Shown piece by piece: positions 1-64,000 of a stretch of 64,000 nt of DNA. The translations under genes were made by a program, and so were the position numbers. Positions within the stretch are counted from its first letter, which is position 1, and the number at the start of each line of letters is the position of its first letter. The stretch is from Lewinellaceae bacterium SD302 (lineage in GTDB: Bacteria; Bacteroidota; Bacteroidia; Chitinophagales; Saprospiraceae), in the NCBI GenBank assembly GCA_002591745.1, contig PDLQ01000005.1, positions 62,001 to 126,000 of the forward strand, given 5' to 3'. Under the pieces are notes generated by a model. That model saw only the letters and a list, made by a program, of their open reading frames with translations. It did no database searches and was not told the origin of the DNA.

Positions 1-1
1 T

Positions 2-787
2 TACACCGATACGCTGGAAGCTAAATTTCACGTCATATCGGCGGCAAATGACACCATTCGAAGTTGGTCGACCAAGGGCAAAGGCAAGGATAAGTTGGAA
101 CTGGAAGCCGGTAGTCACCGCCTGCACTGGGACCTTTATTACCCTGGTGGTACCCGCGTAGACGGTATGATACTGTGGTGGGCGGGACTGGGTGGTCCGA
201 TGGCCATGCCCGGAAAGTACACCGCTAGCCTGGAATACGGAGACATGATGAAAACCGTTCCCTTTGAGATAGCTCCCGATGAGCGTGTTGAAGCCAGTGA
301 TGCCGACCTGAAAGCCCAGTTCGACTTTATGCTGGAAGTCCGCGACAAGGTCAGCGAAGCCCACCAGGCAATCATTGATTTACGTAAAGTCCGGAGTCAG
401 ATCAATACTTTCCAGGGGATGTTGAAGGGTGGCTATCAAAGTAGCAATGCCGACGAAAACAGCGAGCTGATCGCCTACGGAGATAGTCTGACCGGTCGGC
501 TCACGGAAGTGGAGGAAGCCCTTTACCAAACCAAGAACCGTAGCGGCCAGGATCCTCTGAACTTCCCAATCCGTCTGAACAACAAACTGGCCCACCTCAA
601 CAGTATTGCCGGCATCGGTTCTTACCGGCCTACCGAACAACTCTACGCCGTAAAGGAAGAACTGACCGCCGCCATCGATGCCGAACTGGCCAAGTACCGG
701 GATACGATCGAGAAAATGGTGCCGGCCTATAATGAGATGGTGCGGAAGGCAAAACTGGATGTGATTTTGGTGCCGGCGGAGGAATAG
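2..787 (+). CDS. C-terminal part of a sortilin/VPS10-like BNR-repeat (glycosyl hydrolase-annotated) protein, truncated by the window edge
   Basis: The reading frame is open from base 2 and has no ATG before the first recognisable family residues, so the start lies outside the window. The visible 261 residues match from memory the C-terminal end of the roughly 1000-residue secreted WD40/BNR/sortilin-like proteins that Bacteroidota annotate as glycosyl hydrolase: a short beta-rich segment (WDLYYPGG, GMILWW, PGKYTASL) followed by a long helical tail beginning QFDFMLEVRDK. No enzymatic residues are in the visible part, so activity cannot be judged. One oddity is the peptide GYQSSNA, encoded at 431-450 by an exact copy of the dispersed repeat motif of this window, in a helical linker where length variation would be tolerated. 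The family call is by resemblance only; the partial status is certain. Confidence 0.75.
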   Translation, partial: YTDTLEAKFHVISAANDTIRSWSTKGKGKDKLELEAGSHRLHWDLYYPGGTRVDGMILWWAGLGGPMAMPGKYTASLEYGDMMKTVPFEIAPDERVEASDADLKAQFDFMLEVRDKVSEAHQAIIDLRKVRSQINTFQGMLKGGYQSSNADENSELIAYGDSLTGRLTEVEEALYQTKNRSGQDPLNFPIRLNNKLAHLNSIAGIGSYRPTEQLYAVKEELTAAIDAELAKYRDTIEKMVPAYNEMVRKAKLDVILVPAEE

Positions 788-852
788 TGGGCGGTACGCC
801 GCTCGTGAAACACCCTTCCCGAGAATGAACTAACCAGATTACCTAAACCCAT

Positions 853-3800
853 ATGAAGTTCAGTTTTTTTAATAGCGGGAAGTTTTGGAAACGATTTGCG
901 TTGTTCGCCTTCGCGCTGCCCGTAATATTGATCGGTAGCTTGATCCTGATCATTTATCTGCAGCAAGACAAACTGGTTCAGGGGGAAATAGACGCCCTAA
1001 ATGAAACCCACAACGGGCTAATTGAAATCGGGGATACCCACTTGGCTCCATTTGCCAACTTCCCCTACATCTCTATTAAGGTAGACGACTTCAAGGTTTA
1101 CGAATCGAAAGAAGAAGATGCTTCCGTTATTTTGGATGTAGCGGACATATACGTAGGGTTCAATATGTGGGATATCGTGGCTGCTAAATATGACGTGCAA
1201 AAGTTGCTGGTTGAAGATGGATTTTTCAATGTCATCGAACATAAAGACGGTACTACCAATATCGGAAATGCACTTGCTTCTTCAAATCAGACAGCCGAGC
1301 AAGAAGAGCCACTTGATATTTATCTGAAAAACATTGAACTCAAAAATTTAGACATTCACGAACTCTTTGAAGCAGACAGCCTTGATATTGAAACTTTTAT
1401 TTACTGGGCTAAAAGCGGAATCAAAACGGGCAATGATCAAATTGCTGCTCACATTGACACCGAGTTCGAACTCAATATCATCGAAGGCCGAGATACGAGT
1501 TTTATCAAGAAGAAGCACTTTGAGTTTCATACGGATATCATGTTCAATGAGCTTTCCGGTTTGCTTGAAATAGCACCGTCAGGCATTAAGATGGAAAACG
1601 GTGATTTCATGTTTCATGGCAGCATTGAAACAAAGCAGGATATGACATTGGATTTGCACGTCAACGGTAGCAAGCCAAATTTCGATATGCTTATTGCCTT
1701 TGCTCCTGAAAACCTCATTCAGCTACTGGAGCAATATGAGAATGCGGGTGATTTTTATTTCCTTGCGGATGTGGTCGGCCCTGCGGCTAATGGCCAGATG
1801 CCCTTCATCGATGTACAGTTCGGAGCAGATGAGGCCTTTATGGAAAACGTAGATGTAGGAAAACGAGTAGACAAACTCGGTTTCAAAGGGCACTTTACCA
1901 ATGGAGAGAAAAAGTCGCTTGAAACGATGGAGTTCTCTATTGTAGACTTTACTTCAAAGTTGGAAAAAGGCAGTTTTATTGCTTCGGTTTTTGTGCAGAA
2001 TTTTATCGAGCCAGAGGTAGACTTTGAGTTGCACACAGATTTTAACCTGGATTTTCTCGCTCAGTTTTTTAATCTGTCAGTCATTGAAAACCCCTCGGGT
2101 AATGTGAAATTGGATATGCATTTCCACGATATCATAGACTTAGAGCATCCGGAAAAGGCACTGAACGAATTAAACCAGGCATACTATAGTGAACTGAGAA
2201 TCCAAAACCTGCACGTGGAATCCCCGGATTTGCCCGCACCAATTGATGATCTGGATATGCACTTGGCGATGACGGGCAAGCGGGGTGTTTTGGATACTTT
2301 TAATTTAAGCATGGGCGCTACCGACCTGTCTTTAAAAGGTTCTGTCTCTGATCTGCCGGCAATAGTTCACCACACAAATATTCCAGTTGAAGCAGAGTTG
2401 GAAATTAACTCAAAAATGTTAGACATTTCCGAATTGTCGGGCTTTAGTGCGGGTGATAGTACCGGAATAGATGAACAAATTGAAGATTTGAGTTTGCGCA
2501 TGAAAGTTAAATCCAGCGCGCGCGCATTTACTGAATCTAAGTACTTGCCAGAAGGTGAATTTTTTATAGAAAAGCTTCATGCCCAACTCAAGCACTATCC
2601 GCATGAATTGCACGACTTTCACGCAGATATTATTGTTGATGATAAAGACCTGGAAATTATCGACTTCTCTGGCGAGATCGATAACTCTGACTTTCATGTC
2701 AGTGGTGATGTAAGGAACTACTACGGTTTTTGGATAGAAGATAGTCTGAAGAAAGATGTAAACTTAGACGTTCCGATTGAAGCAGAAATGAGAGTGAGTT
2801 CTGATGTCTTCGATATCGCGGAGCTTACGGGATTTACACTGGGCGATAGCTCCGGGATAGATGAGCAGATTGAAGATTTCATCATGCTGCTAAAATTTAA
2901 TTCCAGCGCCCGTGCTTTCGCAGAATATGAATACTTGCCCGAGGGAGAGTTTTTCATTGAAGGGTTGCACGCTCAACTTAAAAACTATCCTCACGAGCTA
3001 CATGACTTTCATGCCGATGTTCTTATCGATGATCAGGATTTGAGGATTGTCGATTTTTCTGGCTTCATTGATGACTCAGACTTTCACTTCAACGGCGATA
3101 TTCACGACTACACCTTCTGGATGAAAGGCAGCTTGGAAGGAGATGTGAAATTGGACATTAGTTTGAAGTCGGATCTTTTGAAACTAGAGGATGTTTTTTC
3201 GTATCAGGGACAAAACTACGTTCCCGAAGACTACCGCCACGAGGAATTTGATAAGCTGGCTCTACACGTAAATACGGCCATGCATTATAAGGCCTCTGAA
3301 TTGCATTCGATAGACATTGACCTGGATCAGTTTGATGCCAAAATGCATGTACACCCGATGCGATTTGAAGACTTTTTAGGTAGATTTCATTACGAAGATG
3401 AGCACCTCGTAATAGAAAATATGCACGGTAAAATGGGCCGTACCGTCTTCGACATTAATATGAACTACTACCTTGGCAAGGATGAAGCGATTAAGCTAAG
3501 GGATAACCATTTTGGGTTAAAGGCTAATTATATTGACTTTGATCAGTTATTCGCTTTCAACTTAGAGTCACCAAAAAAAATTAGCAATACTGGAGTCCAG
3601 TTAAGTAGGGAGGATGTGGAATCGCATAGCTCAGTATTTAATATTTACGAGCTCCCCTTTACTGATATGACGTTTGATATTGACGTAAATCATTTCATTT
3701 ATCACCAAATTGATTTACAAAATATTCACGGTAGGTTCAGGACAACGCATGATCACTATATCCACGTAGATACAATGAGTTTGAACGTTGCTGATGGAGC

Positions 3801-4470
3801 AATGGCGATGTCAGGATACTTTAATGGGAGTAATCCGGATAAGATCTACCTCAAGCCAAATTTGAAATTAAAGGAAGTAGATTTGGATAAAATGATGTTC
3901 AAGTTCGAGAACTTCGGACAGGATGTATTAGTATCGGACAATATTCACGGTAAAATATCTGCGGATATTACCGGAAACATCCGCATCTATCCAGATATGG
4001 TGCCGGACGTAGATCAGTCTGAGATACACATGGATGTCGAGTTGTTAAACGGGCGTCTGGAAAACTATGAGCCAGTACTCATGCTTTCTGATTATATGGG
4101 TGATAAGAACTTATCCTCAATTCGATTTGATACGCTTCAAAACCACATGGACATTACCAACGGCGTCATTACGATACCAGGTATGACAATTGAGTCAACT
4201 CTGGGGCACTACGAACTAGCTGGAGAACAGTCAATAAGTGGAAAACTGGATTATTATATCCGTATTCCCTGGGAAGTTATCAGACAGGGTGCCATGTATA
4301 AGTTGTTTGGGAAAAAGAAAACCGAAAACAGCGAAAATATAGCAGAGTTTGATGATGAAATCATCGAAAAGGATGCGACCAGAAAAAGCCGATACTTAAA
4401 TCTCCGCATCAAAGGCACCCTTGATGATTACAATATCAAACTGGGTAAGAAAAGGAAGGAGAAAAAATAG
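853..4470 (+). CDS. AsmA-like family protein with an internal 130-residue tandem duplication
   Basis: A 1205-residue protein with an N-terminal membrane anchor (residues about 14-36, hydrophobic, after basic KFWKR) and a very long beta-rich periplasmic part. The layout and the C-terminal segment (LNGRLENYEPV, then ITIPGMTIES and a basic tail) fit the Bacteroidota AsmA-like proteins. These belong to the AsmA/TamB group of bridge-like proteins implicated in envelope lipid or outer-membrane protein homeostasis; the role here is inferred. Residues 510-639 and 640-768 are two consecutive copies of one module: both contain GIDEQIED, SSARAF, YLPEGEFFIE and YPHELHDFHAD. The gene looks more AT-rich than its neighbours. 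It starts at ATG 853, 65 bases after the previous stop, and is followed by a hairpin terminator at 4493-4525. Confidence 0.85.
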   Translation: MKFSFFNSGKFWKRFALFAFALPVILIGSLILIIYLQQDKLVQGEIDALNETHNGLIEIGDTHLAPFANFPYISIKVDDFKVYESKEEDASVILDVADIYVGFNMWDIVAAKYDVQKLLVEDGFFNVIEHKDGTTNIGNALASSNQTAEQEEPLDIYLKNIELKNLDIHELFEADSLDIETFIYWAKSGIKTGNDQIAAHIDTEFELNIIEGRDTSFIKKKHFEFHTDIMFNELSGLLEIAPSGIKMENGDFMFHGSIETKQDMTLDLHVNGSKPNFDMLIAFAPENLIQLLEQYENAGDFYFLADVVGPAANGQMPFIDVQFGADEAFMENVDVGKRVDKLGFKGHFTNGEKKSLETMEFSIVDFTSKLEKGSFIASVFVQNFIEPEVDFELHTDFNLDFLAQFFNLSVIENPSGNVKLDMHFHDIIDLEHPEKALNELNQAYYSELRIQNLHVESPDLPAPIDDLDMHLAMTGKRGVLDTFNLSMGATDLSLKGSVSDLPAIVHHTNIPVEAELEINSKMLDISELSGFSAGDSTGIDEQIEDLSLRMKVKSSARAFTESKYLPEGEFFIEKLHAQLKHYPHELHDFHADIIVDDKDLEIIDFSGEIDNSDFHVSGDVRNYYGFWIEDSLKKDVNLDVPIEAEMRVSSDVFDIAELTGFTLGDSSGIDEQIEDFIMLLKFNSSARAFAEYEYLPEGEFFIEGLHAQLKNYPHELHDFHADVLIDDQDLRIVDFSGFIDDSDFHFNGDIHDYTFWMKGSLEGDVKLDISLKSDLLKLEDVFSYQGQNYVPEDYRHEEFDKLALHVNTAMHYKASELHSIDIDLDQFDAKMHVHPMRFEDFLGRFHYEDEHLVIENMHGKMGRTVFDINMNYYLGKDEAIKLRDNHFGLKANYIDFDQLFAFNLESPKKISNTGVQLSREDVESHSSVFNIYELPFTDMTFDIDVNHFIYHQIDLQNIHGRFRTTHDHYIHVDTMSLNVADGAMAMSGYFNGSNPDKIYLKPNLKLKEVDLDKMMFKFENFGQDVLVSDNIHGKISADITGNIRIYPDMVPDVDQSEIHMDVELLNGRLENYEPVLMLSDYMGDKNLSSIRFDTLQNHMDITNGVITIPGMTIESTLGHYELAGEQSISGKLDYYIRIPWEVIRQGAMYKLFGKKKTENSENIAEFDDEIIEKDATRKSRYLNLRIKGTLDDYNIKLGKKRKEKK
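2380..3159 (+). repeat. Two in-frame tandem copies of a 390-bp coding unit inside the AsmA-like gene
   Basis: Copy 1 starts at 2380 and copy 2 at 2770, exactly 390 bases (130 codons) apart. Both begin with codons for (I/V)P(V/I)EAE and end near a D(V)xLD stretch. Protein similarity stays high along the whole unit, while the nucleotide copies differ at many third positions. The duplication is therefore not very recent but has been kept in frame. Confidence 0.9.
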
Positions 4471-4492
4471 AAACCTCCAGCTCTTGGAAAAT

Positions 4493-4525
4493 ACGTGGGG
4501 CTCCAACTCAGTTGAAGCCCCACGT
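4493..4525 (+). terminator. Hairpin terminator after the AsmA-like gene
   Basis: A 10-bp perfect stem (ACGTGGGGCT / AGCCCCACGT) around a 13-base loop, followed by TTTATTTTA. It lies 23 bases after the AsmA-like stop and also sits just downstream of the convergent PepSY-like gene, so it could work in both directions. Confidence 0.8.
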
Positions 4526-4551
4526 TTATTTTACAGGAAATGACTTTAATT

Positions 4552-4797
4552 TTAATCGTCAATATCAACGATATTTCCGTTACCGTCATAGTTGATTTCC
4601 ATTTCTTCGCCGTTAACTTCAAATTCTACTTCGTAAGAATCATTTTCCACATCCCATTCCACGTCGGTGGCGTTGGGATATGCAGCGTTAAAGGCAGCTA
4701 CAATGGAAGCAGGGACGCCATCGGTGCTGGCATCATTAGCGTCATCACAGGCAAAAAGGGCCAGTGAAAGTAAGGAGGCAAAAAGGTACTTTTTCAT
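4552..4797 (-). CDS. Small PepSY-like (BLIP-like) lipoprotein
   Basis: An 81-residue protein. ATG at 4797 is chosen because it gives a lipoprotein signal (MKKYLFASLL, then LALFAC with the lipobox cysteine at residue 17); the frame continues upstream without a convincing signal. The mature part (VPASIVAAFNAAYP, then VEWDVENDSYEVEFEVNG and NYDGNGNIV) is the typical half-repeat of the PepSY-like/putative beta-lactamase-inhibitor-like family of Bacteroidota, here one repeat rather than the usual two or more. It is probably a periplasmic outer-membrane lipoprotein of unknown role. It is convergent with the AsmA-like gene and lies downstream of the long hairpin at 4881-4951, so it likely has its own promoter. 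Confidence 0.8.
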   Translation of the reverse strand: MKKYLFASLLSLALFACDDANDASTDGVPASIVAAFNAAYPNATDVEWDVENDSYEVEFEVNGEEMEINYDGNGNIVDIDD

Positions 4798-4880
4798 TTT
4801 ACTGAGTGTTGGTTTGTGTTTGAAACAGGAAAGACTGGCAATTTGTGCGAATCTCAACCACATGTAATCTCTATTCAGAC

Positions 4881-4951
4881 ATAAGAAGCGCAGTGTATTC
4901 CAGTCCATAAATTATGATATTCATGGACTGGAATACACTGCGCTTGCTTAT
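4881..4951 (-). terminator. Very long (28-bp) inverted repeat, probable terminator of the giant T9SS gene
   Basis: The left arm 4881-4908 and right arm 4923-4951 pair over 28 bp with a single bulged base and a 14-base AT-rich loop. The stem contains AAGCGCAGTGTATTCC. It lies 58 bases after the stop of the 2119-residue gene (minus strand). No strong T-run follows, so intrinsic termination is inferred from position; it could instead be a structured RNA end or a cruciform-type element. Confidence 0.6.
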
Positions 4952-5008
4952 GAGGCTTAATATTTCTGAGCGGTTAATTAATGCGCTCCATATTTGTTAA
5001 TGAAGATG

Positions 5009-8000
5009 TTATAGAATCACCAATTTCAGTAAGCTGGATTTGCTCTCCGTTTCCAGGTATAACCAATAGACACCCGGCGGAACATTACTGACGTCCAGGC
5101 GGATGCTTACTTCCGTATTGCCGGCCGGCCGATGATTAAGAACTCGTTGACCGAAAGCATCGAGTAGTTGTAGTGATCGCAAAGAACGGTAGGTGGGTGG
5201 CAGAACAATGGTAACATCAGTGCTGGAGGGATTCGGGTACACGACCGGAGATTCCTCCGTAATGATGAATTCCTTGCACTCACCTTCTTCACAAATTTCA
5301 CCGTTAAGGTCTAGGCGGGCCACCTTCATGCATATCTGGTATTCACCTGGATCGTTGATGGTTACTTCCACGGCTTCGTTTCCGATGGTAGAGGTTTGGA
5401 AATTAAGCCCGTCCATGGTCCACTCCACTTCGTCGCACTGGGTGAAATCTCCGGCCGGGGTAAAGACGTAGACGCCCGGAAATTCGGGGGTAGGGGAGCA
5501 ATCGATACCCATTCCTATTTGGTCAAAGAAATCTTCGTTACAGATGCATTCCGGACTGATGTCGCACTCAGGTAAAACAAAACAGTGACTGAAATTACAG
5601 CAGTTGGTGTGCTGATCGTCGTCTCCGAGTTCGTGTAATGCTACCGTAAAGCAAACCGTATCTCCCGCCATAGCTGGTGCGCCGATGGGTATGGAGAAGG
5701 GGAAAAAGCCGCCTGGCGCCAACCCTCCTAAGGGTAACGAAATGTTATAGCTACTGAGACCGGCAGGGGAAGTGAATACAATATTTGCTTCTCCCATGGT
5801 AAAATCCGAGGTGTTCTTGATGACCCCATTGTAAGTCCAACTTGATGGGCTGGTGCTATTGCAAAAGACTTCCTCCTCCACGATATAGCCACAGGGAGGC
5901 TCGCACTCCAGGGCAATCGTATCACGGCATACGACCGAATCGCCAATCAGCCATTTGATTTCCACTAACTGAACGGGTGGGTTTTCAGTATGCAGGCAAA
6001 TGTCTGGCAGACTGAAGGACCCAAAAGGCAGACTGTTACCAAGAGGAGGAGATATCGTTAACTGAATGGCAGTCGGTGAAGAAGCCGTGGTGGTCCAGCC
6101 GGAGCCGAATGGATTATCTACCGTAAGCGTGGTGGCTGGCGATAAAACACACAGACCAATACCGTCAAAAAAGTCGGGTTCGTACTCATTGAATAGTCCG
6201 ATGCTGTAACAGCAGCTACCAGCCTCGTCCGTGAGTGGTTCTATAAATTCTACTCCGATATCATCACAGGGGTCGCAATCCGGGATAGTGACGCAGTACA
6301 GGGTATCGAGTGAGCAACAAAGAGCAGTATCCACCAGGTTGGGGTCGCTTTCGTGGCCGAGTAGATTATAGCAGAATTCTTCGCCGGGCGCAAAAGTCCC
6401 ACCCAGGATGAAGCTGAATGTTCTACATTCACCAGCCACAATCGGATCGCTGCCAAGTTCAAGGCTGGGTGGGGTCACTGTAACTCCCCCCGGTAAAAAA
6501 GGTGTGATATCGACATAACCGATGGAAAATAGGGCGTCCGTCGGATTGCAGAGCGTGAACTCATATACGACCTCTCCATCCAGACCACAATAAATGGTAT
6601 CCGCCTGGGTATACAGACAGTTGGGCTCTACCGGGCATTCGAAGTACAGCGTATCGGAACAGGCCACTGCGAAATCAAAATCGTACCAGTCAACGATGAG
6701 TTGTTGAGGTGTATTCTCTACCTCGGAAAAGCAAAAGCTGATAAAATCGGCAAGACTTCCCTCGGGTAAAGGTAGTCCGTCAACGTGAGCAAGCCCCACG
6801 GAATTACTGGTGGATGAACTGATCAACAGGAATTCGCTCAGGCTGGAAACGTCGACGTCCAGATTGGCGTCATTGGTGTAGATATTCAAACCTAGCAAGT
6901 CTGTGCTGATTCCGTTTTCATAGCTTAGCGTCCAGCAACAAGAATCGGTTGGGGAAGGTGTAGCCGTCACGTCCAGTCCCTCGCAGCCGCAATCGATAAT
7001 ATCCAGGATCAGGGAGTCGGAAGTTAGTTCGCAACCGAATTCGGTAGTACCCGTCAGGCTGTAGGTGCCACTCTCATTAACGATCAGGAAACTGTCCGTT
7101 GCACCTGCAATAGGAACTCCATTGAGATTCCATTGGTAGGCATCCAAACCGCCCGGACCACTAATCGTATCCGGGTTACAGGCTTCGTAGCAACCAACGG
7201 GAACAAGGCACAGGTCAGGAAGCGGATAAATGGTCGCGCTGGCCGAACTACCGCACCCCGTCAGGGTATCTGTGCCGAAGGCGGTATAAACTCCGGCTTG
7301 GAGAACATCAATGGAGATGCCCGTTTCACCAGTACTCCAGCTGTATAAAACGTCGGGCTGAACTGGATTTACGCTAAGGGTGGAAACGGTCCCTTCACAG
7401 GAGTCAGGGGTGACATTTACGGTGAATAAAGGGGAAGTTTCCAGGGTGATGCTGTGTAATGCGGAGGTGTTAACACATCCGTTAGCATCACTAATCTCTA
7501 CGAAATAAGGAGAGGAAAGTGTATTGTCACAAACGCTCAGCGTACTGCCGACCGCCCCCAGGACTCCTCCGTTATTGTACCACTGGTAAGTATACCCAAA
7601 GCCCAGGGAGGCTTGCAGTGTAATACAACCCTCGTCACAAATGACGGTCGGGCCACTGACCTGAGCTTCCGGTAGGGGATATACAGTAACCGTTACTGAA
7701 TCGGGAACGAGGGTACAATCGTTATCATCCGTGACGGTCACTCCGTAGGTGCCGGCAGCGCTAACGGTAATCGAAGGACTCGTAGCCCCCGTAGACCAGT
7801 TATAGGAATAGCCCGCTCCCGCTGGGGCCGTAAGGGTTACGCTTTCTCCTGCACAGATTTGCAATGCCGGACTCCAACCGATCGTGTCAGCCGGTGGAGC
7901 TGCAAAAACAGTAACCATTGTACTTACCTGATTTTCACAACCCAACTCGTCTACTACGGTCAGGGTAACCGTATAGGTACCAGAGGAGCCGTAAGTATGG

Positions 8001-11000
8001 CTGGGGTTTTGTGATCCGTTGGTGGATCCGTCTCCGAAATCCCACAACCAGGAAATGATACCGGTAGCGCTACTGCCGGTGAAATCGATGGGGAACCCAA
8101 CACAAGTGGGGCTGGAAGTGGCAATGGAAGGACTGGGAAGATCATCTACCGTAACATCGTCTACGAAAGTAGCACTACAACCTGATCCATTACTGACTAT
8201 AAGGGTGACCGTGTAGGTACCACCGTTCAAGTATCCGTGGGTGGGTTTTATGTCGGAAGAGGTATTACTATCTCCGAAATTCCATGACCAATTTGTCGGG
8301 GCTTCACCGGGCAGAAAGGTGGATAAGTCACAAAAGGTTACGTCCAGGCAACTCACGGTGGCGGAAAAGTTGGCGGCCAAGGGTACGCAGATACTTTCCT
8401 CTACTTCCACGATACAATCCGGTTCATCCGGATCCTCAGCGGGTACCGTAGCTGTCAGTTCTACCAGGTAACATCCAGCCGTGCCGTAGGTGTGTTGGGC
8501 ATTGGGTAAGCTTCCCCCGTTCGTATTGTTGTCGGGGTCGTTGAAGTCCCAGCTAATTAAGGTGACGTTGGGGCTACTGCTGACCGTGAAATCCACGATG
8601 TTACAATCCGGATCTTGATTAACTGCCGCGAAAGAAAGCATATAATCTTGCGGGTCACAGCCACCGTTTCCGCCGCATTCCGACTGAATCACCGTGATTG
8701 TATTGGACTGGTTGGTGCAATTGTCCGCGTCGGTAACTTCCACGTAGTAGGTGAAAGTGCTATCCGCCATGGTGTTGTTGTGGATGAAAAATGCCTGGGT
8801 AGTGGGTAGTGCTTGTAATTCCCCGTTACAATACCAGGCAAAAGTGTAGCCGGCCCCGGTCAGGGCGTTAATGGTTACCGAACCCGTATTATTAGGAGGG
8901 TTACTGCACAATACGGTAGGGTCGCCGGTGGAGATGGAGGCGACTGGCCCATCGGCATCAGTGGCCGTGTAAGTGCCAATGGCGGTACAACCCGCATTGG
9001 TTACCGTAACCAGGTAGGTGCCCGCGGCGGTGATACTGATGACCTGACTGGTCGCGCCTGTAGACCAGTTGTAATTACTGTAACCCCCTCCCGCGTCGAG
9101 AGTAGCCGAGCCGCCGGGGCACAGGACACCGGATTGAGTGATGGTAGGTGGCGTTGCGTTCTCCAGGTCAACGTCCAGCTCTCCTATGGCAGATTCATCA
9201 CATAGACTTACCGTTACTTGCACCGTATGCGTGCCGGTTAAGGCATTCCATTGCACCGTAGCGTTTGGTGTTCCCTGACCGGCAATGACGCTGCCGGCGT
9301 TGGGGGGATCAATGATCCACTGAAAATCGGTATCGGGATGCTGCCCTGGGCTGGCGACGTAGGATAGAATATCGTTCGTACAACCCGAAGGCCCGCTCAC
9401 TGTGATCGACTCGAATAGATCTTTGGGTGAAATGTCCAACAAGACGGAGTCCGAAGTGCAGAAAGGGTTGCTGAGTAGAAATTGTCGTAGCTCTAAGCGG
9501 TATGGCCCGGTGGCTCCCCAATTAACCTCCAATGGGTTGCCCAGTGCTGAAGTCGGACTACCTCCGGTTACAACCCAGGAAAAACCTACACCACTTTCGC
9601 TGGTCTGGCCGAAGTAGGTAGCCGTTTCTCCGGGGCAAATTTCCACGGCTCCCTCGATACCGGTGGGCTTGGGAACTTCTAACACTCGGACGGAAATATT
9701 CACGGCATCGTTACAGTAGGCCGTTGGATCATTTGGCGTAGCCGTAATGAGATAGGTGCCGGGCCCGTTATTCCAGTTAACATTGATAAAAGCACTTCCC
9801 TGTCCGGTAAAACTCGCCGCCGGACTGATGGTCCAGGTATAACTGTTGGACGGAAAACTAGTGGCGAAGAAAGAGCTGTTGGTCCCGGCACACACCAGCG
9901 TCGGCCCGCCGATGTCGAATGCCGGCCGGATATCGACACTCAAAGTTCCGGAACCCCCACAGTTTTCCGGATCCTGACCGGGTAGTCCGCCCAGGAAATC
10001 GCTGAAGTAATTAAGGTCGATCGTTCCCGGGCCTGGGGCGGCTCCCCACTGCACGACTATCGTGTTGGTGCCCATGCCGGAAAGAATATCACCTCCGCTG
10101 ACCTGCCAGTCGTAGGCTACGCTGGCCCATTTAGGAGCGGTATAAGTAGCCACTCCGTTCTCGCAAACCTCAACCAGGCCGTCGATAATTGTCGTAGGTG
10201 AAATGATGGGAACAATAGCAGTAGCGGGTACCGGACAATAGTCGTCATCACAACCATTCACGTCCAGAAATATCTGACCGAACGGTCCGTCACCCCAGGC
10301 GACGCAGATTGTATCCGTACTCTGGCCGGTAAAGGAAACCGCAAGGTCGTTTTCGTCCAATACCGTCCACCGGTAATTGCTGCAATTGGTGGCGGTGGTC
10401 CAGTATTTGGAACTATCGCCCGCACAGAGGGTCGAAATCCACTGAATGTCCGGCCCGGGCAATGGGTCTACAACGATATCCATCGACATGGTATCGGTAC
10501 AACAGCAAGAGGCTTCCCCGTCAGCTCCGAAATTATCCTTGGTAACGGTAAGCAACACCGTGTAGGTGCCCGGGCCGCTGTACTCATGGCTGGGGGAGTA
10601 GGAAGCTGAGGTGAATCCGTCGCCAAAATCCCAAAACCAATCGTTGCCATCCGTAGAGGTATTCGTGAAGAAGACCGTTGAATTCAGACAAATGGTGTCC
10701 GCTGATTTTTCGAAATCCGCCACCGGAGCGGGCAAAATATCCACGCAGATGTTTACGCTCGTCGTCACGTTGGCCGAGTTGGTGATGCTCAGGTTAATGC
10801 TTCCGGAACCGGTGGCGCCCCAGAGAACGTCGATCTCAGCCGGATTACTGCCAGCACTGAATGTTCCGCCAGTGACCGACCAGTTGTATATACTTGTATT
10901 GTCGTACGGCAAATAATAGGTGGCCAGGGCGTTTTCACAGCTGACCACACAGCCGTTGGTGTCGGGGTTGCCGGAAGGATCATCCATGCCCAGGTAATCG

Positions 11001-11368
11001 CTGAGGTCGACTACGGCACAGTTGGGTTTTGGGCACTTGACCACCACTACGATCTCTGCCTCACAAACGTTGGGTTCCCCACAGTTTTCGTAACGGTACC
11101 GCAGGATGTGTTCCCCGCAGCAATTTTCGGCCCCGGGCAAAAAGAAGAGGTTGCCCTGAAAGTCCATGCCAATGCATTCTGATTCCAGGCTTAGAAATAC
11201 AAAGATGTCCCCCATAAATGAGAGGTCATCGTTATCAGTGACGTTATAGTTGATGCCTTCACCCGCATCTACGCAGACGGAATCCCGTACGGCAAAAATT
11301 TCACCATCCTGGGCGCGGATAAAAGTGATGAAAATACTGAGTAACAGAAGTAGGGATAGCTTTCTCAT
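5009..11368 (-). CDS. Giant secreted PKD/Ig-repeat protein with T9SS type A sorting domain
   Basis: A 2119-residue protein starting with a clear signal peptide (MRKLSLLLLLSIFITFIRAQ). It holds at least four canonical PKD domains with W(D/N)FGDG or a close variant near residues 240, 950, 1030 and 1115. Several Ig-like modules carry the repeated phrase NWSTGATS..I.(V/I)..AGTY. Two related Cys-rich blocks lie in the last third (CCWTL..., CCYSIG..., CCNFSHCF). The last ~80 residues (VYPNPSSTDVTI ... GVYWLYLETESKSSLLKLVIL) are a type A C-terminal sorting domain, so the product is exported through the type IX secretion system and likely surface-attached or released. PKD arrays of this kind usually serve adhesion or polymer binding; no enzymatic domain was recognised. 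It appears monocistronic, with a 700-base gap upstream. Confidence 0.9.
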   Translation of the reverse strand: MRKLSLLLLLSIFITFIRAQDGEIFAVRDSVCVDAGEGINYNVTDNDDLSFMGDIFVFLSLESECIGMDFQGNLFFLPGAENCCGEHILRYRYENCGEPNVCEAEIVVVVKCPKPNCAVVDLSDYLGMDDPSGNPDTNGCVVSCENALATYYLPYDNTSIYNWSVTGGTFSAGSNPAEIDVLWGATGSGSINLSITNSANVTTSVNICVDILPAPVADFEKSADTICLNSTVFFTNTSTDGNDWFWDFGDGFTSASYSPSHEYSGPGTYTVLLTVTKDNFGADGEASCCCTDTMSMDIVVDPLPGPDIQWISTLCAGDSSKYWTTATNCSNYRWTVLDENDLAVSFTGQSTDTICVAWGDGPFGQIFLDVNGCDDDYCPVPATAIVPIISPTTIIDGLVEVCENGVATYTAPKWASVAYDWQVSGGDILSGMGTNTIVVQWGAAPGPGTIDLNYFSDFLGGLPGQDPENCGGSGTLSVDIRPAFDIGGPTLVCAGTNSSFFATSFPSNSYTWTISPAASFTGQGSAFINVNWNNGPGTYLITATPNDPTAYCNDAVNISVRVLEVPKPTGIEGAVEICPGETATYFGQTSESGVGFSWVVTGGSPTSALGNPLEVNWGATGPYRLELRQFLLSNPFCTSDSVLLDISPKDLFESITVSGPSGCTNDILSYVASPGQHPDTDFQWIIDPPNAGSVIAGQGTPNATVQWNALTGTHTVQVTVSLCDESAIGELDVDLENATPPTITQSGVLCPGGSATLDAGGGYSNYNWSTGATSQVISITAAGTYLVTVTNAGCTAIGTYTATDADGPVASISTGDPTVLCSNPPNNTGSVTINALTGAGYTFAWYCNGELQALPTTQAFFIHNNTMADSTFTYYVEVTDADNCTNQSNTITVIQSECGGNGGCDPQDYMLSFAAVNQDPDCNIVDFTVSSSPNVTLISWDFNDPDNNTNGGSLPNAQHTYGTAGCYLVELTATVPAEDPDEPDCIVEVEESICVPLAANFSATVSCLDVTFCDLSTFLPGEAPTNWSWNFGDSNTSSDIKPTHGYLNGGTYTVTLIVSNGSGCSATFVDDVTVDDLPSPSIATSSPTCVGFPIDFTGSSATGIISWLWDFGDGSTNGSQNPSHTYGSSGTYTVTLTVVDELGCENQVSTMVTVFAAPPADTIGWSPALQICAGESVTLTAPAGAGYSYNWSTGATSPSITVSAAGTYGVTVTDDNDCTLVPDSVTVTVYPLPEAQVSGPTVICDEGCITLQASLGFGYTYQWYNNGGVLGAVGSTLSVCDNTLSSPYFVEISDANGCVNTSALHSITLETSPLFTVNVTPDSCEGTVSTLSVNPVQPDVLYSWSTGETGISIDVLQAGVYTAFGTDTLTGCGSSASATIYPLPDLCLVPVGCYEACNPDTISGPGGLDAYQWNLNGVPIAGATDSFLIVNESGTYSLTGTTEFGCELTSDSLILDIIDCGCEGLDVTATPSPTDSCCWTLSYENGISTDLLGLNIYTNDANLDVDVSSLSEFLLISSSTSNSVGLAHVDGLPLPEGSLADFISFCFSEVENTPQQLIVDWYDFDFAVACSDTLYFECPVEPNCLYTQADTIYCGLDGEVVYEFTLCNPTDALFSIGYVDITPFLPGGVTVTPPSLELGSDPIVAGECRTFSFILGGTFAPGEEFCYNLLGHESDPNLVDTALCCSLDTLYCVTIPDCDPCDDIGVEFIEPLTDEAGSCCYSIGLFNEYEPDFFDGIGLCVLSPATTLTVDNPFGSGWTTTASSPTAIQLTISPPLGNSLPFGSFSLPDICLHTENPPVQLVEIKWLIGDSVVCRDTIALECEPPCGYIVEEEVFCNSTSPSSWTYNGVIKNTSDFTMGEANIVFTSPAGLSSYNISLPLGGLAPGGFFPFSIPIGAPAMAGDTVCFTVALHELGDDDQHTNCCNFSHCFVLPECDISPECICNEDFFDQIGMGIDCSPTPEFPGVYVFTPAGDFTQCDEVEWTMDGLNFQTSTIGNEAVEVTINDPGEYQICMKVARLDLNGEICEEGECKEFIITEESPVVYPNPSSTDVTIVLPPTYRSLRSLQLLDAFGQRVLNHRPAGNTEVSIRLDVSNVPPGVYWLYLETESKSSLLKLVIL

Positions 11369-12075
11369 GACCTGGAATTTTATGGGACTTGATGTGCGCC
11401 TGATTGGATGTAATTTTCAACGTCCTGTCGTCAACTTTGCTCCCAGTAAAGGATCGGTCATCCCTCCTTATTTAATCAGGATAGAGGTGATGAGTGATGA
11501 TACTCAACTAGCAAATTGTCGTAGGTAGGTCGAAAGGCAACACCAAGGAGCTTGCGACGGTCATCGCAAGTCGTTATTGAAGCCAAATGTTAAATCCAAA
11601 AAAGCTTTTAAGCCGCTTTTGCGGGTTATGTCGTCTGAGGTTCAGAGCGCTAAGTAGACGTTACTATTTGTATATATTCATATCCATTCTTACAAAATAA
11701 TGACTAAATATAGTGAAATTTTATTAAAGAAATTAAAAGATGAAGTAGATAGTCGATACTTGCTGACTATGAATCTTTGAATTCATTCCAATATACACTA
11801 CCCGCCTGATGACTTATTCCGGCTTTGTCGATAATAACGCAGCGGTCAAATAGCAATTCCATAGTAGGTTACAACAATCACCACGGTATATCAGCGGAGA
11901 GTTGAATGGATGTTGGCTATCAAAGTAGCCATGTTTTCGGCGACACTAAGAGCCAGACGAATATCCAGACTCAGGGAACCCTATAATGAGTACTCAACCT
12001 AAATCTTTTACATCCGCGCAAAGCGAATATACTCTACTAGCGTACGCTGCAAAGGACGAAATCAGCTCCACGGTA
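11369..12075. other. Gene-poor 707-base gap with an AT-rich core
   Basis: It holds the promoter region of the giant gene (about 11369-11500) and, from about 11640 to 11800, a stretch clearly more AT-rich than the surroundings that contains a 26-codon ORF (11700-11780). A copy of the dispersed motif (GGCTATCAAAGTAGCCATG) lies at 11915-11933. No other gene, RNA or transposase could be supported. Confidence 0.6.
11700..11780 (+). pseudogene. Possible remnant of an AT-rich gene (26 codons)
   Basis: The ORF runs ATG to TGA and encodes MTKYSEILLKKLKDEV followed by ten more residues. Its composition (AT-rich codons such as TTA, AAA, ATT) differs from the genes around it and it lies in the AT-rich island. 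The charged helical peptide looks like a protein N-terminus cut short, but the family is not recognised. It could be a chance ORF. Confidence 0.2.
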
Positions 12076-13023
12076 TTACTGGGCCGCTGCTGCCTTCAAT
12101 CTAGCCGCCGTTTCTTTTCCGAAATAACGGTCGATCCAACCGTGGGCCAGGTAGATCAGGGGGGTGAGCAAAATGGCCATGCTAAATTTATAGGCATACT
12201 GTACCGTAGCAACGGCGAAGATGCGCGACCAGGGCCAGGGCTCGATTGTATTGCCGACCAGTTCCGGACCGAGCTTGAACGCAATGTAAAGCACGACGAA
12301 AGAATCGATTAACTGACTGATCAGGGTGGATCCGGTGGCCCTCAACCAGAGGTGGTTTTCTCCGGTTACGTTCTTAATGCGATGAAAAGCGAGTACATCG
12401 GTCAGCTGAGCCAGCAGGAAAGCAGCGAGGGAACCTACGATAATGAGCATGCCCTGGCCGAAAGTGACGCGGAAGGCAGCTTGCATATCCGGAACGCCCT
12501 GGTCGACGGATTGTAGTTGCCACCAATCTGCCGGGGCCAGACCAATAGCGGCAAAGATCATCAGAAATGCATAGGCGATAAGACCTACGGTGAGGTAGCT
12601 GAGCAGCTTGATACCCCGTTTGCCGTAATATTCGTTGATGAGATCGGTCATTAGAAAAACGACGGGCCACATCAATACACCGGCGGAGAACTGAAGAGCG
12701 CCGCTTTCACCAAAAAGATTGAAGTTCCAGGGCTCCAGGCCCAGGGTTGATTCAAGGGCGAAAATCTTGACGCCGATCAGTTCTGCGATCAGGGCATTGG
12801 CTACGAAAAAGCAGCCCAGAAAAATAAACAGGCGGAATGGACGGTAGCGGATAATGTCTGAAGTTAGATCCGGAAAGGGGAGTTGCTCCGCCTTAATATC
12901 AGGCGTAGCTGCGTTGGCTTCGCCGGAAACCTTGCTACTTTGATAGCCAAAACCTGTCTGAGGGCTCGCTTTTGGTGCTTTTTCCTCGGAGTTGTCAGCT
13001 GAAAAATCTTCTTCCTGATGCAT
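12076..13023 (-). CDS. yhhQ: Queuosine precursor transporter (YhhQ/VUT family)
   Basis: A 315-residue integral membrane protein of the YhhQ (PF02592) family, which imports queuosine precursors such as preQ0/preQ1 for tRNA modification. From about residue 62 it shows the family pattern: several membrane segments, NALIAELIGVKIF, the signature LMTDLINEYYGK around residue 125, and the conserved STLISQLIDSF later. The first ~50 residues are a hydrophilic extension beyond the usual family start and include GFGYQSSKVSGE, encoded by a copy of the dispersed motif (12931-12953). The true start could be internal, but no better ATG is present before the first membrane segment. The ACP-like gene lies 41 bases upstream on the same strand. 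Confidence 0.88.
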   Translation of the reverse strand: MHQEEDFSADNSEEKAPKASPQTGFGYQSSKVSGEANAATPDIKAEQLPFPDLTSDIIRYRPFRLFIFLGCFFVANALIAELIGVKIFALESTLGLEPWNFNLFGESGALQFSAGVLMWPVVFLMTDLINEYYGKRGIKLLSYLTVGLIAYAFLMIFAAIGLAPADWWQLQSVDQGVPDMQAAFRVTFGQGMLIIVGSLAAFLLAQLTDVLAFHRIKNVTGENHLWLRATGSTLISQLIDSFVVLYIAFKLGPELVGNTIEPWPWSRIFAVATVQYAYKFSMAILLTPLIYLAHGWIDRYFGKETAARLKAAAAQ

Positions 13024-13064
13024 AGTGAAAACTACAACTCAGAAGAGAAAGGGTTGACAGACCA

Positions 13065-13325
13065 CTAGGCTGCCTGGGGAAGAAAAACGCGCTGAAGATC
13101 ACCAATGGTTTCGATACTGCTAGCTTCTTCTTCAGTTAGGTAGCGAGCGTTACGGCTTTCGAGGTGAGCTACGAGCAGGTCCAGATCGAAGCGATCTAAA
13201 AACAGGTCCTCCTGCAAACGAATGAAAGGACGCAGACGATGGCCGCTCACTTTGAGGGCACTACTAAGATCGTGCAGTAGTCGGGAAGAAGGAGAATTTA
13301 CGTCGGAAGTCGGAAAAGCAGTCAT
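13065..13325 (-). CDS. ACP-like small protein lacking the phosphopantetheine serine
   Basis: An 86-residue protein from ATG 13325; a TTG ten codons upstream would also be in frame. The second half (IRLQEDLFLDRFDLDLLVAH followed by LESRNARYLTEEEASSIETIGDLQRVF) has the helix II-III-IV pattern of acyl carrier proteins, including the E.A..I.T.GDL segment. Where ACPs have the DSLD attachment motif this protein reads DRFD, so no 4'-phosphopantetheine serine is visible. It may be a degenerate ACP paralogue acting as a binding module. It is close to and co-oriented with the queuosine transporter gene, possibly co-transcribed. The fold call rests on pattern alone. Confidence 0.5.
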   Translation of the reverse strand: MTAFPTSDVNSPSSRLLHDLSSALKVSGHRLRPFIRLQEDLFLDRFDLDLLVAHLESRNARYLTEEEASSIETIGDLQRVFLPQAA

Positions 13326-13552
13326 TTGTAGTTGTTTTATCGGCGTCTTACTCAAAAAGATGTACTGGGTGGATAGTAGCGGACGCGCGACCAGATCACG
13401 GGGTAGCGAAAATTCGCTTGTTGTTACTGTAAAGAACGGTTTGAGCCTTAAAAGCGTTGCCTGGGAAGAAAAAATTAGCGTTTTGATCGATGAACGATAG
13501 CGGTAATTTGACCAATCTCAAGAATCATCGGTTGAACTCCTGCATAGTTCCC

Positions 13553-13560
13553 TATGTTTG
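13553..13560 (+). promoter_or_regulatory. Bacteroidota-type -7 promoter box of the LOG-family gene
   Basis: TATGTTTG is an exact TAnnTTTG match. A TTG at 13532-13534 lies 18 bases upstream, close to the usual -33 position. The start codon at 13582 follows 21 bases later, which argues for ATG 13582 over in-frame starts inside the promoter. Confidence 0.7.
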
Positions 13561-13581
13561 GAGGCTGAAATAAATCAACAA

Positions 13582-14313
13582 ATGGAAAATCATATCGACC
13601 TGGAAGGGGTCAGTGGGACAGCGCCCAAACGCTGGAATGAAAACTTGGGCGGCGAGAATAGCTGGACCATGTTTAAAGTCATCAGTGAATTCGTGGAAGG
13701 CTTTGAGGTAATGAACAAGACTGGCCCCTGCGTCAGCATTTTCGGATCGGCCCGTACCAAACCGGACCATCCCTACTATAAACAAGCGTCGGCCATTGCC
13801 AGCTGCCTGGTAAAAGAAGGTTACGGCGTAATTACCGGTGGTGGCCCGGGTATCATGGAGGCCGGAAACAAAGGAGCCAGCGAGGCCGGTGGCGCCTCCA
13901 TCGGATTAAATATCGATTTGCCCTTTGAAACCAGCAGTAATCCCTGGGTAGACAAGGACAAGGACATCAATTTTCGGTACTTTTTCGTGCGAAAGGTCAT
14001 GTTCGTCAAATACGCACAGGCCTTCATTGGCTGCCCCGGTGGGTTTGGCACGCTCGACGAATTATTCGAAGTACTTACCCTCATTCAAACCGGTAAGATC
14101 ACCAAGGTGCCCGTTATTTTGGTCGGTAGCGATTATTGGGGAGGTCTGCGCGATTGGATTCAGCAAACCATGCTGGAAAAAAACAATAGCATCAGCCCGC
14201 TGGATATGGACCTGATCCCCATTGTGGACGAACCGGAGGAAGTGTTGAAGATCATCCATGATTTCTACGCGGGAGAAGGTGGTGGATTCTTGGCACCGAA
14301 TTTTAAACTTTAG
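13582..14313 (+). CDS. LOG family protein (Rossmann-fold nucleotide phosphoribohydrolase)
   Basis: A 243-residue protein with the two LOG hallmarks: GGGPGIMEA near residue 86 and PGGFGTLDE near residue 152, the latter carrying the catalytic Arg/Glu neighbourhood PGGxGTxxE. Enzymes of this TIGR00730-type family release the base from nucleoside 5'-monophosphates (cytokinin-activating LOG, PpnN-like). The physiological substrate in Bacteroidota is not established. ATG 13582 is chosen because the -7 box at 13553-13560 overlaps the alternative TTG at 13558. It stands alone, convergent with the histidine phosphatase gene. Confidence 0.9.
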   Translation: MENHIDLEGVSGTAPKRWNENLGGENSWTMFKVISEFVEGFEVMNKTGPCVSIFGSARTKPDHPYYKQASAIASCLVKEGYGVITGGGPGIMEAGNKGASEAGGASIGLNIDLPFETSSNPWVDKDKDINFRYFFVRKVMFVKYAQAFIGCPGGFGTLDELFEVLTLIQTGKITKVPVILVGSDYWGGLRDWIQQTMLEKNNSISPLDMDLIPIVDEPEEVLKIIHDFYAGEGGGFLAPNFKL

Positions 14314-14488
14314 TCTGGGAAATGGAAGACAGGATCGCCGTCGGTCGCTACGCTTCCTCGGCTTTAGGAAATAGGAGCCGAGCGGCTTGCGTTACCCGAC
14401 AAGGTTAGTCCGCCGAGACGGTCTGAATGTCGTGAGGGCTTCTATTTCCCAAAGTGAAGCGCTCTTGTCTCCTAGGTCAAAATCTTTA
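14314..14488. repeat. Convergent intergenic segment with palindromes related to the dispersed repeats
   Basis: It contains a stem CTCGGCT / AGCCGAG (14357-14382) that could terminate both flanking genes, and outer inverted GGGAAAT / ATTTCCC sequences. The right end (CTATTTCCCAAAG..AAGCGCTC.TGTCTC) resembles the interior of the element at 46545-46717 (CTTATTTCC..AAGC..AGCG.TCCTGTCTC), so this is probably a decayed member of that family. Confidence 0.45.
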
Positions 14489-15025
14489 TTAGAAGCGAAG
14501 ATTCAAAACCTCTACCGCTCCTTTCGGGGGCACCGTGACGACCAGTAAGTTTTTGTAGTCCAGCTCACTGAAACGAGGATATTCGTTACGCTTGTCCAGG
14601 ATACTGGCCAGTGCGGGAGTGGTATTGCTGTGACCGACGACCAACACGGTTTCGCCGCGATGACGGGAACGCAGTTTGGTGGCCAGGGCATTGAGTTCAA
14701 AGGCACTGTAGTACTGCAACCTGAGGTCGTGGTATTCAGCCGTAGGTTCGGCGGTTTGTACAGTACGCTTGGTATCGGTGGTGTAGACAGCGTCGAGGTC
14801 CAATTTGGTAAACATTTCCTTAAGCAGTTCAGCTCGCTGGCGGCCGATTTCGACTAGGTTGGGGTCGTCACCGAAATCTTTTTCGGCGTGGCGTACCAGA
14901 ATGAATGTGCTGACTTCGGTATCGGCCAGTTCTTGTTCGGTCATCCGTCGGGTGGGGTCGCAACTTAGAAACTGGAGTGCGGTGAATGCCAGAAACAGGA
15001 AAAGAGTAATTTGTGGTAGACGCAT
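14489..15025 (-). CDS. Histidine phosphatase family lipoprotein (SixA/phosphoglycerate-mutase-like)
   Basis: A 178-residue protein with a lipoprotein signal (MRLPQITLFLFLAFTALQFLSC, lipobox cysteine at 22). The histidine phosphatase signature LVRHAEK near residue 43 provides the phosphorylated His, and VVGHSNTTP near residue 131 the second His; TDTKRTVQTAEP in between supplies the usual Arg. It is therefore a membrane-anchored periplasmic phosphatase of the histidine phosphatase superfamily; the substrate is unknown. It is divergent from the HAD hydrolase at 15082, with 56 bases between them. Confidence 0.88.
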   Translation of the reverse strand: MRLPQITLFLFLAFTALQFLSCDPTRRMTEQELADTEVSTFILVRHAEKDFGDDPNLVEIGRQRAELLKEMFTKLDLDAVYTTDTKRTVQTAEPTAEYHDLRLQYYSAFELNALATKLRSRHRGETVLVVGHSNTTPALASILDKRNEYPRFSELDYKNLLVVTVPPKGAVEVLNLRF

Positions 15026-15081
15026 GATTAAAGTAGATAAGTGCGCGAAACTAATAAATATTAAATCATCCCGCTTAGTAT

Positions 15082-15792
15082 ATGATTGATCCAGGCCGAA
15101 TTACCCATATCGCTTTTGATGCCGACGACACTCTCTGGGCCCACGAAAATGTTTTCGTAGATGCTAAAAAAGCCGCTACTGAATTGCTGCGGCCCTACCT
15201 GGGTGAAAAGGACATCGAAAAAGAACTCTACCGGTTCGAGAAAAAGAACCTGGCCATCTTCGGTTATGGTATAAAAGGTTTCATGCTCTCCCTGATTGAA
15301 ACGGCGATTGAACTTTCATCCGGAAAGATCAGCGGCGGTGAAATACAAAGGATCATTGACCTGGGTAAAGAAATGCTGGAACACCCCATCGAATTATTGA
15401 CTCACGTCAGTGAAGCCATCGATCTCTTTGAAGACCACTACCCATTACTCATCATCACCAAAGGTGACCTGTTCGATCAGGAGAACAAGATCGCTCGCTC
15501 GGGCATCGGCGATCACTTCTCCATTGTAGAGATAGTGAGCGAAAAGAACCCGAAGAGCTACCGAAAAATCTGCCGCAAACACGAGATCGACCCCCGAGGA
15601 TTACTGATGCTGGGTAACAGTTTGAAAAGTGACATATTACCCGTGCTGGAAATCGGCGGTCAGGCCATTCACATTCCCTTCGAGTACACCTGGCACCACG
15701 AAAGAACAGAGGCTGACAAGTCGCGGGATGGGTTGGCTATAGTGGAAAGTCTGGAGGAGGCAGTGAATCTGGTTTTTCCGGGGGTGGTTTAG
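15082..15792 (+). CDS. HAD-superfamily hydrolase
   Basis: A 236-residue cytoplasmic protein with all four HAD motifs: AFDADDTLW (nucleophile D13 and general acid D15), LLIITKGD (motif II Thr), SEKNPKSY (motif III Lys) and MLGNSLKSDILP (motif IV acidic residue). A helical cap follows motif I, as in the YjjG/PGP-like C1 subclass. Substrate specificity cannot be read from sequence. ATG 15082 is only three codons before the first conserved strand. Confidence 0.88.
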   Translation: MIDPGRITHIAFDADDTLWAHENVFVDAKKAATELLRPYLGEKDIEKELYRFEKKNLAIFGYGIKGFMLSLIETAIELSSGKISGGEIQRIIDLGKEMLEHPIELLTHVSEAIDLFEDHYPLLIITKGDLFDQENKIARSGIGDHFSIVEIVSEKNPKSYRKICRKHEIDPRGLLMLGNSLKSDILPVLEIGGQAIHIPFEYTWHHERTEADKSRDGLAIVESLEEAVNLVFPGVV

Positions 15793-15821
15793 GAACACAT
15801 AAGAGCCCCGGTAATTTCAAC

Positions 15822-18176
15822 TTAACGGATCAACACCACCGATCCACTCTTTTTCTCCTCGAATCCGTCCAGGTACACCACCCGTGCCGACCAAACATAC
15901 GCTCCGGCCCCAAATTTAAAACCATCCCAACTGGCTTCCGCTTCGGGAGCTTGTTGGAAAACCAGGCCACCCCAACGATCAAAAACGCGCAGGTTTTGCA
16001 CGGAGGCCACGCTCGGTCCGAAAAACAACCTGAAGTCATCGTTCACTCCGTCGCCATTTGGGCTAAAAGCGTTAGGTGCGTAGACTTCCCGGCGACCGTC
16101 CACCGATACCCGGATGGAATCAACTGCTAGACAGCCATCTACGGATATGGCTGAGATCATCAACGTGCTGGAAAGTAAAGGCATGATGGTGATAAACTGA
16201 CTACCGCTGTCGACTACGTTCAAGGCAGGATCAGCCGAAAAAATGAGGGTGTCTGCATTGATGCTGGCAAAAGAAATTCTGGCCTGCTCACCCAAGCCCA
16301 CGACTATGGCTTCACCACTAATATCTACAGCTGGAATCACGGATTCGGTCAACGTGCCATTGAATTCGCTGCGGCAGTTGTTAACATCGATCACTTCCAA
16401 AACATAATCTCCGTTGGCCAGACCGCTGAAAGTACTTGCATCCGTTACCGATCCACCGTTGAGGCGGAAAAGGTAATTGCCGGCTCCTCCGGCAACATCG
16501 GTGGCAGCTATTTGCCCGCTATTTGCGCCTCCACAACCGGGGTTGCTGAAATTTACCGTTGCGGTAATCTGGCTGGGCTGGGTTAGCGTAGCCTCATCAA
16601 TGAAGGTGCAGCCGTTAGCGTCGGTCAGGGTAAAGGCATAGTCCGCCGCATTGAGCCCGTTGCGGATAAATTCATTGCTGCCATCCTGCCACAGTAAGGA
16701 GTAGGGTGGGGTACCACCGGCTGGGCTGAGTGTGATCCGTCCGTCGTTGCTGCCGAAGCAACTGGTGTTGAAAGAAGCGAAATTGCTGATTGTTATCTGA
16801 GCGTTCAGTGGGGTAGGGGTAGAAATGATCACGTTCAGGATGTTCGCAATATCCCCGAAACGATTATAAAGTAATACCTGGTACTGACCGGCAGCCAACC
16901 CTGCTTCCGTCACCGGCTCGTTAAGTTGGGTGCCGAAGCCGCCGGCGACCATTTCTCCCGTCAGGCGGCGCAATTCATAAACGAAAGGAGCTTCTCCGCT
17001 GGTGACGGTAAAACTGACACTGCCGTCGGCCAGGCCGGGGCAACTCACTTCGTTACTGACGAAGCTGGCGTCAGCCGTGCAATCCACTGTCTCCAGTTCG
17101 AGGGTCAGCAGACTGTCGCAGCCGAACTGGTTCAACAGGGCTTGCTGGTAATTACCTGCGGTAGTGTAGGTCTGTCCGTTCAGCGACAGTTCGTCATCGA
17201 GACAAATGGCGAGATCTAGGGTTACTACGTCCGTACCAACTTCGGTCAGGTTAATTACGAAATTACTGTCGCAGCCTTCGGCAGTCACGAAATTAAACTG
17301 GTATTGCCCGCCCGAATCCAGTAAGCTGTCGGCGAAGAAGAAATCATCGCCCGTACAAAAAGTAGTGTCGATGATCGTTATAGGTGTCTCTCTGACCAGG
17401 ATGTTTCGGCAAAACGGTTCAGCTTCGTCGCAAGCGTTAGCAGCCGTCACGCATAGTTCAAAGCTGCCGGTTTCGGCAAAGGTCAGCTGTGCCGAGGGGC
17501 CGTTGGCAACTATGGTATTGTCCAGCGTCCAGCTGAACTCGGTAGCGCCCGTTTCAATCTCGGTCAGATAATTCGCCGCCACGTTCGGGCAAATTTCCAA
17601 CGGGCCTTCAAAAGGCCCTGAGTCGGTCAGCGGTTGCACCTCCGTAGTACCGGAAAGTACCGTAAACTCCCAGTCGCAAACGTCGTCCAGCCCGCCATCC
17701 ATAACCAGGTAGTAATATTGGCCCACCGTCAATGGCTGAAGGTTGCTGAATACACCCGAAGTACCGGGCGAGATCGAAGAAAACCCACCGAAGCAATTGC
17801 TCACCACGGTATAGTTATCGCAGTCGATAGCTTCGTAGATCGCAATTTCCAGCCCAATCCCCAGTTCGCAGTTGCTCACCGACATTCGAACTTCCAGGTT
17901 CTCACTACCGGCGATAAAGCCGATCCATTTTCCGTTGTGCTGCACCTGAGTACAAAAGTCAGCCGGAAGAAAATAATTTTCGTCCCGTCCGTTGCGACCG
18001 GTAAAACCGTCGATGTCACAGATCACGCAGGCTTGCTCGCAAAAAGGCGTCATCGTGGGAACCTCATCCGGTGGGCATACCGCCGGTTGGCTGTTCATGA
18101 TTTGGCCTAGCAAAGTAGCAATGCCAATGGTCAAGACGAAACGGAAGTATAAATGAGGATAGGAGAATATGGGCAT
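15822..18176 (-). CDS. Secreted protein with T9SS type B (gliding motility-associated, CHU_C) sorting domain
   Basis: A 784-residue protein. The N-terminus has a hydrophobic export segment (FRFVLTIGIATLLGQIM, about residues 12-28). The central part has an Ig/PKD-like block (LTFAETGSFELCVTAAN) and SprB-like repeats (TPPYSLLWQDGS, YAFTLTDANGCT). The C-terminal ~85 residues (VYAPNAFSPNGDGVND ... LRVFDRWGGLVF ... GAYVWSARVVY) are a textbook type B sorting domain, so the protein should go through the type IX secretion system. The codons for TIGIATLLGQI contain a copy of the dispersed motif (18102-18125). Its function, probably adhesion, is not proven. The closely following HAD gene is convergent. 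Confidence 0.88.
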   Translation of the reverse strand: MPIFSYPHLYFRFVLTIGIATLLGQIMNSQPAVCPPDEVPTMTPFCEQACVICDIDGFTGRNGRDENYFLPADFCTQVQHNGKWIGFIAGSENLEVRMSVSNCELGIGLEIAIYEAIDCDNYTVVSNCFGGFSSISPGTSGVFSNLQPLTVGQYYYLVMDGGLDDVCDWEFTVLSGTTEVQPLTDSGPFEGPLEICPNVAANYLTEIETGATEFSWTLDNTIVANGPSAQLTFAETGSFELCVTAANACDEAEPFCRNILVRETPITIIDTTFCTGDDFFFADSLLDSGGQYQFNFVTAEGCDSNFVINLTEVGTDVVTLDLAICLDDELSLNGQTYTTAGNYQQALLNQFGCDSLLTLELETVDCTADASFVSNEVSCPGLADGSVSFTVTSGEAPFVYELRRLTGEMVAGGFGTQLNEPVTEAGLAAGQYQVLLYNRFGDIANILNVIISTPTPLNAQITISNFASFNTSCFGSNDGRITLSPAGGTPPYSLLWQDGSNEFIRNGLNAADYAFTLTDANGCTFIDEATLTQPSQITATVNFSNPGCGGANSGQIAATDVAGGAGNYLFRLNGGSVTDASTFSGLANGDYVLEVIDVNNCRSEFNGTLTESVIPAVDISGEAIVVGLGEQARISFASINADTLIFSADPALNVVDSGSQFITIMPLLSSTLMISAISVDGCLAVDSIRVSVDGRREVYAPNAFSPNGDGVNDDFRLFFGPSVASVQNLRVFDRWGGLVFQQAPEAEASWDGFKFGAGAYVWSARVVYLDGFEEKKSGSVVLIR

Positions 18177-18614
18177 GCTGCGAATTTACGGATTGTGCAC
18201 CCTCCTAGCGCTATCCATTAAATTATAAGCAGTTGGACAGAACTAATATTACATTTCCATCTGGTAGGTTTAGGCCATGGACAAAGCGAGATACAGCCAA
18301 GATCGTAGTGTTTACGAAGCTTTCCAATGTTGACCATGGCTAAAAGATAACGAGGGCGGTAGAGTGATTGTTGCTGTCTAATTACTAAGAGCTTGTTTGG
18401 ATTTCTATTTCCTGAAAAACAAGCCTTTAAGAACCTGACGTCACCAAAAATAGATCGCTTGACCCGCCAAGCTCACAATCTTATGGTATAGTCAGAACCA
18501 TAAATAATTGTTTTTCAGTTCATAGCAATTCCCAAATAAGCTCTTAGAAGTAGTTGATCGGAAAGCAAGTTGTTCCGATTAGCCAATCAATAGACCGCCC
18601 AAGCTCTTCAAAGT
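18177..18614. other. 438-base intergenic region holding a MITE-like element
   Basis: No gene was found. It contains the inverted-repeat element at 18385-18547 and a small stem (ATCGGAA / TTCCGAT, about 18557-18580) between that element and the pyrG stop. The 18180-18384 part is moderately AT-rich and unrecognised; two CCATGG words flank about 60 bases within it. Confidence 0.6.
18385..18547. mobile_element. MITE-like element, 163 bp, with terminal inverted repeats
   Basis: The ends CTAAGAGCTTGTTTGG (18385-18400) and CCAAATAAGCTCTTAG (18532-18547) are inverted copies with one mismatch in 16. The similarity continues inwards: TCCTGAAAAACAA on the left against the reverse complement of TTGTTTTTCAGTTC on the right. 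No coding capacity was seen. The 35044-35211 element has closely similar ends, so this is a small family without its transposase in the window. Confidence 0.7.
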
Positions 18615-20264
<1,650 letters not shown>

Positions 20265-20274
20265 TTACGGGACA

Positions 20275-20282
20275 CAAAGGTA
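20275..20282 (-). promoter_or_regulatory. -7 box of the pyrG promoter
   Basis: The minus strand reads TACCTTTG, an exact TAnnTTTG match, 19 bases before the pyrG ATG. The bases just upstream (GCCGCTTTTCC on the minus strand) recur before the lipoprotein gene at 63953-63974. Confidence 0.7.
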
Positions 20283-20449
20283 GGGAAAAGCGGCGGGCCG
20301 GTAGGGGTGTGAGAGAATAAGGTTTGATTTTTTTATTTTGGTATGGAGTAACACAAACGAACGGAAAGTTCTTCAATGTTAATTTATTGTAAATTATTTA
20401 TTAACTTAAGTCAACTTTATGCTTTTTAACAGAGTTTTAAAAGCACCAA

Positions 20450-21418
20450 ATGTCCAAATTTCGCGAATGTAATAATCCCTTTATGCGCTATTTTATCCCC
20501 TTTTTCACTTTTTTGATTATTCTGACTGTAAATTCCAGGTTAATTGCTCAACGGGAAGTAGCTATTTTGAAAACGGATCAGCGACAATCGCTCATTACCG
20601 CCAGTCAACTAACGGCAGCAGGCATTTCCTTTCCCTTCTTATTGGAACGCAACCAGATCTGGCTGGAAGCTACCGTAGAGGCCGAACGCGGCTATTTCAT
20701 TTTAGATACCGGCGCACCTACTCTATTATTGAACGATAATGACCAGCGGTCACCGAATCAATTAACTGCCGAGGGTAGGGGAGCTGCCGGCGCGGTAACA
20801 CTTACTGAACATCGGGTTAATTCTTTTTCACTGGCCGGAATCGAGCAGGGGCAACAGTCGGCCTATTTAATTGACCTCGACGGCTTTGCCAAGCGCAGTG
20901 GTAATCACCTCTTGGGAATGATCGGGCACGAACAATTAAAGGATTATGAATTATTGATCGATTGCAAAGAGCAGGAAATGAAACTCTTTCCGGCCCGCCG
21001 CAATGAACTACATAGATCGGCCCGACCGGCCTATACCCTTAGCTTTACCTATGATGAACACCTGCCGGTCATAACCCTCAGAAACGGCCGCAAGAAACTG
21101 CGCTTCGCCATAGACACCGGAGCGGGAGTTAACCTGCTGAATGCTGGCGGTGGCAAACTTCCTGCCGGCCTGCTTACCCTGGAAGAAACCGTTAATGTAA
21201 AGGGACTGGGTGAAGGTGAACAGGAATTGCCCTACGCCAAGCTGCCCGGTCTGCACCTCGACGATCTAAGTCTGGAAAAGGTGGATTTTGTACTCGCCGA
21301 TCTCAGTCACTTGCAATCAGCCGACGGCCATTCGATCGACGGCATCGTGGGGCCGGATTTTTTGCGAAATTTTCGCGTTAGTATCAATTTCCGGAAACGG
21401 AAGCTTTACGTTTGGTAA
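20450..21418 (+). CDS. Secreted retropepsin-like aspartic protease family protein
   Basis: A 322-residue protein; a second ATG at 20483 (MRYFIPFFTFLIILTVNSRL) gives a cleaner signal peptide and may be the true start. It has two half-domains, each with the aspartic protease motif: FILDTGAPTLLLN near residue 82 and FAIDTGAGVNLLN near residue 223. This is the two-lobe arrangement of Bacteroidota aspartyl-protease family proteins (retropepsin-like fold with DTG active sites). It is likely periplasmic; the substrate is unknown. It is divergent from pyrG and ends 35 bases inside the coaE gene on the opposite strand (convergent overlap 21384-21418). Confidence 0.83.
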   Translation: MSKFRECNNPFMRYFIPFFTFLIILTVNSRLIAQREVAILKTDQRQSLITASQLTAAGISFPFLLERNQIWLEATVEAERGYFILDTGAPTLLLNDNDQRSPNQLTAEGRGAAGAVTLTEHRVNSFSLAGIEQGQQSAYLIDLDGFAKRSGNHLLGMIGHEQLKDYELLIDCKEQEMKLFPARRNELHRSARPAYTLSFTYDEHLPVITLRNGRKKLRFAIDTGAGVNLLNAGGGKLPAGLLTLEETVNVKGLGEGEQELPYAKLPGLHLDDLSLEKVDFVLADLSHLQSADGHSIDGIVGPDFLRNFRVSINFRKRKLYVW

Positions 21419-22190
21419 GTATATCGTGTATCGCTAATACCTGAGGCACCAGCAGTTTTTGTCCATCGTTCTCAATTCGATGATCTGCCAATTCCAGCTT
21501 CTTTTCCTCGGGCCACTGTCTGGCCATTCTGGCCCTGACTTGCTCGCTGCTACTGCCGTCACGGGCCATTACCCTGTTCAGTCTGGTGGCTTCCGGAGCG
21601 GTAACCAGGATTACTGCATCCAAGACTTTATAACCACCCGTTTCGAAGGTGATTGCCGCTTCGTAAAGAGTGTAGGGTGCTTTTTGTAGGTCGTGCCAGG
21701 CCCGACTGTCTTTGGCTACGGCGGGGTGTACGATAGCATTTAGTAGGGCCAGTTTTTCGGGATATTCGAATACCTGGGCGGCCAGAAAAGCTCGGTTGAG
21801 TTGATAGCTTTTTGGTGACTTTAAATCTGCCCGGTCAGGAACCAGTCCGGTGGAAGGAACAGGTTCTTCATCGGACTGAGATATTTCAGTTTTTAGACGA
21901 TCGTTAGATTGTTCGACGCTAGTTGTTTGTCCATCATCAACTTCACCAGCTTTGCTACCCCGTCCGACCTGGCGCCTGGCCGGGCGGGTTTGAAGTCCGT
22001 ACGAATAGACTTCCTCTCCGAAAACATCCGTGATTTGATTCCGGATATCTTCCCGTTCCACCATTAGCCGCTTTGCCCGCTCATCAGCGTAATAGACCGG
22101 AACGTTGAGCAATTCGAAAATTTTGGCAACCGTACTTTTGCCACTACCAATATTGCCGGTTAGACCGACGCGAAGACCTGATTGACTCAT
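21384..22190 (-). CDS. coaE: Dephospho-CoA kinase with a ~65-residue repeat-derived insertion
   Basis: A 268-residue protein; the family usually has about 195-210. P-loop GLTGNIGSGKST at residues 9-20, then YADERAKRLM. After the core resumes at YQLNRAFLAAQVF, the conserved HPAV, FETGGYKVLDAVILVTAP and RMARQWPEEKK follow. It catalyses the last CoA step, ATP-dependent phosphorylation of the 3'-OH of dephospho-CoA. Residues 64-128, between FGEEVYS and YQLNRAF where homologues have only a short turn, are a hydrophilic insert (GLQTRPARRQVGRGSKAGEV, later LVPDRADLKS) encoded by a palindrome-ended element. The gene is almost certainly functional, being essential and having no other copy here, so the insert must be tolerated. 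Confidence 0.93.
   Translation of the reverse strand: MSQSGLRVGLTGNIGSGKSTVAKIFELLNVPVYYADERAKRLMVEREDIRNQITDVFGEEVYSYGLQTRPARRQVGRGSKAGEVDDGQTTSVEQSNDRLKTEISQSDEEPVPSTGLVPDRADLKSPKSYQLNRAFLAAQVFEYPEKLALLNAIVHPAVAKDSRAWHDLQKAPYTLYEAAITFETGGYKVLDAVILVTAPEATRLNRVMARDGSSSEQVRARMARQWPEEKKLELADHRIENDGQKLLVPQVLAIHDILTKRKASVSGN
21807..22001. mobile_element. Palindromic repeat element inserted in frame in coaE
   Basis: Left arm 21817-21843 (begins GACTTTAAATCTGCCCGG) and right arm 21971-21997 (ends GGCGGGTTTGAAGTC) are imperfect inverted copies, about 21 of 27 positions matching. The right half (21951-21997: TTTGCTACCCCGTCCGACC then GCGCCTGGCCGGGCGGG) is closely similar to 43994-44042 in the GH26 gene. 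The insert length keeps the coaE frame open. Confidence 0.75.
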
Positions 22191-22225
22191 GCAGGCAATT
22201 TAGTATTTATCTCTATCTTTTGGCC

Positions 22226-22726
22226 GTGATCCGACGCATTGAAAATTTCGTGGCCTTCATCGGTCGTTCCGTAGCCTGGCTGAACGTGCTGCTGATCTTG
22301 CTCATCATCGTCGATGTGATCTTGCGCGCTGTGCTGGACCTCACGGCAGTCTGGGTCACCGAAGTACAGTGGCACTTGTTCTCACTGATTTTTTTGCTGG
22401 GTGCGCCCTATGCTCTTCAGGAGGATCGTCACGTACGGGTCGACCTTTTTTACGAGCGATTTTCGGCCAAAGATCGTGCTACCGTCGATCTATGGGGTAC
22501 CCTGATCTTCCTGATTCCCTGGTCGATCCTGTTGATGGTCACTGGCAGTCAGTATGCCTACGAGGCCTGGTTAAGTGGAGAAGGTTCGCCCAATCCCGGC
22601 GGACTGCCCACCTTCGTCCCGATTAAGCTGATGATTCCCTTTTCGGCCCTATTGTTACTGTTGCAGGGACTGGCCCTGGCCTGGAAAAACAACCTGCTCC
22701 TGCGGGAAGAAAATACCGCCGTATGA
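22226..22726 (+). CDS. dctQ: TRAP transporter small permease (DctQ-like)
   Basis: A protein of about 166 residues with four membrane segments: WLNVLLILLIIVDVIL, LFSLIFLLGAPYAL, LIFLIPWSILLMVTG and ALLLLLQGLAL. The diagnostic QWHLFSLIFLLGA...LQEDRHVRVDLFYER region is typical of the DctQ/SiaQ family. No ATG is available; GTG 22226 or TTG 22220 are the candidate starts. A near-consensus -7 box (TATCTTTTG, 22214-22222) lies directly before them, which would make the message nearly leaderless. It overlaps the large permease gene by the ATGA junction at 22723. Confidence 0.88.
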   Translation: MIRRIENFVAFIGRSVAWLNVLLILLIIVDVILRAVLDLTAVWVTEVQWHLFSLIFLLGAPYALQEDRHVRVDLFYERFSAKDRATVDLWGTLIFLIPWSILLMVTGSQYAYEAWLSGEGSPNPGGLPTFVPIKLMIPFSALLLLLQGLALAWKNNLLLREENTAV

Positions 22727-24027
22727 GTTTGGCCGTTATCGCCATTATCCTTTTCGTCAGTATTTTTTTGCTGATTCTTTACGGTTACCCCGTAGCCTTT
22801 ACGTTGGGTGGTTTATCATTGATCTACGCCCTTTGCTTCTTAGACCCTACGGATATCGGCCTGTTGCCCAACCGCGTGATGGGCATTATGGAGAACTACC
22901 TATTATTGGCCGTGCCGCTGTTCATTTTTATGGGAATCATGCTGGAGAAAAGCGGGCTGGCGGAAAAAATGCTGCAGACGATGACGGCACTATTCGGTCG
23001 TTTGCGGGGCGGCATGGCCGTATCGGTCATCATTGTCGGCGCTTTGCTGGCAGCCTCCACCGGCATTGTAGGCGCTACGGTGGTGACCATGGGCCTGATC
23101 TCTCTGCCTCCCATGCTACGCAATGGTTACCGACCTGAGCTGGCTACCGGTACGATTGCCGCTTCGGGAACTCTGGGGCAGATCATTCCGCCTTCGGTAG
23201 TACTGGTGCTTTTAGGGAGTGTGCTGGGTGTATCGGTGGGCGATCTTTTCCGCGAAGCCCTGTTGCCGGGGGTTATCTTGGTGGTTGCTTACGTACTCTA
23301 CGTGGTGTTTTACGGCTTGCTGAGACCGGCTTCGGTTCCCCGCATCAGCGAAGAAGACCTCCAGCGGTTCCGCCGGGGAGACGAGACTGACGGGGCCTCC
23401 TTCTTTCGCCGTCTGTTGGAGAGCCTGATCTTGCCCTTACTCCTGATCCTGGCCGTTTTAGGCTCCATTTTTATGGGTTATGCTTCCCCTACCGAAGCCG
23501 CCGCAATCGGGGCTGCGGGCGCTACGTTACTGACCATGCTGCAGGGGAAGTTCGATTGGCCAACCCTGCGCCTGGTCGCCCGGGAAACTACCCATCTGAC
23601 CAGCATGGTTTTTATGATTCTGCTGGGTGCCACGACTTTCTCCCTGGTTTTTCGTCAACTGGGGGGTGACCGTTTTCTGGTCGACCTGATACTGGCCGCC
23701 GAACTGAGTCCCAATGTCTTTATCCTCCTGGTGATGATCATTGTTTTCATCGCCGGGTTTTTCATCGATTTCATCGAAATCATTTTCATTATCGTACCCG
23801 TAGTAGCCCCAATTTTTGCGGCTATGGGTATCGACCTCGTCTGGATCGGCATTCTGCTGGCCCTCAACCTCCAGACTTCTTTCTTAACGCCACCATTCGG
23901 ATTCTCCCTCTTCTATTTGAAGGGGGTCGCTCCACCGGAAGTAAAAACGGGGCACCTGTACCGGGGTATTTTGCCTTTTCTGATTATTCAGGTATTGGTA
24001 CTACTGGGAGTGTTCTGGATGGGATAG
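22723..24027 (+). CDS. dctM: TRAP transporter large permease (DctM-like)
   Basis: A 434-residue, 12-13 segment membrane protein of the DctM/SiaM family: GYPVAFTLGG, NYLLLAVPLFIFMGIMLEKSG, GIVGATVVTMGLISLPPML, then GTIAASGTLGQIIPPSVVLV, the family signature. With DctQ it would form the sodium-driven permease of a tripartite ATP-independent transporter for organic acids or similar solutes. No substrate-binding DctP gene lies beside the pair; in this family it is usually adjacent. Translational coupling with dctQ is visible. Transcription likely ends in the palindrome array at 24101-24176. Confidence 0.93.
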   Translation: MSLAVIAIILFVSIFLLILYGYPVAFTLGGLSLIYALCFLDPTDIGLLPNRVMGIMENYLLLAVPLFIFMGIMLEKSGLAEKMLQTMTALFGRLRGGMAVSVIIVGALLAASTGIVGATVVTMGLISLPPMLRNGYRPELATGTIAASGTLGQIIPPSVVLVLLGSVLGVSVGDLFREALLPGVILVVAYVLYVVFYGLLRPASVPRISEEDLQRFRRGDETDGASFFRRLLESLILPLLLILAVLGSIFMGYASPTEAAAIGAAGATLLTMLQGKFDWPTLRLVARETTHLTSMVFMILLGATTFSLVFRQLGGDRFLVDLILAAELSPNVFILLVMIIVFIAGFFIDFIEIIFIIVPVVAPIFAAMGIDLVWIGILLALNLQTSFLTPPFGFSLFYLKGVAPPEVKTGHLYRGILPFLIIQVLVLLGVFWMG

Positions 24028-24100
24028 TGGACGTTCGTTTCTTGCTTGTGGTGGACTTGGTTTGAAGATTAACGCTTTGTTCTTCGATTTCATCCCCCCT

Positions 24101-24176
24101 ACAAGATCGCTTCAGCGATCATCCAAAAGGCGCTTGCGCCGTCCACGAGCCGAAGGCGTCTACAAGCGAAGCGTCT
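24101..24176. repeat. REP-like array of mini-palindromes between convergent genes
   Basis: Successive units GATCGCTTCAGCGATC, GGCGCTTGCGCC and CGAAGCG are separated by TCCA(A/C).. and TCTACAAG spacers. The unit CCAAAAGGCGCTTGCGCC recurs as CCAAAAGGCGCTCATGCC at about 60381. The array fills the space between the dctM stop and the Smr-protein stop and may double as a bidirectional terminator. Confidence 0.6.
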
Positions 24177-25227
24177 AAAACCGCACCCGCGTAGCTCCAT
24201 TTCCGTACCGCTCGAAATACTCGTTCACGTAAGAGGAAACAAAAGACATTGTTTTCAATTCTGCGTGAACGGCGGCTCTCAATTTGCCTTCTCCGATACC
24301 GTGAATGATGTAAATTTCGTCAACGCCGAGATTATAAGCGCGCTGTACGTAAGACCTGAAATATTCGAGCTGTACACCCAGGTGCTTACCTTTGCCTACT
24401 CGCTTAGCTGCCCCTGGCAAAGATTCAATATGGAGATCGATCTCCCGGGGGAAAGCGGCCAATTCAGCGGGGTTGGGGGTGCGTTCGTATAAGCTTTTGG
24501 AATTACCATTTCTTTTTCCGGCTTCCTGTTTGGTGAGGGCACTCAGGCTACCTTTTATGGCACCTTTAGGCGGTTGAGGGTCCAGGTTGGGGAGGATGAT
24601 GTAATGGTGTACCCGGCGATTGAGGAGGGGGGCAGTGAGTAACTGACGGAAAAACTGCTTGGGTTTTAGCTTGAGTTGTCGGTGAAGTTTTGGTCCGGTA
24701 CCGCCTGCGAGTTGCCGCCGTACTTCCAACCCGACGGAAGGCTGATCATTCAATTCGTTATGTTTCAGTTCACCGACTTCCACGTAGGAGCTGCCGGCGA
24801 GCTTTCCCACCCGCGTCCAGGCCTCGCGCCCGGTAAAAGTGAGGGTGAGTTGGAAGATCACTGGTAATCGAGTATCGTTGATCAGGTAAATGCGGTAGCG
24901 GGTGGGGGCGGCTCCGGGAGCGCTGACTACGGGATCGAAGGCCAGTTGAATGCCCCAGGGCTTTAGAATGGTGTACTCCAGGCCAAGGTCCACGGGAGAA
25001 GGTTCCTCCTGATTTGGGGCTTTGCCTTCCAGGTAACGAGCGCCGCCGCTGGCTTTGCCGTCCGGGGGCAGATCGTGCTCATAAGTCAGGCTATCGGTAG
25101 GTACGGGAATGTGGCCCAGCCCCCCGTCCAGGCGTACTTCCACAAGGTCATCCCCCAGGATTTTACTGACGGAGCCGACGTCGCCGGTCTGCCGTAATTT
25201 TACCCGACTTCCAATGGTATATAGCAT
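24175..25227 (-). CDS. DUF2027 / Smr domain protein
   Basis: A 350-residue protein. ATG 25227 (MLYTIGSRVKLRQTGDVG) is chosen because the N-terminal SH3-like segment starts there; the frame runs on upstream, but that part contains the dispersed motif (25250-25270). The N-terminal ~60 residues and the central beta-rich region fit DUF2027, common in Bacteroidota. The C-terminal ~85 residues are a Smr domain: EIDLHIESL near residue 266 and IYIIHGIGEGKLR near residue 312. Smr domains of the MutS2 type are nucleases; here MutS parts are absent, so nucleic-acid cleavage is possible but unproven. It is divergent from the methyltransferase gene. Confidence 0.85.
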   Translation of the reverse strand: MLYTIGSRVKLRQTGDVGSVSKILGDDLVEVRLDGGLGHIPVPTDSLTYEHDLPPDGKASGGARYLEGKAPNQEEPSPVDLGLEYTILKPWGIQLAFDPVVSAPGAAPTRYRIYLINDTRLPVIFQLTLTFTGREAWTRVGKLAGSSYVEVGELKHNELNDQPSVGLEVRRQLAGGTGPKLHRQLKLKPKQFFRQLLTAPLLNRRVHHYIILPNLDPQPPKGAIKGSLSALTKQEAGKRNGNSKSLYERTPNPAELAAFPREIDLHIESLPGAAKRVGKGKHLGVQLEYFRSYVQRAYNLGVDEIYIIHGIGEGKLRAAVHAELKTMSFVSSYVNEYFERYGNGATRVRF

Positions 25228-25336
25228 GATGACCGAAGGTCTGAATTTTTTGGCTGGCAAAGTAGCAATGTGGATGAAAAACAGGAGCTTTGTGCGGATA
25301 ACTTTACGGGCACAAAACCCAACAAGCTTCACCAAG

Positions 25337-25984
25337 ATGAAATGGAAAATAGCCCAATATCTCGAACGACGTTGGTGGAAGCACTACCTCCGCCAGAAAG
25401 ACGCAGCCGAGTATTTGACGGACAAACGCCAATACTGGCAACGAACTTTAAATCAGTTAGGGCATAGCGCCAAAGCAGGTAACGCAAGTTTGGACGCCGG
25501 TTGTGGTCCGGCGGGCATTTTTATTCTGTTGCACGACCAGGAAAGGGTAACGGCTCTCGATCCATTGCTGGAGCGTTACGCCACGGACCTGGATATCTTT
25601 TCCTTCTCCGGTTATCCGAAAGTAGATTTTATCACCAGTCCCCTGGAAACGGCTAGCCTGCCTGCTGCGGGTTTCGAAACCATTTACTGTTTTAATGCCA
25701 TCAACCACGTCAGAGACTGGGAACTGGCGCTGGACCGACTCACTGAATGGGCCGCCCCCGGAGCTACCATGCTCATCAGTAGCGACGTTCATCGACGGCC
25801 CTGGCTGAAACGAATTTTCCGCTTATTACCAGGTGATCTACTACATCCCCAACAGCACGATGCCGAAGCATACCATAATGCCCTGGTAAAGCGCGATTGG
25901 CGCATTGACGAAAAGGTGATTTTGCGGGAGGAATTAATCTTTAACTACGTGGGGTGGCGGGTCGTGAAAGTAGGGCCGAAATAA
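25337..25984 (+). CDS. Class I SAM-dependent methyltransferase
   Basis: A 215-residue protein. ATG 25337 (MKWKIAQYLERRWWKHYL) gives a sensible N-terminus; upstream codons overlap the divergent Smr gene. Motif I is LDAGCGPAGIFILL at about residue 56, the acidic motif II region TALDPLLERY follows, and FNAINHVRDWELALDRL is the post-motif region of Methyltransf_11-type enzymes. The C-terminal part (EAYHNALVKRDWRI) is typical of small-molecule methyltransferases. The substrate is unknown. The end overlaps the probable start of the patatin gene, suggesting co-transcription. Confidence 0.85.
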   Translation: MKWKIAQYLERRWWKHYLRQKDAAEYLTDKRQYWQRTLNQLGHSAKAGNASLDAGCGPAGIFILLHDQERVTALDPLLERYATDLDIFSFSGYPKVDFITSPLETASLPAAGFETIYCFNAINHVRDWELALDRLTEWAAPGATMLISSDVHRRPWLKRIFRLLPGDLLHPQQHDAEAYHNALVKRDWRIDEKVILREELIFNYVGWRVVKVGPK

Positions 25985-26844
25985 AAATCCGACCTCGGCT
26001 AGAACCCTTGCCCCTTCCGCTAGTTTCCTATAAAACTTCTTTACTCATCGAATTCAAAAATCTTACTCCAGATCATTCCATCGGCATCACCCTCTCCGGC
26101 GGCGGTGCCCGCGGCGCGGCCCACATCGGCGTTCTGCGGGCGCTGGGCGAAGCAGGTATTGTGCCCGATAAGGTTGTCGGTGTCAGTGCCGGAGCTATTG
26201 CCGGCGTACTCTATGCCGCTGGACTGAGTCCGGATGAAATGCTGGATTTTGTCAAGGAAATATCCATGGTCAAGGTGATCAAATTCGGTATACCCCGAAC
26301 TGGATTGACGACTATGGATTACCTCCGCGAGCGACTGGGCACGGTACTGGAGAACGATGATTTCATGGAGTTGAAACGACCACTCTGCGTGGGAGCCACG
26401 AACCTGAATACCGGAAAATTTCAACTCTTCGACCAGGGGCCGCTCATCGAGGCGGTAGCCGCCAGCTGTTCCATTCCTTTCGTATTCAAGCCGGTAGAGT
26501 TGAATGGCGAACTGTTCGTGGATGGCGGCATTATGTGTAACATGCCCGTGGAGCCACTGGAAGACCAGGTCGATTACATCATCGGTTCCAACCTCATCCC
26601 GGAGAGCCACGTGCCCGTTAGTGATCTCACCAGCGTGATCGGAATTTCCTGGCGCTGTTTCGATCTTTCCGTCATGGCCAATACCCTGAACTGCCGGCCC
26701 TGCTGCGACTTGCTCTTTGAGCCGCCTGCAGTGGCTAATCACAACATCTTTTCGTTTAAAAAAATTCAGGAGCTACACGATATCGGCTATAACTACGCCA
26801 AAACAAAGATCACTGAGCTTCGGAGCGTAACCGATCTGGTGTAG
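25954..26844 (+). CDS. Patatin-like phospholipase family protein
   Basis: Up to 296 residues. The conserved region starts at ITLSGGGARGAAHIG (oxyanion loop) and continues with VVGVSAGAIAG (nucleophile Ser in GxSxG) and LFVDGGIMCNMPV (catalytic Asp in DGG). This matches the bacterial RssA-like patatins, serine lipid acyl hydrolases. The start is uncertain: GTG 25954 overlaps the methyltransferase gene by 31 bases, TTG 26008 is an alternative, and no ATG precedes the conserved core. No signal peptide is visible, so the enzyme is probably cytoplasmic. It is followed by aspartokinase after 51 bases. Confidence 0.9.
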   Translation: MAGRESRAEIKIRPRLEPLPLPLVSYKTSLLIEFKNLTPDHSIGITLSGGGARGAAHIGVLRALGEAGIVPDKVVGVSAGAIAGVLYAAGLSPDEMLDFVKEISMVKVIKFGIPRTGLTTMDYLRERLGTVLENDDFMELKRPLCVGATNLNTGKFQLFDQGPLIEAVAASCSIPFVFKPVELNGELFVDGGIMCNMPVEPLEDQVDYIIGSNLIPESHVPVSDLTSVIGISWRCFDLSVMANTLNCRPCCDLLFEPPAVANHNIFSFKKIQELHDIGYNYAKTKITELRSVTDLV

Positions 26845-26895
26845 CACTATTCTTAATCTTCCCCCGCTTACCTTTACCCCCAGACCAACTACTGT

Positions 26896-28206
26896 ATGCA
26901 AGTATTTAAATTCGGTGGAGCCTCACTGCGCGACGCGGCAGCCATTCGCAACGTTGCCACTATTCTGGAAAAATACCAGCAGGAAGAACTGCTCGTCGTC
27001 GTTTCGGCCATTGGTAAGACTACCAATGCGCTGGAAAAGGTCGCTGAAGCCTATCACCGTGGACTGGTAGAAGAGGCCCGCACCCACCTATATGAGGTGC
27101 GTGATGCCCACCTGATCATTGTCGCAGAGCTCTTTGATGGCCAGTTGCCCGAAGAACTGGGTGCCAACCTCAATGACCTTATCGTGAGCGTGGAGTGGGC
27201 ATTGGAAGATCCGCCCAACGAAAATTACGATTACGACTACGACCAGATCGTCTCTCTCGGTGAATTGATGAGTAGCCATCTCGTAGCTGCTTACCTGAAC
27301 CATCGTGAACTGACTACCCGCTGGCTGGATGCCCGCGACGTGATCATCACCGACAACATCTACCGAGAAGGATGGGTTCAGTGGCCGGCTACCCAGGAAC
27401 GGGCCACTAAAATGATTCCGCCACTTTTCAAAGATGGCGCGATGGTACTTACCCAAGGGTTCATTGGCAGCACTACCGAGAACTTTACCACTACCCTCGG
27501 CCGGGAAGGTTCCGATTATACTGCCGCCATCTTCAGCTACTGCCTCGACGCAGAGCGGATGAGTATTTGGAAAGACGTACCCGGGGTGCTCACCGCCGAC
27601 CCCCGTAAATTCGACAACGTCAGTAAACTCGATCGCCTCAGCTATAAGGAGGCCATTGAAATGACTTACTACGGGGCCAAGGTCATCCACCCCAAGACGA
27701 TCAAGCCACTACAAAACAAGAACATCCCGCTTTACGTCCGTTCATTTTTAGAGCCCGACGCAAGTGGCACCCTGGTTAGTAGCGAAGTGGAAGAAGCCTA
27801 TCCGCCACTGGTGGCCATCGAAGACCAACAGGCGCTGGTTCACATCAGTACCCGCGACTTCAGCTTCGTGGCCGAGCACCACATCAAGGAACTCTTCGAA
27901 CAGGTCACCGAACTCCGCCTTCAGGTAAACATGATGCAAAACCGTGCCATCTCTTTCAACATGGTCTTCAACGACGTCGACGATAAGGTAGATCGCTTCT
28001 GCCAAAGCATCGACGCGAACTATAAAACCATGATCGATCGCGACCTGGAACTGATCACCGTTCGCCATTATACCCCCGAAGTTGTTGAAAGCCTCCGCAA
28101 AGGCAAGATCGTCAAACTCGAAGCCCGGCTACCAGCTACCCTGCAGATGGTAGTGAAAGATGCGCCGGTGATGTCTCGGAAGAGTAGTGATAGAATAAGT
28201 CAATAA
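26896..28206 (+). CDS. lysC: Aspartate kinase
   Basis: A 436-residue monofunctional aspartokinase. The kinase domain opens with MQVFKFGGASLRD, continues with VVVSAIGKTTNALE, and has LGREGSDYTAAIFSY (the usual GRGGSD site) and WKDVPGVLTADPR. Conserved ALSYKEA-type sequence (LSYKEAIEMTYYGAKVIHP) follows. The C-terminal ~130 residues form a reduced ACT-type regulatory region. It catalyses the first step of the aspartate pathway (lysine, threonine, methionine and diaminopimelate). The adjoining genes do not belong to the pathway. Confidence 0.94.
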   Translation: MQVFKFGGASLRDAAAIRNVATILEKYQQEELLVVVSAIGKTTNALEKVAEAYHRGLVEEARTHLYEVRDAHLIIVAELFDGQLPEELGANLNDLIVSVEWALEDPPNENYDYDYDQIVSLGELMSSHLVAAYLNHRELTTRWLDARDVIITDNIYREGWVQWPATQERATKMIPPLFKDGAMVLTQGFIGSTTENFTTTLGREGSDYTAAIFSYCLDAERMSIWKDVPGVLTADPRKFDNVSKLDRLSYKEAIEMTYYGAKVIHPKTIKPLQNKNIPLYVRSFLEPDASGTLVSSEVEEAYPPLVAIEDQQALVHISTRDFSFVAEHHIKELFEQVTELRLQVNMMQNRAISFNMVFNDVDDKVDRFCQSIDANYKTMIDRDLELITVRHYTPEVVESLRKGKIVKLEARLPATLQMVVKDAPVMSRKSSDRISQ

Positions 28207-28263
28207 TTGGATGGTAAAAGGCCTCATTGAATCACTGTCTCATTAGCCCCTTCAATCATTAGC

Positions 28264-29307
28264 ATGATCTACTGGAATCATTTCGTCAAGGGATACACGG
28301 ATTATTTCAATTATCTGAAATACGAGATTGCCAATCCCGGCTGGAATAGCTACTTCTACTGGTTGCTGGCTGTCTCATTGTTCTTTTTTGTACTGGAAGT
28401 GATCATTCCCTGGCGCAAGGGGCAGAAGATTTTTCGGCGGGATTTCTGGCTGGATGGCTTCTATATGTTTTTCAATTTCTTCCTGTTTTCCCTGATCATC
28501 TATAGCGCGGCGAGTAATGTCATCGTCAACCTGTTCAATGACGGAATTCAATGGGTCTCCGGCTTCGATTTACAAGCCAATAATCCCTTAAACGACTTCC
28601 CACTCTGGGCGGTGTTGCTGATCGGTTTCGTGGTCCGCGACTTCGTGCAGTGGTGGATTCACCGGCTACTGCATCGCTCGGACCGTCTCTGGGAATTTCA
28701 CAAGGTACACCACAGTGTAGCGGAAATGGGCTTTGCGGCTCACCTGCGTTATCACTGGATGGAAAACGTGGTGTATCGCACCCTCGAGTATATTCCACTC
28801 GCCCTGCTCGGGATCGGACTATATGACTTTTTCATCATTCACATTTTCACCCTGGCCTGGGGGCATTATAACCACAGCAACATCAGCGTCAGTGGTTACG
28901 TAACGGGCGGGTTGATCGGGTTGCTCATCGGAGTGATTGCCGCGAATGGCTTAGCGGACGTCAATATTTTCGGTGATCTTGCTTTGGCTCACAAAGTAGC
29001 AGTGGTTGTTGTAGCAACAGGAGCGGGAAGTCTGTTGGTTGGCCGTTTCATGAAGTTCCTGTTCAATAGCCCGGAGATGCACATCTGGCACCATTCCTAT
29101 GAATTGCCGGAAGAAAGACGTTACGGGGTCAATTTCGGTCTCACCCTGGCCGTCTGGGACTATATTTTCGGTACGGCTTACGTTCCCCACGAGGGTAGAG
29201 ATATTCGTATTGGTTTTCCGGGGGTGGAGGATTTTCCGGAGGGGTTCGGCGGGCAGGCATTGCACGGGGTCTTGAGAGAAAGAACGGGGAAACCACAAGA
29301 GTACTAG
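28264..29307 (+). CDS. Sterol desaturase / fatty acid hydroxylase superfamily membrane protein
   Basis: A 347-residue protein with several membrane segments and the superfamily histidine boxes: HRLLH, FHKVHHS and, after a long spacer, MHIWHHS. These ligate the di-iron centre of integral membrane hydroxylases and desaturases. Between NHSNI and MHIWHH homologues known to me have a short link. Here about 60 hydrophobic residues intervene, including DLALAHKVAVVVVATGAG, whose codons 28984-29005 carry a copy of the dispersed motif. The substrate (lipid, carotenoid or sterol-like) cannot be told. Confidence 0.88.
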   Translation: MIYWNHFVKGYTDYFNYLKYEIANPGWNSYFYWLLAVSLFFFVLEVIIPWRKGQKIFRRDFWLDGFYMFFNFFLFSLIIYSAASNVIVNLFNDGIQWVSGFDLQANNPLNDFPLWAVLLIGFVVRDFVQWWIHRLLHRSDRLWEFHKVHHSVAEMGFAAHLRYHWMENVVYRTLEYIPLALLGIGLYDFFIIHIFTLAWGHYNHSNISVSGYVTGGLIGLLIGVIAANGLADVNIFGDLALAHKVAVVVVATGAGSLLVGRFMKFLFNSPEMHIWHHSYELPEERRYGVNFGLTLAVWDYIFGTAYVPHEGRDIRIGFPGVEDFPEGFGGQALHGVLRERTGKPQEY

Positions 29308-29382
29308 GAGCGCACCGCTACTGGTTCTGATATTATTTCCTGTGCAACTTGTGTACTCTTGTGGCCCTGTGGTTGCAAAATC

Positions 29383-29430
29383 CTTGCTACTTTAGCTCGC
29401 AACCAGCCTTGCTACTTTGTTAGTCAAAAT
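29383..29430 (+). repeat. Two tandem copies of the GCTACTTTG motif upstream of the sulfite oxidase gene
   Basis: CTTGCTACTTTAGCTCGC (29383-29400) and CTTGCTACTTTGTTAGTC (29408-29425) are directly repeated, and a third, partial copy (GTTGCTAGCCAAAATAAC) lies at 29465-29482, just before the start codon. Their orientation and distance would allow a promoter role here. Confidence 0.6.
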
Positions 29431-29486
29431 AATGAAAACTCGCTGATCGTCCTTCGTCCTCTGAGTTGCTAGCCAAAATAACGACC

Positions 29487-30698
29487 ATGCCAACCCGCCG
29501 ACGCTTTATCTCCCAAGCTACGCTCACTGCTTTCAGTTTTGCATTAGGTAGCAGGATCGTCTACGGAAACAAGCTGCCGGAAGGAATAGTACCGATTGGT
29601 CTAAACGACCCGATTAAGGGCAAACATCCCGGACTGACCATATTGAATGACCGGCCGGTCAACGCCGAAACCCCGGCTCACCTGCTGGATGACCCGCTGA
29701 CGCCCAATGATCGATTTTTCGTGCGCAACAACGGAATTCCGCCGGAAAATCCGGAGGCCGGAAATTGGAGTTTGACCATTGAAGGGGAATCTGCCCGCCA
29801 AAGCAAAACGTTCACGCTCGCGGAATTAAAAGCGAATTTTCGGCACCACACTTATCAGATTACTTTGGAGTGCGGCGGGAATGGGCGCAGTGAATTTAAT
29901 CCACCCGCCAAGGGTAATCAATGGAGTACCGGAGCGGTGGGCTGCGCGGCCTGGACGGGGGTACGACTGAAGGATGTACTTCAATCGGTGGGCGTAAAAT
30001 CCGACGCGGTGTACATCGGCTACTACGGAGCGGACACTCACCTGTCGGGTAACCTGAGCAAAACGGTGATCTCGCGGGGCGTACCGATCAAAAAGGCCAT
30101 GCAAGAGGAGAGCCTGATTGCCTGGGAAATGAACGGCGAGCCACTGCCGCTGCTCAATGGCTTTCCTTTGCGACTGATTTTTGGTGGCTACCCGGCCTCG
30201 GCTTCGGGCAAGTGGCTGAACCGGATCGTCATCCGCAACCAAGTTCACGACGGCCCGAAAATGACGGGACAGGCTTACCGGGTACCTTGTAAACCCGTAG
30301 CCCCCGGCGCTAAAGTTGCGGATGATGAAATGTGCATTATTGAAAAAATGCCAGTGAAATCGTTGATCACCTTTCCCAAAACCGGTGCGACGATCAAGTC
30401 TGGCCAACAACTGCCAATCAGGGGCCATGCCTGGGCGGCGGACGCCGGGGTGAGTAAAATGGAATACTCCATAGATTTTGGCAGCACCTGGCAGACTTCA
30501 CGACTGGAAAATGCAGCGAATCGATTTGCCTGGCAGCATTTTTCCGCTAATATCGACTTTCCTGAAAATGGCTATTACGAAATCTGGGCAAGGGCGACTG
30601 ACGGGGAGGGCAACAGCCAGCCGATGATTCTGCCGGGGTGGAACCCGAAGGGTTATTTGAACAATGCCTGTCACCGGATTGCGGTGCGGGTGGTATGA
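29487..30698 (+). CDS. Sulfite oxidase-type molybdopterin-dependent oxidoreductase
   Basis: A 403-residue protein from ATG 29487; its N-terminus MPTRRRFISQATLTAFSF has a twin-arginine-like export signal (RRRF). The Mo-pterin domain holds the molybdenum-ligand Cys at about residue 129 in LECGGNGRSEF, followed by WSTGAVGCAAWTGVRLKDVL. The C-terminal domain from about residue 285 (GATIKSGQQLPIRGHAWAAD ... VSKMEYSIDFGSTW) is the Mo-co dimerisation domain. It is a periplasmic SorA-like sulfite dehydrogenase candidate. The heme c gene 110 bases downstream would be its electron acceptor, as in SorAB. Substrate is inferred from the family. Confidence 0.9.
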   Translation: MPTRRRFISQATLTAFSFALGSRIVYGNKLPEGIVPIGLNDPIKGKHPGLTILNDRPVNAETPAHLLDDPLTPNDRFFVRNNGIPPENPEAGNWSLTIEGESARQSKTFTLAELKANFRHHTYQITLECGGNGRSEFNPPAKGNQWSTGAVGCAAWTGVRLKDVLQSVGVKSDAVYIGYYGADTHLSGNLSKTVISRGVPIKKAMQEESLIAWEMNGEPLPLLNGFPLRLIFGGYPASASGKWLNRIVIRNQVHDGPKMTGQAYRVPCKPVAPGAKVADDEMCIIEKMPVKSLITFPKTGATIKSGQQLPIRGHAWAADAGVSKMEYSIDFGSTWQTSRLENAANRFAWQHFSANIDFPENGYYEIWARATDGEGNSQPMILPGWNPKGYLNNACHRIAVRVV

Positions 30699-30796
30699 GG
30701 GCAAGACCGCCAATTCAGTTGGCAGGAAAACAGTAAGAGGGCGGGGTAGAGTAAACCATCATTTAGAAAATACCTGATCTTGCTCAGAATGAAAGC

Positions 30797-30804
30797 TACT
30801 TTTG
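30797..30804 (+). promoter_or_regulatory. -7 box immediately before the cytochrome gene
   Basis: TACTTTTG is an exact TAnnTTTG match ending four bases before the ATG at 30809. If used, the transcript would be leaderless or nearly so. A TTG at 30780-30782 is closer than the normal -33 spacing, so the call is tentative. Confidence 0.4.
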
Positions 30805-30808
30805 GGAT

Positions 30809-31282
30809 ATGAATTTTCGAATACTACTGGTCTTGGTTAACCTGCTTTTGGTGCTCTGCATACTGATTTTTGCTGGACTGTTGCTGGACGGAAAAGTGGA
30901 TGAATTCTTCGATCATCCGGTGGTAGTGATGGATGATCGCCCCATTATAAATATGAATGAAGATAAGAGGAAGCAGTACAGCGGTCGTACTCACCCCGAA
31001 ACCGGACTGATCTACGCCGAAGGCTATGAATTGGTGAAGGCTAATTGCACGGTCTGTCACTCGGCCAAACTGGTTACCCAAAACCGGGCTAGCCGGCAAG
31101 GCTGGGCGGAGATGATCGACTGGATGCAACGTACTCAGGGACTGTGGGAGTTGGGCGCGAACGAACCAAAGATACTGGATTACCTGGCCGAGCATTATGC
31201 ACCGGAGGAGACCGGACGACGGGCGAATCTGGACGTTGAAGCGATTGAGTGGTACGTGTTGGATCTGGAAAAAGATGAATAG
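30809..31282 (+). CDS. Membrane-anchored monoheme cytochrome c (SorB-like)
   Basis: A 157-residue protein with one N-terminal membrane segment (ILLVLVNLLLVLCILIFAGLLL) and one heme c site, CTVCH, at residues 80-84. The following SAKLVTQNRASRQGWAEMIDWM has the Met-containing helix typical of sulfite-dehydrogenase cytochrome subunits and related class I cytochromes. Its position right after the sulfite oxidase gene suggests it takes electrons from that enzyme at the periplasmic face. The C-terminus is acidic and ends DLEKDE. Confidence 0.87.
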   Translation: MNFRILLVLVNLLLVLCILIFAGLLLDGKVDEFFDHPVVVMDDRPIINMNEDKRKQYSGRTHPETGLIYAEGYELVKANCTVCHSAKLVTQNRASRQGWAEMIDWMQRTQGLWELGANEPKILDYLAEHYAPEETGRRANLDVEAIEWYVLDLEKDE

Positions 31283-31422
31283 CCAACGGCTTCGCCTTCA
31301 TGAGTAGGGGACACGGACTTACGTTGCTGAGCGCGGATCGACCAGGTACCGCTGGTGCCGGACACTTTGCGGACGTTACCCGTCATCCAGAAAATCTGCG
31401 TTCCAAAAACCAAAAATAGTCA

Positions 31423-32160
31423 ATGTCCATTCCCTACGAGCCCATTATTCTGGGCACCAAGGTCAATATTCATTTGGTCTGCGAGTACTTGGCGTTTTTT
31501 CTGGCGTATCGCTTATACGTATATATACGTAAATACGGTAAGGATCAAATCTCCGGCGAAAATAGAATCTCCATCATCCTGGGGGCGGCACTGGGAGCTT
31601 GGCTCGGCTCACGACTTTTTGGGATACTGGAAGCACCTCGTTGGATCGGAGAGGCCAATTGGTGGCAGCTGCTGCAGGCTAAGACGATCATGGGCGGCTT
31701 ATTCGGTGGACTGATCGGAGTGGAGCTGACTAAGAAGATCATTGGAGAAAAGCGGTCTTCGGGCGATCTGTTTACCCTGCCAATTATACTAGGCATCTTC
31801 ATTGGAAGGATCGGTTGTTTTTTAAGTGGGATCAAAGACTTCACTTATGGCGTATCCACGAATTTATGGACGGGGATGAATTTGGGGGATGGAATTTTGC
31901 GTCACCCACTCGCTCTCTACGAGTTGTTATTTCTTAGCCTGCTTTTTCTCATTTTTTGGCAATTGCCCAAATGGAAAGTACTGTCCGCCGGCCGCTTGTT
32001 TCAACTTTTTATGCTGGCTTATTTCGGCTTTCGTTTTTTTATCGAATTTTTGAAGCCGAACACTTTTCTACTGCTGGAGCTCAGTACGATCCAGTGGTTG
32101 TGTCTGCTTTGCTGGGGCTATTATTGGCGGGTGTGGACATCTCGGTCTCCAGTATCTTGA
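31423..32160 (+). CDS. Prolipoprotein diacylglyceryl transferase-like (Lgt family) membrane protein
   Basis: A 245-residue polytopic membrane protein with Lgt-family landmarks: IILGAALGAWLGSRLF, TIMGGLFGGLIGVE, FIGRIGCFLSGI and ILRHPLALYE, then FGFRFFIEFLKP. The canonical Lgt motif RxGNFxN appears here as GRIGCFLSG, so it is a divergent paralogue rather than obviously the housekeeping Lgt. Lgt enzymes move the diacylglyceryl group of phosphatidylglycerol to lipoprotein cysteines. It lies between the sulfite-oxidation pair and a Tes-like radical SAM gene. Its 3' end overlaps the OmpA gene on the other strand by 80 bases. Confidence 0.82.
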   Translation: MSIPYEPIILGTKVNIHLVCEYLAFFLAYRLYVYIRKYGKDQISGENRISIILGAALGAWLGSRLFGILEAPRWIGEANWWQLLQAKTIMGGLFGGLIGVELTKKIIGEKRSSGDLFTLPIILGIFIGRIGCFLSGIKDFTYGVSTNLWTGMNLGDGILRHPLALYELLFLSLLFLIFWQLPKWKVLSAGRLFQLFMLAYFGFRFFIEFLKPNTFLLLELSTIQWLCLLCWGYYWRVWTSRSPVS

Positions 32161-33181
32161 TTTCCACCCGGCGATTGGCGCTTTGCTGACTCTCTGTCTG
32201 TGCGTTTGGAAAGCGCATTTCCCAATTTCCGTAGCCCTGGTAGCTGACGCGCTCCTCCGCGATACCATTACGGAGCAGGTAGTTGTAGACGACCAAGGCG
32301 CGCATGACCGATAGTAGGAAATGATTGGATGACCTTGGAATTCGCCCCTGGTTGGGAACATTGACGTGGCCGGCGATCTCAATTTTGATCTTATCGTTGA
32401 GTTGCATGAATTTGAGAACCTTGGGTAATTCGGGTTCCGAGCTTTCCAGCAGGATGTCTCGCCCGCTGACGAAGTACAAATTATCGATGTCTGCGGCTTT
32501 ACCTTTCTCGAGGCGGGGTAGTTGAATTTGAAATTCATCCCGGAGCGCTTCCGGGGTGGCCTTCAGCATTTTGGAGGCGAGGAAGTAACCTTTGGCCGTT
32601 ACGTCGATACCGATCACTGCCCCCAGGGGGACCTTTGACTGGAAGCGGCCATCTTCGTCCGTATACAAGGTTTGATTATCGTCTTTACTGCGGATAGTGA
32701 CGGTGGCTGAAATGCCTTGTTCGGAGTCCTGTTCGAGGACGGCGCCGGTAAGCGTAATCATTTCTCTGAAACTGAGTACTTCGACCGTAGCCCGCCGATT
32801 TTGTTGGCGACCGAGGTCGGTTGTATTTGGGGCTGCGGGATTGGATTCGCCGAACAATTCGATTGAAATGCTATCTGCTTTAATTTCACTTGCCAACAAT
32901 CGGGTTCTAATCACTTCGGCCCGTTTCCGTGAGAGCTTAAGGTTGTTTACAACGCTACCGATACTGTCGGTGTGGGCCGTTATCCTGATAAAAACCCGTT
33001 GTTCCTGAGCTGCTGCCTCGATCAGATTAATGATTTTTGATTCGGCTTCCGGGCGTATGGTGGCTTTGCCAAAGTCGAAATATACTTCCGCAGCGCGAAT
33101 AGGGTGTGCTTCTAGTGAAACTTGACCGCATAAGTAAGAGGGAAGGCAAGAGAACAAGAAAAGGTGAATAAGGAATTTCAT
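32081..33181 (-). CDS. OmpA-family protein with two OmpA-like domains
   Basis: A 366-residue protein; ATG 33181 gives a signal peptide (MKFLIHLFLFSCLPSYLCGQ). The first OmpA-like domain (VYFDFGKATIRPEA ... ITAHTDSIGS ... LSRKRAEVIRTRL ... NRRATVEVL) is complete. A carboxypeptidase-regulatory-like beta domain follows (GAVLEQDSEQGISATVTI). A second OmpA-like domain (LYFVSGRDILLESSEPEL ... EIAGHVNVP ... SANRRVEIKI) closes the protein. Two peptidoglycan-binding domains suggest a periplasmic envelope-anchoring role. It is divergent from the radical SAM gene and overlaps the Lgt-like gene tail to tail. Confidence 0.88.
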   Translation of the reverse strand: MKFLIHLFLFSCLPSYLCGQVSLEAHPIRAAEVYFDFGKATIRPEAESKIINLIEAAAQEQRVFIRITAHTDSIGSVVNNLKLSRKRAEVIRTRLLASEIKADSISIELFGESNPAAPNTTDLGRQQNRRATVEVLSFREMITLTGAVLEQDSEQGISATVTIRSKDDNQTLYTDEDGRFQSKVPLGAVIGIDVTAKGYFLASKMLKATPEALRDEFQIQLPRLEKGKAADIDNLYFVSGRDILLESSEPELPKVLKFMQLNDKIKIEIAGHVNVPNQGRIPRSSNHFLLSVMRALVVYNYLLRNGIAEERVSYQGYGNWEMRFPNAQTESQQSANRRVEIKILETEMSTPANNSPSKADTTTGSY

Positions 33182-33286
33182 CTCAGGGTAGGGTAGGTTA
33201 TCAGTAGAATGAAAATATCCTGCTGAAGTAACAGGCATGATCGCTGTCTACCCCGATTCAGCGTGCTTTCCATATCTTGGCAACCC

Positions 33287-34681
33287 ATGCCAGTACGCAA
33301 ACACACCTATTACGATTTTACGCTCAGTCTTTGTCCGGAATGTCTGCGAAGGATCGATGCCAAGATCGTTTTTGAAGACGATAAGGTCTTTATGCTCAAG
33401 ACCTGCCCGGACCACGGTTTCCACAAGGTGTTACTGGCCGACGATATCGAGTATTACAAGAACATTCGGAATTATAATAAGCCGTCCGAAATCCCGCTTC
33501 AGTTCAATACGAAAACGCACTACGGCTGCCCTTATGATTGTGGTCTTTGCCCGGACCACGAGCAACATTCCTGTCTGACGGTGGTAGAAGTGACGGACCG
33601 CTGCAATCTCAGTTGCCCGACCTGCTACGCCTGCTCCTCACCGGATTACGGTCGCCACCGGACCCTGGAAGAGATCAAGGAGATGCTGAACGCCGTCGTC
33701 ATTAACGAAGGAGAACCGGACGTCGTGCAACTCAGTGGAGGAGAGCCAACGATCCACCCGGAATTCTTTGCCATTCTCGACTACGCCAAAAGCCTGCCGA
33801 TCAAACACCTGATGTTGAACACCAATGGCATTCGGATCGCTCAGGATCAGGCCTTCGCCGCAAGACTGGCTACCTACGCCCCGGATTTTGAGGTGTATTT
33901 ACAATTCGATTCTTTTCGTCCGGAGGTCTTGCAAAGTATCAGGGGTGCCGACCTGACCCGAATTCGTCGGCAGGCACTGGAACATTTGAATGCCCTGAAT
34001 CTGTCGACCACGTTGGTGGTAACCATACAAAAAGGACTGAACGACGATGAACTCGGCAAGATCATTGAGTACGCGCTGGAGCAGCCCTGCGTACGTGGCG
34101 TTACCCTTCAACCCACCCAGGTGGCTGGCAGACTGGAAAATTTTGATCCACGCAAAGATCGATTGACGCTCACCGAAGTGCGCCGTAAGGTGCTGGAACA
34201 AACCGCTCTGTTCGAACCAAACGACCTGTTGCCCGTACCCTGCAACCCGGATGCCTTGGCCATGGCCTACGCGTTGAAACTGGAAGACGGAGTAGTCCCG
34301 CTAACCCGCTACGTCGATCCACAGGACTTGCTGGATAACAGCCGCAATACAATTGTTTACGAACAAGACGACCGCCTGCACGGCAAAATGCTGGAGGTGT
34401 TCAGTACGGGCAATTCTCCGGAACGGGCGGGTGACTGTCTCCACGACCTTTTGTGTTGTCTGCCCAGGATCGATGCCCCTGAATTCAGCTACGATAATCT
34501 GTTTCGGATCATCATCATGCAATTCATGGATGCCTATGACTTTGATGTTCGGGCGGTAAAGAAATCCTGCGTCCACATCGTGGATAAGAACAATAAGATC
34601 ATTCCCTTTGAAACGATGAACCTGCTCTATAGGGATGACAAAAAAGAGCGTTTGCAGGAACTACAAAACTCCACGCTATGA
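33287..34681 (+). CDS. Radical SAM protein of the Tes/MJ0619-like group
   Basis: A 464-residue protein; ATG 33287 starts the conserved MPVRKHTYYDFT. The radical SAM cluster ligands are C106, C110 and C113 in CNLSCPTC, followed by VQLSGGEPTIHPEF. It also has the extra N-terminal cysteines of this group (LCPECLRRI at 15-23, CPDHG at 40, CPYDCGLCPDHEQH at 81-94), which would hold further Fe-S clusters. Named relatives are MJ0619 and the archaeal tetraether synthase Tes, which couples lipid chains; bacterial members are largely uncharacterised. The next gene overlaps by ATGA. A role in membrane-lipid or lipoprotein modification with the neighbouring Lgt-like protein is my inference. Confidence 0.87.
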   Translation: MPVRKHTYYDFTLSLCPECLRRIDAKIVFEDDKVFMLKTCPDHGFHKVLLADDIEYYKNIRNYNKPSEIPLQFNTKTHYGCPYDCGLCPDHEQHSCLTVVEVTDRCNLSCPTCYACSSPDYGRHRTLEEIKEMLNAVVINEGEPDVVQLSGGEPTIHPEFFAILDYAKSLPIKHLMLNTNGIRIAQDQAFAARLATYAPDFEVYLQFDSFRPEVLQSIRGADLTRIRRQALEHLNALNLSTTLVVTIQKGLNDDELGKIIEYALEQPCVRGVTLQPTQVAGRLENFDPRKDRLTLTEVRRKVLEQTALFEPNDLLPVPCNPDALAMAYALKLEDGVVPLTRYVDPQDLLDNSRNTIVYEQDDRLHGKMLEVFSTGNSPERAGDCLHDLLCCLPRIDAPEFSYDNLFRIIIMQFMDAYDFDVRAVKKSCVHIVDKNNKIIPFETMNLLYRDDKKERLQELQNSTL

Positions 34682-34875
34682 TCTTTCTGGAAGTCGGTAA
34701 CCTTGACGGCATCTTCCTGCTCATCTTTGGCATTATGTTCGGCCCGCCGATCTTGTTGACAGTGATCGGACTGTTCACTTACCCCCGTAGTAAGGAAGGA
34801 GCGAAAGTGTTGTTTATCCTGGCCCTGGTTTATCTGGTGGTCGGTTTGGGAATTTGTGGGTCGATGATGGCGTGA
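34678..34875 (+). CDS. Tiny two-segment membrane protein coupled to the radical SAM gene
   Basis: A 65-residue protein whose ATG overlaps the TGA of the radical SAM gene (ATGA), a strong sign of translational coupling. It has two membrane segments (IFLLIFGIMFGPPILLTVIG and VLFILALVYLVVGLGI) with a short basic loop YPRSKEGAK between them. No known domain. It probably works at the membrane with the radical SAM and Lgt-like proteins. Confidence 0.75.
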   Translation: MIFLEVGNLDGIFLLIFGIMFGPPILLTVIGLFTYPRSKEGAKVLFILALVYLVVGLGICGSMMA

Positions 34876-34910
34876 GGGGTGAACATGCCCTTATGGTGAT
34901 TACTGGGACT

Positions 34911-34990
34911 GGACTCAGTACTGTCTGAGCGAAGCGAGTTTACTGAGTTCTAGCGTTTTTTGTTTCTTTTTTTGGCAATGCAAAAAAGAA
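34911..34990 (+). terminator. Terminator after the radical SAM operon
   Basis: The stem GGACTCAGTA / TACTGAGTTC (34911-34920 with 34941-34950) is followed by AGCGTTTTTTGTTTC. A second AT-only hairpin, TTCTTTTTTTG with CAAAAAAGAA around GCAATG, ends at 34990. Together they should stop transcription from both sides. Confidence 0.7.
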
Positions 34991-35043
34991 GCCGCCGGAG
35001 GCATGTAAAAGCGGTAAGCCAAAGCCGCACACCAATACAACAT

Positions 35044-35211
35044 TAAGAGCTTGTTGGGGTTTCGGGTTTCAGCCGATTGCTGACAAATTTTATTTTGAAC
35101 AAAGAGAGAGGAAGGAGCATAGCCGTAGCTACGCGGCTGATCGAACGATGCAGGTCAGGATAAAATTTGGCGCAAGCAGGCGAAATCTTGAATCTCCAAC
35201 AAGCTCTAAAT
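35044..35211. mobile_element. MITE-like element, about 168 bp
   Basis: The ends AGAGCTTGTTGG (35046-35057) and CCAACAAGCTCT (35196-35207) are perfect inverted copies. The pairing continues imperfectly for about 45 more bases: GCCGATTGCTGACAAATTTT against the reverse complement of AAAATTTGGCGCAAGCAGGC. No ORF. The tips match those of the 18385-18547 element (AGAGCTTGTT), although the interiors differ. Confidence 0.7.
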
Positions 35212-35275
35212 TAAATCTGCTCAACATCCCCTAAATTACTCCCGTTAAAAAAAAAAACAGAACCAACACCAAAAC

Positions 35276-36739
35276 ATGCAAAAGCAATTCAATCAACTCT
35301 ACGGCCTCCTGGCCATCCTGATCATTTCGGGGGTCGTAGCCTGTGGAACACCGGGTGCCGTAACCTCTTCCGAAGCTTCCGATAGCCAGGACAACTCGAC
35401 GTCTACGAGCACCAGCACTGCTACTTCGTCAGCCAACGAAAACCTTAGTCCCTGCCCTAAATTCGATGACTCTCCGAATTCAGACCGCCTGAGCGACGAC
35501 TACGTGATCTACCGTCAGATGATGAAAACCAAGGATTACGCCGAGGCCTTCCCCCGCTGGAAAAACGTTTACGAAAACGCCCCGGCCGCCGATGGTAAGC
35601 GCAATACGGTCTACCTGGACGGGGTGACACTCTACCAGGATCTGGCGACCCGCTTCCCCGACCGGGCGAACGGGATCGGTGACACCATCCAACTGCTCTA
35701 TGCCCAGGCTCGGGAGTGCTATCCCGACGATGGGTTCACCGCCGCGATGCAGGGTTTTGACGGCTATTATAAATACCCCGAAAATACTACCCACCGCGAG
35801 GTGTTCGACCTCTTCCGCGAGAGTATCGATAAGGATGGAGATGAGTTGGAGTACTTCATCATCAACCCCATGAGCAGTTTATTGGTGGAGATGCACGATA
35901 CCGGCTACATCGACGATACCGAAGCCCGCGCGCTGACTACCATTTTGTTGAAAAGACTGGAAACCGGCCTGGCCGAATGCCAGGGTAGTGGATGTGATCC
36001 ATGGCAGGCTATTGAAGCTTACGCCCCGGCCCGCCTGGAATATTTCGAGACCGTTCGCGACTTTTACGATTGCCAGCACTACGTAGATAAATATATGCCG
36101 GAGTTCAGAGATAATCCTACGGATTGCGACGTGATCCGTACCACCGGAACGCTCTTGCGGTGGGGTAATTGCGGTACGGACAGTCCGGAATACCAGGAGG
36201 TTCAGGCAGCGTTCGATGCAAGTTGTAAAGTGGTCTACGAACCCGGCCCGGCACGCCAGGGCTACACCTGTTTGGAGAATAACGATTACGGCTGCGCCAT
36301 TGAAAAATTCACGGAGGCCGCTAATGGTGCTGAGGATGCTGAGAAGAAAGGTAAGTACTTCCTTACGGTAGCCAAGATCTACTACAGCCATTTAAAGAAC
36401 TTCAGCCAGGCCCGGGCCTTCGCCCGTAAAGCGGCTAATGCCCGGAGCAGCTGGGGTGAGCCATACCTGCTAATAGGCCGGCTGTACGCCAGTTCCGGCC
36501 CCCTTTGTGGCCCCGGCCGTGGTTTTGACAGTCAGGTGGTTGTTTGGCCGGCCATCGATATGTGGAACCGCGCCAAGAGTGTCGATCCATCTGCCGCCGC
36601 CGAAGCCAATAAATTCATCGGTCGCTACGCTCAGTACATGCCGAGTAAGGAGGATGTTTTTCAGCGGGGACTCAAGGAAGGCGATACCTTTCGGGTAGGC
36701 TGCTGGATCAATGAGAGCACGCGGATTCGGACACCCTGA
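35276..36739 (+). CDS. TPR-containing lipoprotein
   Basis: A 487-residue protein with a lipoprotein signal (LLAILIISGVVACG, lipobox Cys at 23) and a long Ser/Thr-rich linker before the folded part. Helical repeat pairs (YAEAFPRWKNVYENAP at about residue 83; CAIEKFTEAANGAEDAEKKG and ARAFARKAANARSSWGEPYL near 345-400) are tetratricopeptide-like. The C-terminus (QYMPSKEDVF, KEGDTFRVGCWI) is conserved in Bacteroidota TPR proteins of this type by memory. It probably acts in the periplasm as a scaffold for a protein complex. No linked partner is evident; the gene stands alone. Confidence 0.82.
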   Translation: MQKQFNQLYGLLAILIISGVVACGTPGAVTSSEASDSQDNSTSTSTSTATSSANENLSPCPKFDDSPNSDRLSDDYVIYRQMMKTKDYAEAFPRWKNVYENAPAADGKRNTVYLDGVTLYQDLATRFPDRANGIGDTIQLLYAQARECYPDDGFTAAMQGFDGYYKYPENTTHREVFDLFRESIDKDGDELEYFIINPMSSLLVEMHDTGYIDDTEARALTTILLKRLETGLAECQGSGCDPWQAIEAYAPARLEYFETVRDFYDCQHYVDKYMPEFRDNPTDCDVIRTTGTLLRWGNCGTDSPEYQEVQAAFDASCKVVYEPGPARQGYTCLENNDYGCAIEKFTEAANGAEDAEKKGKYFLTVAKIYYSHLKNFSQARAFARKAANARSSWGEPYLLIGRLYASSGPLCGPGRGFDSQVVVWPAIDMWNRAKSVDPSAAAEANKFIGRYAQYMPSKEDVFQRGLKEGDTFRVGCWINESTRIRTP

Positions 36740-36873
36740 TAGCGTCGTCAGTACGCTCGACGCAGGAGGTTCCGGTGTACACCGGGAAAGACCACCTTTC
36801 TATTTCCAATTGATTGAAAACACTCTTCAACCCCGCTCGTTTCTCGACGGTACTGACGAGATTGAAACAGAGA

Positions 36874-36902
36874 AGGCCGTCCCGACTATGTCGAGACGGC
36901 CT
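36874..36902. terminator. Bidirectional terminator between TPR and thioredoxin-like genes
   Basis: The stem AGGCCGTC / GACGGCCT, with further partial pairing of CCGA and TCGA, lies between two convergent genes. The outer flanks 36747-36758 (CAGTACGCTCGA) and 36846-36858 (inverted copy) form a second, looser inverted repeat. Confidence 0.6.
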
Positions 36903-36979
36903 CTATGGTTAATACCCCTTAGGTATTGCTCTCAGACCTTTATGCGGGGCACAGAGCGTTCGTTACGGTTGAGGGTATT

Positions 36980-37471
36980 TTATTTCAATCTGGCCAGTAC
37001 GCGGTCCACTTCTTCTTCGCGTCCTCGCTGGTAGGAGCTGTATTGTTGGATGATCTTACCATCGCCGTCAACTACGAAAAGTTGGGGGATGGCGGTGAAA
37101 TTCAGCAGGCTGCCGAGTTGGCGTTGACTATCAATCAGCACAGTGTAGGGCCACTGACGTCCATTGACCATCGGCTTGACGCGGCGGATGCGCTGGTATT
37201 GATCCATGCTCACGGCAATAACTTCGGCGTTGTATTGAGTCGACCACTTTTCGACGTAGTCCTTCATGTGGTCCAGTTCCATGATACAGTTCGGGCAGGT
37301 GGTGGCCCAGACGGCGACTACGGTGTTTTTGCCCTGGCCGACGTAATCGGAGAGGGCTACGTCCCGGCGGTCAAGAGTCTTGACGTTAACGTCTGGGAAA
37401 TCTTGAGCACCCAGACCTACTGAAAACAAGCCAGTAAGCAGGAGTAGGGTAAATATTTTGAAAATTTTCAT
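36980..37471 (-). CDS. Periplasmic thioredoxin-like (TlpA/redoxin) protein
   Basis: A 163-residue protein; ATG 37471 gives a signal peptide (MKIFKIFTLLLLTGLFSVGL). The thioredoxin fold has the redox pair C59-P-N-C62 in VWATTCPNCIMEL, and the cis-Pro loop appears as FTAIPQLFVVD. This is the TlpA/ResA-like arrangement, a membrane-exported disulfide reductase or peroxiredoxin-like protein. The longer upstream frame lacks a signal and overlaps the promoter of the divergent dehydrogenase gene, so it was not used. Confidence 0.88.
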   Translation of the reverse strand: MKIFKIFTLLLLTGLFSVGLGAQDFPDVNVKTLDRRDVALSDYVGQGKNTVVAVWATTCPNCIMELDHMKDYVEKWSTQYNAEVIAVSMDQYQRIRRVKPMVNGRQWPYTVLIDSQRQLGSLLNFTAIPQLFVVDGDGKIIQQYSSYQRGREEEVDRVLARLK

Positions 37472-37615
37472 ACGTTCAATTAATGTGAAGCTGGCCTGGA
37501 TAGTTCGATAGTCTGCAAAGTAAACGTTGATAGCTGTTCGTTTAGTCGGCCGTGATAAGTTAGAAAAAATATAATCTTTGTGGCGAACTCCTAATGGTTT
37601 CCAAAAACTTCGCTC

Positions 37616-38554
37616 ATGGCCCGTATCATTTTCGTCGATAAAGCCGCTCACCCATACCTGGGGGAGGCCCTGACCGCAAACGGTCATGAGTGGGTGGATC
37701 ACAGTAATACCGAACGAAGCAAAATCCTTGAAATTCTTCCGGAATTTGATGGACTGATGGTTCGTTCCCGCCTCAGTATCGACCGCGAATTGCTGGACGC
37801 CAATCCGAATATGCGGTTCGTACTTCGCTGGGGGGTTGGTACCGAACACATCGATCTCACCTACGCCGAATCATTGAATATCCGCGTTTTTAATTCTCCC
37901 GAAGGCAGTAAACATACCGTTGCCGAACACACCGTGGGTATGTTGCTCATGCTTTTGAATCACCTGAGCCGTGCCGACCGGCAAGTGAGAAATGGCCAGT
38001 GGGTGCGTCGGGGTAATACGGGGACGGAACTGGGCGGCCTCACCGTTGGTATCATCGGATATGGCAACATGGGTAAGGAGACGGCCAGACGGCTAAGTGG
38101 CTTTGGTTGTCGGGTCATTACCCACGATAAATACCTGGAGAACTGCGGTGATGAATACGCTGAATCCGTCAGCCTGGAAGAATTGCAGCGGGAAGCGGAG
38201 GTCGTCTCTCTCCACATCTTTCTGGAAGGCAACCACCATTACGTCAATGCTGATTGGATCAACGCATTCGCCAAGCCATTTTACTTCATCAATACCGCCC
38301 GGGGCAAGGCCGTGGATACGGGTGCATTATTAGCCGGGCTTCAAAGTAGCAAGGTTTTAGGTGCTGCCCTGGACGTGATCGAATACGAGGACCAGTCCTT
38401 TACCCGGTTCGACTTGAAAGATCAACCTGAGGTCTTTCAGCAATTACTTAAGCGCGATGATGTGATCATGACCCCCCACATTGCCGGCTGGAGTTACGAG
38501 GCGGAAGAAGGGCACGCCCGGACTCTCTGGGAAAAGGTGAAGGGAATGTTGTAG
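37616..38554 (+). CDS. D-isomer-specific 2-hydroxyacid dehydrogenase (D-3-phosphoglycerate dehydrogenase-like)
   Basis: A 312-residue NAD-dependent enzyme without ACT domain. The nucleotide site is VGIIGYGNMGKETARRL near residue 143. The catalytic set is Arg in NTARGKAVD, Glu in DVIEYED and His in TPHIAGWS. The family oxidises or reduces D-2-hydroxyacids; a phosphoglycerate role in serine synthesis is possible but no ser gene is adjacent. The peptide GLQSSKVLGAALDV is encoded by a sequence matching the dispersed motif (38339-38352), but homologues have a similar peptide here, so this match is probably chance. Confidence 0.9.
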   Translation: MARIIFVDKAAHPYLGEALTANGHEWVDHSNTERSKILEILPEFDGLMVRSRLSIDRELLDANPNMRFVLRWGVGTEHIDLTYAESLNIRVFNSPEGSKHTVAEHTVGMLLMLLNHLSRADRQVRNGQWVRRGNTGTELGGLTVGIIGYGNMGKETARRLSGFGCRVITHDKYLENCGDEYAESVSLEELQREAEVVSLHIFLEGNHHYVNADWINAFAKPFYFINTARGKAVDTGALLAGLQSSKVLGAALDVIEYEDQSFTRFDLKDQPEVFQQLLKRDDVIMTPHIAGWSYEAEEGHARTLWEKVKGML

Positions 38555-38696
38555 AGGGTTTTTTACGACTACAATTCAAACGAGAATTCACTTGGAGCGC
38601 ACTGAGGGTGAGTACCATGAATTACCTTTCCTCATGCGTGTCGACGGATGCTGTTTTAAGCTAATACTAACCACCAGGTCTCTTTTATCCTTTGCG

Positions 38697-38825
38697 ACAG
38701 GATTTCAAACCACCCGCCCGTCGGCGGGACTATCGGGGCCAACAACAATCGTCCGCCCCTCCGTGCCGTCTGCATGAAACCCCGCTAGGCGTGCATATCG
38801 GCATTGCTACTTTGCCAGCCAAAAT
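38697..38825. repeat. Composite block of both dispersed repeat types
   Basis: From left to right: GGATTTCAAACCACCCGCCC (38700-38719; same end sequence as the coaE insert), GTCGGCGGGAC, TGAAACCCCGCTAGGCGTGC (38775-38794), and GCATTGCTACTTTGCCAGCC (38801-38820). It lies downstream of the dehydrogenase gene and abuts the stop codon of the phosphatase gene; no promoter role for the flanking genes is possible in this orientation. Confidence 0.65.
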
Positions 38826-39551
38826 TTACACTAACCGTTCTTGTCGAATCGCCAGAATATCCATATCCGCATTAGCCAGAAAGTCAAATGAACGATTGTC
38901 CAGGTTCATTACGCAGAGGTGGCCAAAACCAGGTCGGTAGTGAAAACAGCCCGCGTCAATATTGAAAGCGGGGTAAGGGTGATCATCGGATAGCTGCGCC
39001 TCAATCAAATGTCGTTCAATGGGCGTATGCCCGTGTACCACGAATCGATCACCCAGCCAACCGGGATCGATGTCCCCGTACCAGCGGCGGGAGAAAAGTA
39101 TGCCTTTTTTATCCTGGAGAGGATCTGGCGACTTAAAATTCAGGCCGGCGTGTACCAGTAAGTAATCGCCGATGTCGAAATAATAGGGTAAGGCATTCAT
39201 CCATTTCAGATGGTCGTCCACTATGGGATGTAAATCGGTTTTACTGGTCCGGTAGCTGTCCAGAGTTTGGCCGCCACCGGTTTTGAGCCAGTAATTTTGG
39301 GGGCTAAAGTCATCGGTAGCGAAAGCGTCGAGCATATATTGCTCATGGTTGCCGCGCAGACAATTCACCCGGTATCCCTCTTTGATGAGCTGAAAAATAT
39401 GGCTGATGACCTCCCGGCTACCGGGACCCCGGTCGATGTAATCTCCCAGGAGATAGAGTTCGTCGGAGGGGCTGAGCTGGATGGTATCCAGGGCATTCAG
39501 GAAAGTTCGGTAGTTGCCGTGAATGTCGGAGATGGCGTATCGGGTGTTCAT
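38826..39551 (-). CDS. Metallophosphoesterase / serine-threonine phosphatase-like protein
   Basis: A 241-residue protein with the calcineurin-like metal-binding motifs in order: YAISDIHGN at residue 5, LLGDYIDRGPGS at 35, CLRGNHEQYML at 64, LLVHAGLNF near 136 and VVHGHTPI near 173. It is close to bacterial PrpA/ApaH-like phosphatases acting on phosphoproteins or dinucleoside polyphosphates. It is cytoplasmic, without signal peptide. It is divergent from the DUF1304 gene. Confidence 0.92.
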   Translation of the reverse strand: MNTRYAISDIHGNYRTFLNALDTIQLSPSDELYLLGDYIDRGPGSREVISHIFQLIKEGYRVNCLRGNHEQYMLDAFATDDFSPQNYWLKTGGGQTLDSYRTSKTDLHPIVDDHLKWMNALPYYFDIGDYLLVHAGLNFKSPDPLQDKKGILFSRRWYGDIDPGWLGDRFVVHGHTPIERHLIEAQLSDDHPYPAFNIDAGCFHYRPGFGHLCVMNLDNRSFDFLANADMDILAIRQERLV

Positions 39552-39627
39552 ATCATTACAACACCGGGTCGCAGGGTTATGGTTCCGTCGGGGGATGCCT
39601 TATCTTGACGAAATAAACTAATTTCCC

Positions 39628-39990
39628 ATGCAACTACTGATCGATCTGCTGATCGGCTTCATCGCCCTGCTTCACCTGTATATTCTCTGGTTCGAAATGT
39701 TCGCCTGGGAAAGCCGGGGGCCGAAGGTCTTCAGGAACTTTCCTAAAGATCTTTTCGGTCCTACCAAGGCAATGGCCGCTAATCAGGGCCTCTACAACGG
39801 TTTCCTGGCGGCCGGGTTGGGCTGGTCGTTACTGATTGCCGACTCGGCCTGGTCGGAGAACGTTGCCCTGTTCTTTCTGGCTTGCGTAGCGGTCGCCGGA
39901 CTTTACGGAGCGGCCACGGCGGATAAAAAGATCCTGTTTGTGCAAACGGTGCCGGCGGGCATAGCTGTCCTGCTTATAATCCTGAGCTAG
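39628..39990 (+). CDS. DUF1304 family membrane protein
   Basis: A 120-residue protein with four membrane segments. The family pattern is clear: LIGFIALLHLYILWFEMFAW, ANQGLYNGFLAAGL and AGLYGAATADKKILFVQT. Function is unknown in the family. Its stop overlaps the uvrC stop on the opposite strand by four bases around the palindrome CTAG. Confidence 0.88.
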   Translation: MQLLIDLLIGFIALLHLYILWFEMFAWESRGPKVFRNFPKDLFGPTKAMAANQGLYNGFLAAGLGWSLLIADSAWSENVALFFLACVAVAGLYGAATADKKILFVQTVPAGIAVLLIILS

Positions 39991-41795
39991 CCTTTCCCGT
40001 AATGCGCAAATAACTTCTTTGCTACGTTCAGGTTGGTGGCTTTGGCAATCTCTGCCGCAGTAGCTTCCTTGACTTTTTTGGTACTCCCGAAATGAGCGAT
40101 CAGGGCCTGTACGGTTTTTTCGCCGATGCCCGGTACGTCCAGTAATTCGGAGCGGGTAAAATTCTTGCTCCTTTTATTTCGGTGTAGTCTCAGGGAGAAG
40201 CGGTGAGCCTCGTCCCGGGCCTGCTGAATGATTTTCAGGGAAGGACTCTTCTTGTTGATGTGCAGCGGAATGGAATCGTTCGGATAGTATATCTCTTCCA
40301 GTTTCTTGGCAATACCGACGACGGTCATCCGATCTTCTATACCCAGTAATCTCACGCTTTTCATCGCCGAACTGAGCTGACCTTTACCACCGTCGATAAT
40401 GACCAGTTGCGGTAACGGCTCTCCTTCGTCCAACAGTCGGCGATAACGGCGGTGCACCACTTCTTCCATGCTGGCGAAGTCGTTGGGCCCCTCCACGGTT
40501 TTGATGGTGTAGTGCCGGTAATCCTTTTTACTCGGCTTCCCGTTTTTGAAAACCACGCAGGCACTGGCCGGATTGGTTCCGGAAATGTTGGAGTTGTCAA
40601 AACACTCGATGTGCAGAGGTACGGCGTCCATGTTCAGGTCCTCCTGCATGATCTTCAGTACCCGCTCCATCGGCGTTTGCCGGTTCTGGTGGCTGATTTT
40701 CTGCTTCTTACGGTTCAGTAAGTAGTATTTGGCATTCTTCTGGCTGAGTTCGAGCAGCTTTTTCTTGTCGCCGATCTTAGGTACCGTAATACTCACACCT
40801 TCCAGCCCGGGCAGTTCTACCTCACGGTCCAGGATGATTTCGGTGGCCTGGCTGTCGAAGCGCTCCCGCATAATGGGGATACTGTAACTGAGCAGGGATT
40901 CGATGTCTTCGTCGTCCAGGTTCAGTTGTAATTCCTGGGTATTGGTATAGATCACCGCGCCCTCTACGATCTTGATATAATTGACGTAGGCTTCTTTTTC
41001 GTCCATGGCGATGCTGAAGACATCTACGTCCTTGATGGAAGTCGTTACGATCTGCGATTTGGCCTGGTAGTTGTTAAAGGCTTGCAGCTTTTCCATGATC
41101 TGCTGGGCGCGTTCGAACTCCATTTCCCCGGCCAGTCGCTCCATTTCGCCTTTGAAGTGGCGCACCACGGCTCCGTAATTCCCACGCAGGATGTTCTTGA
41201 CCTGATCGATCTTCTGGTTATAAGCTTCTTCGCTTTCCTTTGCTACACAAGGGGCCTCACAGTTCTTGATGTGGTATTCCAGGCAGACCTTGAATTTTCC
41301 GGATTCAATGTTTTTCTCACTCAGGTCGTACTTGCAGGTACGTAGCGGGAAGAGTTCTTTTACGAGATCCAGTATTTTCTTCAAACGCCCTTTACTGGTA
41401 TAGGGGCCAAAGTATGTGGACCCGTCGCGCCAGACCTGCCTGGTAATGAATACCCTGGGAAAGCGCTCCTTCTTAATACAGATATAGGAATAATTCTTAT
41501 CGTCTTTGAGGTTGACGTTATAGCGCGGCTGGTGCGTTTTAATCAGTGCGTTTTCCAGCAGCAGCGCATCCGCTTCGGTATTAACGATGGTGAACTCGAT
41601 TCGCGCGGCTTTCTTCACCATCACCCGGGTTCGGTGCTGGCGATCCTTGCGCTCCCCGAAGTAGCTGGCCACGCGGTTACGCAAATTTTTGGCTTTCCCC
41701 ACGTACAGGATCGTACCCTCGGGGTCAATGAATCGGTATACCCCCGGCTGGCGGGGAACGGCGGCAGCCATGGCCTTGAAATCCTCGGTAGTCAT
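39987..41795 (-). CDS. uvrC: Excinuclease ABC subunit C
   Basis: A 602-residue protein from ATG 41795 (MTTEDFKAMAAAVPRQPG), the usual family start. The longer frame upstream runs through a copy of the dispersed motif (41837-41860). Domains: GIY-YIG nuclease (GVYRFIDPEGTILYVGKAKN, residues ~18-40), UVR helix pair (EFERAQQIMEKLQAFN, ~208), UvrC RNase H-like endonuclease (HIECFDNSNISGTNPA, ~389) and C-terminal helix-hairpin-helix (LLDVPGIGEKTVQALI, ~552). It makes both incisions in nucleotide excision repair with UvrAB. The motif 42-65 bases upstream might serve as promoter (TACTTTG). Confidence 0.97.
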   Translation of the reverse strand: MTTEDFKAMAAAVPRQPGVYRFIDPEGTILYVGKAKNLRNRVASYFGERKDRQHRTRVMVKKAARIEFTIVNTEADALLLENALIKTHQPRYNVNLKDDKNYSYICIKKERFPRVFITRQVWRDGSTYFGPYTSKGRLKKILDLVKELFPLRTCKYDLSEKNIESGKFKVCLEYHIKNCEAPCVAKESEEAYNQKIDQVKNILRGNYGAVVRHFKGEMERLAGEMEFERAQQIMEKLQAFNNYQAKSQIVTTSIKDVDVFSIAMDEKEAYVNYIKIVEGAVIYTNTQELQLNLDDEDIESLLSYSIPIMRERFDSQATEIILDREVELPGLEGVSITVPKIGDKKKLLELSQKNAKYYLLNRKKQKISHQNRQTPMERVLKIMQEDLNMDAVPLHIECFDNSNISGTNPASACVVFKNGKPSKKDYRHYTIKTVEGPNDFASMEEVVHRRYRRLLDEGEPLPQLVIIDGGKGQLSSAMKSVRLLGIEDRMTVVGIAKKLEEIYYPNDSIPLHINKKSPSLKIIQQARDEAHRFSLRLHRNKRSKNFTRSELLDVPGIGEKTVQALIAHFGSTKKVKEATAAEIAKATNLNVAKKLFAHYGKG

Positions 41796-41836
41796 CGTGG
41801 TAAAGAACGTGTTTTTACCACGAATTGTTAAGATTC

Positions 41837-41860
41837 TGGCTAACAAAGTAGCAGAGATGC
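41837..41860. repeat. Dispersed motif copy upstream of uvrC
   Basis: TGGCTAACAAAGTAGCAGAG on the plus strand. On the uvrC strand it reads CTGCTACTTTGTTAGCCA and lies 42 bases before the start codon. Confidence 0.6.
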
Positions 41861-41965
41861 TAGTGAAAAGTTTACGCTGACTTACAGCTTCCGGATGCAG
41901 CAAGAGTTTCTGGTTGAGAATCTCCGGTTTCACGTATTCGCAACAACGGCCCCACAGGTAAAGCG

Positions 41966-42027
41966 CCCACAAGTCGCCCAACGACGTCCACAAGGCTGAG
42001 GGCTGTCCACAAGCCGCAGGCGTCCGC
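41966..42027. repeat. REP-like array of CCACAAG units
   Basis: Three or four units of about 20 bases, each beginning CCACAAG and containing a small palindrome (GTCGCCCAACGAC, AGCCGCAGGCG), joined by GTCC. Related to the arrays at 24101-24176 and 60211-60436. It lies between the uvrC start region and the clpP stop. Confidence 0.55.
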
Positions 42028-42666
42028 CTACCTCCCTAAAACCTCATCGACGAACCCGTAGGCTAAAGCCTCTTCGGCCCGCATCCAGTTGTCGCGATCG
42101 GCATCTTTTTCGATCTGCTCTATGCTTTGTCCGCTGTGTTGGCTCATGATGCTGTAAAGGTCTTGTTTCAGTTCCCTGAACAGTTCGTAGGTGATTTGCA
42201 TATCCGCGAACTTGCCCTGCATACCACCACTCGGCTGGTGAATCATCACCCGGCCGTGGGGCAGGACCGTCCGCTTGCCCGCCGCTCCCGCGCACAGGAG
42301 GACTGCGCTCATGCTGGCGGCCATACTGGTGCAGGTAGTCGCAACGTCGGGGGAAACGTGTTGCATAGTGTCGTAGATGCCCAGCCCGGCCGTCACGGAC
42401 CCGCCGGGTGAGTTGATGTACATAGTTATATCCCTCTTTGGGTCAACGCTGTGGAGGTAGAGCAATTGGGCCTGAATGACGTTGGCCACGTAATCATCTA
42501 CGGCAGTGCCGAGAAAAATGATGCGGTCCATCATCAACCGGCTAAAAACGTCCAGTTGGGCTACGTTCAGCGGCCGCTCCTCAATAATGGTCGGAGAGAT
42601 GCTGGACATCAGTGTATCTGGCTCCAGCCCGTGATCGAGCTGAGCATAACGAAGAAAATCTTGCAT
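42028..42666 (-). CDS. clpP: ATP-dependent Clp protease proteolytic subunit
   Basis: A 212-residue ClpP. The N-terminal part has IFLGTAVDDYVANVIQAQLL. PGGSVTAGLGIYDTM forms the oxyanion/substrate strand, SMAASMSAVLLCAG carries the nucleophile Ser, and RVMIHQPSGGMQG the catalytic His. The Asp lies in KDADRDNWM (family position). ClpP forms the tetradecameric protease core with ClpX/ClpA-type ATPases. Neither ATPase gene is adjacent. The sigma factor module lies directly upstream on the same strand. Confidence 0.97.
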   Translation of the reverse strand: MQDFLRYAQLDHGLEPDTLMSSISPTIIEERPLNVAQLDVFSRLMMDRIIFLGTAVDDYVANVIQAQLLYLHSVDPKRDITMYINSPGGSVTAGLGIYDTMQHVSPDVATTCTSMAASMSAVLLCAGAAGKRTVLPHGRVMIHQPSGGMQGKFADMQITYELFRELKQDLYSIMSQHSGQSIEQIEKDADRDNWMRAEEALAYGFVDEVLGR

Positions 42667-42678
42667 AATTTGGTTGTT

Positions 42679-42825
42679 TTATCCGACCCGACTCAGCCAG
42701 ACCGAAGCGTGAAATACCGGTTTTGAACGACCCTGGCGAACCCAGTCGACCACTTTGCTCAAGGGTAGGGTAGGAGGAAGGTCTTGGAGCTGGCCAATAC
42801 GCAGATCCAGGTCTGAGTTGGTCAT
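42679..42825 (-). CDS. 48-residue ORF translationally coupled to the ECF sigma factor
   Basis: The ATG at 42825 overlaps the TGA of the sigma factor gene (ATGA), and the frame runs 48 codons to TAA, 12 bases before the clpP start. The product reads MTNSDLDLRIGQLQDLPPTL then PLSKVVDWVRQG, a short soluble peptide without membrane segment. The overlap suggests it is a genuine product, perhaps a small regulator of the sigma factor or a truncated anti-sigma factor. No family was recognised. Confidence 0.5.
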   Translation of the reverse strand: MTNSDLDLRIGQLQDLPPTLPLSKVVDWVRQGRSKPVFHASVWLSRVG

Positions 42826-43376
42826 AGCAGTATGGAAGTAAATATTTGTAATCGTTGACGTAAGGTCAGTGGGCGTCCGTCTTCGGCCAACAATTCCCTT
42901 AATCGCTTTCTGGCCCGACTGATTCTGGTCTTTACCGATCCCTGAGTGGCAACTTGAATTTCGGCAACCTCCCGGATAGAGAAACCGCTGACGGCGAAAA
43001 GCAGCAGTGCCTCCCGTTCGGCTTCTGGGAGGGTGTCCATGGCTTTGAGTAAGTAATGCAGGTCCAAAGCTGCTTCGGGAAGTGAGGGAAAATGCACTTG
43101 TATAATTCTCTTTCGCTCCGCCAGAAACTTCTCACGTACTTTTTTAGAACGAAGCTCATTCCGTCTGCGATTATTAACGATCCCGATCATGTAGGCCAGC
43201 AGCCGGTCCTTGTTTTCAATAGCGTCCCATTGTTCCAGGGCAGAAAGAATCGCATCCTGGACCATATCTTCGGCTTGCTGAAACCCCAGGCAGTGGCTAT
43301 CGCAATAGCGCAAAAAGCTGGCATGGATAGGTCGGTACCATTCCAGGAATTGAGTTTGTTGGGTAGTTTGCGTCAT
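42822..43376 (-). CDS. RNA polymerase sigma factor, ECF type (sigma-70 family)
   Basis: A 184-residue protein from ATG 43376 (TTG seven codons upstream is the alternative). Region 2 spans about residues 22-85 (ADMVQDAILSALEQWD, LLAYMIGIVNNRRRNEL) and region 4 about 118-165 (LPEAEREALLLFAVSGFSIREVAEIQ, GSVKTRISRARKRLRELL). No classical anti-sigma gene is adjacent; a 48-codon coupled ORF follows. Upstream of the gene three GTAAC words (about 43400, 43421 and 43483), one within the palindrome AGTAACGTTACT, could be ECF-type -35 elements for autoregulation. Confidence 0.88.
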   Translation of the reverse strand: MTQTTQQTQFLEWYRPIHASFLRYCDSHCLGFQQAEDMVQDAILSALEQWDAIENKDRLLAYMIGIVNNRRRNELRSKKVREKFLAERKRIIQVHFPSLPEAALDLHYLLKAMDTLPEAEREALLLFAVSGFSIREVAEIQVATQGSVKTRISRARKRLRELLAEDGRPLTLRQRLQIFTSILL

Positions 43377-43399
43377 TTTGATAACGTTCTTACTCAATA

Positions 43400-43411
43400 G
43401 TAACGTTACTG
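43400..43411 (-). promoter_or_regulatory. Palindrome AGTAACGTTACT upstream of the sigma factor gene
   Basis: A perfect 12-base palindrome about 25 bases before the ECF sigma start codon. It lies close to two further GTAAC words. Such AAC-containing repeats fit -35 elements of ECF promoters or an operator; this is inference only. Confidence 0.35.
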
Positions 43412-43546
43412 GCTAAAAGGTTACTGAAGCTTGATTTTATTATTTGCCTGAGTCATTCCATTACCGATAGGGGGAAGTGTTACTTACCATCGTATAATAC
43501 GGTCGCTTACACCAGAATCATTTTTTAATTGTTCCTATTCATCGAC

Positions 43547-44629
43547 ATGATTTACCTATCCGACCCTGAGGCGAGCAATTCAGCCCAAACACTTTATCAG
43601 CGACTGGCCATGATCTGCGACAGCCGTACGCTGATCGGTCAACAGGATGCCTTGGCTTATGGGGTGGGGAAGCGGACAGCAACTTACGCCTGGAGGTCCG
43701 ATATGAGTGACGTTTGTGGAAAATTTCCCACTGTATTCGGTTGGGATTTTGGTCACTTGGGCCTGGATGGTCGTAACCTGGATGGTGTAGACTTCGGTTA
43801 CATGAAACTGTGGATGAGCGAAGTTCACCGCCGGGGAGGAATTAACACCGTTAGCTGGCATATGCGCAACCCGCTGACGGGAGGAGACGCCTGGGACACC
43901 GGGCTGCGGGTGGTGCAGGAAATTCTGCCGGGAGGAAGTAAACACGCGCGCTATTTAAGTCGCCTGGATCGAATGGCAGGTTTTATCGATAATCTTGCTA
44001 CTCCGTCCGATCTTGTGCCTAGCCGGGCGGGTTTTTCAGTCCATGAAAAAATCCCATTGATCTTCCGCCCGTTTCATGAACACACCGGCTCCTGGTTCTG
44101 GTGGGGGCAAAAATGGTGTTCAAAAGAAGAGTTCATTCAGCTTTGGCGATTTACGGTTCACTATCTGAGAAATGAGAAAGGCTTGCATCAATTGATCTAC
44201 GCCTATTCTCCGGATCGCTTCAAGGACAAAAGCCACTACCTGGAAAGGTATCCGGGACATGACGTGGTGGACGTTCTAGGGCTGGATGATTACCATGATC
44301 TGGGGAAGAACGGGAAGACTGCGGCCTTGGTCCAACGATTGAGAACGATCGTTGAGCTAGCCGGTGAATATGGAAAACTGGCCGCACTTACGGAAACCGG
44401 ATACGAGTCAATTCCCGAAGCAAACTGGTGGACCGAACGCTTATCACCAGCACTTTTTCAAGACCCGTTAGCGGCTAAGATCGCCTGGGTCTTATTGTGG
44501 CGCAACGATCGTAAAACTCATCACTACGGGCCCTATCCCGGCCACCTGAGTTCGCCGGACTTTATCGCTTTTTCTAAGGATGAAAGAATCACTTTCCTGG
44601 AAGATTTCGCGCAAATAGAGTTATCATAA
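43547..44629 (+). CDS. Glycoside hydrolase family 26 (beta-mannanase-like)
   Basis: A 360-residue protein starting at ATG 43547. Family GH26 motifs: GWDFGH near residue 65, INTVSWHMRNPLTGG near 99, the acid/base Glu (E178) in FRPFHEHTGSWFWWG, GLDDYHD near 245, and the nucleophile Glu in AALTETGYE. It should hydrolyse beta-1,4-mannan or related glycans. No signal peptide or sorting domain is visible, so it would be cytoplasmic, which is unusual for the family. Before the acid/base strand, where homologues have a short DxNGK-like loop, it carries ATPSDLVPSRAGFSVHEK, encoded by a dispersed repeat (43994-44042). Confidence 0.88.
   Translation: MIYLSDPEASNSAQTLYQRLAMICDSRTLIGQQDALAYGVGKRTATYAWRSDMSDVCGKFPTVFGWDFGHLGLDGRNLDGVDFGYMKLWMSEVHRRGGINTVSWHMRNPLTGGDAWDTGLRVVQEILPGGSKHARYLSRLDRMAGFIDNLATPSDLVPSRAGFSVHEKIPLIFRPFHEHTGSWFWWGQKWCSKEEFIQLWRFTVHYLRNEKGLHQLIYAYSPDRFKDKSHYLERYPGHDVVDVLGLDDYHDLGKNGKTAALVQRLRTIVELAGEYGKLAALTETGYESIPEANWWTERLSPALFQDPLAAKIAWVLLWRNDRKTHHYGPYPGHLSSPDFIAFSKDERITFLEDFAQIELS
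43994..44042. repeat. Half-element repeat inside the GH26 gene
   Basis: CTTGCTACTCCGTCCGATCT followed by TGTGCCTAGCCGGGCGGGTT and TTTCAGTCC. It matches the right half of the coaE insert (21951-21997) with about seven differences over the 42 most similar bases. It encodes residues 150-165 of the GH26 protein in frame. Confidence 0.7.
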
Positions 44630-44689
44630 CTCTAATCGCTAAAGCACCAATCCCCAGGATTTAAATAGTATGTCTACTTACGCGATGTT

Positions 44690-44776
44690 TTATTTCCATT
44701 GCCGTACGGTCTCACGCGCCAGCGCCAGCATTTCTTCCGGCTGGTCCACCATTTTGTTGTTCTTACCCATCATCAT
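44690..44776 (-). pseudogene. Probable remnant of a gene C-terminus
   Basis: On the minus strand the frame reads MMMGKNNKMVDQPEEMLALA then RETVRQWK and a stop. The residue pattern looks protein-like (amphipathic helix), and the frame continues upstream for eight more codons to an in-frame TGA. No start signal precedes it. It could be a decayed gene or a 28-residue peptide; the family is not recognised. Confidence 0.3.
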
Positions 44777-44854
44777 TAGCGTGATTTGCAAGAAGCGATC
44801 ACTTATTCACAAACGTGGCTTTACTCAGAAAGCGATTGACTTCAATAATAAAAA

Positions 44855-44879
44855 CGGCCCCCGGAAAAACCGGGAGCCG
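44855..44879 (-). terminator. Terminator of the flotillin gene
   Basis: The stem CGGCTCCCGG / CCGGGGGCCG (minus strand, one wobble pair) around AAAAA/TTTTT is followed on the minus strand by TTTTTATTATT. It lies 40 bases after the flotillin stop. Confidence 0.85.
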
Positions 44880-44918
44880 CCAATAAATACATCTGTTAAA
44901 TAACTAGGTAGTCGATAA

Positions 44919-46460
44919 TTACTCGGCCTCATCTTTTCCACTTTCAGTGGTAGATGGTGTTAAGGGAGTTTCCGCCTTATTCACCAGCCCGGCCGGTAAT
45001 TGCATTCCGCTTTGCTGCAGGAAATCGTTCAGCTGAGGGACCATGCCGTAAAGACCGGAAACGAAATTACCCACCCCTTGTCCGTCACCTTTGTCGTAGA
45101 CGACGACCTTGTCGATCTCCACGTCTTTGATGGCATCGGTTTGGATCTTGGTCAACTCGGCCAGTTTGTCCAGCATCAGGAAATTGATGGCACTCTGGGC
45201 GTTGCCTCCCGCGGCATCCACCAGTTTCTGGAAACCATCGGCCTGCTTGGTCAACAACTCTTCCATACCGGCAGCTTCGGCCTGGTAACGGGCAAGTACG
45301 GCATCGGCTTCACCTCTGGCGATCTCCCGCCGGCGCTCGGCTTCGGCCTGGGCGTCGATGATGGCTTTTTGCCGCTCAATGTCGGCAGCTACTACCTCTT
45401 CGGCTTCCCGTTTGGCTTTTTCCATTCGGCCACGAGCTTCTTCCGCCGTTTCCTGGGCGCGGTAGGCTTCGGCCAGTGCATTGGCTTCGGCCACTTTTTT
45501 GGCGGCTACGGCCCGCCGGTTGGCTTCGGCGAGGGCAACGTCACGTTCGGCGTTGGAAGCGGCGATCTTCACTGCCGCTTCGTTCTTACCCTCCTGGGCC
45601 TCGGCATTGAAACGGCTCTCACCGATCTCCGCCCGGCTATTCGCATCGGCCACACGGATCCGTTGTTCCTGTAACGCTTCGGCTTCACCGATCTGGGCCT
45701 TACTGTTGGCACTGGCCACCTGAATACGCTGGTTCTGGGTAGCTTCGGCTTCACCGATCTCCGCCTGGGCGGTCAGGGCAGCTACTTTGGTCCGTTGGTC
45801 CTGCTCGGCTTCGGCACGGCCGATCTTACCCGTACGAACCTCCTTGGCCACCTTGATCTCGGCATCATTGATGGCGCGGGCGGCGGCTTCACGACCCAAC
45901 GCATTGATGTAACCGGATTCGTCCTGAATATCGGTAACGTTAACGTTGATCAATTCCAGGCCGATCTTGTTGAGCTCATCACCTACATTACTGTAAACGG
46001 ATTCTACGAACTTGTCGCGGTCGGTGTTCAACTCCTCGATGTCCATGTTGGCAATTACGAGGCGCATCTGACCCATAATAATGTCGTGGGAGAGTGAAGA
46101 GATCGAACCCCGGTCCAGGGCCAGCAAACGCTCGGCGGCGGCCAGCATCAGATTCGGCTTGTTACTCACCGCTACGGTAAATTGGGCCGGCACGGAAACC
46201 CGAATATTCTGCTTGGAAAGCGCATCCTGCAGGTTCACATCGATACTCAGCGGCGTCAGGTCCAGGAACTTGTAATCCTGGATCACCGGCCAGATGAAGG
46301 CAGCACCACCCGCGTAACACTTCGCCGAAGCATCTCCGCCGGTTTTGCCATAGACCACCAGGATTTTGTCCGAGGGACAGCGTTTGTAGCGGCTGATTGC
46401 CCAGATGATGAGTAATAGCGTCAAAAAAAGAATGGCGCCAATAATGGGTAAGTAAGGCAT
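44919..46460 (-). CDS. floT: Flotillin-family SPFH protein
   Basis: A 513-residue protein. A membrane segment at residues 5-27 (IIGAILFLTLLLIIWAI) precedes the SPFH/band 7 domain (about 30-200). The long flotillin coiled coil (about 200-430) is rich in Ala and Glu. Inside it a unit of about 23 residues is repeated three times: (R)AEAEQDQRTKVAALTAQAEI, GEAEATQNQRIQVASANSKA, GEAEALQEQRIRVADANSRA. Flotillins organise membrane microdomains with NfeD-like partners; one is encoded just upstream on the same strand. A repeat cassette (46545-46717) separates the two genes. Confidence 0.93.
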   Translation of the reverse strand: MPYLPIIGAILFLTLLLIIWAISRYKRCPSDKILVVYGKTGGDASAKCYAGGAAFIWPVIQDYKFLDLTPLSIDVNLQDALSKQNIRVSVPAQFTVAVSNKPNLMLAAAERLLALDRGSISSLSHDIIMGQMRLVIANMDIEELNTDRDKFVESVYSNVGDELNKIGLELINVNVTDIQDESGYINALGREAAARAINDAEIKVAKEVRTGKIGRAEAEQDQRTKVAALTAQAEIGEAEATQNQRIQVASANSKAQIGEAEALQEQRIRVADANSRAEIGESRFNAEAQEGKNEAAVKIAASNAERDVALAEANRRAVAAKKVAEANALAEAYRAQETAEEARGRMEKAKREAEEVVAADIERQKAIIDAQAEAERRREIARGEADAVLARYQAEAAGMEELLTKQADGFQKLVDAAGGNAQSAINFLMLDKLAELTKIQTDAIKDVEIDKVVVYDKGDGQGVGNFVSGLYGMVPQLNDFLQQSGMQLPAGLVNKAETPLTPSTTESGKDEAE

Positions 46461-46544
46461 AGGATAAGGATTTTAAAAAGTTAAAGAGAGATTTAGTGTG
46501 TTTTTGCTTATTCCAGAAACCGGGAGCTTCGGGCCGATATTGAC

Positions 46545-46717
46545 TTTGCTACTTTGTTAGCCAAAAGACGCTAGATTTTAGCCCCTAGATGCTAGACTTG
46601 CTGGCAAGTAAATTCAAGCTAGTCTCTGGCATCTAACTGCGTAGCGGTCTAGCGTCTTATTTCCATAAGCGCAGCGTTCCTGTCTCTTATTTCTTTTGGA
46701 CTTCAAAGTAGCAGTGC
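46545..46717. mobile_element. Inverted-motif cassette between nfeD-like and flotillin genes
   Basis: Left end TTTGCTACTTTGTTAGCC (46545-46562), right end GGACTTCAAAGTAGCAGTGC (46698-46717), in inverted orientation. The interior carries GCTAGA-type repeats and the core GGCATCTAACTGCGTAGCGG (46628-46647) also present at 63171-63190. 173 bp; no ORF. It sits within what would be the nfeD-floT operon. Confidence 0.65.
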
Positions 46718-46737
46718 TAAAGTCAAGCCGAATGAAC

Positions 46738-47250
46738 TCATACCCGGCTCACTACCAGAATTCCGTCTTCCACATCTTCCACCCGAACTTTTAATCCGGT
46801 TGGTAAGATCTCTCCGGCCTGGGAGCGGGCTTTGAGTTCCCGGTTCCCTCCCCGGATATTGACGCGAACAATACCTGTTCCCTGAGCCGGGATGCGCAGG
46901 TAAACCTGTCCGGTTTCGAAAAGAGCATCCCTGGCTTCCCAATTCACTTCCGATTGCTGAGACAGCAGAAAATTCATGAATTTGATCAGCAGGTAAACTG
47001 CTATTGTACCGGCTATGATACCGGCGGTGAAGGCCACTACCGGGCTGGCGCTCGTAGCGAGAACAAGTTTAACTACCCAGCTACCAATGGAGATGAAGGT
47101 GAGTCCGCCTTTGACGTAGCCTACGCCCCCGTCGCCATCGGCCCCGTCGAAATCCAGGTCCAGATCCAGCCCGCTGAGAATGCCGGCTAGTAACAGGAGC
47201 ACGAGCAGCCCGCCGGAGATCAGGGATATGTAAGTGAGTATTTCGATCAT
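46738..47250 (-). CDS. NfeD-like membrane protein
   Basis: A 170-residue protein with three membrane segments (ISGGLLVLLLLAGILSG, SIGSWVVKLVLATSA, AGIIAGTIAVYLLIKFM) and a C-terminal OB-fold-like NfeD domain (FETGQVYLRIPAQGTGIVRV, LPTGLKVRVEDVEDGILVV). An Asp-rich stretch (LDLDLDFDGADGDGG) lies after the first segment. This is the short YuaF-type partner that is regularly encoded next to flotillins and works with them in membrane microdomains. It precedes the flotillin gene on the same strand. Confidence 0.88.
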   Translation of the reverse strand: MIEILTYISLISGGLLVLLLLAGILSGLDLDLDFDGADGDGGVGYVKGGLTFISIGSWVVKLVLATSASPVVAFTAGIIAGTIAVYLLIKFMNFLLSQQSEVNWEARDALFETGQVYLRIPAQGTGIVRVNIRGGNRELKARSQAGEILPTGLKVRVEDVEDGILVVSRV

Positions 47251-47356
47251 GTCAGGAGCGTTGTTAATAAATACATTGGCAATTTACGGCTAGCGGCAAT
47301 ATGGTGGCCGACCGTTAGTCGGATTTCCATCCCGACTCGTCGACTACCACATAAAA

Positions 47357-47386
47357 AGCCCCCTGAATCCGAAAATTCAGGGGGCT
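47357..47386 (-). terminator. Terminator of PA-domain gene 1
   Basis: A perfect 12-bp stem (AGCCCCCTGAAT / ATTCAGGGGGCT), followed on the minus strand by TTTTTATG. It lies 28 bases after the stop of the first gene of the PA array. Confidence 0.9.
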
Positions 47387-47413
47387 CTTATTAGCTAAGT
47401 TGCGAAGCAACTA

Positions 47414-49159
47414 CTACTGCTTGATGAATTTCTTCATGCGGTAACCCTCCGGCGTAGCAACGCTGAGGAAGTAAGTACCGGATTGCAGGCTATTCACGTC
47501 GATCTGGATCGGCGCGTTGGTCACTTGCTCGTAGCTGTACTGACCAACTACACGACCGTTGATGTCCAGGATACGAACCAGGGCCTCACTTACGGCACTG
47601 TTCAATTCCAGGGTAACGTTCAGTTGTTCCTGTACCGGATTCGGAGCAATCACGACCTGGCTGGCGTCCAGGAACTGGATGTCACGCGTGTCGGAAGGCA
47701 ACATGAAGTCAGTAGGATCGAAGCCATCGAGGTGCAGACGGGTCCATACGGTTTGGCTAGCCCAACCGGTAAAGAAAGCATCGAGTTGCAGTGGCGTAGC
47801 AATGAAGGACTGAGTACCATCATCGGTCAAGAAGTTGGTGTAGTCAACGCCGCTGGAGGCAACGAAGCTGGGAGGAAGTCCGCTTCCCAGACCGGCAGTC
47901 TTACGAATGCTGACGTAGTAAGTCTCGTCCGGATCCAAGACAGCAGGTTCTTCCAGCTCAACGAAAAGAATGTCGTTTGGCGCATCATCCGGCTGGATGG
48001 TGTAAGTACCACCAGTGATCAGGGTCAAGTCATCGAAACTGGCTGCGGCACCACTGGAGAAGAGACCCTGGTAAACGAATACTTCAAAATCCTCACCACC
48101 GGTGAAGGGATCGAAGAAGTCCTGGGGGTTAGTCAGTCCAAAAGAAATGTAAGTACCTACGGCTGTCTCAGCATCTTCGGCCGTAACGATCAGGCTACCA
48201 CCCTGGTAGAAACCACCACCTTCGTTGTACTGTTCCTGGCTGGGGCCTACGCTGATCAGGTCATCGGTGCTGTTCACGGCGTCGGCACCGTAAGTGAAGT
48301 CGGTGACGTTGAAGCCAGTAACGATAGTTTCATCGGCTTGGTCGTGGGTGAAAGTGATGGTGTGAAGACCAGTTTCGGTGGGCTGATAGAAATCTCCTTC
48401 GTCCATCACGATGAGCGCACTCTCCAAGGGGGCTACGGTATCAAGGACACTATAGGTAGCAACGTCAGTGCCGTTTGGATCAGTGACCACGGCGGTGATC
48501 GTAACTTCTACCGAATCGGTATCACTTTGGTTCACGTAAGTCACGTTGTAGGGGTACTCGGCGAAATTATCCAATGGAGTCTGGTAAGACCAGGCCACGG
48601 CCGCACCGAAGAAGGACTTCACGTCAAAGAGTACTTCGGTGAATTCACCAGCGTCGATGGCCTCCTGCAGCAGGCGACCGGTTCCCCGGCTGACGAATAC
48701 TGCGGGAATGGTTACGGAGTCGGAGATCAGGGTGTCACCGGAGGACATTCCGAAAACGGAAGTTTCGGTATCGTCAGCATTATCGAAGTGGTTGACGATC
48801 ACAACACCGATAGCACCTGCCTGCTGGCAGTTGAGCACCTTGTCGACGAAAGAACAGCCACCCCGACGGATGAAGCCGATCTTGCCGGTCAGGTCAGTCG
48901 TAATTTCGCCACCGGTATTACAACCAAGACTGTCGTTGTTGTTGAAACCCCAAGCCAGTTCGCCTTGAACATCTTCGTCGAGGCGAATACCCCATTCCGG
49001 GTCACCAGCCTGAGTACCATAATCGTAAACACCACCGATGTCATCGGGGGAAAGAATAACGAAGTCGGCCGGGAAAGGGGAAGCATCGTTAATACCGTCC
49101 TGGGCACTCAGTGCGAAACTGAACAGGGCAGTGAGTAAAAGTGTAAATCCTAGTCTCAT
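47414..49159 (-). CDS. PA-domain T9SS type A secreted protein, array copy 1
   Basis: A 581-residue protein with signal peptide (MRLGFTLLLTALFSFALSAQ). The protease-associated (PA) domain, about residues 50-175, shows LTGKIGFIRRGGCSFVDKVL and AGAIGVVIVNHFDN. A long beta-rich region of unknown function follows (GPSQEQYNEGGGFYQGG, ETYYVSIRKTAGLGSGLPP). The C-terminal ~80 residues are a type A sorting domain (IAPNPVQEQLNVTLELNS ... GYRMKKFIKQ). No protease domain is present, so PA acts as a binding module. The PA region resembles copy 4 most, while the remainder resembles copy 3, a mosaic pattern. Confidence 0.9.
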   Translation of the reverse strand: MRLGFTLLLTALFSFALSAQDGINDASPFPADFVILSPDDIGGVYDYGTQAGDPEWGIRLDEDVQGELAWGFNNNDSLGCNTGGEITTDLTGKIGFIRRGGCSFVDKVLNCQQAGAIGVVIVNHFDNADDTETSVFGMSSGDTLISDSVTIPAVFVSRGTGRLLQEAIDAGEFTEVLFDVKSFFGAAVAWSYQTPLDNFAEYPYNVTYVNQSDTDSVEVTITAVVTDPNGTDVATYSVLDTVAPLESALIVMDEGDFYQPTETGLHTITFTHDQADETIVTGFNVTDFTYGADAVNSTDDLISVGPSQEQYNEGGGFYQGGSLIVTAEDAETAVGTYISFGLTNPQDFFDPFTGGEDFEVFVYQGLFSSGAAASFDDLTLITGGTYTIQPDDAPNDILFVELEEPAVLDPDETYYVSIRKTAGLGSGLPPSFVASSGVDYTNFLTDDGTQSFIATPLQLDAFFTGWASQTVWTRLHLDGFDPTDFMLPSDTRDIQFLDASQVVIAPNPVQEQLNVTLELNSAVSEALVRILDINGRVVGQYSYEQVTNAPIQIDVNSLQSGTYFLSVATPEGYRMKKFIKQ

Positions 49160-49189
49160 GTACAGAGGTATTTAGTTGAAGATAAAAGT

Positions 49190-49221
49190 AAAGCGGTGAC
49201 GAAATCATCCGTCACCGCTTT
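49190..49221 (-). terminator. Hairpin between PA genes 2 and 1
   Basis: A perfect 12-bp stem (AAAGCGGTGACG / CGTCACCGCTTT) with an 8-base loop, 90 bases after the stop of copy 2 and about 30 bases before the start of copy 1. Confidence 0.8.
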
Positions 49222-49310
49222 TATAGTTGCTGATTTCTTTGGCCGGCTAAGTTAGCACAGACATTTGAATCAAGATAATCATTTCGGAAATTATCACGAT
49301 CAAGACAACT

Positions 49311-51101
49311 TTATTGCTTGATGAATTTCTTCATTCTATATCCCTCCGGTGTGGCTACGCTGAGGAAGTAAGTACCGGATTGCAGGCTATTCACATCGAT
49401 CTGGATCGGCGCGTTGGTCACTTGTTCGTACTTGTACTGACCAACTACACGACCGTTGATGTCCAGGATACGAACCAGGGCCTCGCTTACGGCACTGTTC
49501 AATTCCAGGGTAACGTTCAGTTGTTCCTGTACCGGATTCGGAGCGATCCTTAGTTGGTCCATTGCTGAAAAATCACTGGTGTTGACGGTGCAGACCGTGT
49601 CTAAATAGGGAGCGGTTCCAAAGTGGCAGCTCCCGAACCCAAAAGGGTCGAAGCCATCTGTGTGCAGTCTTAGCCAAAGCACTCGGTCGGTCCAGCCCTC
49701 GCCATAAAATTGATCCAGGGAGTACGGTGCAGTGAAGATTTTACCCGATCCGTCCGCAGAGCTAAGTGTGCGGTAAGAATTGCCGACGTAGCCGACGAAC
49801 TTTGGCGCTACACCACTGCCTAAGCCGGCGAACTTTTTGACGCTCACGTAGTAGATTTCACCGGGGTTCAGCACTACCGGCTCTTCCAGTTCCGCGTAAA
49901 GTATATCGTTAGGTTCGTCATTTGGTGAAATGTCATACCAAGCACCACCGACTAATAACAGGTCATCAAAACCGATCGGATCGTCGTTGCTAAACGCGCC
50001 TTTATAGATGTACACTTCAAATCGTTCACCACCGGTGAAGACATTGTAAAAATCCTGGGGGTTGGTAAGTCCGAAGGATACGTGGTTCGCAACTGAAACT
50101 TCCGCTTCATCAGCGATTATTACCAGGTTGCCGCTCTGGTAAATTCCACCAGCGGCGTCATACTGCTCCTGACTCGGGCCGACACTCCTGACATCGGTCG
50201 TGAAATCATGAATAGCGTCAGTACCCCAGGTAAAGTTGGATACATCGAATTTCGCCATTTGGGTCAAGTCGGATTGATCTTGTGTAAATAAAACGGTATG
50301 GGTGCCGGTCTGAGTGGGTACGTAAAGGTCTTCCTCAGCCATCGTGATAACGGAATCCGCCAAAGGGGCGATGCTGGAGGTAACTCTAAAAGTGTCGACG
50401 TTTACTTCGAAAGGTGACTGTATTATGGCGGTAACGGTCACGTCTACGGTGTCCTGCTCGTTTGTATTTACGAAGTTAACGGAAAAACGGTACGGTTTAT
50501 AGGTATTCAGTGGCATCCGGTAGGCCCAGGCGACTTGGGGGTCGTAAAAGGTTTTTACATCGAATTTTATGTCTATTTTTTCACAGCCGTCAATGGCTCT
50601 TTGTAAGATTCGGCCAGTACTCCTGCTGATGAATACGGCTGGAGTTGTAACGAAACTGGATGAAGTGGAGTCAATTGGTACCATATCTATCACATTTGTA
50701 TCGGTGTCGTTGCTATCGTCAAAATGGTTGGCGATCACGACCCCGATCGCCCCGGCCTGTTGTGCATTCAGAACTTTTTCCTCGTAAGGACATCCTCCGC
50801 GACGAATGAATGCCATCTTTCCCGTTAAATCGGTTACAATTGGGCCGCCCGAGTTACACCCCAGGCTATCGATAGCGTTGTAGGCCCATACGAGCTGTCC
50901 TTGTACGTCTTCACTTAGTCGGGGGCCCCATCCAGGATCCTGGCCGGATGCCTGGGTGCCATAGTTGTAGATGCCGGCTTCATTACTCTGGCCTAACACT
51001 ACGAAATCAACCGGAAATGGTGACCGCTTATTAATGCCATTCTGTGCATTCAAGACAATGGGAAAAAGGAAGAAAAGTATGAGTGCGATTGTTGGTTTCA
51101 T
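49311..51101 (-). CDS. PA-domain T9SS type A secreted protein, array copy 2 (divergent)
   Basis: A 596-residue protein with signal peptide (MKPTIALILFFLFPIVLNAQ). The architecture is as in the other copies: PA domain (LTGKMAFIRRGGCPYEEKVL, AGAIGVVIANHFDD), beta-rich middle and type A sorting domain. Its middle and N-terminal parts differ considerably from copies 1, 3 and 4, and it has a Cys-containing insert (GFGSCHFGTAPYLDTVCTV) before the sorting domain. In contrast, its last ~75 codons are nearly identical in DNA to copies 1 and 3, ending abruptly near 49550. This points to gene conversion of the sorting domain. Confidence 0.9.
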   Translation of the reverse strand: MKPTIALILFFLFPIVLNAQNGINKRSPFPVDFVVLGQSNEAGIYNYGTQASGQDPGWGPRLSEDVQGQLVWAYNAIDSLGCNSGGPIVTDLTGKMAFIRRGGCPYEEKVLNAQQAGAIGVVIANHFDDSNDTDTNVIDMVPIDSTSSSFVTTPAVFISRSTGRILQRAIDGCEKIDIKFDVKTFYDPQVAWAYRMPLNTYKPYRFSVNFVNTNEQDTVDVTVTAIIQSPFEVNVDTFRVTSSIAPLADSVITMAEEDLYVPTQTGTHTVLFTQDQSDLTQMAKFDVSNFTWGTDAIHDFTTDVRSVGPSQEQYDAAGGIYQSGNLVIIADEAEVSVANHVSFGLTNPQDFYNVFTGGERFEVYIYKGAFSNDDPIGFDDLLLVGGAWYDISPNDEPNDILYAELEEPVVLNPGEIYYVSVKKFAGLGSGVAPKFVGYVGNSYRTLSSADGSGKIFTAPYSLDQFYGEGWTDRVLWLRLHTDGFDPFGFGSCHFGTAPYLDTVCTVNTSDFSAMDQLRIAPNPVQEQLNVTLELNSAVSEALVRILDINGRVVGQYKYEQVTNAPIQIDVNSLQSGTYFLSVATPEGYRMKKFIKQ

Positions 51102-51170
51102 GTCGGTTAGGGTACTGGTTCTATCACTTTTAATATAAGTATTATGTGCTAGCTGGTAACTTAGGAAGCT

Positions 51171-51209
51171 AAACAGCCCCTTTGTTTATCGTAAACAAAG
51201 GGGCTGTTT
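51171..51209 (-). terminator. Terminator between PA genes 3 and 2
   Basis: A perfect 18-bp stem (AAACAGCCCCTTTGTTTA and its complement) with a 3-base loop, the strongest hairpin in the array. It lies 42 bases after the copy 3 stop. Confidence 0.9.
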
Positions 51210-51250
51210 GGTATTTTTGGTCGATTGTCAGACCTCGTTTTACAAACTTG

Positions 51251-53002
51251 TTACTGCTTGATGAATTTCTTCATACGGTAACCCTCCGGTGTAGCCACGC
51301 TGAGGAAGTAAGTACCGGACTGCAGGCTATTCACATCGATCTGGATCGGCGCGTTGGTCACTTGTTCGTATTTGTACTGACCAACTACACGACCGTTGAT
51401 GTCCAGGATACGAACCAGGGCCTCGCTTACGGCACTGTTCAATTCCAGGGTAACGTTCAGTTGTTCCTGTACCGGATTCGGAGCGATCACGACCTGGCTG
51501 GCGTCCAGGAACTGGATGTCACGCGTGTCGGAAGGCAACATGAAGTCAGCAGGATCGAAGCCATCGAGGTGCAGACGGGTCCATACGGTCTGGCTAGCCC
51601 AACCGGTAAAGAACGCATCGAGTTGCAGTGGCGTGGCAATGAAGGACTGGGTGCCATCATCGGTCAGGAAGTTGGTGTATTCTACGTTGCTGGAAGCAAC
51701 GAAACTGGGGGGAAGTCCGCTTCCCAAACCAGCGGTCTTGCGAATGCTGACGTAGTAAGTCTCGTCCGGATCTAGTACGACCGGTTCTTCTAGTTCCACG
51801 AAAAGAATGTCGTTTGGCGCATCATCCGGCTGGATGGTGTAGATGCCACCGGCAATGAGATTAAGGTCGTCAAAACTGGCTGCGGCACCACTGGAGAAAA
51901 GACCCTGGTAAACGAATACTTCAAATTCCTCACCACCGGTGAAGGGGTCGAAGAAGTCCTGGGGGTTGGCCAGTCCAAAAGAGATGTAAGTACCTACGGA
52001 GGTTTCTGCGTCTTCCGCGGTAACGATCAGGCTACCACCCTGGTAGAAGCCACCGCCTTCGTTGTACTGCTCCTGGCTGGGCCCTACGCTGATCAGATCA
52101 TCAGTGCTGTTCACGGCGTCGGCACCGAATGTGAAATCGGTGACGTTAAAGGTTGAAACGATGGTTTCGTCGGCTTGGTCGTGGGTAAAGGTGACGGTAT
52201 AAAGCCCAGTTTCGGTGGGCTGATAGAAATCTCCTTCGTCCATCACGATGAGCGCACTCTCCAAGGGGGCTACGGTATCAAGTACACTATAGGTAGCCAC
52301 GTCAGTGCCGTTTGGATCAGTGACAACGGCGGTGATCGTAACCTCTACCGGGTCGGTTTCACTGGGGTTCACGTAGGTCACGTTGTAGGGGTACTCGGCG
52401 AAATTATCCAATGGAGTCTGGTAAGACCAGGCTACGGCACCGCCGAAGAAGGACTTTACGTCAAAGAGTACTTCGGTAAACTCACCGGCGTCGATGGCTT
52501 CCTGTAAAAGGCGACCGGTTCCACGGCTGACAAATACGGCTGGGATGGTGACCGAGTCAGAGAAGGTAGAATCGGTGGAAATCATGTTAACCAGCGTAGC
52601 TTCCGTGTCGTCAGCATTGTCGAAATGATTGACAATCACTACGCCGACTGCGCCGGCAAGCTGGGCGTTCAATGTTTTTTCGACGAAAGAACAGGCTCCC
52701 CGACGGATAAAGGCCATTTTGCCGGTCAGGTCGGTTTGAATCGCACCACCGGGATCGCAACCCAGGCTATCAACGCTGTTGAAGGCCCAAACCAGCTCTC
52801 CCTGTACATCTTCGGTGAGGCGCGGGCCCCACTCCGGGTTGCCGTTCGAGGTCTGGGTACCGTAATCGTACACCCCGGCTACATCGCTCGGGTTCAGTAC
52901 GACCACGTCAGCGGGGAAAGGGGAGAGGTCGTTGATGCCGTCCTGGGCGTATAGCGCCAGGGAAAAAAGGGCGGTAATTAAAAATGTAAATCCTAGTCTC
53001 AT
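51251..53002 (-). CDS. PA-domain T9SS type A secreted protein, array copy 3
   Basis: A 583-residue protein; ATG 53002 gives the signal peptide MRLGFTFLITALFSLALYAQ, which matches copies 1 and 4. PA domain (LTGKMAFIRRGACSFVEKTL, AGAVGVVIVNHFDN), beta-rich region and type A sorting domain ending GYRMKKFIKQ. From about residue 180 to the end it is almost identical to copy 1, while the PA region differs. The role of the family is unknown; the PA domain and T9SS signal suggest a surface or secreted binding protein. Confidence 0.9.
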   Translation of the reverse strand: MRLGFTFLITALFSLALYAQDGINDLSPFPADVVVLNPSDVAGVYDYGTQTSNGNPEWGPRLTEDVQGELVWAFNSVDSLGCDPGGAIQTDLTGKMAFIRRGACSFVEKTLNAQLAGAVGVVIVNHFDNADDTEATLVNMISTDSTFSDSVTIPAVFVSRGTGRLLQEAIDAGEFTEVLFDVKSFFGGAVAWSYQTPLDNFAEYPYNVTYVNPSETDPVEVTITAVVTDPNGTDVATYSVLDTVAPLESALIVMDEGDFYQPTETGLYTVTFTHDQADETIVSTFNVTDFTFGADAVNSTDDLISVGPSQEQYNEGGGFYQGGSLIVTAEDAETSVGTYISFGLANPQDFFDPFTGGEEFEVFVYQGLFSSGAAASFDDLNLIAGGIYTIQPDDAPNDILFVELEEPVVLDPDETYYVSIRKTAGLGSGLPPSFVASSNVEYTNFLTDDGTQSFIATPLQLDAFFTGWASQTVWTRLHLDGFDPADFMLPSDTRDIQFLDASQVVIAPNPVQEQLNVTLELNSAVSEALVRILDINGRVVGQYKYEQVTNAPIQIDVNSLQSGTYFLSVATPEGYRMKKFIKQ

Positions 53003-53071
53003 ATCAAAGCTGTTTAAGTGGATAATTGAATGAATTCGACTCAACGGCAGTACGTTGATATCGTTATAAAC

Positions 53072-53111
53072 TACTGTCCCCCCTGCATGCAAGCACACAA
53101 GAGGGACAGTA
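53072..53111 (-). terminator. Hairpin between PA genes 4 and 3
   Basis: Stem TACTGTCCC / GGGACAGTA with a larger loop containing GCATGC, 27 bases after the copy 4 stop and about 70 bases before the copy 3 start. Confidence 0.7.
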
Positions 53112-53137
53112 ATTTACGGTAAGTTGTTTAGCAACGC

Positions 53138-54898
53138 TTACTGTTTGATGAATTTCTTCATGCGGTATCCCTCTGGCGTAGCTACGCTGAGGAAGTAAGT
53201 TCCGGATTGCAGGTTGTTCACGTCGATCTGAATCGGCGCGTTGGTCACCTGCTCGAACTTGTACTGTCCGAGAACGCGGCCGTTCACGTCAAGGATGCGA
53301 ACGATAGCCTGACTGGTAGCATTGTTCAGGTCCAAGGTAACATTAAGTTGTTCCTGTACCGGGTTCGGTGCAATGACCACTTGGTTGGCATCCAGGAACA
53401 TGATGTCGTTGGTACTGCTGATCATGCTATCCAATTGGAATTCGTCAGGATCGAAACCATCGGTGTGCAGACGGGTCCAAACGGTCTGGCTGGCCCAACC
53501 GGTGAAGAAAGCATCGAGTTGCAGCGGAGTGGCGATAAAGGTCTGAGTTTCATCGTCAGACAGGAAGTTGGTGTAAGTTACATCGCGGGAAGCAACGAAC
53601 TCAGGTGGCAATCCGCTACCCAGACCGGCAGTCTTACGTACACTGACGTAGTAGGTTTCGTCGGGGTCCAAAACTACGGGATCTTCCAGTTCTACAAAGA
53701 GAATTTCATTAGGCATGTCGTCTGCCTCAATAGTGTAATTCGCACCGCCAACGATGGCCAGATCATCAAAACTGGCTGCGGCACCGCTAGAGAAGAGTCC
53801 CTGGTAAACGATCAATTCGAATTCCTCACCACCGGTAAAGGGGTCGAAGAAATCCTGTGGGTTTGCAAGACCGAAAGAGATGTGAGTGCCTACTGTAGTC
53901 TCGGCCTCTTCTGCGGTAACGATCAGGCTACCACTTTGGTAGAAACCACCACCTTCGTTGTATTGCTCCTGGCTGGGGCCGACGGTGATCAGTTCTTCCG
54001 CAAAGTTAACTCCATCGGAACCGAAGGTGTTATCCGTAACGGTGAAGGTAGAAACGATCGTTTCGTCTGCTTGGTCGTGGGTGAAAGTGACCGTGTAAAT
54101 ACCGGTTTCGGTTGGCTGGTAGAAGTCTCCTTCGTCCATCACAATGAGTTCGGTAGCTGCGGCATCTACGGTGTCGGTAACTGTAAAAGTAGCTACTTCT
54201 ATTCCGTTAGGATCAGTAACCACGGCAGTGACGTTAATGATCACCTCGTCCTCCTGGTTAGGATTCACGTAAGTTACGTTGTAGGGGTACTCGGCGAAGT
54301 TGTCCAGTGGAGTTTGGTTAGACCAGGCTACGGCACCGTCGAAGAAAGTCTTCACGTCGAAGAGAACTTCGGGAGATTCGCCGGCATCTACGGATTCCTG
54401 CAGGATACGTCCGTCAGCACGGTTAACGAATACTGCGGGGATAGTAACGGAATCAGAGATCAGCGTGTCACCGGCGATCATATTGTAAATGATCGTTTCG
54501 GTATCATCGGCAGTATCAAAGTGATTGACAATCACTACGCCAACTGCACCAGCTTGCTGGGCATTCAGTACCTTCTCTACAAAAGAACAGGCACCACGGC
54601 GGATGAAAGCCATTTTACCGGTCAGGTCGGTTATAATCTCGCCACCGGTATTACAACCGAGGCTATCGTTGTTGTTGAAACCCCAAACCAGTTCTCCCTG
54701 AACGTCTTCGCTGAGGCGAGGGCCCCACTCAGGATCGGGATCAGAAGCCTGGGTACCGTAGGTGTAAGTACCCGCAATGCTATTGGGGCTAAGTACGACT
54801 AAGTCGGCGGGAAATGGGGATTGGTCATTGATGCCATCCTGAGCACCGACGAAGCCGATGAACAAAAAGGCAAGTAAAAAAGTAAATCCTAATCTCAT
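53138..54898 (-). CDS. PA-domain T9SS type A secreted protein, array copy 4
   Basis: A 586-residue protein with signal peptide (MRLGFTFLLAFLFIGFVGAQ), PA domain (LTGKMAFIRRGACSFVEKVL, AGAVGVVIVNHFDT) and the same middle region (GPSQEQYNEGGGFYQSG). The type A sorting domain has several substitutions relative to copies 1-3 (LDLNNATSQAIVRILDVNGR) and many synonymous DNA differences, so this copy has escaped the recent homogenisation of the 3' ends. It has no downstream partner outside the array and is the first gene in the direction of transcription. Confidence 0.9.
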   Translation of the reverse strand: MRLGFTFLLAFLFIGFVGAQDGINDQSPFPADLVVLSPNSIAGTYTYGTQASDPDPEWGPRLSEDVQGELVWGFNNNDSLGCNTGGEIITDLTGKMAFIRRGACSFVEKVLNAQQAGAVGVVIVNHFDTADDTETIIYNMIAGDTLISDSVTIPAVFVNRADGRILQESVDAGESPEVLFDVKTFFDGAVAWSNQTPLDNFAEYPYNVTYVNPNQEDEVIINVTAVVTDPNGIEVATFTVTDTVDAAATELIVMDEGDFYQPTETGIYTVTFTHDQADETIVSTFTVTDNTFGSDGVNFAEELITVGPSQEQYNEGGGFYQSGSLIVTAEEAETTVGTHISFGLANPQDFFDPFTGGEEFELIVYQGLFSSGAAASFDDLAIVGGANYTIEADDMPNEILFVELEDPVVLDPDETYYVSVRKTAGLGSGLPPEFVASRDVTYTNFLSDDETQTFIATPLQLDAFFTGWASQTVWTRLHTDGFDPDEFQLDSMISSTNDIMFLDANQVVIAPNPVQEQLNVTLDLNNATSQAIVRILDVNGRVLGQYKFEQVTNAPIQIDVNNLQSGTYFLSVATPEGYRMKKFIKQ

Positions 54899-54973
54899 GT
54901 ACAGAACATTTAAATTGAAAAGTGAAAAATTCCGCCCAGATAGTTGCAGAGGGTCAGAAATTGATTAAATACA

Positions 54974-55004
54974 GCGGTGAAAATACTAAAATTCTTTTCA
55001 CCGC
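54974..55004. terminator. Hairpin upstream of PA gene 4
   Basis: Stem GCGGTGAAAA / TTTTCACCGC, 76 bases before the start of copy 4. Its position repeats the hairpin-to-gene spacing of the other copies, although no gene ends here on the minus strand. It may be the terminator of a lost fifth copy or an upstream element shared by the array. Confidence 0.6.
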
Positions 55005-55174
55005 CTGATTTGAACAACTAAATGTGGTGGAGGTTCGGGCGGTGTTCCTGCATCTTTGTCGGCTGCTTGCTAAAAAGACAAAAAAATTGCACGATCTTTC
55101 TAAACCTTCCCTTACCAATGGGGTCTAAAAGCGCATATGCGCTTTGACGCCAAATGAAATTCTAAATATCTAGT

Positions 55175-55948
55175 ATGCGCCCAATTATCTTCATCACCAC
55201 TCTATTTACTCTCAACTTTCTAACGGTACCCGTTGATCTTAATGGCCAGATTCACAGCGGTACCATCGACTATCTGGAAACCCGGCAATTCCCGATGTGG
55301 GAGGGCGCATCCCTGGAAATGAAAAAGAGAATTGAAGAAGCCCGTGAACGTGGTGACTTCGACCGGACCGGCCGATTGACCTTCAATCAAAATGCTTTTG
55401 CCTACAGCCAAATGCCACGTGAAGAGCGAGATCGTGGTGGTCGCGGTGGAAGGGGCGGCGGCTGGGCCAGTAGCCAGAGCGAAAGCCCGGAAGTATTCTA
55501 TACCAGCTTCGAGGACAGTTTAGTTACGGATCTCCGCCAGATCATGGACCGCAGCTTCATTCTGGAAGATAAATGGGTTGTCCCGGAATGGGAAATCCCC
55601 ACCAACCAAAAAGCTAACATGGCCTATACATTACCTTCCGAAGTGGCTTTCGCCGTTTCTCCCGAAGGTGATACGTTGACAGCTTATTTCACGCGTTCCA
55701 TTCCCCTCGGCATCGGGCCACGGGGTTACGGCGGTTTGCCGGGAGCCATCGTTTACCTCAAGGTAGAAAAAGACGGCCGTAGCACAGAATATACCATGCA
55801 GACCATGCAGCCTAATCCCGCTGATCTGCAGCTGACTAAACCCGAAGATGGCGAAGTGATTGACCGGGAGGAGTTTGAAAAAATGAGCGAAAAACGCCGG
55901 GAAGCCAGAGAACGTCAGCGTAGAGGTCGGCAGAGATCACGTGGCTAA
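55175..55948 (+). CDS. GLPGLI-family protein
   Basis: A 257-residue exported protein (signal MRPIIFITTLFTLNFLTVPV). The family hallmark is GPRGYGGLPGAIVYL at residues 181-195, preceded by the typical segments YTLPSEVAFAV and SIPLGIG. A Gly/Arg-rich linker (RGGRGGRGGG) lies near residue 88, and the C-terminal tail is very basic. GLPGLI proteins are Bacteroidota-specific, of unknown function, and usually sit next to an outer-membrane carboxypeptidase-regulatory/TonB-dependent protein, as here (56217). ATG 55175 is the first in frame. Confidence 0.85.
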   Translation: MRPIIFITTLFTLNFLTVPVDLNGQIHSGTIDYLETRQFPMWEGASLEMKKRIEEARERGDFDRTGRLTFNQNAFAYSQMPREERDRGGRGGRGGGWASSQSESPEVFYTSFEDSLVTDLRQIMDRSFILEDKWVVPEWEIPTNQKANMAYTLPSEVAFAVSPEGDTLTAYFTRSIPLGIGPRGYGGLPGAIVYLKVEKDGRSTEYTMQTMQPNPADLQLTKPEDGEVIDREEFEKMSEKRREARERQRRGRQRSRG

Positions 55949-55972
55949 ATCCCGCTTTCGTCGCTCATTAAC

Positions 55973-56200
55973 CCTGCTACTTTGTTAGCCAAAAAATAGG
56001 GGCCGGGAACGCTGTGCTTTTAGAGATAGAATTCCCTTTGAAAGTCGGCCGCTCAAGCGAACTGACCTCTAATTAGGAGCGCATTTAGTGGGGCGCACAT
56101 CTCTGGATGTATCCTATTTCCTGAAACTGAGGAAGTGTAGCGGCCAAAGGCAATCCTATTTCTCTTTTATCTTTTTATGTCTTCAAAGTAGCAATGCTAC
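55973..56200. mobile_element. Inverted-motif cassette between GLPGLI and beta-barrel genes
   Basis: Left end CCTGCTACTTTGTTAGCC (55973-55990), right end CTTCAAAGTAGCAATGCTAC (56181-56200), inverted. 228 bp; the interior has TATTTCCTGAAACTGAGG and TAGCGGCCAAAGGC, reminiscent of the other cassettes. It separates two genes that elsewhere act as a pair and ends 16 bases before the beta-barrel start. Confidence 0.6.
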
Positions 56201-56216
56201 ACTCAAATAGCCCCAA

Positions 56217-58907
56217 ATGAAGTATCTATTTTACCTGTTCTTTTCATTTGTCTCACTTTCTTCCATAGGCCTCATCGCCCAGGCGGATATCGGTGCTACC
56301 ATCGTCGATTCCAGTGGTGTGAGTTTGCCCGGAGCCAACGCCATTTTGCTAAGGGCCAGTGATTCCTTACTTATTTCTTTCGGGACTGCCGACAATAAGG
56401 GCGATTTTCTAATGGAGAACGTACCGGTAGGCAGTTACCTGCTTCAAATATCATTTCTTGGCTTTGAGCGCCCGGACCAAACCGTAGAAGTAACGGCCAG
56501 TGACCAGTATCTTGGGCTGGGAGAGTTACGGATGTATCCAGCCGGTTTTCTGCTCAGTGGAGTAGAGGTTACGGCAGACCGTATTCCGATTCGGATGAAA
56601 GGAGATACGATGATGTACGATGCCGATGCCTTTGCCGTGGGCGATAATGCCGTAGTCGAAGACCTGCTACGCCGTTTGCCGGGCATGAGTATTGACGCAA
56701 ACGGTAGTATCACCTGGCGAGGCCAGGCCGTACAGCAAGTCATGATCAATGGTAAACCCTTCTTTGCCGGCAACTCCACCCTCATTACTCAGAACCTGGA
56801 CGCCAAGGCGATTAAAAACGTGGAGGTTTTCGACCAGAAAAGTAACCAGGAAGAACTCAGCGGAATCGATGACGGTGAAGACAACACCACGGTGAACCTG
56901 GAAATGAAAGAAGACTTCAAAGCTAAACTGTTTGGCGAACTCTACGGTGGCTACGGCAGCGATAATCGTTACGATGGCGGAGGTAAGATCTTCCGCATCA
57001 GCGACGCCAGCCAACTCGGTGCTCTGGGAACCATTAATAACGTAAACCGGGTGGGCTTTACCGGTGATGAACTGAGCAGTTATAACCAGAACATCGGCCA
57101 GGGTGGTGGTTGGTGGCGGCGCAATAGCGGTGGGCGCGGACAACTGCCAGTTTACGGCAGTGACCAGATTCCGGGCCAGAACCGATCCATCGCCGCCGGT
57201 TTAAATTACGGTACCAGCGTTGGCAAGGGGCAGCTACAGTTGGGGTACTCTCTTTTTGATCGTGAGCTGACCCAGACCCAAACCGTTCGGGAAGCCTTTA
57301 ATCAGGACCAGAATATCCGCGAGATCAATAGCCAGCAAGTTGATGGGAGTGACAGTTATATGCATCGCTTTACGCTGAATTACCAGGCGGACATTGATTC
57401 CACCTCACGCCTGAACATGAATGCCGCTTTCTCTCTGGAAGGTAGTGACGAGAATAGCCTTTCCGCAGTAAGTGTACGTGACGATAGTAACGGAAACCAA
57501 GACTACACAGTAGACCAGGCTAGTGACCAGTACAGCCCTAATGGCGATTTTGGTATCGACTATTCCCGCCGCCTGGGCAAACCGGGGCGTACAATGAATC
57601 TGGAAGCTTACGGTGACTTCGGCCGAACGGAAAACGACCAAAGTATCTTTACCGTCGGCTTGGAGGATGACCTTAACCTGACTGGTGCCTTGGTAAACGG
57701 CCTTCAGACCCAGGATCGGCTTACCATCAGTGATCGGGTAGGGGCCAGTGTACAGTACGAAGAACCTTTGAGTAATAAATTACGCTGGGAAACGGAAGTC
57801 AGTTATGTTCAGGACCGTTCCGAAGGTGATTTTCAGTTCGAGCTGGAAGAGGACCGGGTGAGTAATCTGCTCGTGCGGAAATGGAATACCCTTCGGGCGG
57901 AATCCGGCTTGAATTATCGCTTTGGCCGCCGTAACAGCCTGTCGGTAACGGGGAATTATTACGGCAACGTCCTGGATTTGAGTGGTGACGTTGACAGTAA
58001 GAGCAATTACAACTACTTCCTCCCGGCAATGCGCCTGAGGGTGAGAAGTAAAAAAGGATTTTACCGACTTAGCCTGGGCGCCAGCCCGGACGCTCCTTCG
58101 ATCACTCAGCTACAGACCATCGCCGAGCCGGGGCAGTCCGGCCGTGTTACGGTAGGTAACCCCGACCTGGAACCAGCCGTGAATTATCGGTTTAGTGGTT
58201 CCTACTGGTTCAACGATCAATTTCGGGCCATCAGTGCAAACGCCAATATGTCGGTGAGTTATAATGACAATGATTTTGGTAATGCCCTTACTTTTACGAG
58301 TGGGCAGCAAATCTACCAGACGATCAACGTCAGCCACTCCTGGAGCTCTAACGTTTACCTGGGAACTACCGTCGGCTTTGATGCCATAAATGGTGAGGTT
58401 CGTCTCTTCGGGCGAGCCGGAGGCAGCAGGGGGCAGGGCTTTGTAGATGGAGTAAGCCGACTCAATACCACTACCAATCTCAGTAGCGGAGTGAATCTAA
58501 CGACAGAATTGAACGAAAAAAGTTTCCTGACGGCGGGCTATACCTACGGCCAAAACCGCAACGCTTTCGACGACGAAGATGCCGAAGTCATCACCACCGT
58601 TACCCACGATTTACTCGGACAGTTTGAAATTGAATTCTCCCCAAAGTGGCGCTTCGAAAGTCGTTTCCTGTACCGAATTTTTGAAGAAGCCGCTTTTGCC
58701 GGCGCTGCCAGTATTCCCGATCTGCGGCTGAGTCTGGAAGTGCGCCCTTTCCGTAAGGCCGGACATTATCTGCGTTTCGGTGTATTTGATGTCTTCAACC
58801 AGAATACCGTCATTAACCGTCAGGCTCAGGCTTTCGTGACCACGGAAACGGAAAGCGATGGCTTGGGAAGGTACTTTTTGGGGACTTTCCACTTTCGGAT
58901 AAAATAG
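56217..58907 (+). CDS. Outer-membrane beta-barrel protein with carboxypeptidase-regulatory domain (TonB-dependent-receptor-like)
   Basis: An 896-residue protein with signal peptide (MKYLFYLFFSFVSLSSIGLIAQ). Residues ~23-105 are a carboxypeptidase-regulatory-like domain (VSLPGANAILLRASD, NKGDFLMENVPVGSYLLQIS). Residues ~115-225 are plug-like (VVEDLLRRLPGMSIDANGSI, INGKPFFAGN). The rest is an outer-membrane barrel of the OMP_b-brl_3 type, with many alternating aromatic strands. No TonB box is evident. Together with the GLPGLI protein it forms the common Bacteroidota pair of unknown substrate. Translation starts at ATG 56217, 16 bases after the cassette's right end. Confidence 0.9.
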   Translation: MKYLFYLFFSFVSLSSIGLIAQADIGATIVDSSGVSLPGANAILLRASDSLLISFGTADNKGDFLMENVPVGSYLLQISFLGFERPDQTVEVTASDQYLGLGELRMYPAGFLLSGVEVTADRIPIRMKGDTMMYDADAFAVGDNAVVEDLLRRLPGMSIDANGSITWRGQAVQQVMINGKPFFAGNSTLITQNLDAKAIKNVEVFDQKSNQEELSGIDDGEDNTTVNLEMKEDFKAKLFGELYGGYGSDNRYDGGGKIFRISDASQLGALGTINNVNRVGFTGDELSSYNQNIGQGGGWWRRNSGGRGQLPVYGSDQIPGQNRSIAAGLNYGTSVGKGQLQLGYSLFDRELTQTQTVREAFNQDQNIREINSQQVDGSDSYMHRFTLNYQADIDSTSRLNMNAAFSLEGSDENSLSAVSVRDDSNGNQDYTVDQASDQYSPNGDFGIDYSRRLGKPGRTMNLEAYGDFGRTENDQSIFTVGLEDDLNLTGALVNGLQTQDRLTISDRVGASVQYEEPLSNKLRWETEVSYVQDRSEGDFQFELEEDRVSNLLVRKWNTLRAESGLNYRFGRRNSLSVTGNYYGNVLDLSGDVDSKSNYNYFLPAMRLRVRSKKGFYRLSLGASPDAPSITQLQTIAEPGQSGRVTVGNPDLEPAVNYRFSGSYWFNDQFRAISANANMSVSYNDNDFGNALTFTSGQQIYQTINVSHSWSSNVYLGTTVGFDAINGEVRLFGRAGGSRGQGFVDGVSRLNTTTNLSSGVNLTTELNEKSFLTAGYTYGQNRNAFDDEDAEVITTVTHDLLGQFEIEFSPKWRFESRFLYRIFEEAAFAGAASIPDLRLSLEVRPFRKAGHYLRFGVFDVFNQNTVINRQAQAFVTTETESDGLGRYFLGTFHFRIK

Positions 58908-59037
58908 TTAAGACGGGCGGAGCCCCTCTTGGGGGGTAAATACTTTTAGCAAGCTCGTCCCTCGCTTTAGTGCGCTCCGCGTTAGGCTGTCAGAACTGCT
59001 CTAACGCGAAGCGTTCTGAAAATGAAGGCATGCGCCC

Positions 59038-60183
59038 TTAAAAAAATGCTTTCACTTCCTTGCAGATATAGCCTAGCGTTTCCGCGTCCAATTCACTGTG
59101 CATCGGCAAACTGATGACTTCTTTACAGAGCGCATCGGTTACCGGCAGAAAATCAATGTCATTGGCGGCGGTTCCTTTAAAAGCTTTCTGATCATAAAGT
59201 GCCACCGGGTAGTAGATCATACTAGGGATGCCCTTTCCTTTCAGATATTCCTGCAGAGCGTCACGGCGGCCACCGCTAACCCGCATGGTGTACTGATGGA
59301 AAACGTGGGTGCTATTTGGTTGACGTTGAGGCGTTTGTAGCCCTTCAATGCCAGCCAGGGCGCGGTCGTAGTACTCTGCGGCTTCGTTGCGACGTTGGTT
59401 GTACTCATCCAGCCTGGCCAACTTGAGATTGAGAATGGCAGCCTGGATACTATCCAGTCTACTGTTACAGCCCACCAGGTCGTGGTAATAACGACGGGTC
59501 TGGCCGTGGTTGGCTACAACCTGCAGAGTCTCCGCTAACTGGTCATCGTTAGCATTGATAGCGCCACCGTCACCGTAGGCTCCCAGGTTTTTAGAAGGGT
59601 AGAAGCTGGTGCATCCCACGTCTCCCAGTGCCCCCGTTCTGATCTGGCGGCCGTCGCTGAAGGTATAGACTGCTCCGATGCTCTGGGCGTTATCTTCCAC
59701 GATGTGCAGACCGTGTTTTTTTGCCAGGGCGATGATCGGCTCCATGTCGCAACTCTGCCCGAATAGGTGAACGGGGATAATGGCTTTCGTTCGCTCGCTA
59801 ATGGCTGGTTCGATCAGCTCGGCAGTTACATTAAAGGTATCCGGATCAACGTCTACCATCACCGGGTTAAGGTTCAGCAGAGCAATCACTTCAGCGGAAG
59901 CTACGTAGGTGAAGGCCGGCACAATCACCTCGTCACCCGGTTCCAGGCCCAGGGCCATCAGCGCGATTTGCAGTGCATCGGTTCCATTTGCACAGGGAAT
60001 AACGTGCTTGGCCCCCAGGAAGTCAGCAAGCCCGGCCTTGAATTTCTTTACCTCTGGCCCGTTGATGAAAGCACCACTGCGGATAACCTCGATTACGGCA
60101 CTGTCAATCTCTTCCTGCATGGCCCGGTACTGGCTTTTCAGGTCTACCATCTGAATATTGGGAATGGAAGTGGGGGAGGGCAT
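59038..60183 (-). CDS. DegT/DnrJ/EryC1/StrS family aminotransferase
   Basis: A 381-residue PLP enzyme from ATG 60183 (MPSPTSIPNIQMVDLKSQYR). It shows the DegT pattern: IRSGAFINGPEVKKFKAGLA, ANGTDALQIALMALGL, PAFTYVASAEVIALL, VHLFGQSCDM and EDNAQSIGA. The PLP-binding Lys is in TSFYPSKNLGAYGDGG. These enzymes transfer an amino group to keto-sugars in cell-surface polysaccharide synthesis. No sugar-nucleotide gene is adjacent in the window. Transcription probably starts at the -7 box 60199-60206. Confidence 0.94.
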   Translation of the reverse strand: MPSPTSIPNIQMVDLKSQYRAMQEEIDSAVIEVIRSGAFINGPEVKKFKAGLADFLGAKHVIPCANGTDALQIALMALGLEPGDEVIVPAFTYVASAEVIALLNLNPVMVDVDPDTFNVTAELIEPAISERTKAIIPVHLFGQSCDMEPIIALAKKHGLHIVEDNAQSIGAVYTFSDGRQIRTGALGDVGCTSFYPSKNLGAYGDGGAINANDDQLAETLQVVANHGQTRRYYHDLVGCNSRLDSIQAAILNLKLARLDEYNQRRNEAAEYYDRALAGIEGLQTPQRQPNSTHVFHQYTMRVSGGRRDALQEYLKGKGIPSMIYYPVALYDQKAFKGTAANDIDFLPVTDALCKEVISLPMHSELDAETLGYICKEVKAFF

Positions 60184-60198
60184 ATTTTTAAATTTTCG

Positions 60199-60206
60199 CA
60201 AAGATA
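60199..60206 (-). promoter_or_regulatory. -7 box of the DegT gene promoter
   Basis: The minus strand reads TATCTTTG, an exact TAnnTTTG match 15 bases before the start codon; it supports the choice of ATG 60183 over upstream in-frame codons. Confidence 0.7.
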
Positions 60207-60210
60207 GTAA

Positions 60211-60436
60211 ATGGACGCGCTTCGCGCTTATGGACGCTACGCTTTTGGATGGCGCAAGCGCCTTTCGGACGCTCATTCCTCGCTTTGGGGCGGCGAGAAA
60301 TAAAAGACGGTAATGATTCTTTTCGACTCCAATTTTACCCTCTCCACAAGTCGCACCACGAGGTCCACGAGAGCAGCAATCCAAAAGGCGCTCATGCCGT
60401 CCAAAAGGCCATCAGCCTTCCAGGAGCGCTCCGCGC
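60211..60436. repeat. REP-like palindrome arrays between ABC permease and DegT genes
   Basis: Two blocks: 60211-60299 (GGACGCGCTTCGCGC, TGGCGCAAGCGCC) and 60362-60436 (CCAAAAGGCGCTCATGCCG, CCAAAAGGCCATCAGCC, GGAGCGCTCC). Each unit is a small palindrome introduced by TCCAAAAGG or GGACG. Related to 24101-24176 and 41966-42027. Confidence 0.6.
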
Positions 60437-60438
60437 AC

Positions 60439-61659
60439 CTACCGCACCGCTTCCCCAATCACGTTCAAAGAAAGCACCGTAAAAAAGATGGCCAAACCAG
60501 GAAAGACCGCCAACCACCAGGCTGCGGGTTGAGCGCGGGATTGTTGCAATAAGCTCCCCCAGCTCACTTGGTCCTCGGGCAAACCGATACTGAGGAAGGA
60601 GAGATAGGCTTCCAGGAGGATGGCTCCGGCCACACCAAAGGAGAGTGCCACTACTACGGGGCCGAGGGCGTTAGGTAGGGCGTGGCGAAAAAGAATTCGA
60701 AGTTGCCCGAAACCGCTGATGCGCGCGGCGTCAATGTAGGGGAGCTGGCGAATACGAAGTAGCTCGGCCCGCACGAAACGGGCAATGCCCGTCCAGCGAA
60801 TCAGTCCGATAACCAACATAACGGTGAGAATAGTAGGGCTGTCGATGACTGGCAGGACTGCGATTAGAAGAATCAGGGTGGGAAATGAGTTGAACAACTC
60901 GATAATTCTCAAAACGATTGCGTCGATCGGCAAACTGATTTCTTTACGCCACCAAGGCCAAAAGCTGGCCGGGAAACCGAAAAGAAGCTGAAACAATCCG
61001 AGTAGTCCGGCGAAGACAATAAACGCAGCGGGGTACTTTATCCAGCCGGACCAGCCATTTGCATACGGCAGAAAATTGTTGATTAGGTAGATGATACCGA
61101 ATACAGTCCCGATCGCAAACGACCAGGCGCGATGGCGATGTGCTCGTAAGCCATCGTTGCTAAAGAAGCCGGCCAAACCGCCCATGAGTAGGCCGATCAG
61201 CAGTGCAATGCCCATGGCTACCATACCAACCAATAAAGCAATACGGCAGCCACGGATCAGACCTGCCAGTGTATCGCGGCCCAGTTGATCAGTACCCAAC
61301 CAATGACGTTCCAGGGCTGTTTCGATTTTCTGCTCTTCAAAGGGTGATACGTAGTTGTTGTTGGCAAAATCCAACTCCCCGGCCGAATACCGAACGGGAG
61401 GCCAGACAGCCCAGTCTGTTTCCGCTTTGCGCCAGGAGCGGCCCGGTAAATCACCGTAGGGCCGTGGACCACTAAATATCTCTCCGATCTCCCGGAAGAC
61501 CGGAAAGCGAATTTCGCCGGCGTAACTCGCCAGAATAGGGCGGTCATTAGCCAGGAAGCTGCTGAAAATCGCAACGATCACCAGTACTTTCAGGTAGCCC
61601 AGTGCCCAGCGCCTTCCGCGTGTAGAACGGATTGAATTTCTAATACGGCTCCACCTCAT
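60439..61659 (-). CDS. ABC transporter permease, DppC/OppC-like
   Basis: A 406-residue membrane protein. An N-terminal segment (VLVIVAIFSSFLA) precedes a periplasmic stretch and HWLGTDQLGRDTLAGLIRG, diagnostic for DppC/OppC permeases. The EAA loop for ATPase contact is DAARISGFGQLRILFRHALP. Between the second core helix (LLMGGLAGFFSND) and VLRIIELFNSFPTLILL there is an insert of about 80 residues with two extra hydrophobic stretches, longer than in typical DppC. It is coupled by ATGA overlap to the upstream DppB-like gene. The ATPases and the binding protein are not in the window. Confidence 0.9.
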   Translation of the reverse strand: MRWSRIRNSIRSTRGRRWALGYLKVLVIVAIFSSFLANDRPILASYAGEIRFPVFREIGEIFSGPRPYGDLPGRSWRKAETDWAVWPPVRYSAGELDFANNNYVSPFEEQKIETALERHWLGTDQLGRDTLAGLIRGCRIALLVGMVAMGIALLIGLLMGGLAGFFSNDGLRAHRHRAWSFAIGTVFGIIYLINNFLPYANGWSGWIKYPAAFIVFAGLLGLFQLLFGFPASFWPWWRKEISLPIDAIVLRIIELFNSFPTLILLIAVLPVIDSPTILTVMLVIGLIRWTGIARFVRAELLRIRQLPYIDAARISGFGQLRILFRHALPNALGPVVVALSFGVAGAILLEAYLSFLSIGLPEDQVSWGSLLQQSRAQPAAWWLAVFPGLAIFFTVLSLNVIGEAVR

Positions 61660-63020
61660 AGCGGATTGGCGTTTGCAACTGCGGACGTTGGTTTGCCCAC
61701 CCGGGGATCGGCCAGACGATAACCGAGGTCGGCCAGTAAGATACCCACGACCGTCAAGGTGCCATTCAACAGGGTAATGGCCATGACGACCGGCCAGTCG
61801 GAATTACGGGCAGCATCTACCAACAAGCGACCCATTCCGGGCAGGTTGAAGATAATTTCTATCAACACCGAACCGGCCAGTAAAGCCGGCAGCAAAGATG
61901 CCAGTAGCGTGATGATCGGAAAAGAAGCATTCCGGAATACGTGCCCCCAGATGACGCGGTGTACGCCCAGTCCCTTCATGCGGGCAGTCTTGACGTAATC
62001 CTTGCCGATCTCGGCGCGGGCTGCTTCACGCATTTGCCGGGTCAGAAAGGCGAGGGAAGGGTAGGTCAGGCAAAGTACGGGGAGGAAAAGATGGTGCAGC
62101 CGGGTGGTCAGGTAGGTCCACCAACCAGCGCCGTCGGCTACTTCACCTACCCCGATAGTCGGAAAAAGGTCGAAGCCATAGGCCGGGGTAGTCAGGAAGC
62201 TACTCAGCATAGTAGCCGCCCAAAAGGCGGGCAGGCTGAACAAGAGCAGGAAGCCCAGCGAGAAAAAGCGATCGGCCCTGCCTCCCTGGTACCAGGCCGT
62301 GTACAGACCGGTGGGAATGGAGATCAGGTAGGCCAAAAAAATGGCAATACCATTGAGTAAAGCCGTCCAGCGCAGGGCGGGCCAGATCTTTTCTTCCACG
62401 GGCCGGCGATCCAGGGTGGAAATGCCAAGTTCACCGCTCAGTACGTCCGTCAGCCAGCGGTGGTACTGGTTATCCGTGCCGTACCAGCGAAGAGTTGGTA
62501 AGAGCAGCAGACCAGGACTGGCCCGGTCGGCCAGAGCCCGCCAGCTTTCCTGCACCGGAGAGGGTAGGGGGGAAGCGGCCAGCTTTTGCTCGATCCGGGC
62601 GGGGTCGGAACGCAGTAGTAGTTCCAGGGCGGCAATGCCCACCGAATCTGAGCGGGTATAGGCGATTTCCCGTACACCATTATAGTAGGTTTGCAGTGCG
62701 GGCCAGTTCCCGAAGCGCCTTAGCAGCGATAATTGAACCTGTCGTTGTTCATATCGTACGATCCGGGAAAGGGTGTCCGGTTCAGCGGCGGAACCGAAAC
62801 TGAGGTAGAATACTGGTTTGTCGAGCCCGGCCCGTTGGGCTGCTTGACGGTAAGCCCGATCATAGGCCGCCGGATCATTATCCACTGAGCGGGCCGCACT
62901 GATCGTGATGTCGCGGAGCACCGGATCTTCGTCCACCCACTTACTTAGCCCAAAAACCAGCACACTGAGTAACCAGAGTACCGGAAGCAGAACGGCCAGC
63001 CTTTTCAACATGAACAACAT
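61656..63020 (-). CDS. ABC transporter permease, DppB/OppB-like
   Basis: A 454-residue protein; ATG 63020 or 63011 (MLKRLAVLLPVLWLLSVLVF) starts the first membrane helix. The family core follows an enlarged periplasmic region of about 150 residues: LSGELGISTLDRRPV, LISIPTGLYTAWYQGG, LLFSLPAFWAATMLSSF and the EAA loop KTARMKGLGVHRVIWGHVFR. With the DppC-like protein it would form the channel of a peptide-type (or nickel/oligosaccharide) importer. The overlap with the next gene (ATGA) indicates an operon. Confidence 0.9.
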   Translation of the reverse strand: MLFMLKRLAVLLPVLWLLSVLVFGLSKWVDEDPVLRDITISAARSVDNDPAAYDRAYRQAAQRAGLDKPVFYLSFGSAAEPDTLSRIVRYEQRQVQLSLLRRFGNWPALQTYYNGVREIAYTRSDSVGIAALELLLRSDPARIEQKLAASPLPSPVQESWRALADRASPGLLLLPTLRWYGTDNQYHRWLTDVLSGELGISTLDRRPVEEKIWPALRWTALLNGIAIFLAYLISIPTGLYTAWYQGGRADRFFSLGFLLLFSLPAFWAATMLSSFLTTPAYGFDLFPTIGVGEVADGAGWWTYLTTRLHHLFLPVLCLTYPSLAFLTRQMREAARAEIGKDYVKTARMKGLGVHRVIWGHVFRNASFPIITLLASLLPALLAGSVLIEIIFNLPGMGRLLVDAARNSDWPVVMAITLLNGTLTVVGILLADLGYRLADPRVGKPTSAVANANPL

Positions 63021-63090
63021 GGATGATCTCTTGGGCCGAAAGATAGTCAGTCGGTGGGGATTGTAGGCATTTGCTTTTGGCTTGAGGTGA

Positions 63091-63217
63091 GCATTGCTAC
63101 TTTGAAGTCCGAAACATTAGATGATAGACAAATAGAGATTGGATGTTCGCTCAATTGATGTCTATTACCTGGCATCTAACGGCGCAGCGGTCTTTTGACT
63201 TCAAAGTAGCAATGCCC
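63091..63217. mobile_element. Inverted-motif cassette upstream of the ABC permease operon
   Basis: Left end GCATTGCTACTTTGAAGTCC (63091-63110) and right end GACTTCAAAGTAGCAATGCC (63198-63217) are near-perfect inverted copies. The interior core GGCATCTAACGGCGCAGCGG (63171-63190) matches 46628-46647 with two differences. 127 bp; it ends one base before the stop codon of the lipoprotein gene. Confidence 0.7.
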
Positions 63218-63218
63218 A

Positions 63219-63935
63219 TTACTCCACGATGCTGACGTCTACCGGGCGCGTGTGGTACTGGAAGGTCACGGCACTGACCAATCCATCCAGGGTGTCGCGT
63301 CGGATGGCTTGTTTGACGAGATAAGCGGAATGTGGTCCGGCTTCGAGTTGGGTCATAGCTTCCGTGGGCAGGGCGATGTAATTACTTTTTCCGGGGCCGG
63401 CAACGATGATCCTGCGCGCCTTGGCGCTGCGATCGGTCGGTTCGAAAAAGACGACAATGCTCTCACCCATCTTCAATGGCTCGCGGCCGGCGTAGAAGCG
63501 TTGACGCTGACTTTTGCTGATGACGGTCGGAATACTATCTGCAACGATTTTGTCGAATTCCAGGTTGACGGTTGTCTTTTCCAGAGGGGCATCTGCGTTC
63601 AGCGGGAAAGTGAAACGAAGCTTTTCCGGGAAGTCGGCCCGCATCCGGCTGCGCCAACGGGTGAACTCCCCCAAACTTTTTTCGGTCATGGCAGAGCCGA
63701 GAAAAGCAACGCTTCCCTCCGGTGGGCTGTAGGAGGTACTGCCGGCCAGGCTGTCGCCCCGGTAAAACCGCAGATCGGCACTTAACTCCCGCAGATCGGC
63801 GAGGTAACGAATTTCAGCTTTGGCGATCACCGGCGGTTCGCTATTGGCCGCGGCCGACGGTTCGGTGGCACTGCAACCCCAGATAAGCCCCAGGGTTGCC
63901 AGGGGAATGATTCTGTAAAACAGCAGCAGTTTCAT
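63219..63935 (-). CDS. Hypothetical lipoprotein
   Basis: A 238-residue protein with a lipoprotein signal (FYRIIPLATLGLIWGCSATE, lipobox Cys at residue 21). The mature part is beta-rich (IAKAEIRYLADLRELSADLR, AFLGSAMTEKSL, VNLEFDKIV, ESIVVFFEP, ARRIIVAGP) and has no domain that I recognise. It lies upstream of the ABC permease operon on the same strand but is separated from it by the repeat cassette 63091-63217. Its promoter region resembles that of pyrG. Confidence 0.7.
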   Translation of the reverse strand: MKLLLFYRIIPLATLGLIWGCSATEPSAAANSEPPVIAKAEIRYLADLRELSADLRFYRGDSLAGSTSYSPPEGSVAFLGSAMTEKSLGEFTRWRSRMRADFPEKLRFTFPLNADAPLEKTTVNLEFDKIVADSIPTVISKSQRQRFYAGREPLKMGESIVVFFEPTDRSAKARRIIVAGPGKSNYIALPTEAMTQLEAGPHSAYLVKQAIRRDTLDGLVSAVTFQYHTRPVDVSIVE

Positions 63936-63952
63936 ACGGTTGGAATTTGAGG

Positions 63953-63974
63953 CAAAGGTGAGGAAAAGCGGCGG
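63953..63974 (-). promoter_or_regulatory. Promoter-like sequence of the lipoprotein gene, shared with pyrG
   Basis: The minus strand reads CCGCCGCTTTTCC then TCACCTTTG. 20 of 22 bases match the sequence at 20275-20296 before pyrG. The -7 box CACCTTTG differs from TAnnTTTG at its first base. Confidence 0.45.
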
Positions 63975-64000
63975 TTAATGGAAGGAGACAGAACGGCAAA

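Follow-up and report, generated by a model that had tools for sequence, protein, structure and literature searches.

An in-frame segment of coaE in Lewinellaceae bacterium SD302 carries a copy of a lineage-specific hairpin repeat nested in an abundant genomic motif

The gene for dephospho-CoA kinase (coaE) in the analysed window, which is the whole stretch of 64,000 nucleotides, contains an in-frame insert that is real and lineage-specific. The best explanation, to which we give a probability of about 0.7, is that this insert represents an expanded disordered loop formed around a copy of a lineage-specific repeat with two layers, an outer motif with about 1000 copies in the genome and a 30-nt hairpin nested in it. 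The gene and the parts of its insert are located in the window as follows:

21384..22190, minus strand: coaE, dephospho-CoA kinase, 268 aa, the sole full-length copy in the genome
21807..22001, minus strand: extra CoaE segment, residues 64–128, absent from relatives, a predicted disordered loop between strands 62–64 and 129–131
21943..22004, minus strand: full copy of the 62-nt motif-plus-hairpin repeat (74.8 bits), with the in-frame translation SYGLQTRPARRQVGRGSKAG
21959..21988, minus strand: 30-nt GC-rich hairpin core of the repeat in coaE
21809..21850, plus strand: decayed inverted second copy of the repeat in coaE, local alignment score 37
21851..21942, minus strand: spacer of about 92 nt that separates the two copies, encodes polar/acidic residues and has no dispersed match

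The coaE product scores 107.4 bits against the NCBIfam model TIGR00152 (dephospho-CoA kinase), which has a cut-off of 65.55. The gene is presumably essential, and the single copy assumed in an earlier note on this DNA is borne out by one full-length match in the genome; two further matches, of 40 and 32 residues, overlie other copies of the repeat. The same note had described residues 64–128, encoded by codons 22001–21807, as an excess of about 60 residues over the family norm, and had proposed that alignment of relatives would reveal orthologues free of it. Both expectations hold. Among 39 relatives searched, the 38 with a CoaE match all lack residues ~65–128, and their CoaE aligns as two blocks, about residues 3–67 and 125–265, which adjoin in the relatives' own DNA in every case. 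In a wider genome scan, in which the CoaE relatives include Saprospiraceae and other Bacteroidota, the best 80 of 535 relative-encoding loci were kept, nearly all of them titled Bacteroidota, and 74 were measurable and 6 not. Within these best 80 of 535, the window CoaE is longer than all 74 measurable loci by 49–66 residues, and than 69 of the 74 by 61–64 residues.

An AlphaFold model, obtained from an alignment with 19 relatives, presents pLDDT values of at least 90 at 191 of the 268 residues and below 50 at residues 87–124. According to this model the extra segment is a disordered loop that leaves the fold intact; since it lies between the short strands 62–64 and 129–131, it is predicted to replace a beta-turn, which is the kind of site the insert had been assigned to from the sequence.

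A nucleotide search of the genome with the 195-nt insert returned 40 BLAST matches (40 of 62 candidates scored), 39 of them besides itself. These 39 cover only query positions ~135–193 of the 195, that is, about 50 nt at the 5′ (coaE-sense) end. The 40 BLAST copies were aligned and converted into a covariance model, which recovered at least 57 genomic copies of a 62-nt unit at E ≤ 1e-3, including that of coaE (E 2.8e-14); as 150 of 2266 first-look candidates were scored, the number is a lower bound. The element anticipated elsewhere in the genome is therefore present, and the idea of a palindrome-ended inserted element stands as regards an insertion carrying a dispersed repeat, but the repeated unit is the 62 nt at one end and not the whole 195 nt.

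The inverted ends of the segment, also reported earlier, align locally with 26 matches in 34 columns and a score of 36; when the 3′ end was shuffled 2000 times with dinucleotides preserved, no shuffle reached this score. A default exact-seed search for inverted repeats found nothing at the insert, where no exact run in the arms exceeds six bases. The second end proved to be a decayed copy of the 62-nt unit. Its score of 37 was equalled by none of 2000 shuffles and none of 1692 other 75-mers of the window, and it has no covariance-model listing at E ≤ 10. A search of 250 nt on either side of all 57 copies found no partner with a score higher than 31 except in coaE (37), and the runners-up had 31 and 30. 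The arrangement in coaE is unusual, and inverted pairing was rejected as the usual form of the long repeat. The intact coaE motif sits in sense frame 0 and bears the hairpin. The hairpin contributes ten codons of the loop and the decayed copy perhaps ten more; about forty are accounted for by neither.

The consensus of the 57 copies begins with a T-rich stretch, followed by GGCT, two variable bases, CAAA, the 30-nt hairpin, GTAGCA and a looser AAGCTGG. The hairpin itself is GC-rich, with the consensus CCYGCCCGG...CGGACGGG, and in the copy alignment it is fixed exactly between the CAAA and the GTAG of the motif. Inside called genes lie 36 of the 57 long copies, and 21 lie outside. By frame, the genic copies comprise 18 in sense 0, ten in antisense 1, six in sense 2 and two in antisense 0; the gene calls come from a simple codon-usage caller, which overlooked at least three ORFs that contain Pfam domains (L122, L138 and L143). 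The host genes include ribD, uvrA, metG, lnt, murD (near the C-terminus) and those for PBP1C, a GntP permease and a GH26 enzyme, and similar repeat-encoded peptides occur in unrelated proteins. Some long copies near the 5′ ends of long ORFs, such as ileS, are probably upstream of the true start. One more full copy is found in the window:

43986..44047, minus strand: second full 62-nt copy, lying in frame on the antisense strand of a GH26 mannanase-like ORF (43529–44626, plus strand)

This mannanase-like gene has a net excess of about 7 residues over solved homologues, which is compatible with insertion of the hairpin. A peptide-profile search of the same genome gave 58 matches at E ≤ 1, mostly at the same sites, and these were excluded from the counts. 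A scan of the window at the Rfam gathering thresholds gave no matches, and none of the 20 congeners had a full-length match to the repeat at E ≤ 0.001.

Two variants of the long copies were observed. Six loci (L150, L156, L157, L158, L159 and L163) form a sub-family with YQ[KM]PARPDEVGRGS-like peptides in which the register of the hairpin is shifted. All six are in sense frame 0 of their ORFs, and some of these ORFs encode proteins of outer-membrane-barrel type. In four antisense copies (L124, L143, L151 and L153), peptides of the ATPS...SGR..L type immediately follow what look like signal-peptide cores, as though the cleavage region of these exported proteins now came from the repeat.

The outer stem of the hairpin is paired in 96.7% of cells across 30 distinct sequences. 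Since covariation in the stem did not exceed that of shuffles, folding as RNA is not demonstrated, and the palindrome may matter only as DNA; the hairpin model R2 was built with a misplaced inner helix. In the wider family, weak matches to the hairpin were found under stricter filters in two of 60 genomes, besides the genome of the window (G000). The 30-nt hairpin is also present three times in one congener (G015), there at the centre of a different long palindrome; these three loci (L166, L167 and L168) have ends like TACACTGCTAGACAAA and a MITE-like appearance.

The outer motif, TTTTGGCTAACAAAGTAGCAATG, has 1008 near-exact copies in the genome and one match across the 20 congeners. The motif measures about 20–30 bp and is partly palindromic, with the core CAAAGTAGCA. 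The degenerate pattern GRCTRNCAAAGTAGCARNG, with at most one mismatch, occurs 517 and 491 times on the two strands, while the backward control gives 0; the single stray match aside, the motif was found in one of the 21 genus genomes searched. Versions devoid of the hairpin were also picked up by the covariance model. In the window there are 11 close matches, against 0.02 expected:

431, 11915, 12930, 18105, 25252, 28986: matches to GGCTAACAAAGTAGCAAAG with at most three mismatches, first six of 11 sites
29407, 38802, 41838, 46544, 55972: matches to GGCTAACAAAGTAGCAAAG with at most three mismatches, remaining sites of the 11

In a complete 366-kb contig and the window together, 101 sites with at most two mismatches were collected (60, 26 and 15 with 0, 1 and 2 mismatches, respectively), and some of those with two mismatches are probably due to chance. 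Six core positions are invariant in all 101, which is partly built in, since resemblance to the pattern was the basis for selecting the sites. Called genes hold 53 of these sites, 46 are intergenic and two lie on edges; with a coding density of 85%, the motif is about five-fold denser in intergenic than in genic DNA in the sampled 430 kb. A role as intrinsic terminator was rejected: two of 42 intergenic copies with at most one mismatch lie between convergent genes, and such regions make up 18% of the intergenic DNA (11,525 of 64,510 bp). A virus collection yielded one exact match to the motif, without the hairpin. The ~1000-copy motif is a candidate genome signal. In one congener (G019), a 1.2-Mb contig (C1) has an over-represented palindrome of its own, CCCGATAGCTATCGGG-like, and ATAGCTATCGGG occurs there 50 times against 0.05 expected; the over-represented k-mers of this congener are different repeats and not the motif.

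Orthologue comparisons were used to separate motifs formed in place from inserted DNA. A total of 96 queries (53 genes with short motifs and 43 ORFs with long copies) were compared with the 1.2 Mb of congener G019 and with loci of other relatives, and for 25 of them (19 short, 6 long) the alignment extended across the element. Once the ileS 5′ case, two-mismatch sites and matches with less than 39% identity were set aside, there remained 11 short copies and 5 long ones. Among the 11 short copies (at most one mismatch, orthologue identity at least 39%) the net number of extra residues was 0 in five, 2–3 in four and 9–10 in two. Because several genic copies show no change in length relative to orthologues, short motifs appear often to arise in place, and many, not all, would have arisen without adding DNA. 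One dropped short case, in an AraC-type helix at 30% identity, was also gapless. In IleRS the loop that holds the short motif varies both ways, some congeners having a longer one and others a shorter one.

The five long copies tested (coaE, L123, L135, L141 and L159, the L copies within ±16 residues) all had at least 18 extra residues. Random positions in the same alignments served as a control. For four of the copies, values as large came up in 2–5% of draws; for coaE, where the insert fills much of a short alignment, the figure was 27%. As the differences are of at least 18 residues, whole loops, and not the hairpin alone, appear to have been gained in these five cases. UvrA is a simpler case: exactly ten extra residues are found at the hairpin in comparison with all 19 congeners that span it (a 20th did not cover the site), the immediate flanks are gapless and the motif's own codons align to native sequence. 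A separate difference of six residues lies elsewhere in the protein, and against a distant solved homologue the gap is larger than the ten residues seen against congeners. For PBP1C, a match was found in 11 congeners. Eight of these show the same ten-column block, one of them with a net difference of nine, and the remaining three lack more residues at the site. RibD has about 20 extra residues over congeners (19–23 from two-segment matches) and, as aligned, does not fit a simple gain of ten residues by the hairpin, so that here too more than the hairpin appears to have been gained; its site is not spanned by alignments with solved structures. Against solved structures, the copies of MetRS and Lnt fall in variable linkers where insert size is not measurable, and these two were set aside.

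These comparisons bear on a rather unlikely alternative, in which the entire ~62-nt motif–hairpin unit would be a single transposable element, similar to a MITE or a Rickettsia palindromic element, that inserts as a block, hairpin-less motifs being deletion scars or solo ends. The hairpin and its flanks are conserved together, the RibD difference of ~20 residues is near 62 nt, and the gaps at L123, L135, L141, L159 and coaE are larger still, all of which such an element would account for. On the other hand, the insertions in UvrA and PBP1C amount to ten residues, the codons of the motif being matched there by native sequence, and five of the 11 short copies sit in genes without net change in length, unlike scars. 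We retain the two-layer reading, with the motif and the hairpin as separate components.

The earlier note took the insertion into an essential enzyme as a sign of selection for insertions that keep the frame, and this turns out to be largely unnecessary. Thirty nucleotides make ten codons in any frame or orientation, so the in-frame cases need no selection for frame at the time of insertion; in addition, 54 of the 57 covariance-model matches measure 62 nt, as do 18 of the 21 that fall outside called genes. Purifying selection to some extent is possible, because the three exceptions in length (63 nt, 64 nt and a partial copy of 40 nt) are all outside called genes. It is very unlikely that the coaE insert has been co-opted to regulate CoaE, through partner binding, localisation or an effect of the mRNA hairpin on translation. 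In favour of co-option, the reading frame of this single-copy gene stays open across the insert, which folds more stably than its shuffles (z = -2.71); against it, the insert is predicted to be disordered, similar peptides occur in unrelated proteins, and it is known from one species only. That the insert is an ordinary divergent disordered loop with a chance or convergent GC-rich hairpin would agree with the variable length of turn loops and with the absence of dispersed matches to the middle ~92 nt. This reading is refuted by the repeat matches in the genome (BLAST and covariance model): the match to a 57-member family spans the full 62 nt, and no full-length match was found in the 20 congeners at E ≤ 0.001.

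The parallel drawn earlier with the Rickettsia palindromic elements applies in part. Those elements are palindromic repeats within ORFs that preserve the frame, and their size is given as 100–150 bp, with one table row giving 84 (PMC3767692). A palindromic repeat placed in frame in coding genes is common to both, as 36 of 57 copies here are in called genes, and this side of the parallel stands. The build differs: against the 100–150 bp of those elements stands a 62-nt unit here, formed by a frame-neutral 30-nt hairpin within a ~30-nt motif that occurs separately in ~1000 copies. The host belongs to another phylum, and the elements were compared by description.

REPs, as described in PMC3733652, are mostly intergenic, with some intragenic cases, uvrA being among the hosts, and in T. 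roseum the GTAG-23 REPs sit inside small palindromes that have hundreds of copies. The 30-nt core resembles them as an imperfect palindrome of 20–40 nt in many copies, and shares with that account the intragenic cases, including uvrA, and the nesting in target palindromes (PMC3733652). It differs in that 21 of 57 copies here are outside called genes, against mostly intergenic REPs in that text (PMC3733652). Regarding the GTAG/CGTC tag, GTAG adjoins the 3′ side of the hairpin here but belongs to the outer motif.

In cyanobacteria, the SDR5 repeat is inserted precisely inside the abundant palindrome HIP1, as stated in PMC4390886. A small repeat module inside a very abundant palindromic genome motif is the shared design, and SDR5 within HIP1 is the nearest structural analogue. 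HIP1 is 8 bp long and present across many cyanobacteria, whereas the motif reported here exceeds this length, forms an imperfect palindrome and, one stray match aside, is confined to a single genome among the 21 searched in the genus.

The abundance of the outer motif on both strands of the genome also recalls the uptake sequences. DUS and USS are hugely over-represented on both strands, in and between genes, and often arise in place. For the outer motif, arising in place would agree with the absence of net change in 5 of 11 copies, with 2–3 residues in four and 9–10 in two. The likeness is one of abundance; the motif, unlike DUS/USS, is not common to congeners, and a function in uptake is putative. 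DUS/USS are known from Neisseriaceae and Pasteurellaceae, and the host here belongs to Bacteroidota. A search of the literature on intragenic palindromes, REPs and uptake sequences found no description of this repeat in titles and the first parts of abstracts, subscription journals being mostly outside its scope.

For the two-layer repeat we propose the following course. The motif of ~20–30 bp would arise often in place, by substitution, where the encoded peptide is tolerated, and the 30-nt hairpin would have come to occupy 57 or more of them, always at CAAA^GTAG, the motif acting as the landing site of a putatively mobile hairpin. Such a pattern would be expected of a small mobile hairpin that favours palindromic sites. 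In coaE, a motif–hairpin copy, a decayed inverted motif–hairpin copy and ~92 nt of other sequence may together have given the ~62 extra residues; the loop would hang off the beta-turn with the predicted fold undisturbed and the enzyme presumably functioning normally. We also suggest, tentatively and with less than even confidence, that the species may have evolved its own ~1000-copy signal in place, of an uptake-like or HIP-like kind, on which a frame-neutral mobile 30-nt hairpin would land specifically, colonising essential genes in any frame. To our knowledge, no genome signal of this kind is known in Bacteroidota.

GTAG/CGTC REP elements have an associated RAYT transposase flanked by the same repeat. 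The only RAYT-type gene (PF01797) found in this genome lies on contig C59 (L169, ~1387–2033, minus strand). A different palindrome family, GGACCTCCGGTCC, flanks it on both sides, and beyond its 3′ end there are two matches to the motif, in inverted orientation and lacking the hairpin; no hairpin-bearing copy was found in this 3.2-kb locus, and no transposase was linked to the hairpin.

Palindromic insertions that keep the frame had been described from Rickettsia, and REPs inside genes from several further groups. In the genome analysed here the parts are separable: an abundant motif makes the target and a ten-codon hairpin fills it. A unit length divisible by three offers a simple reason why essential genes survive such insertions, and the species-specific system is one in which the gain of protein segments derived from repeats becomes testable.
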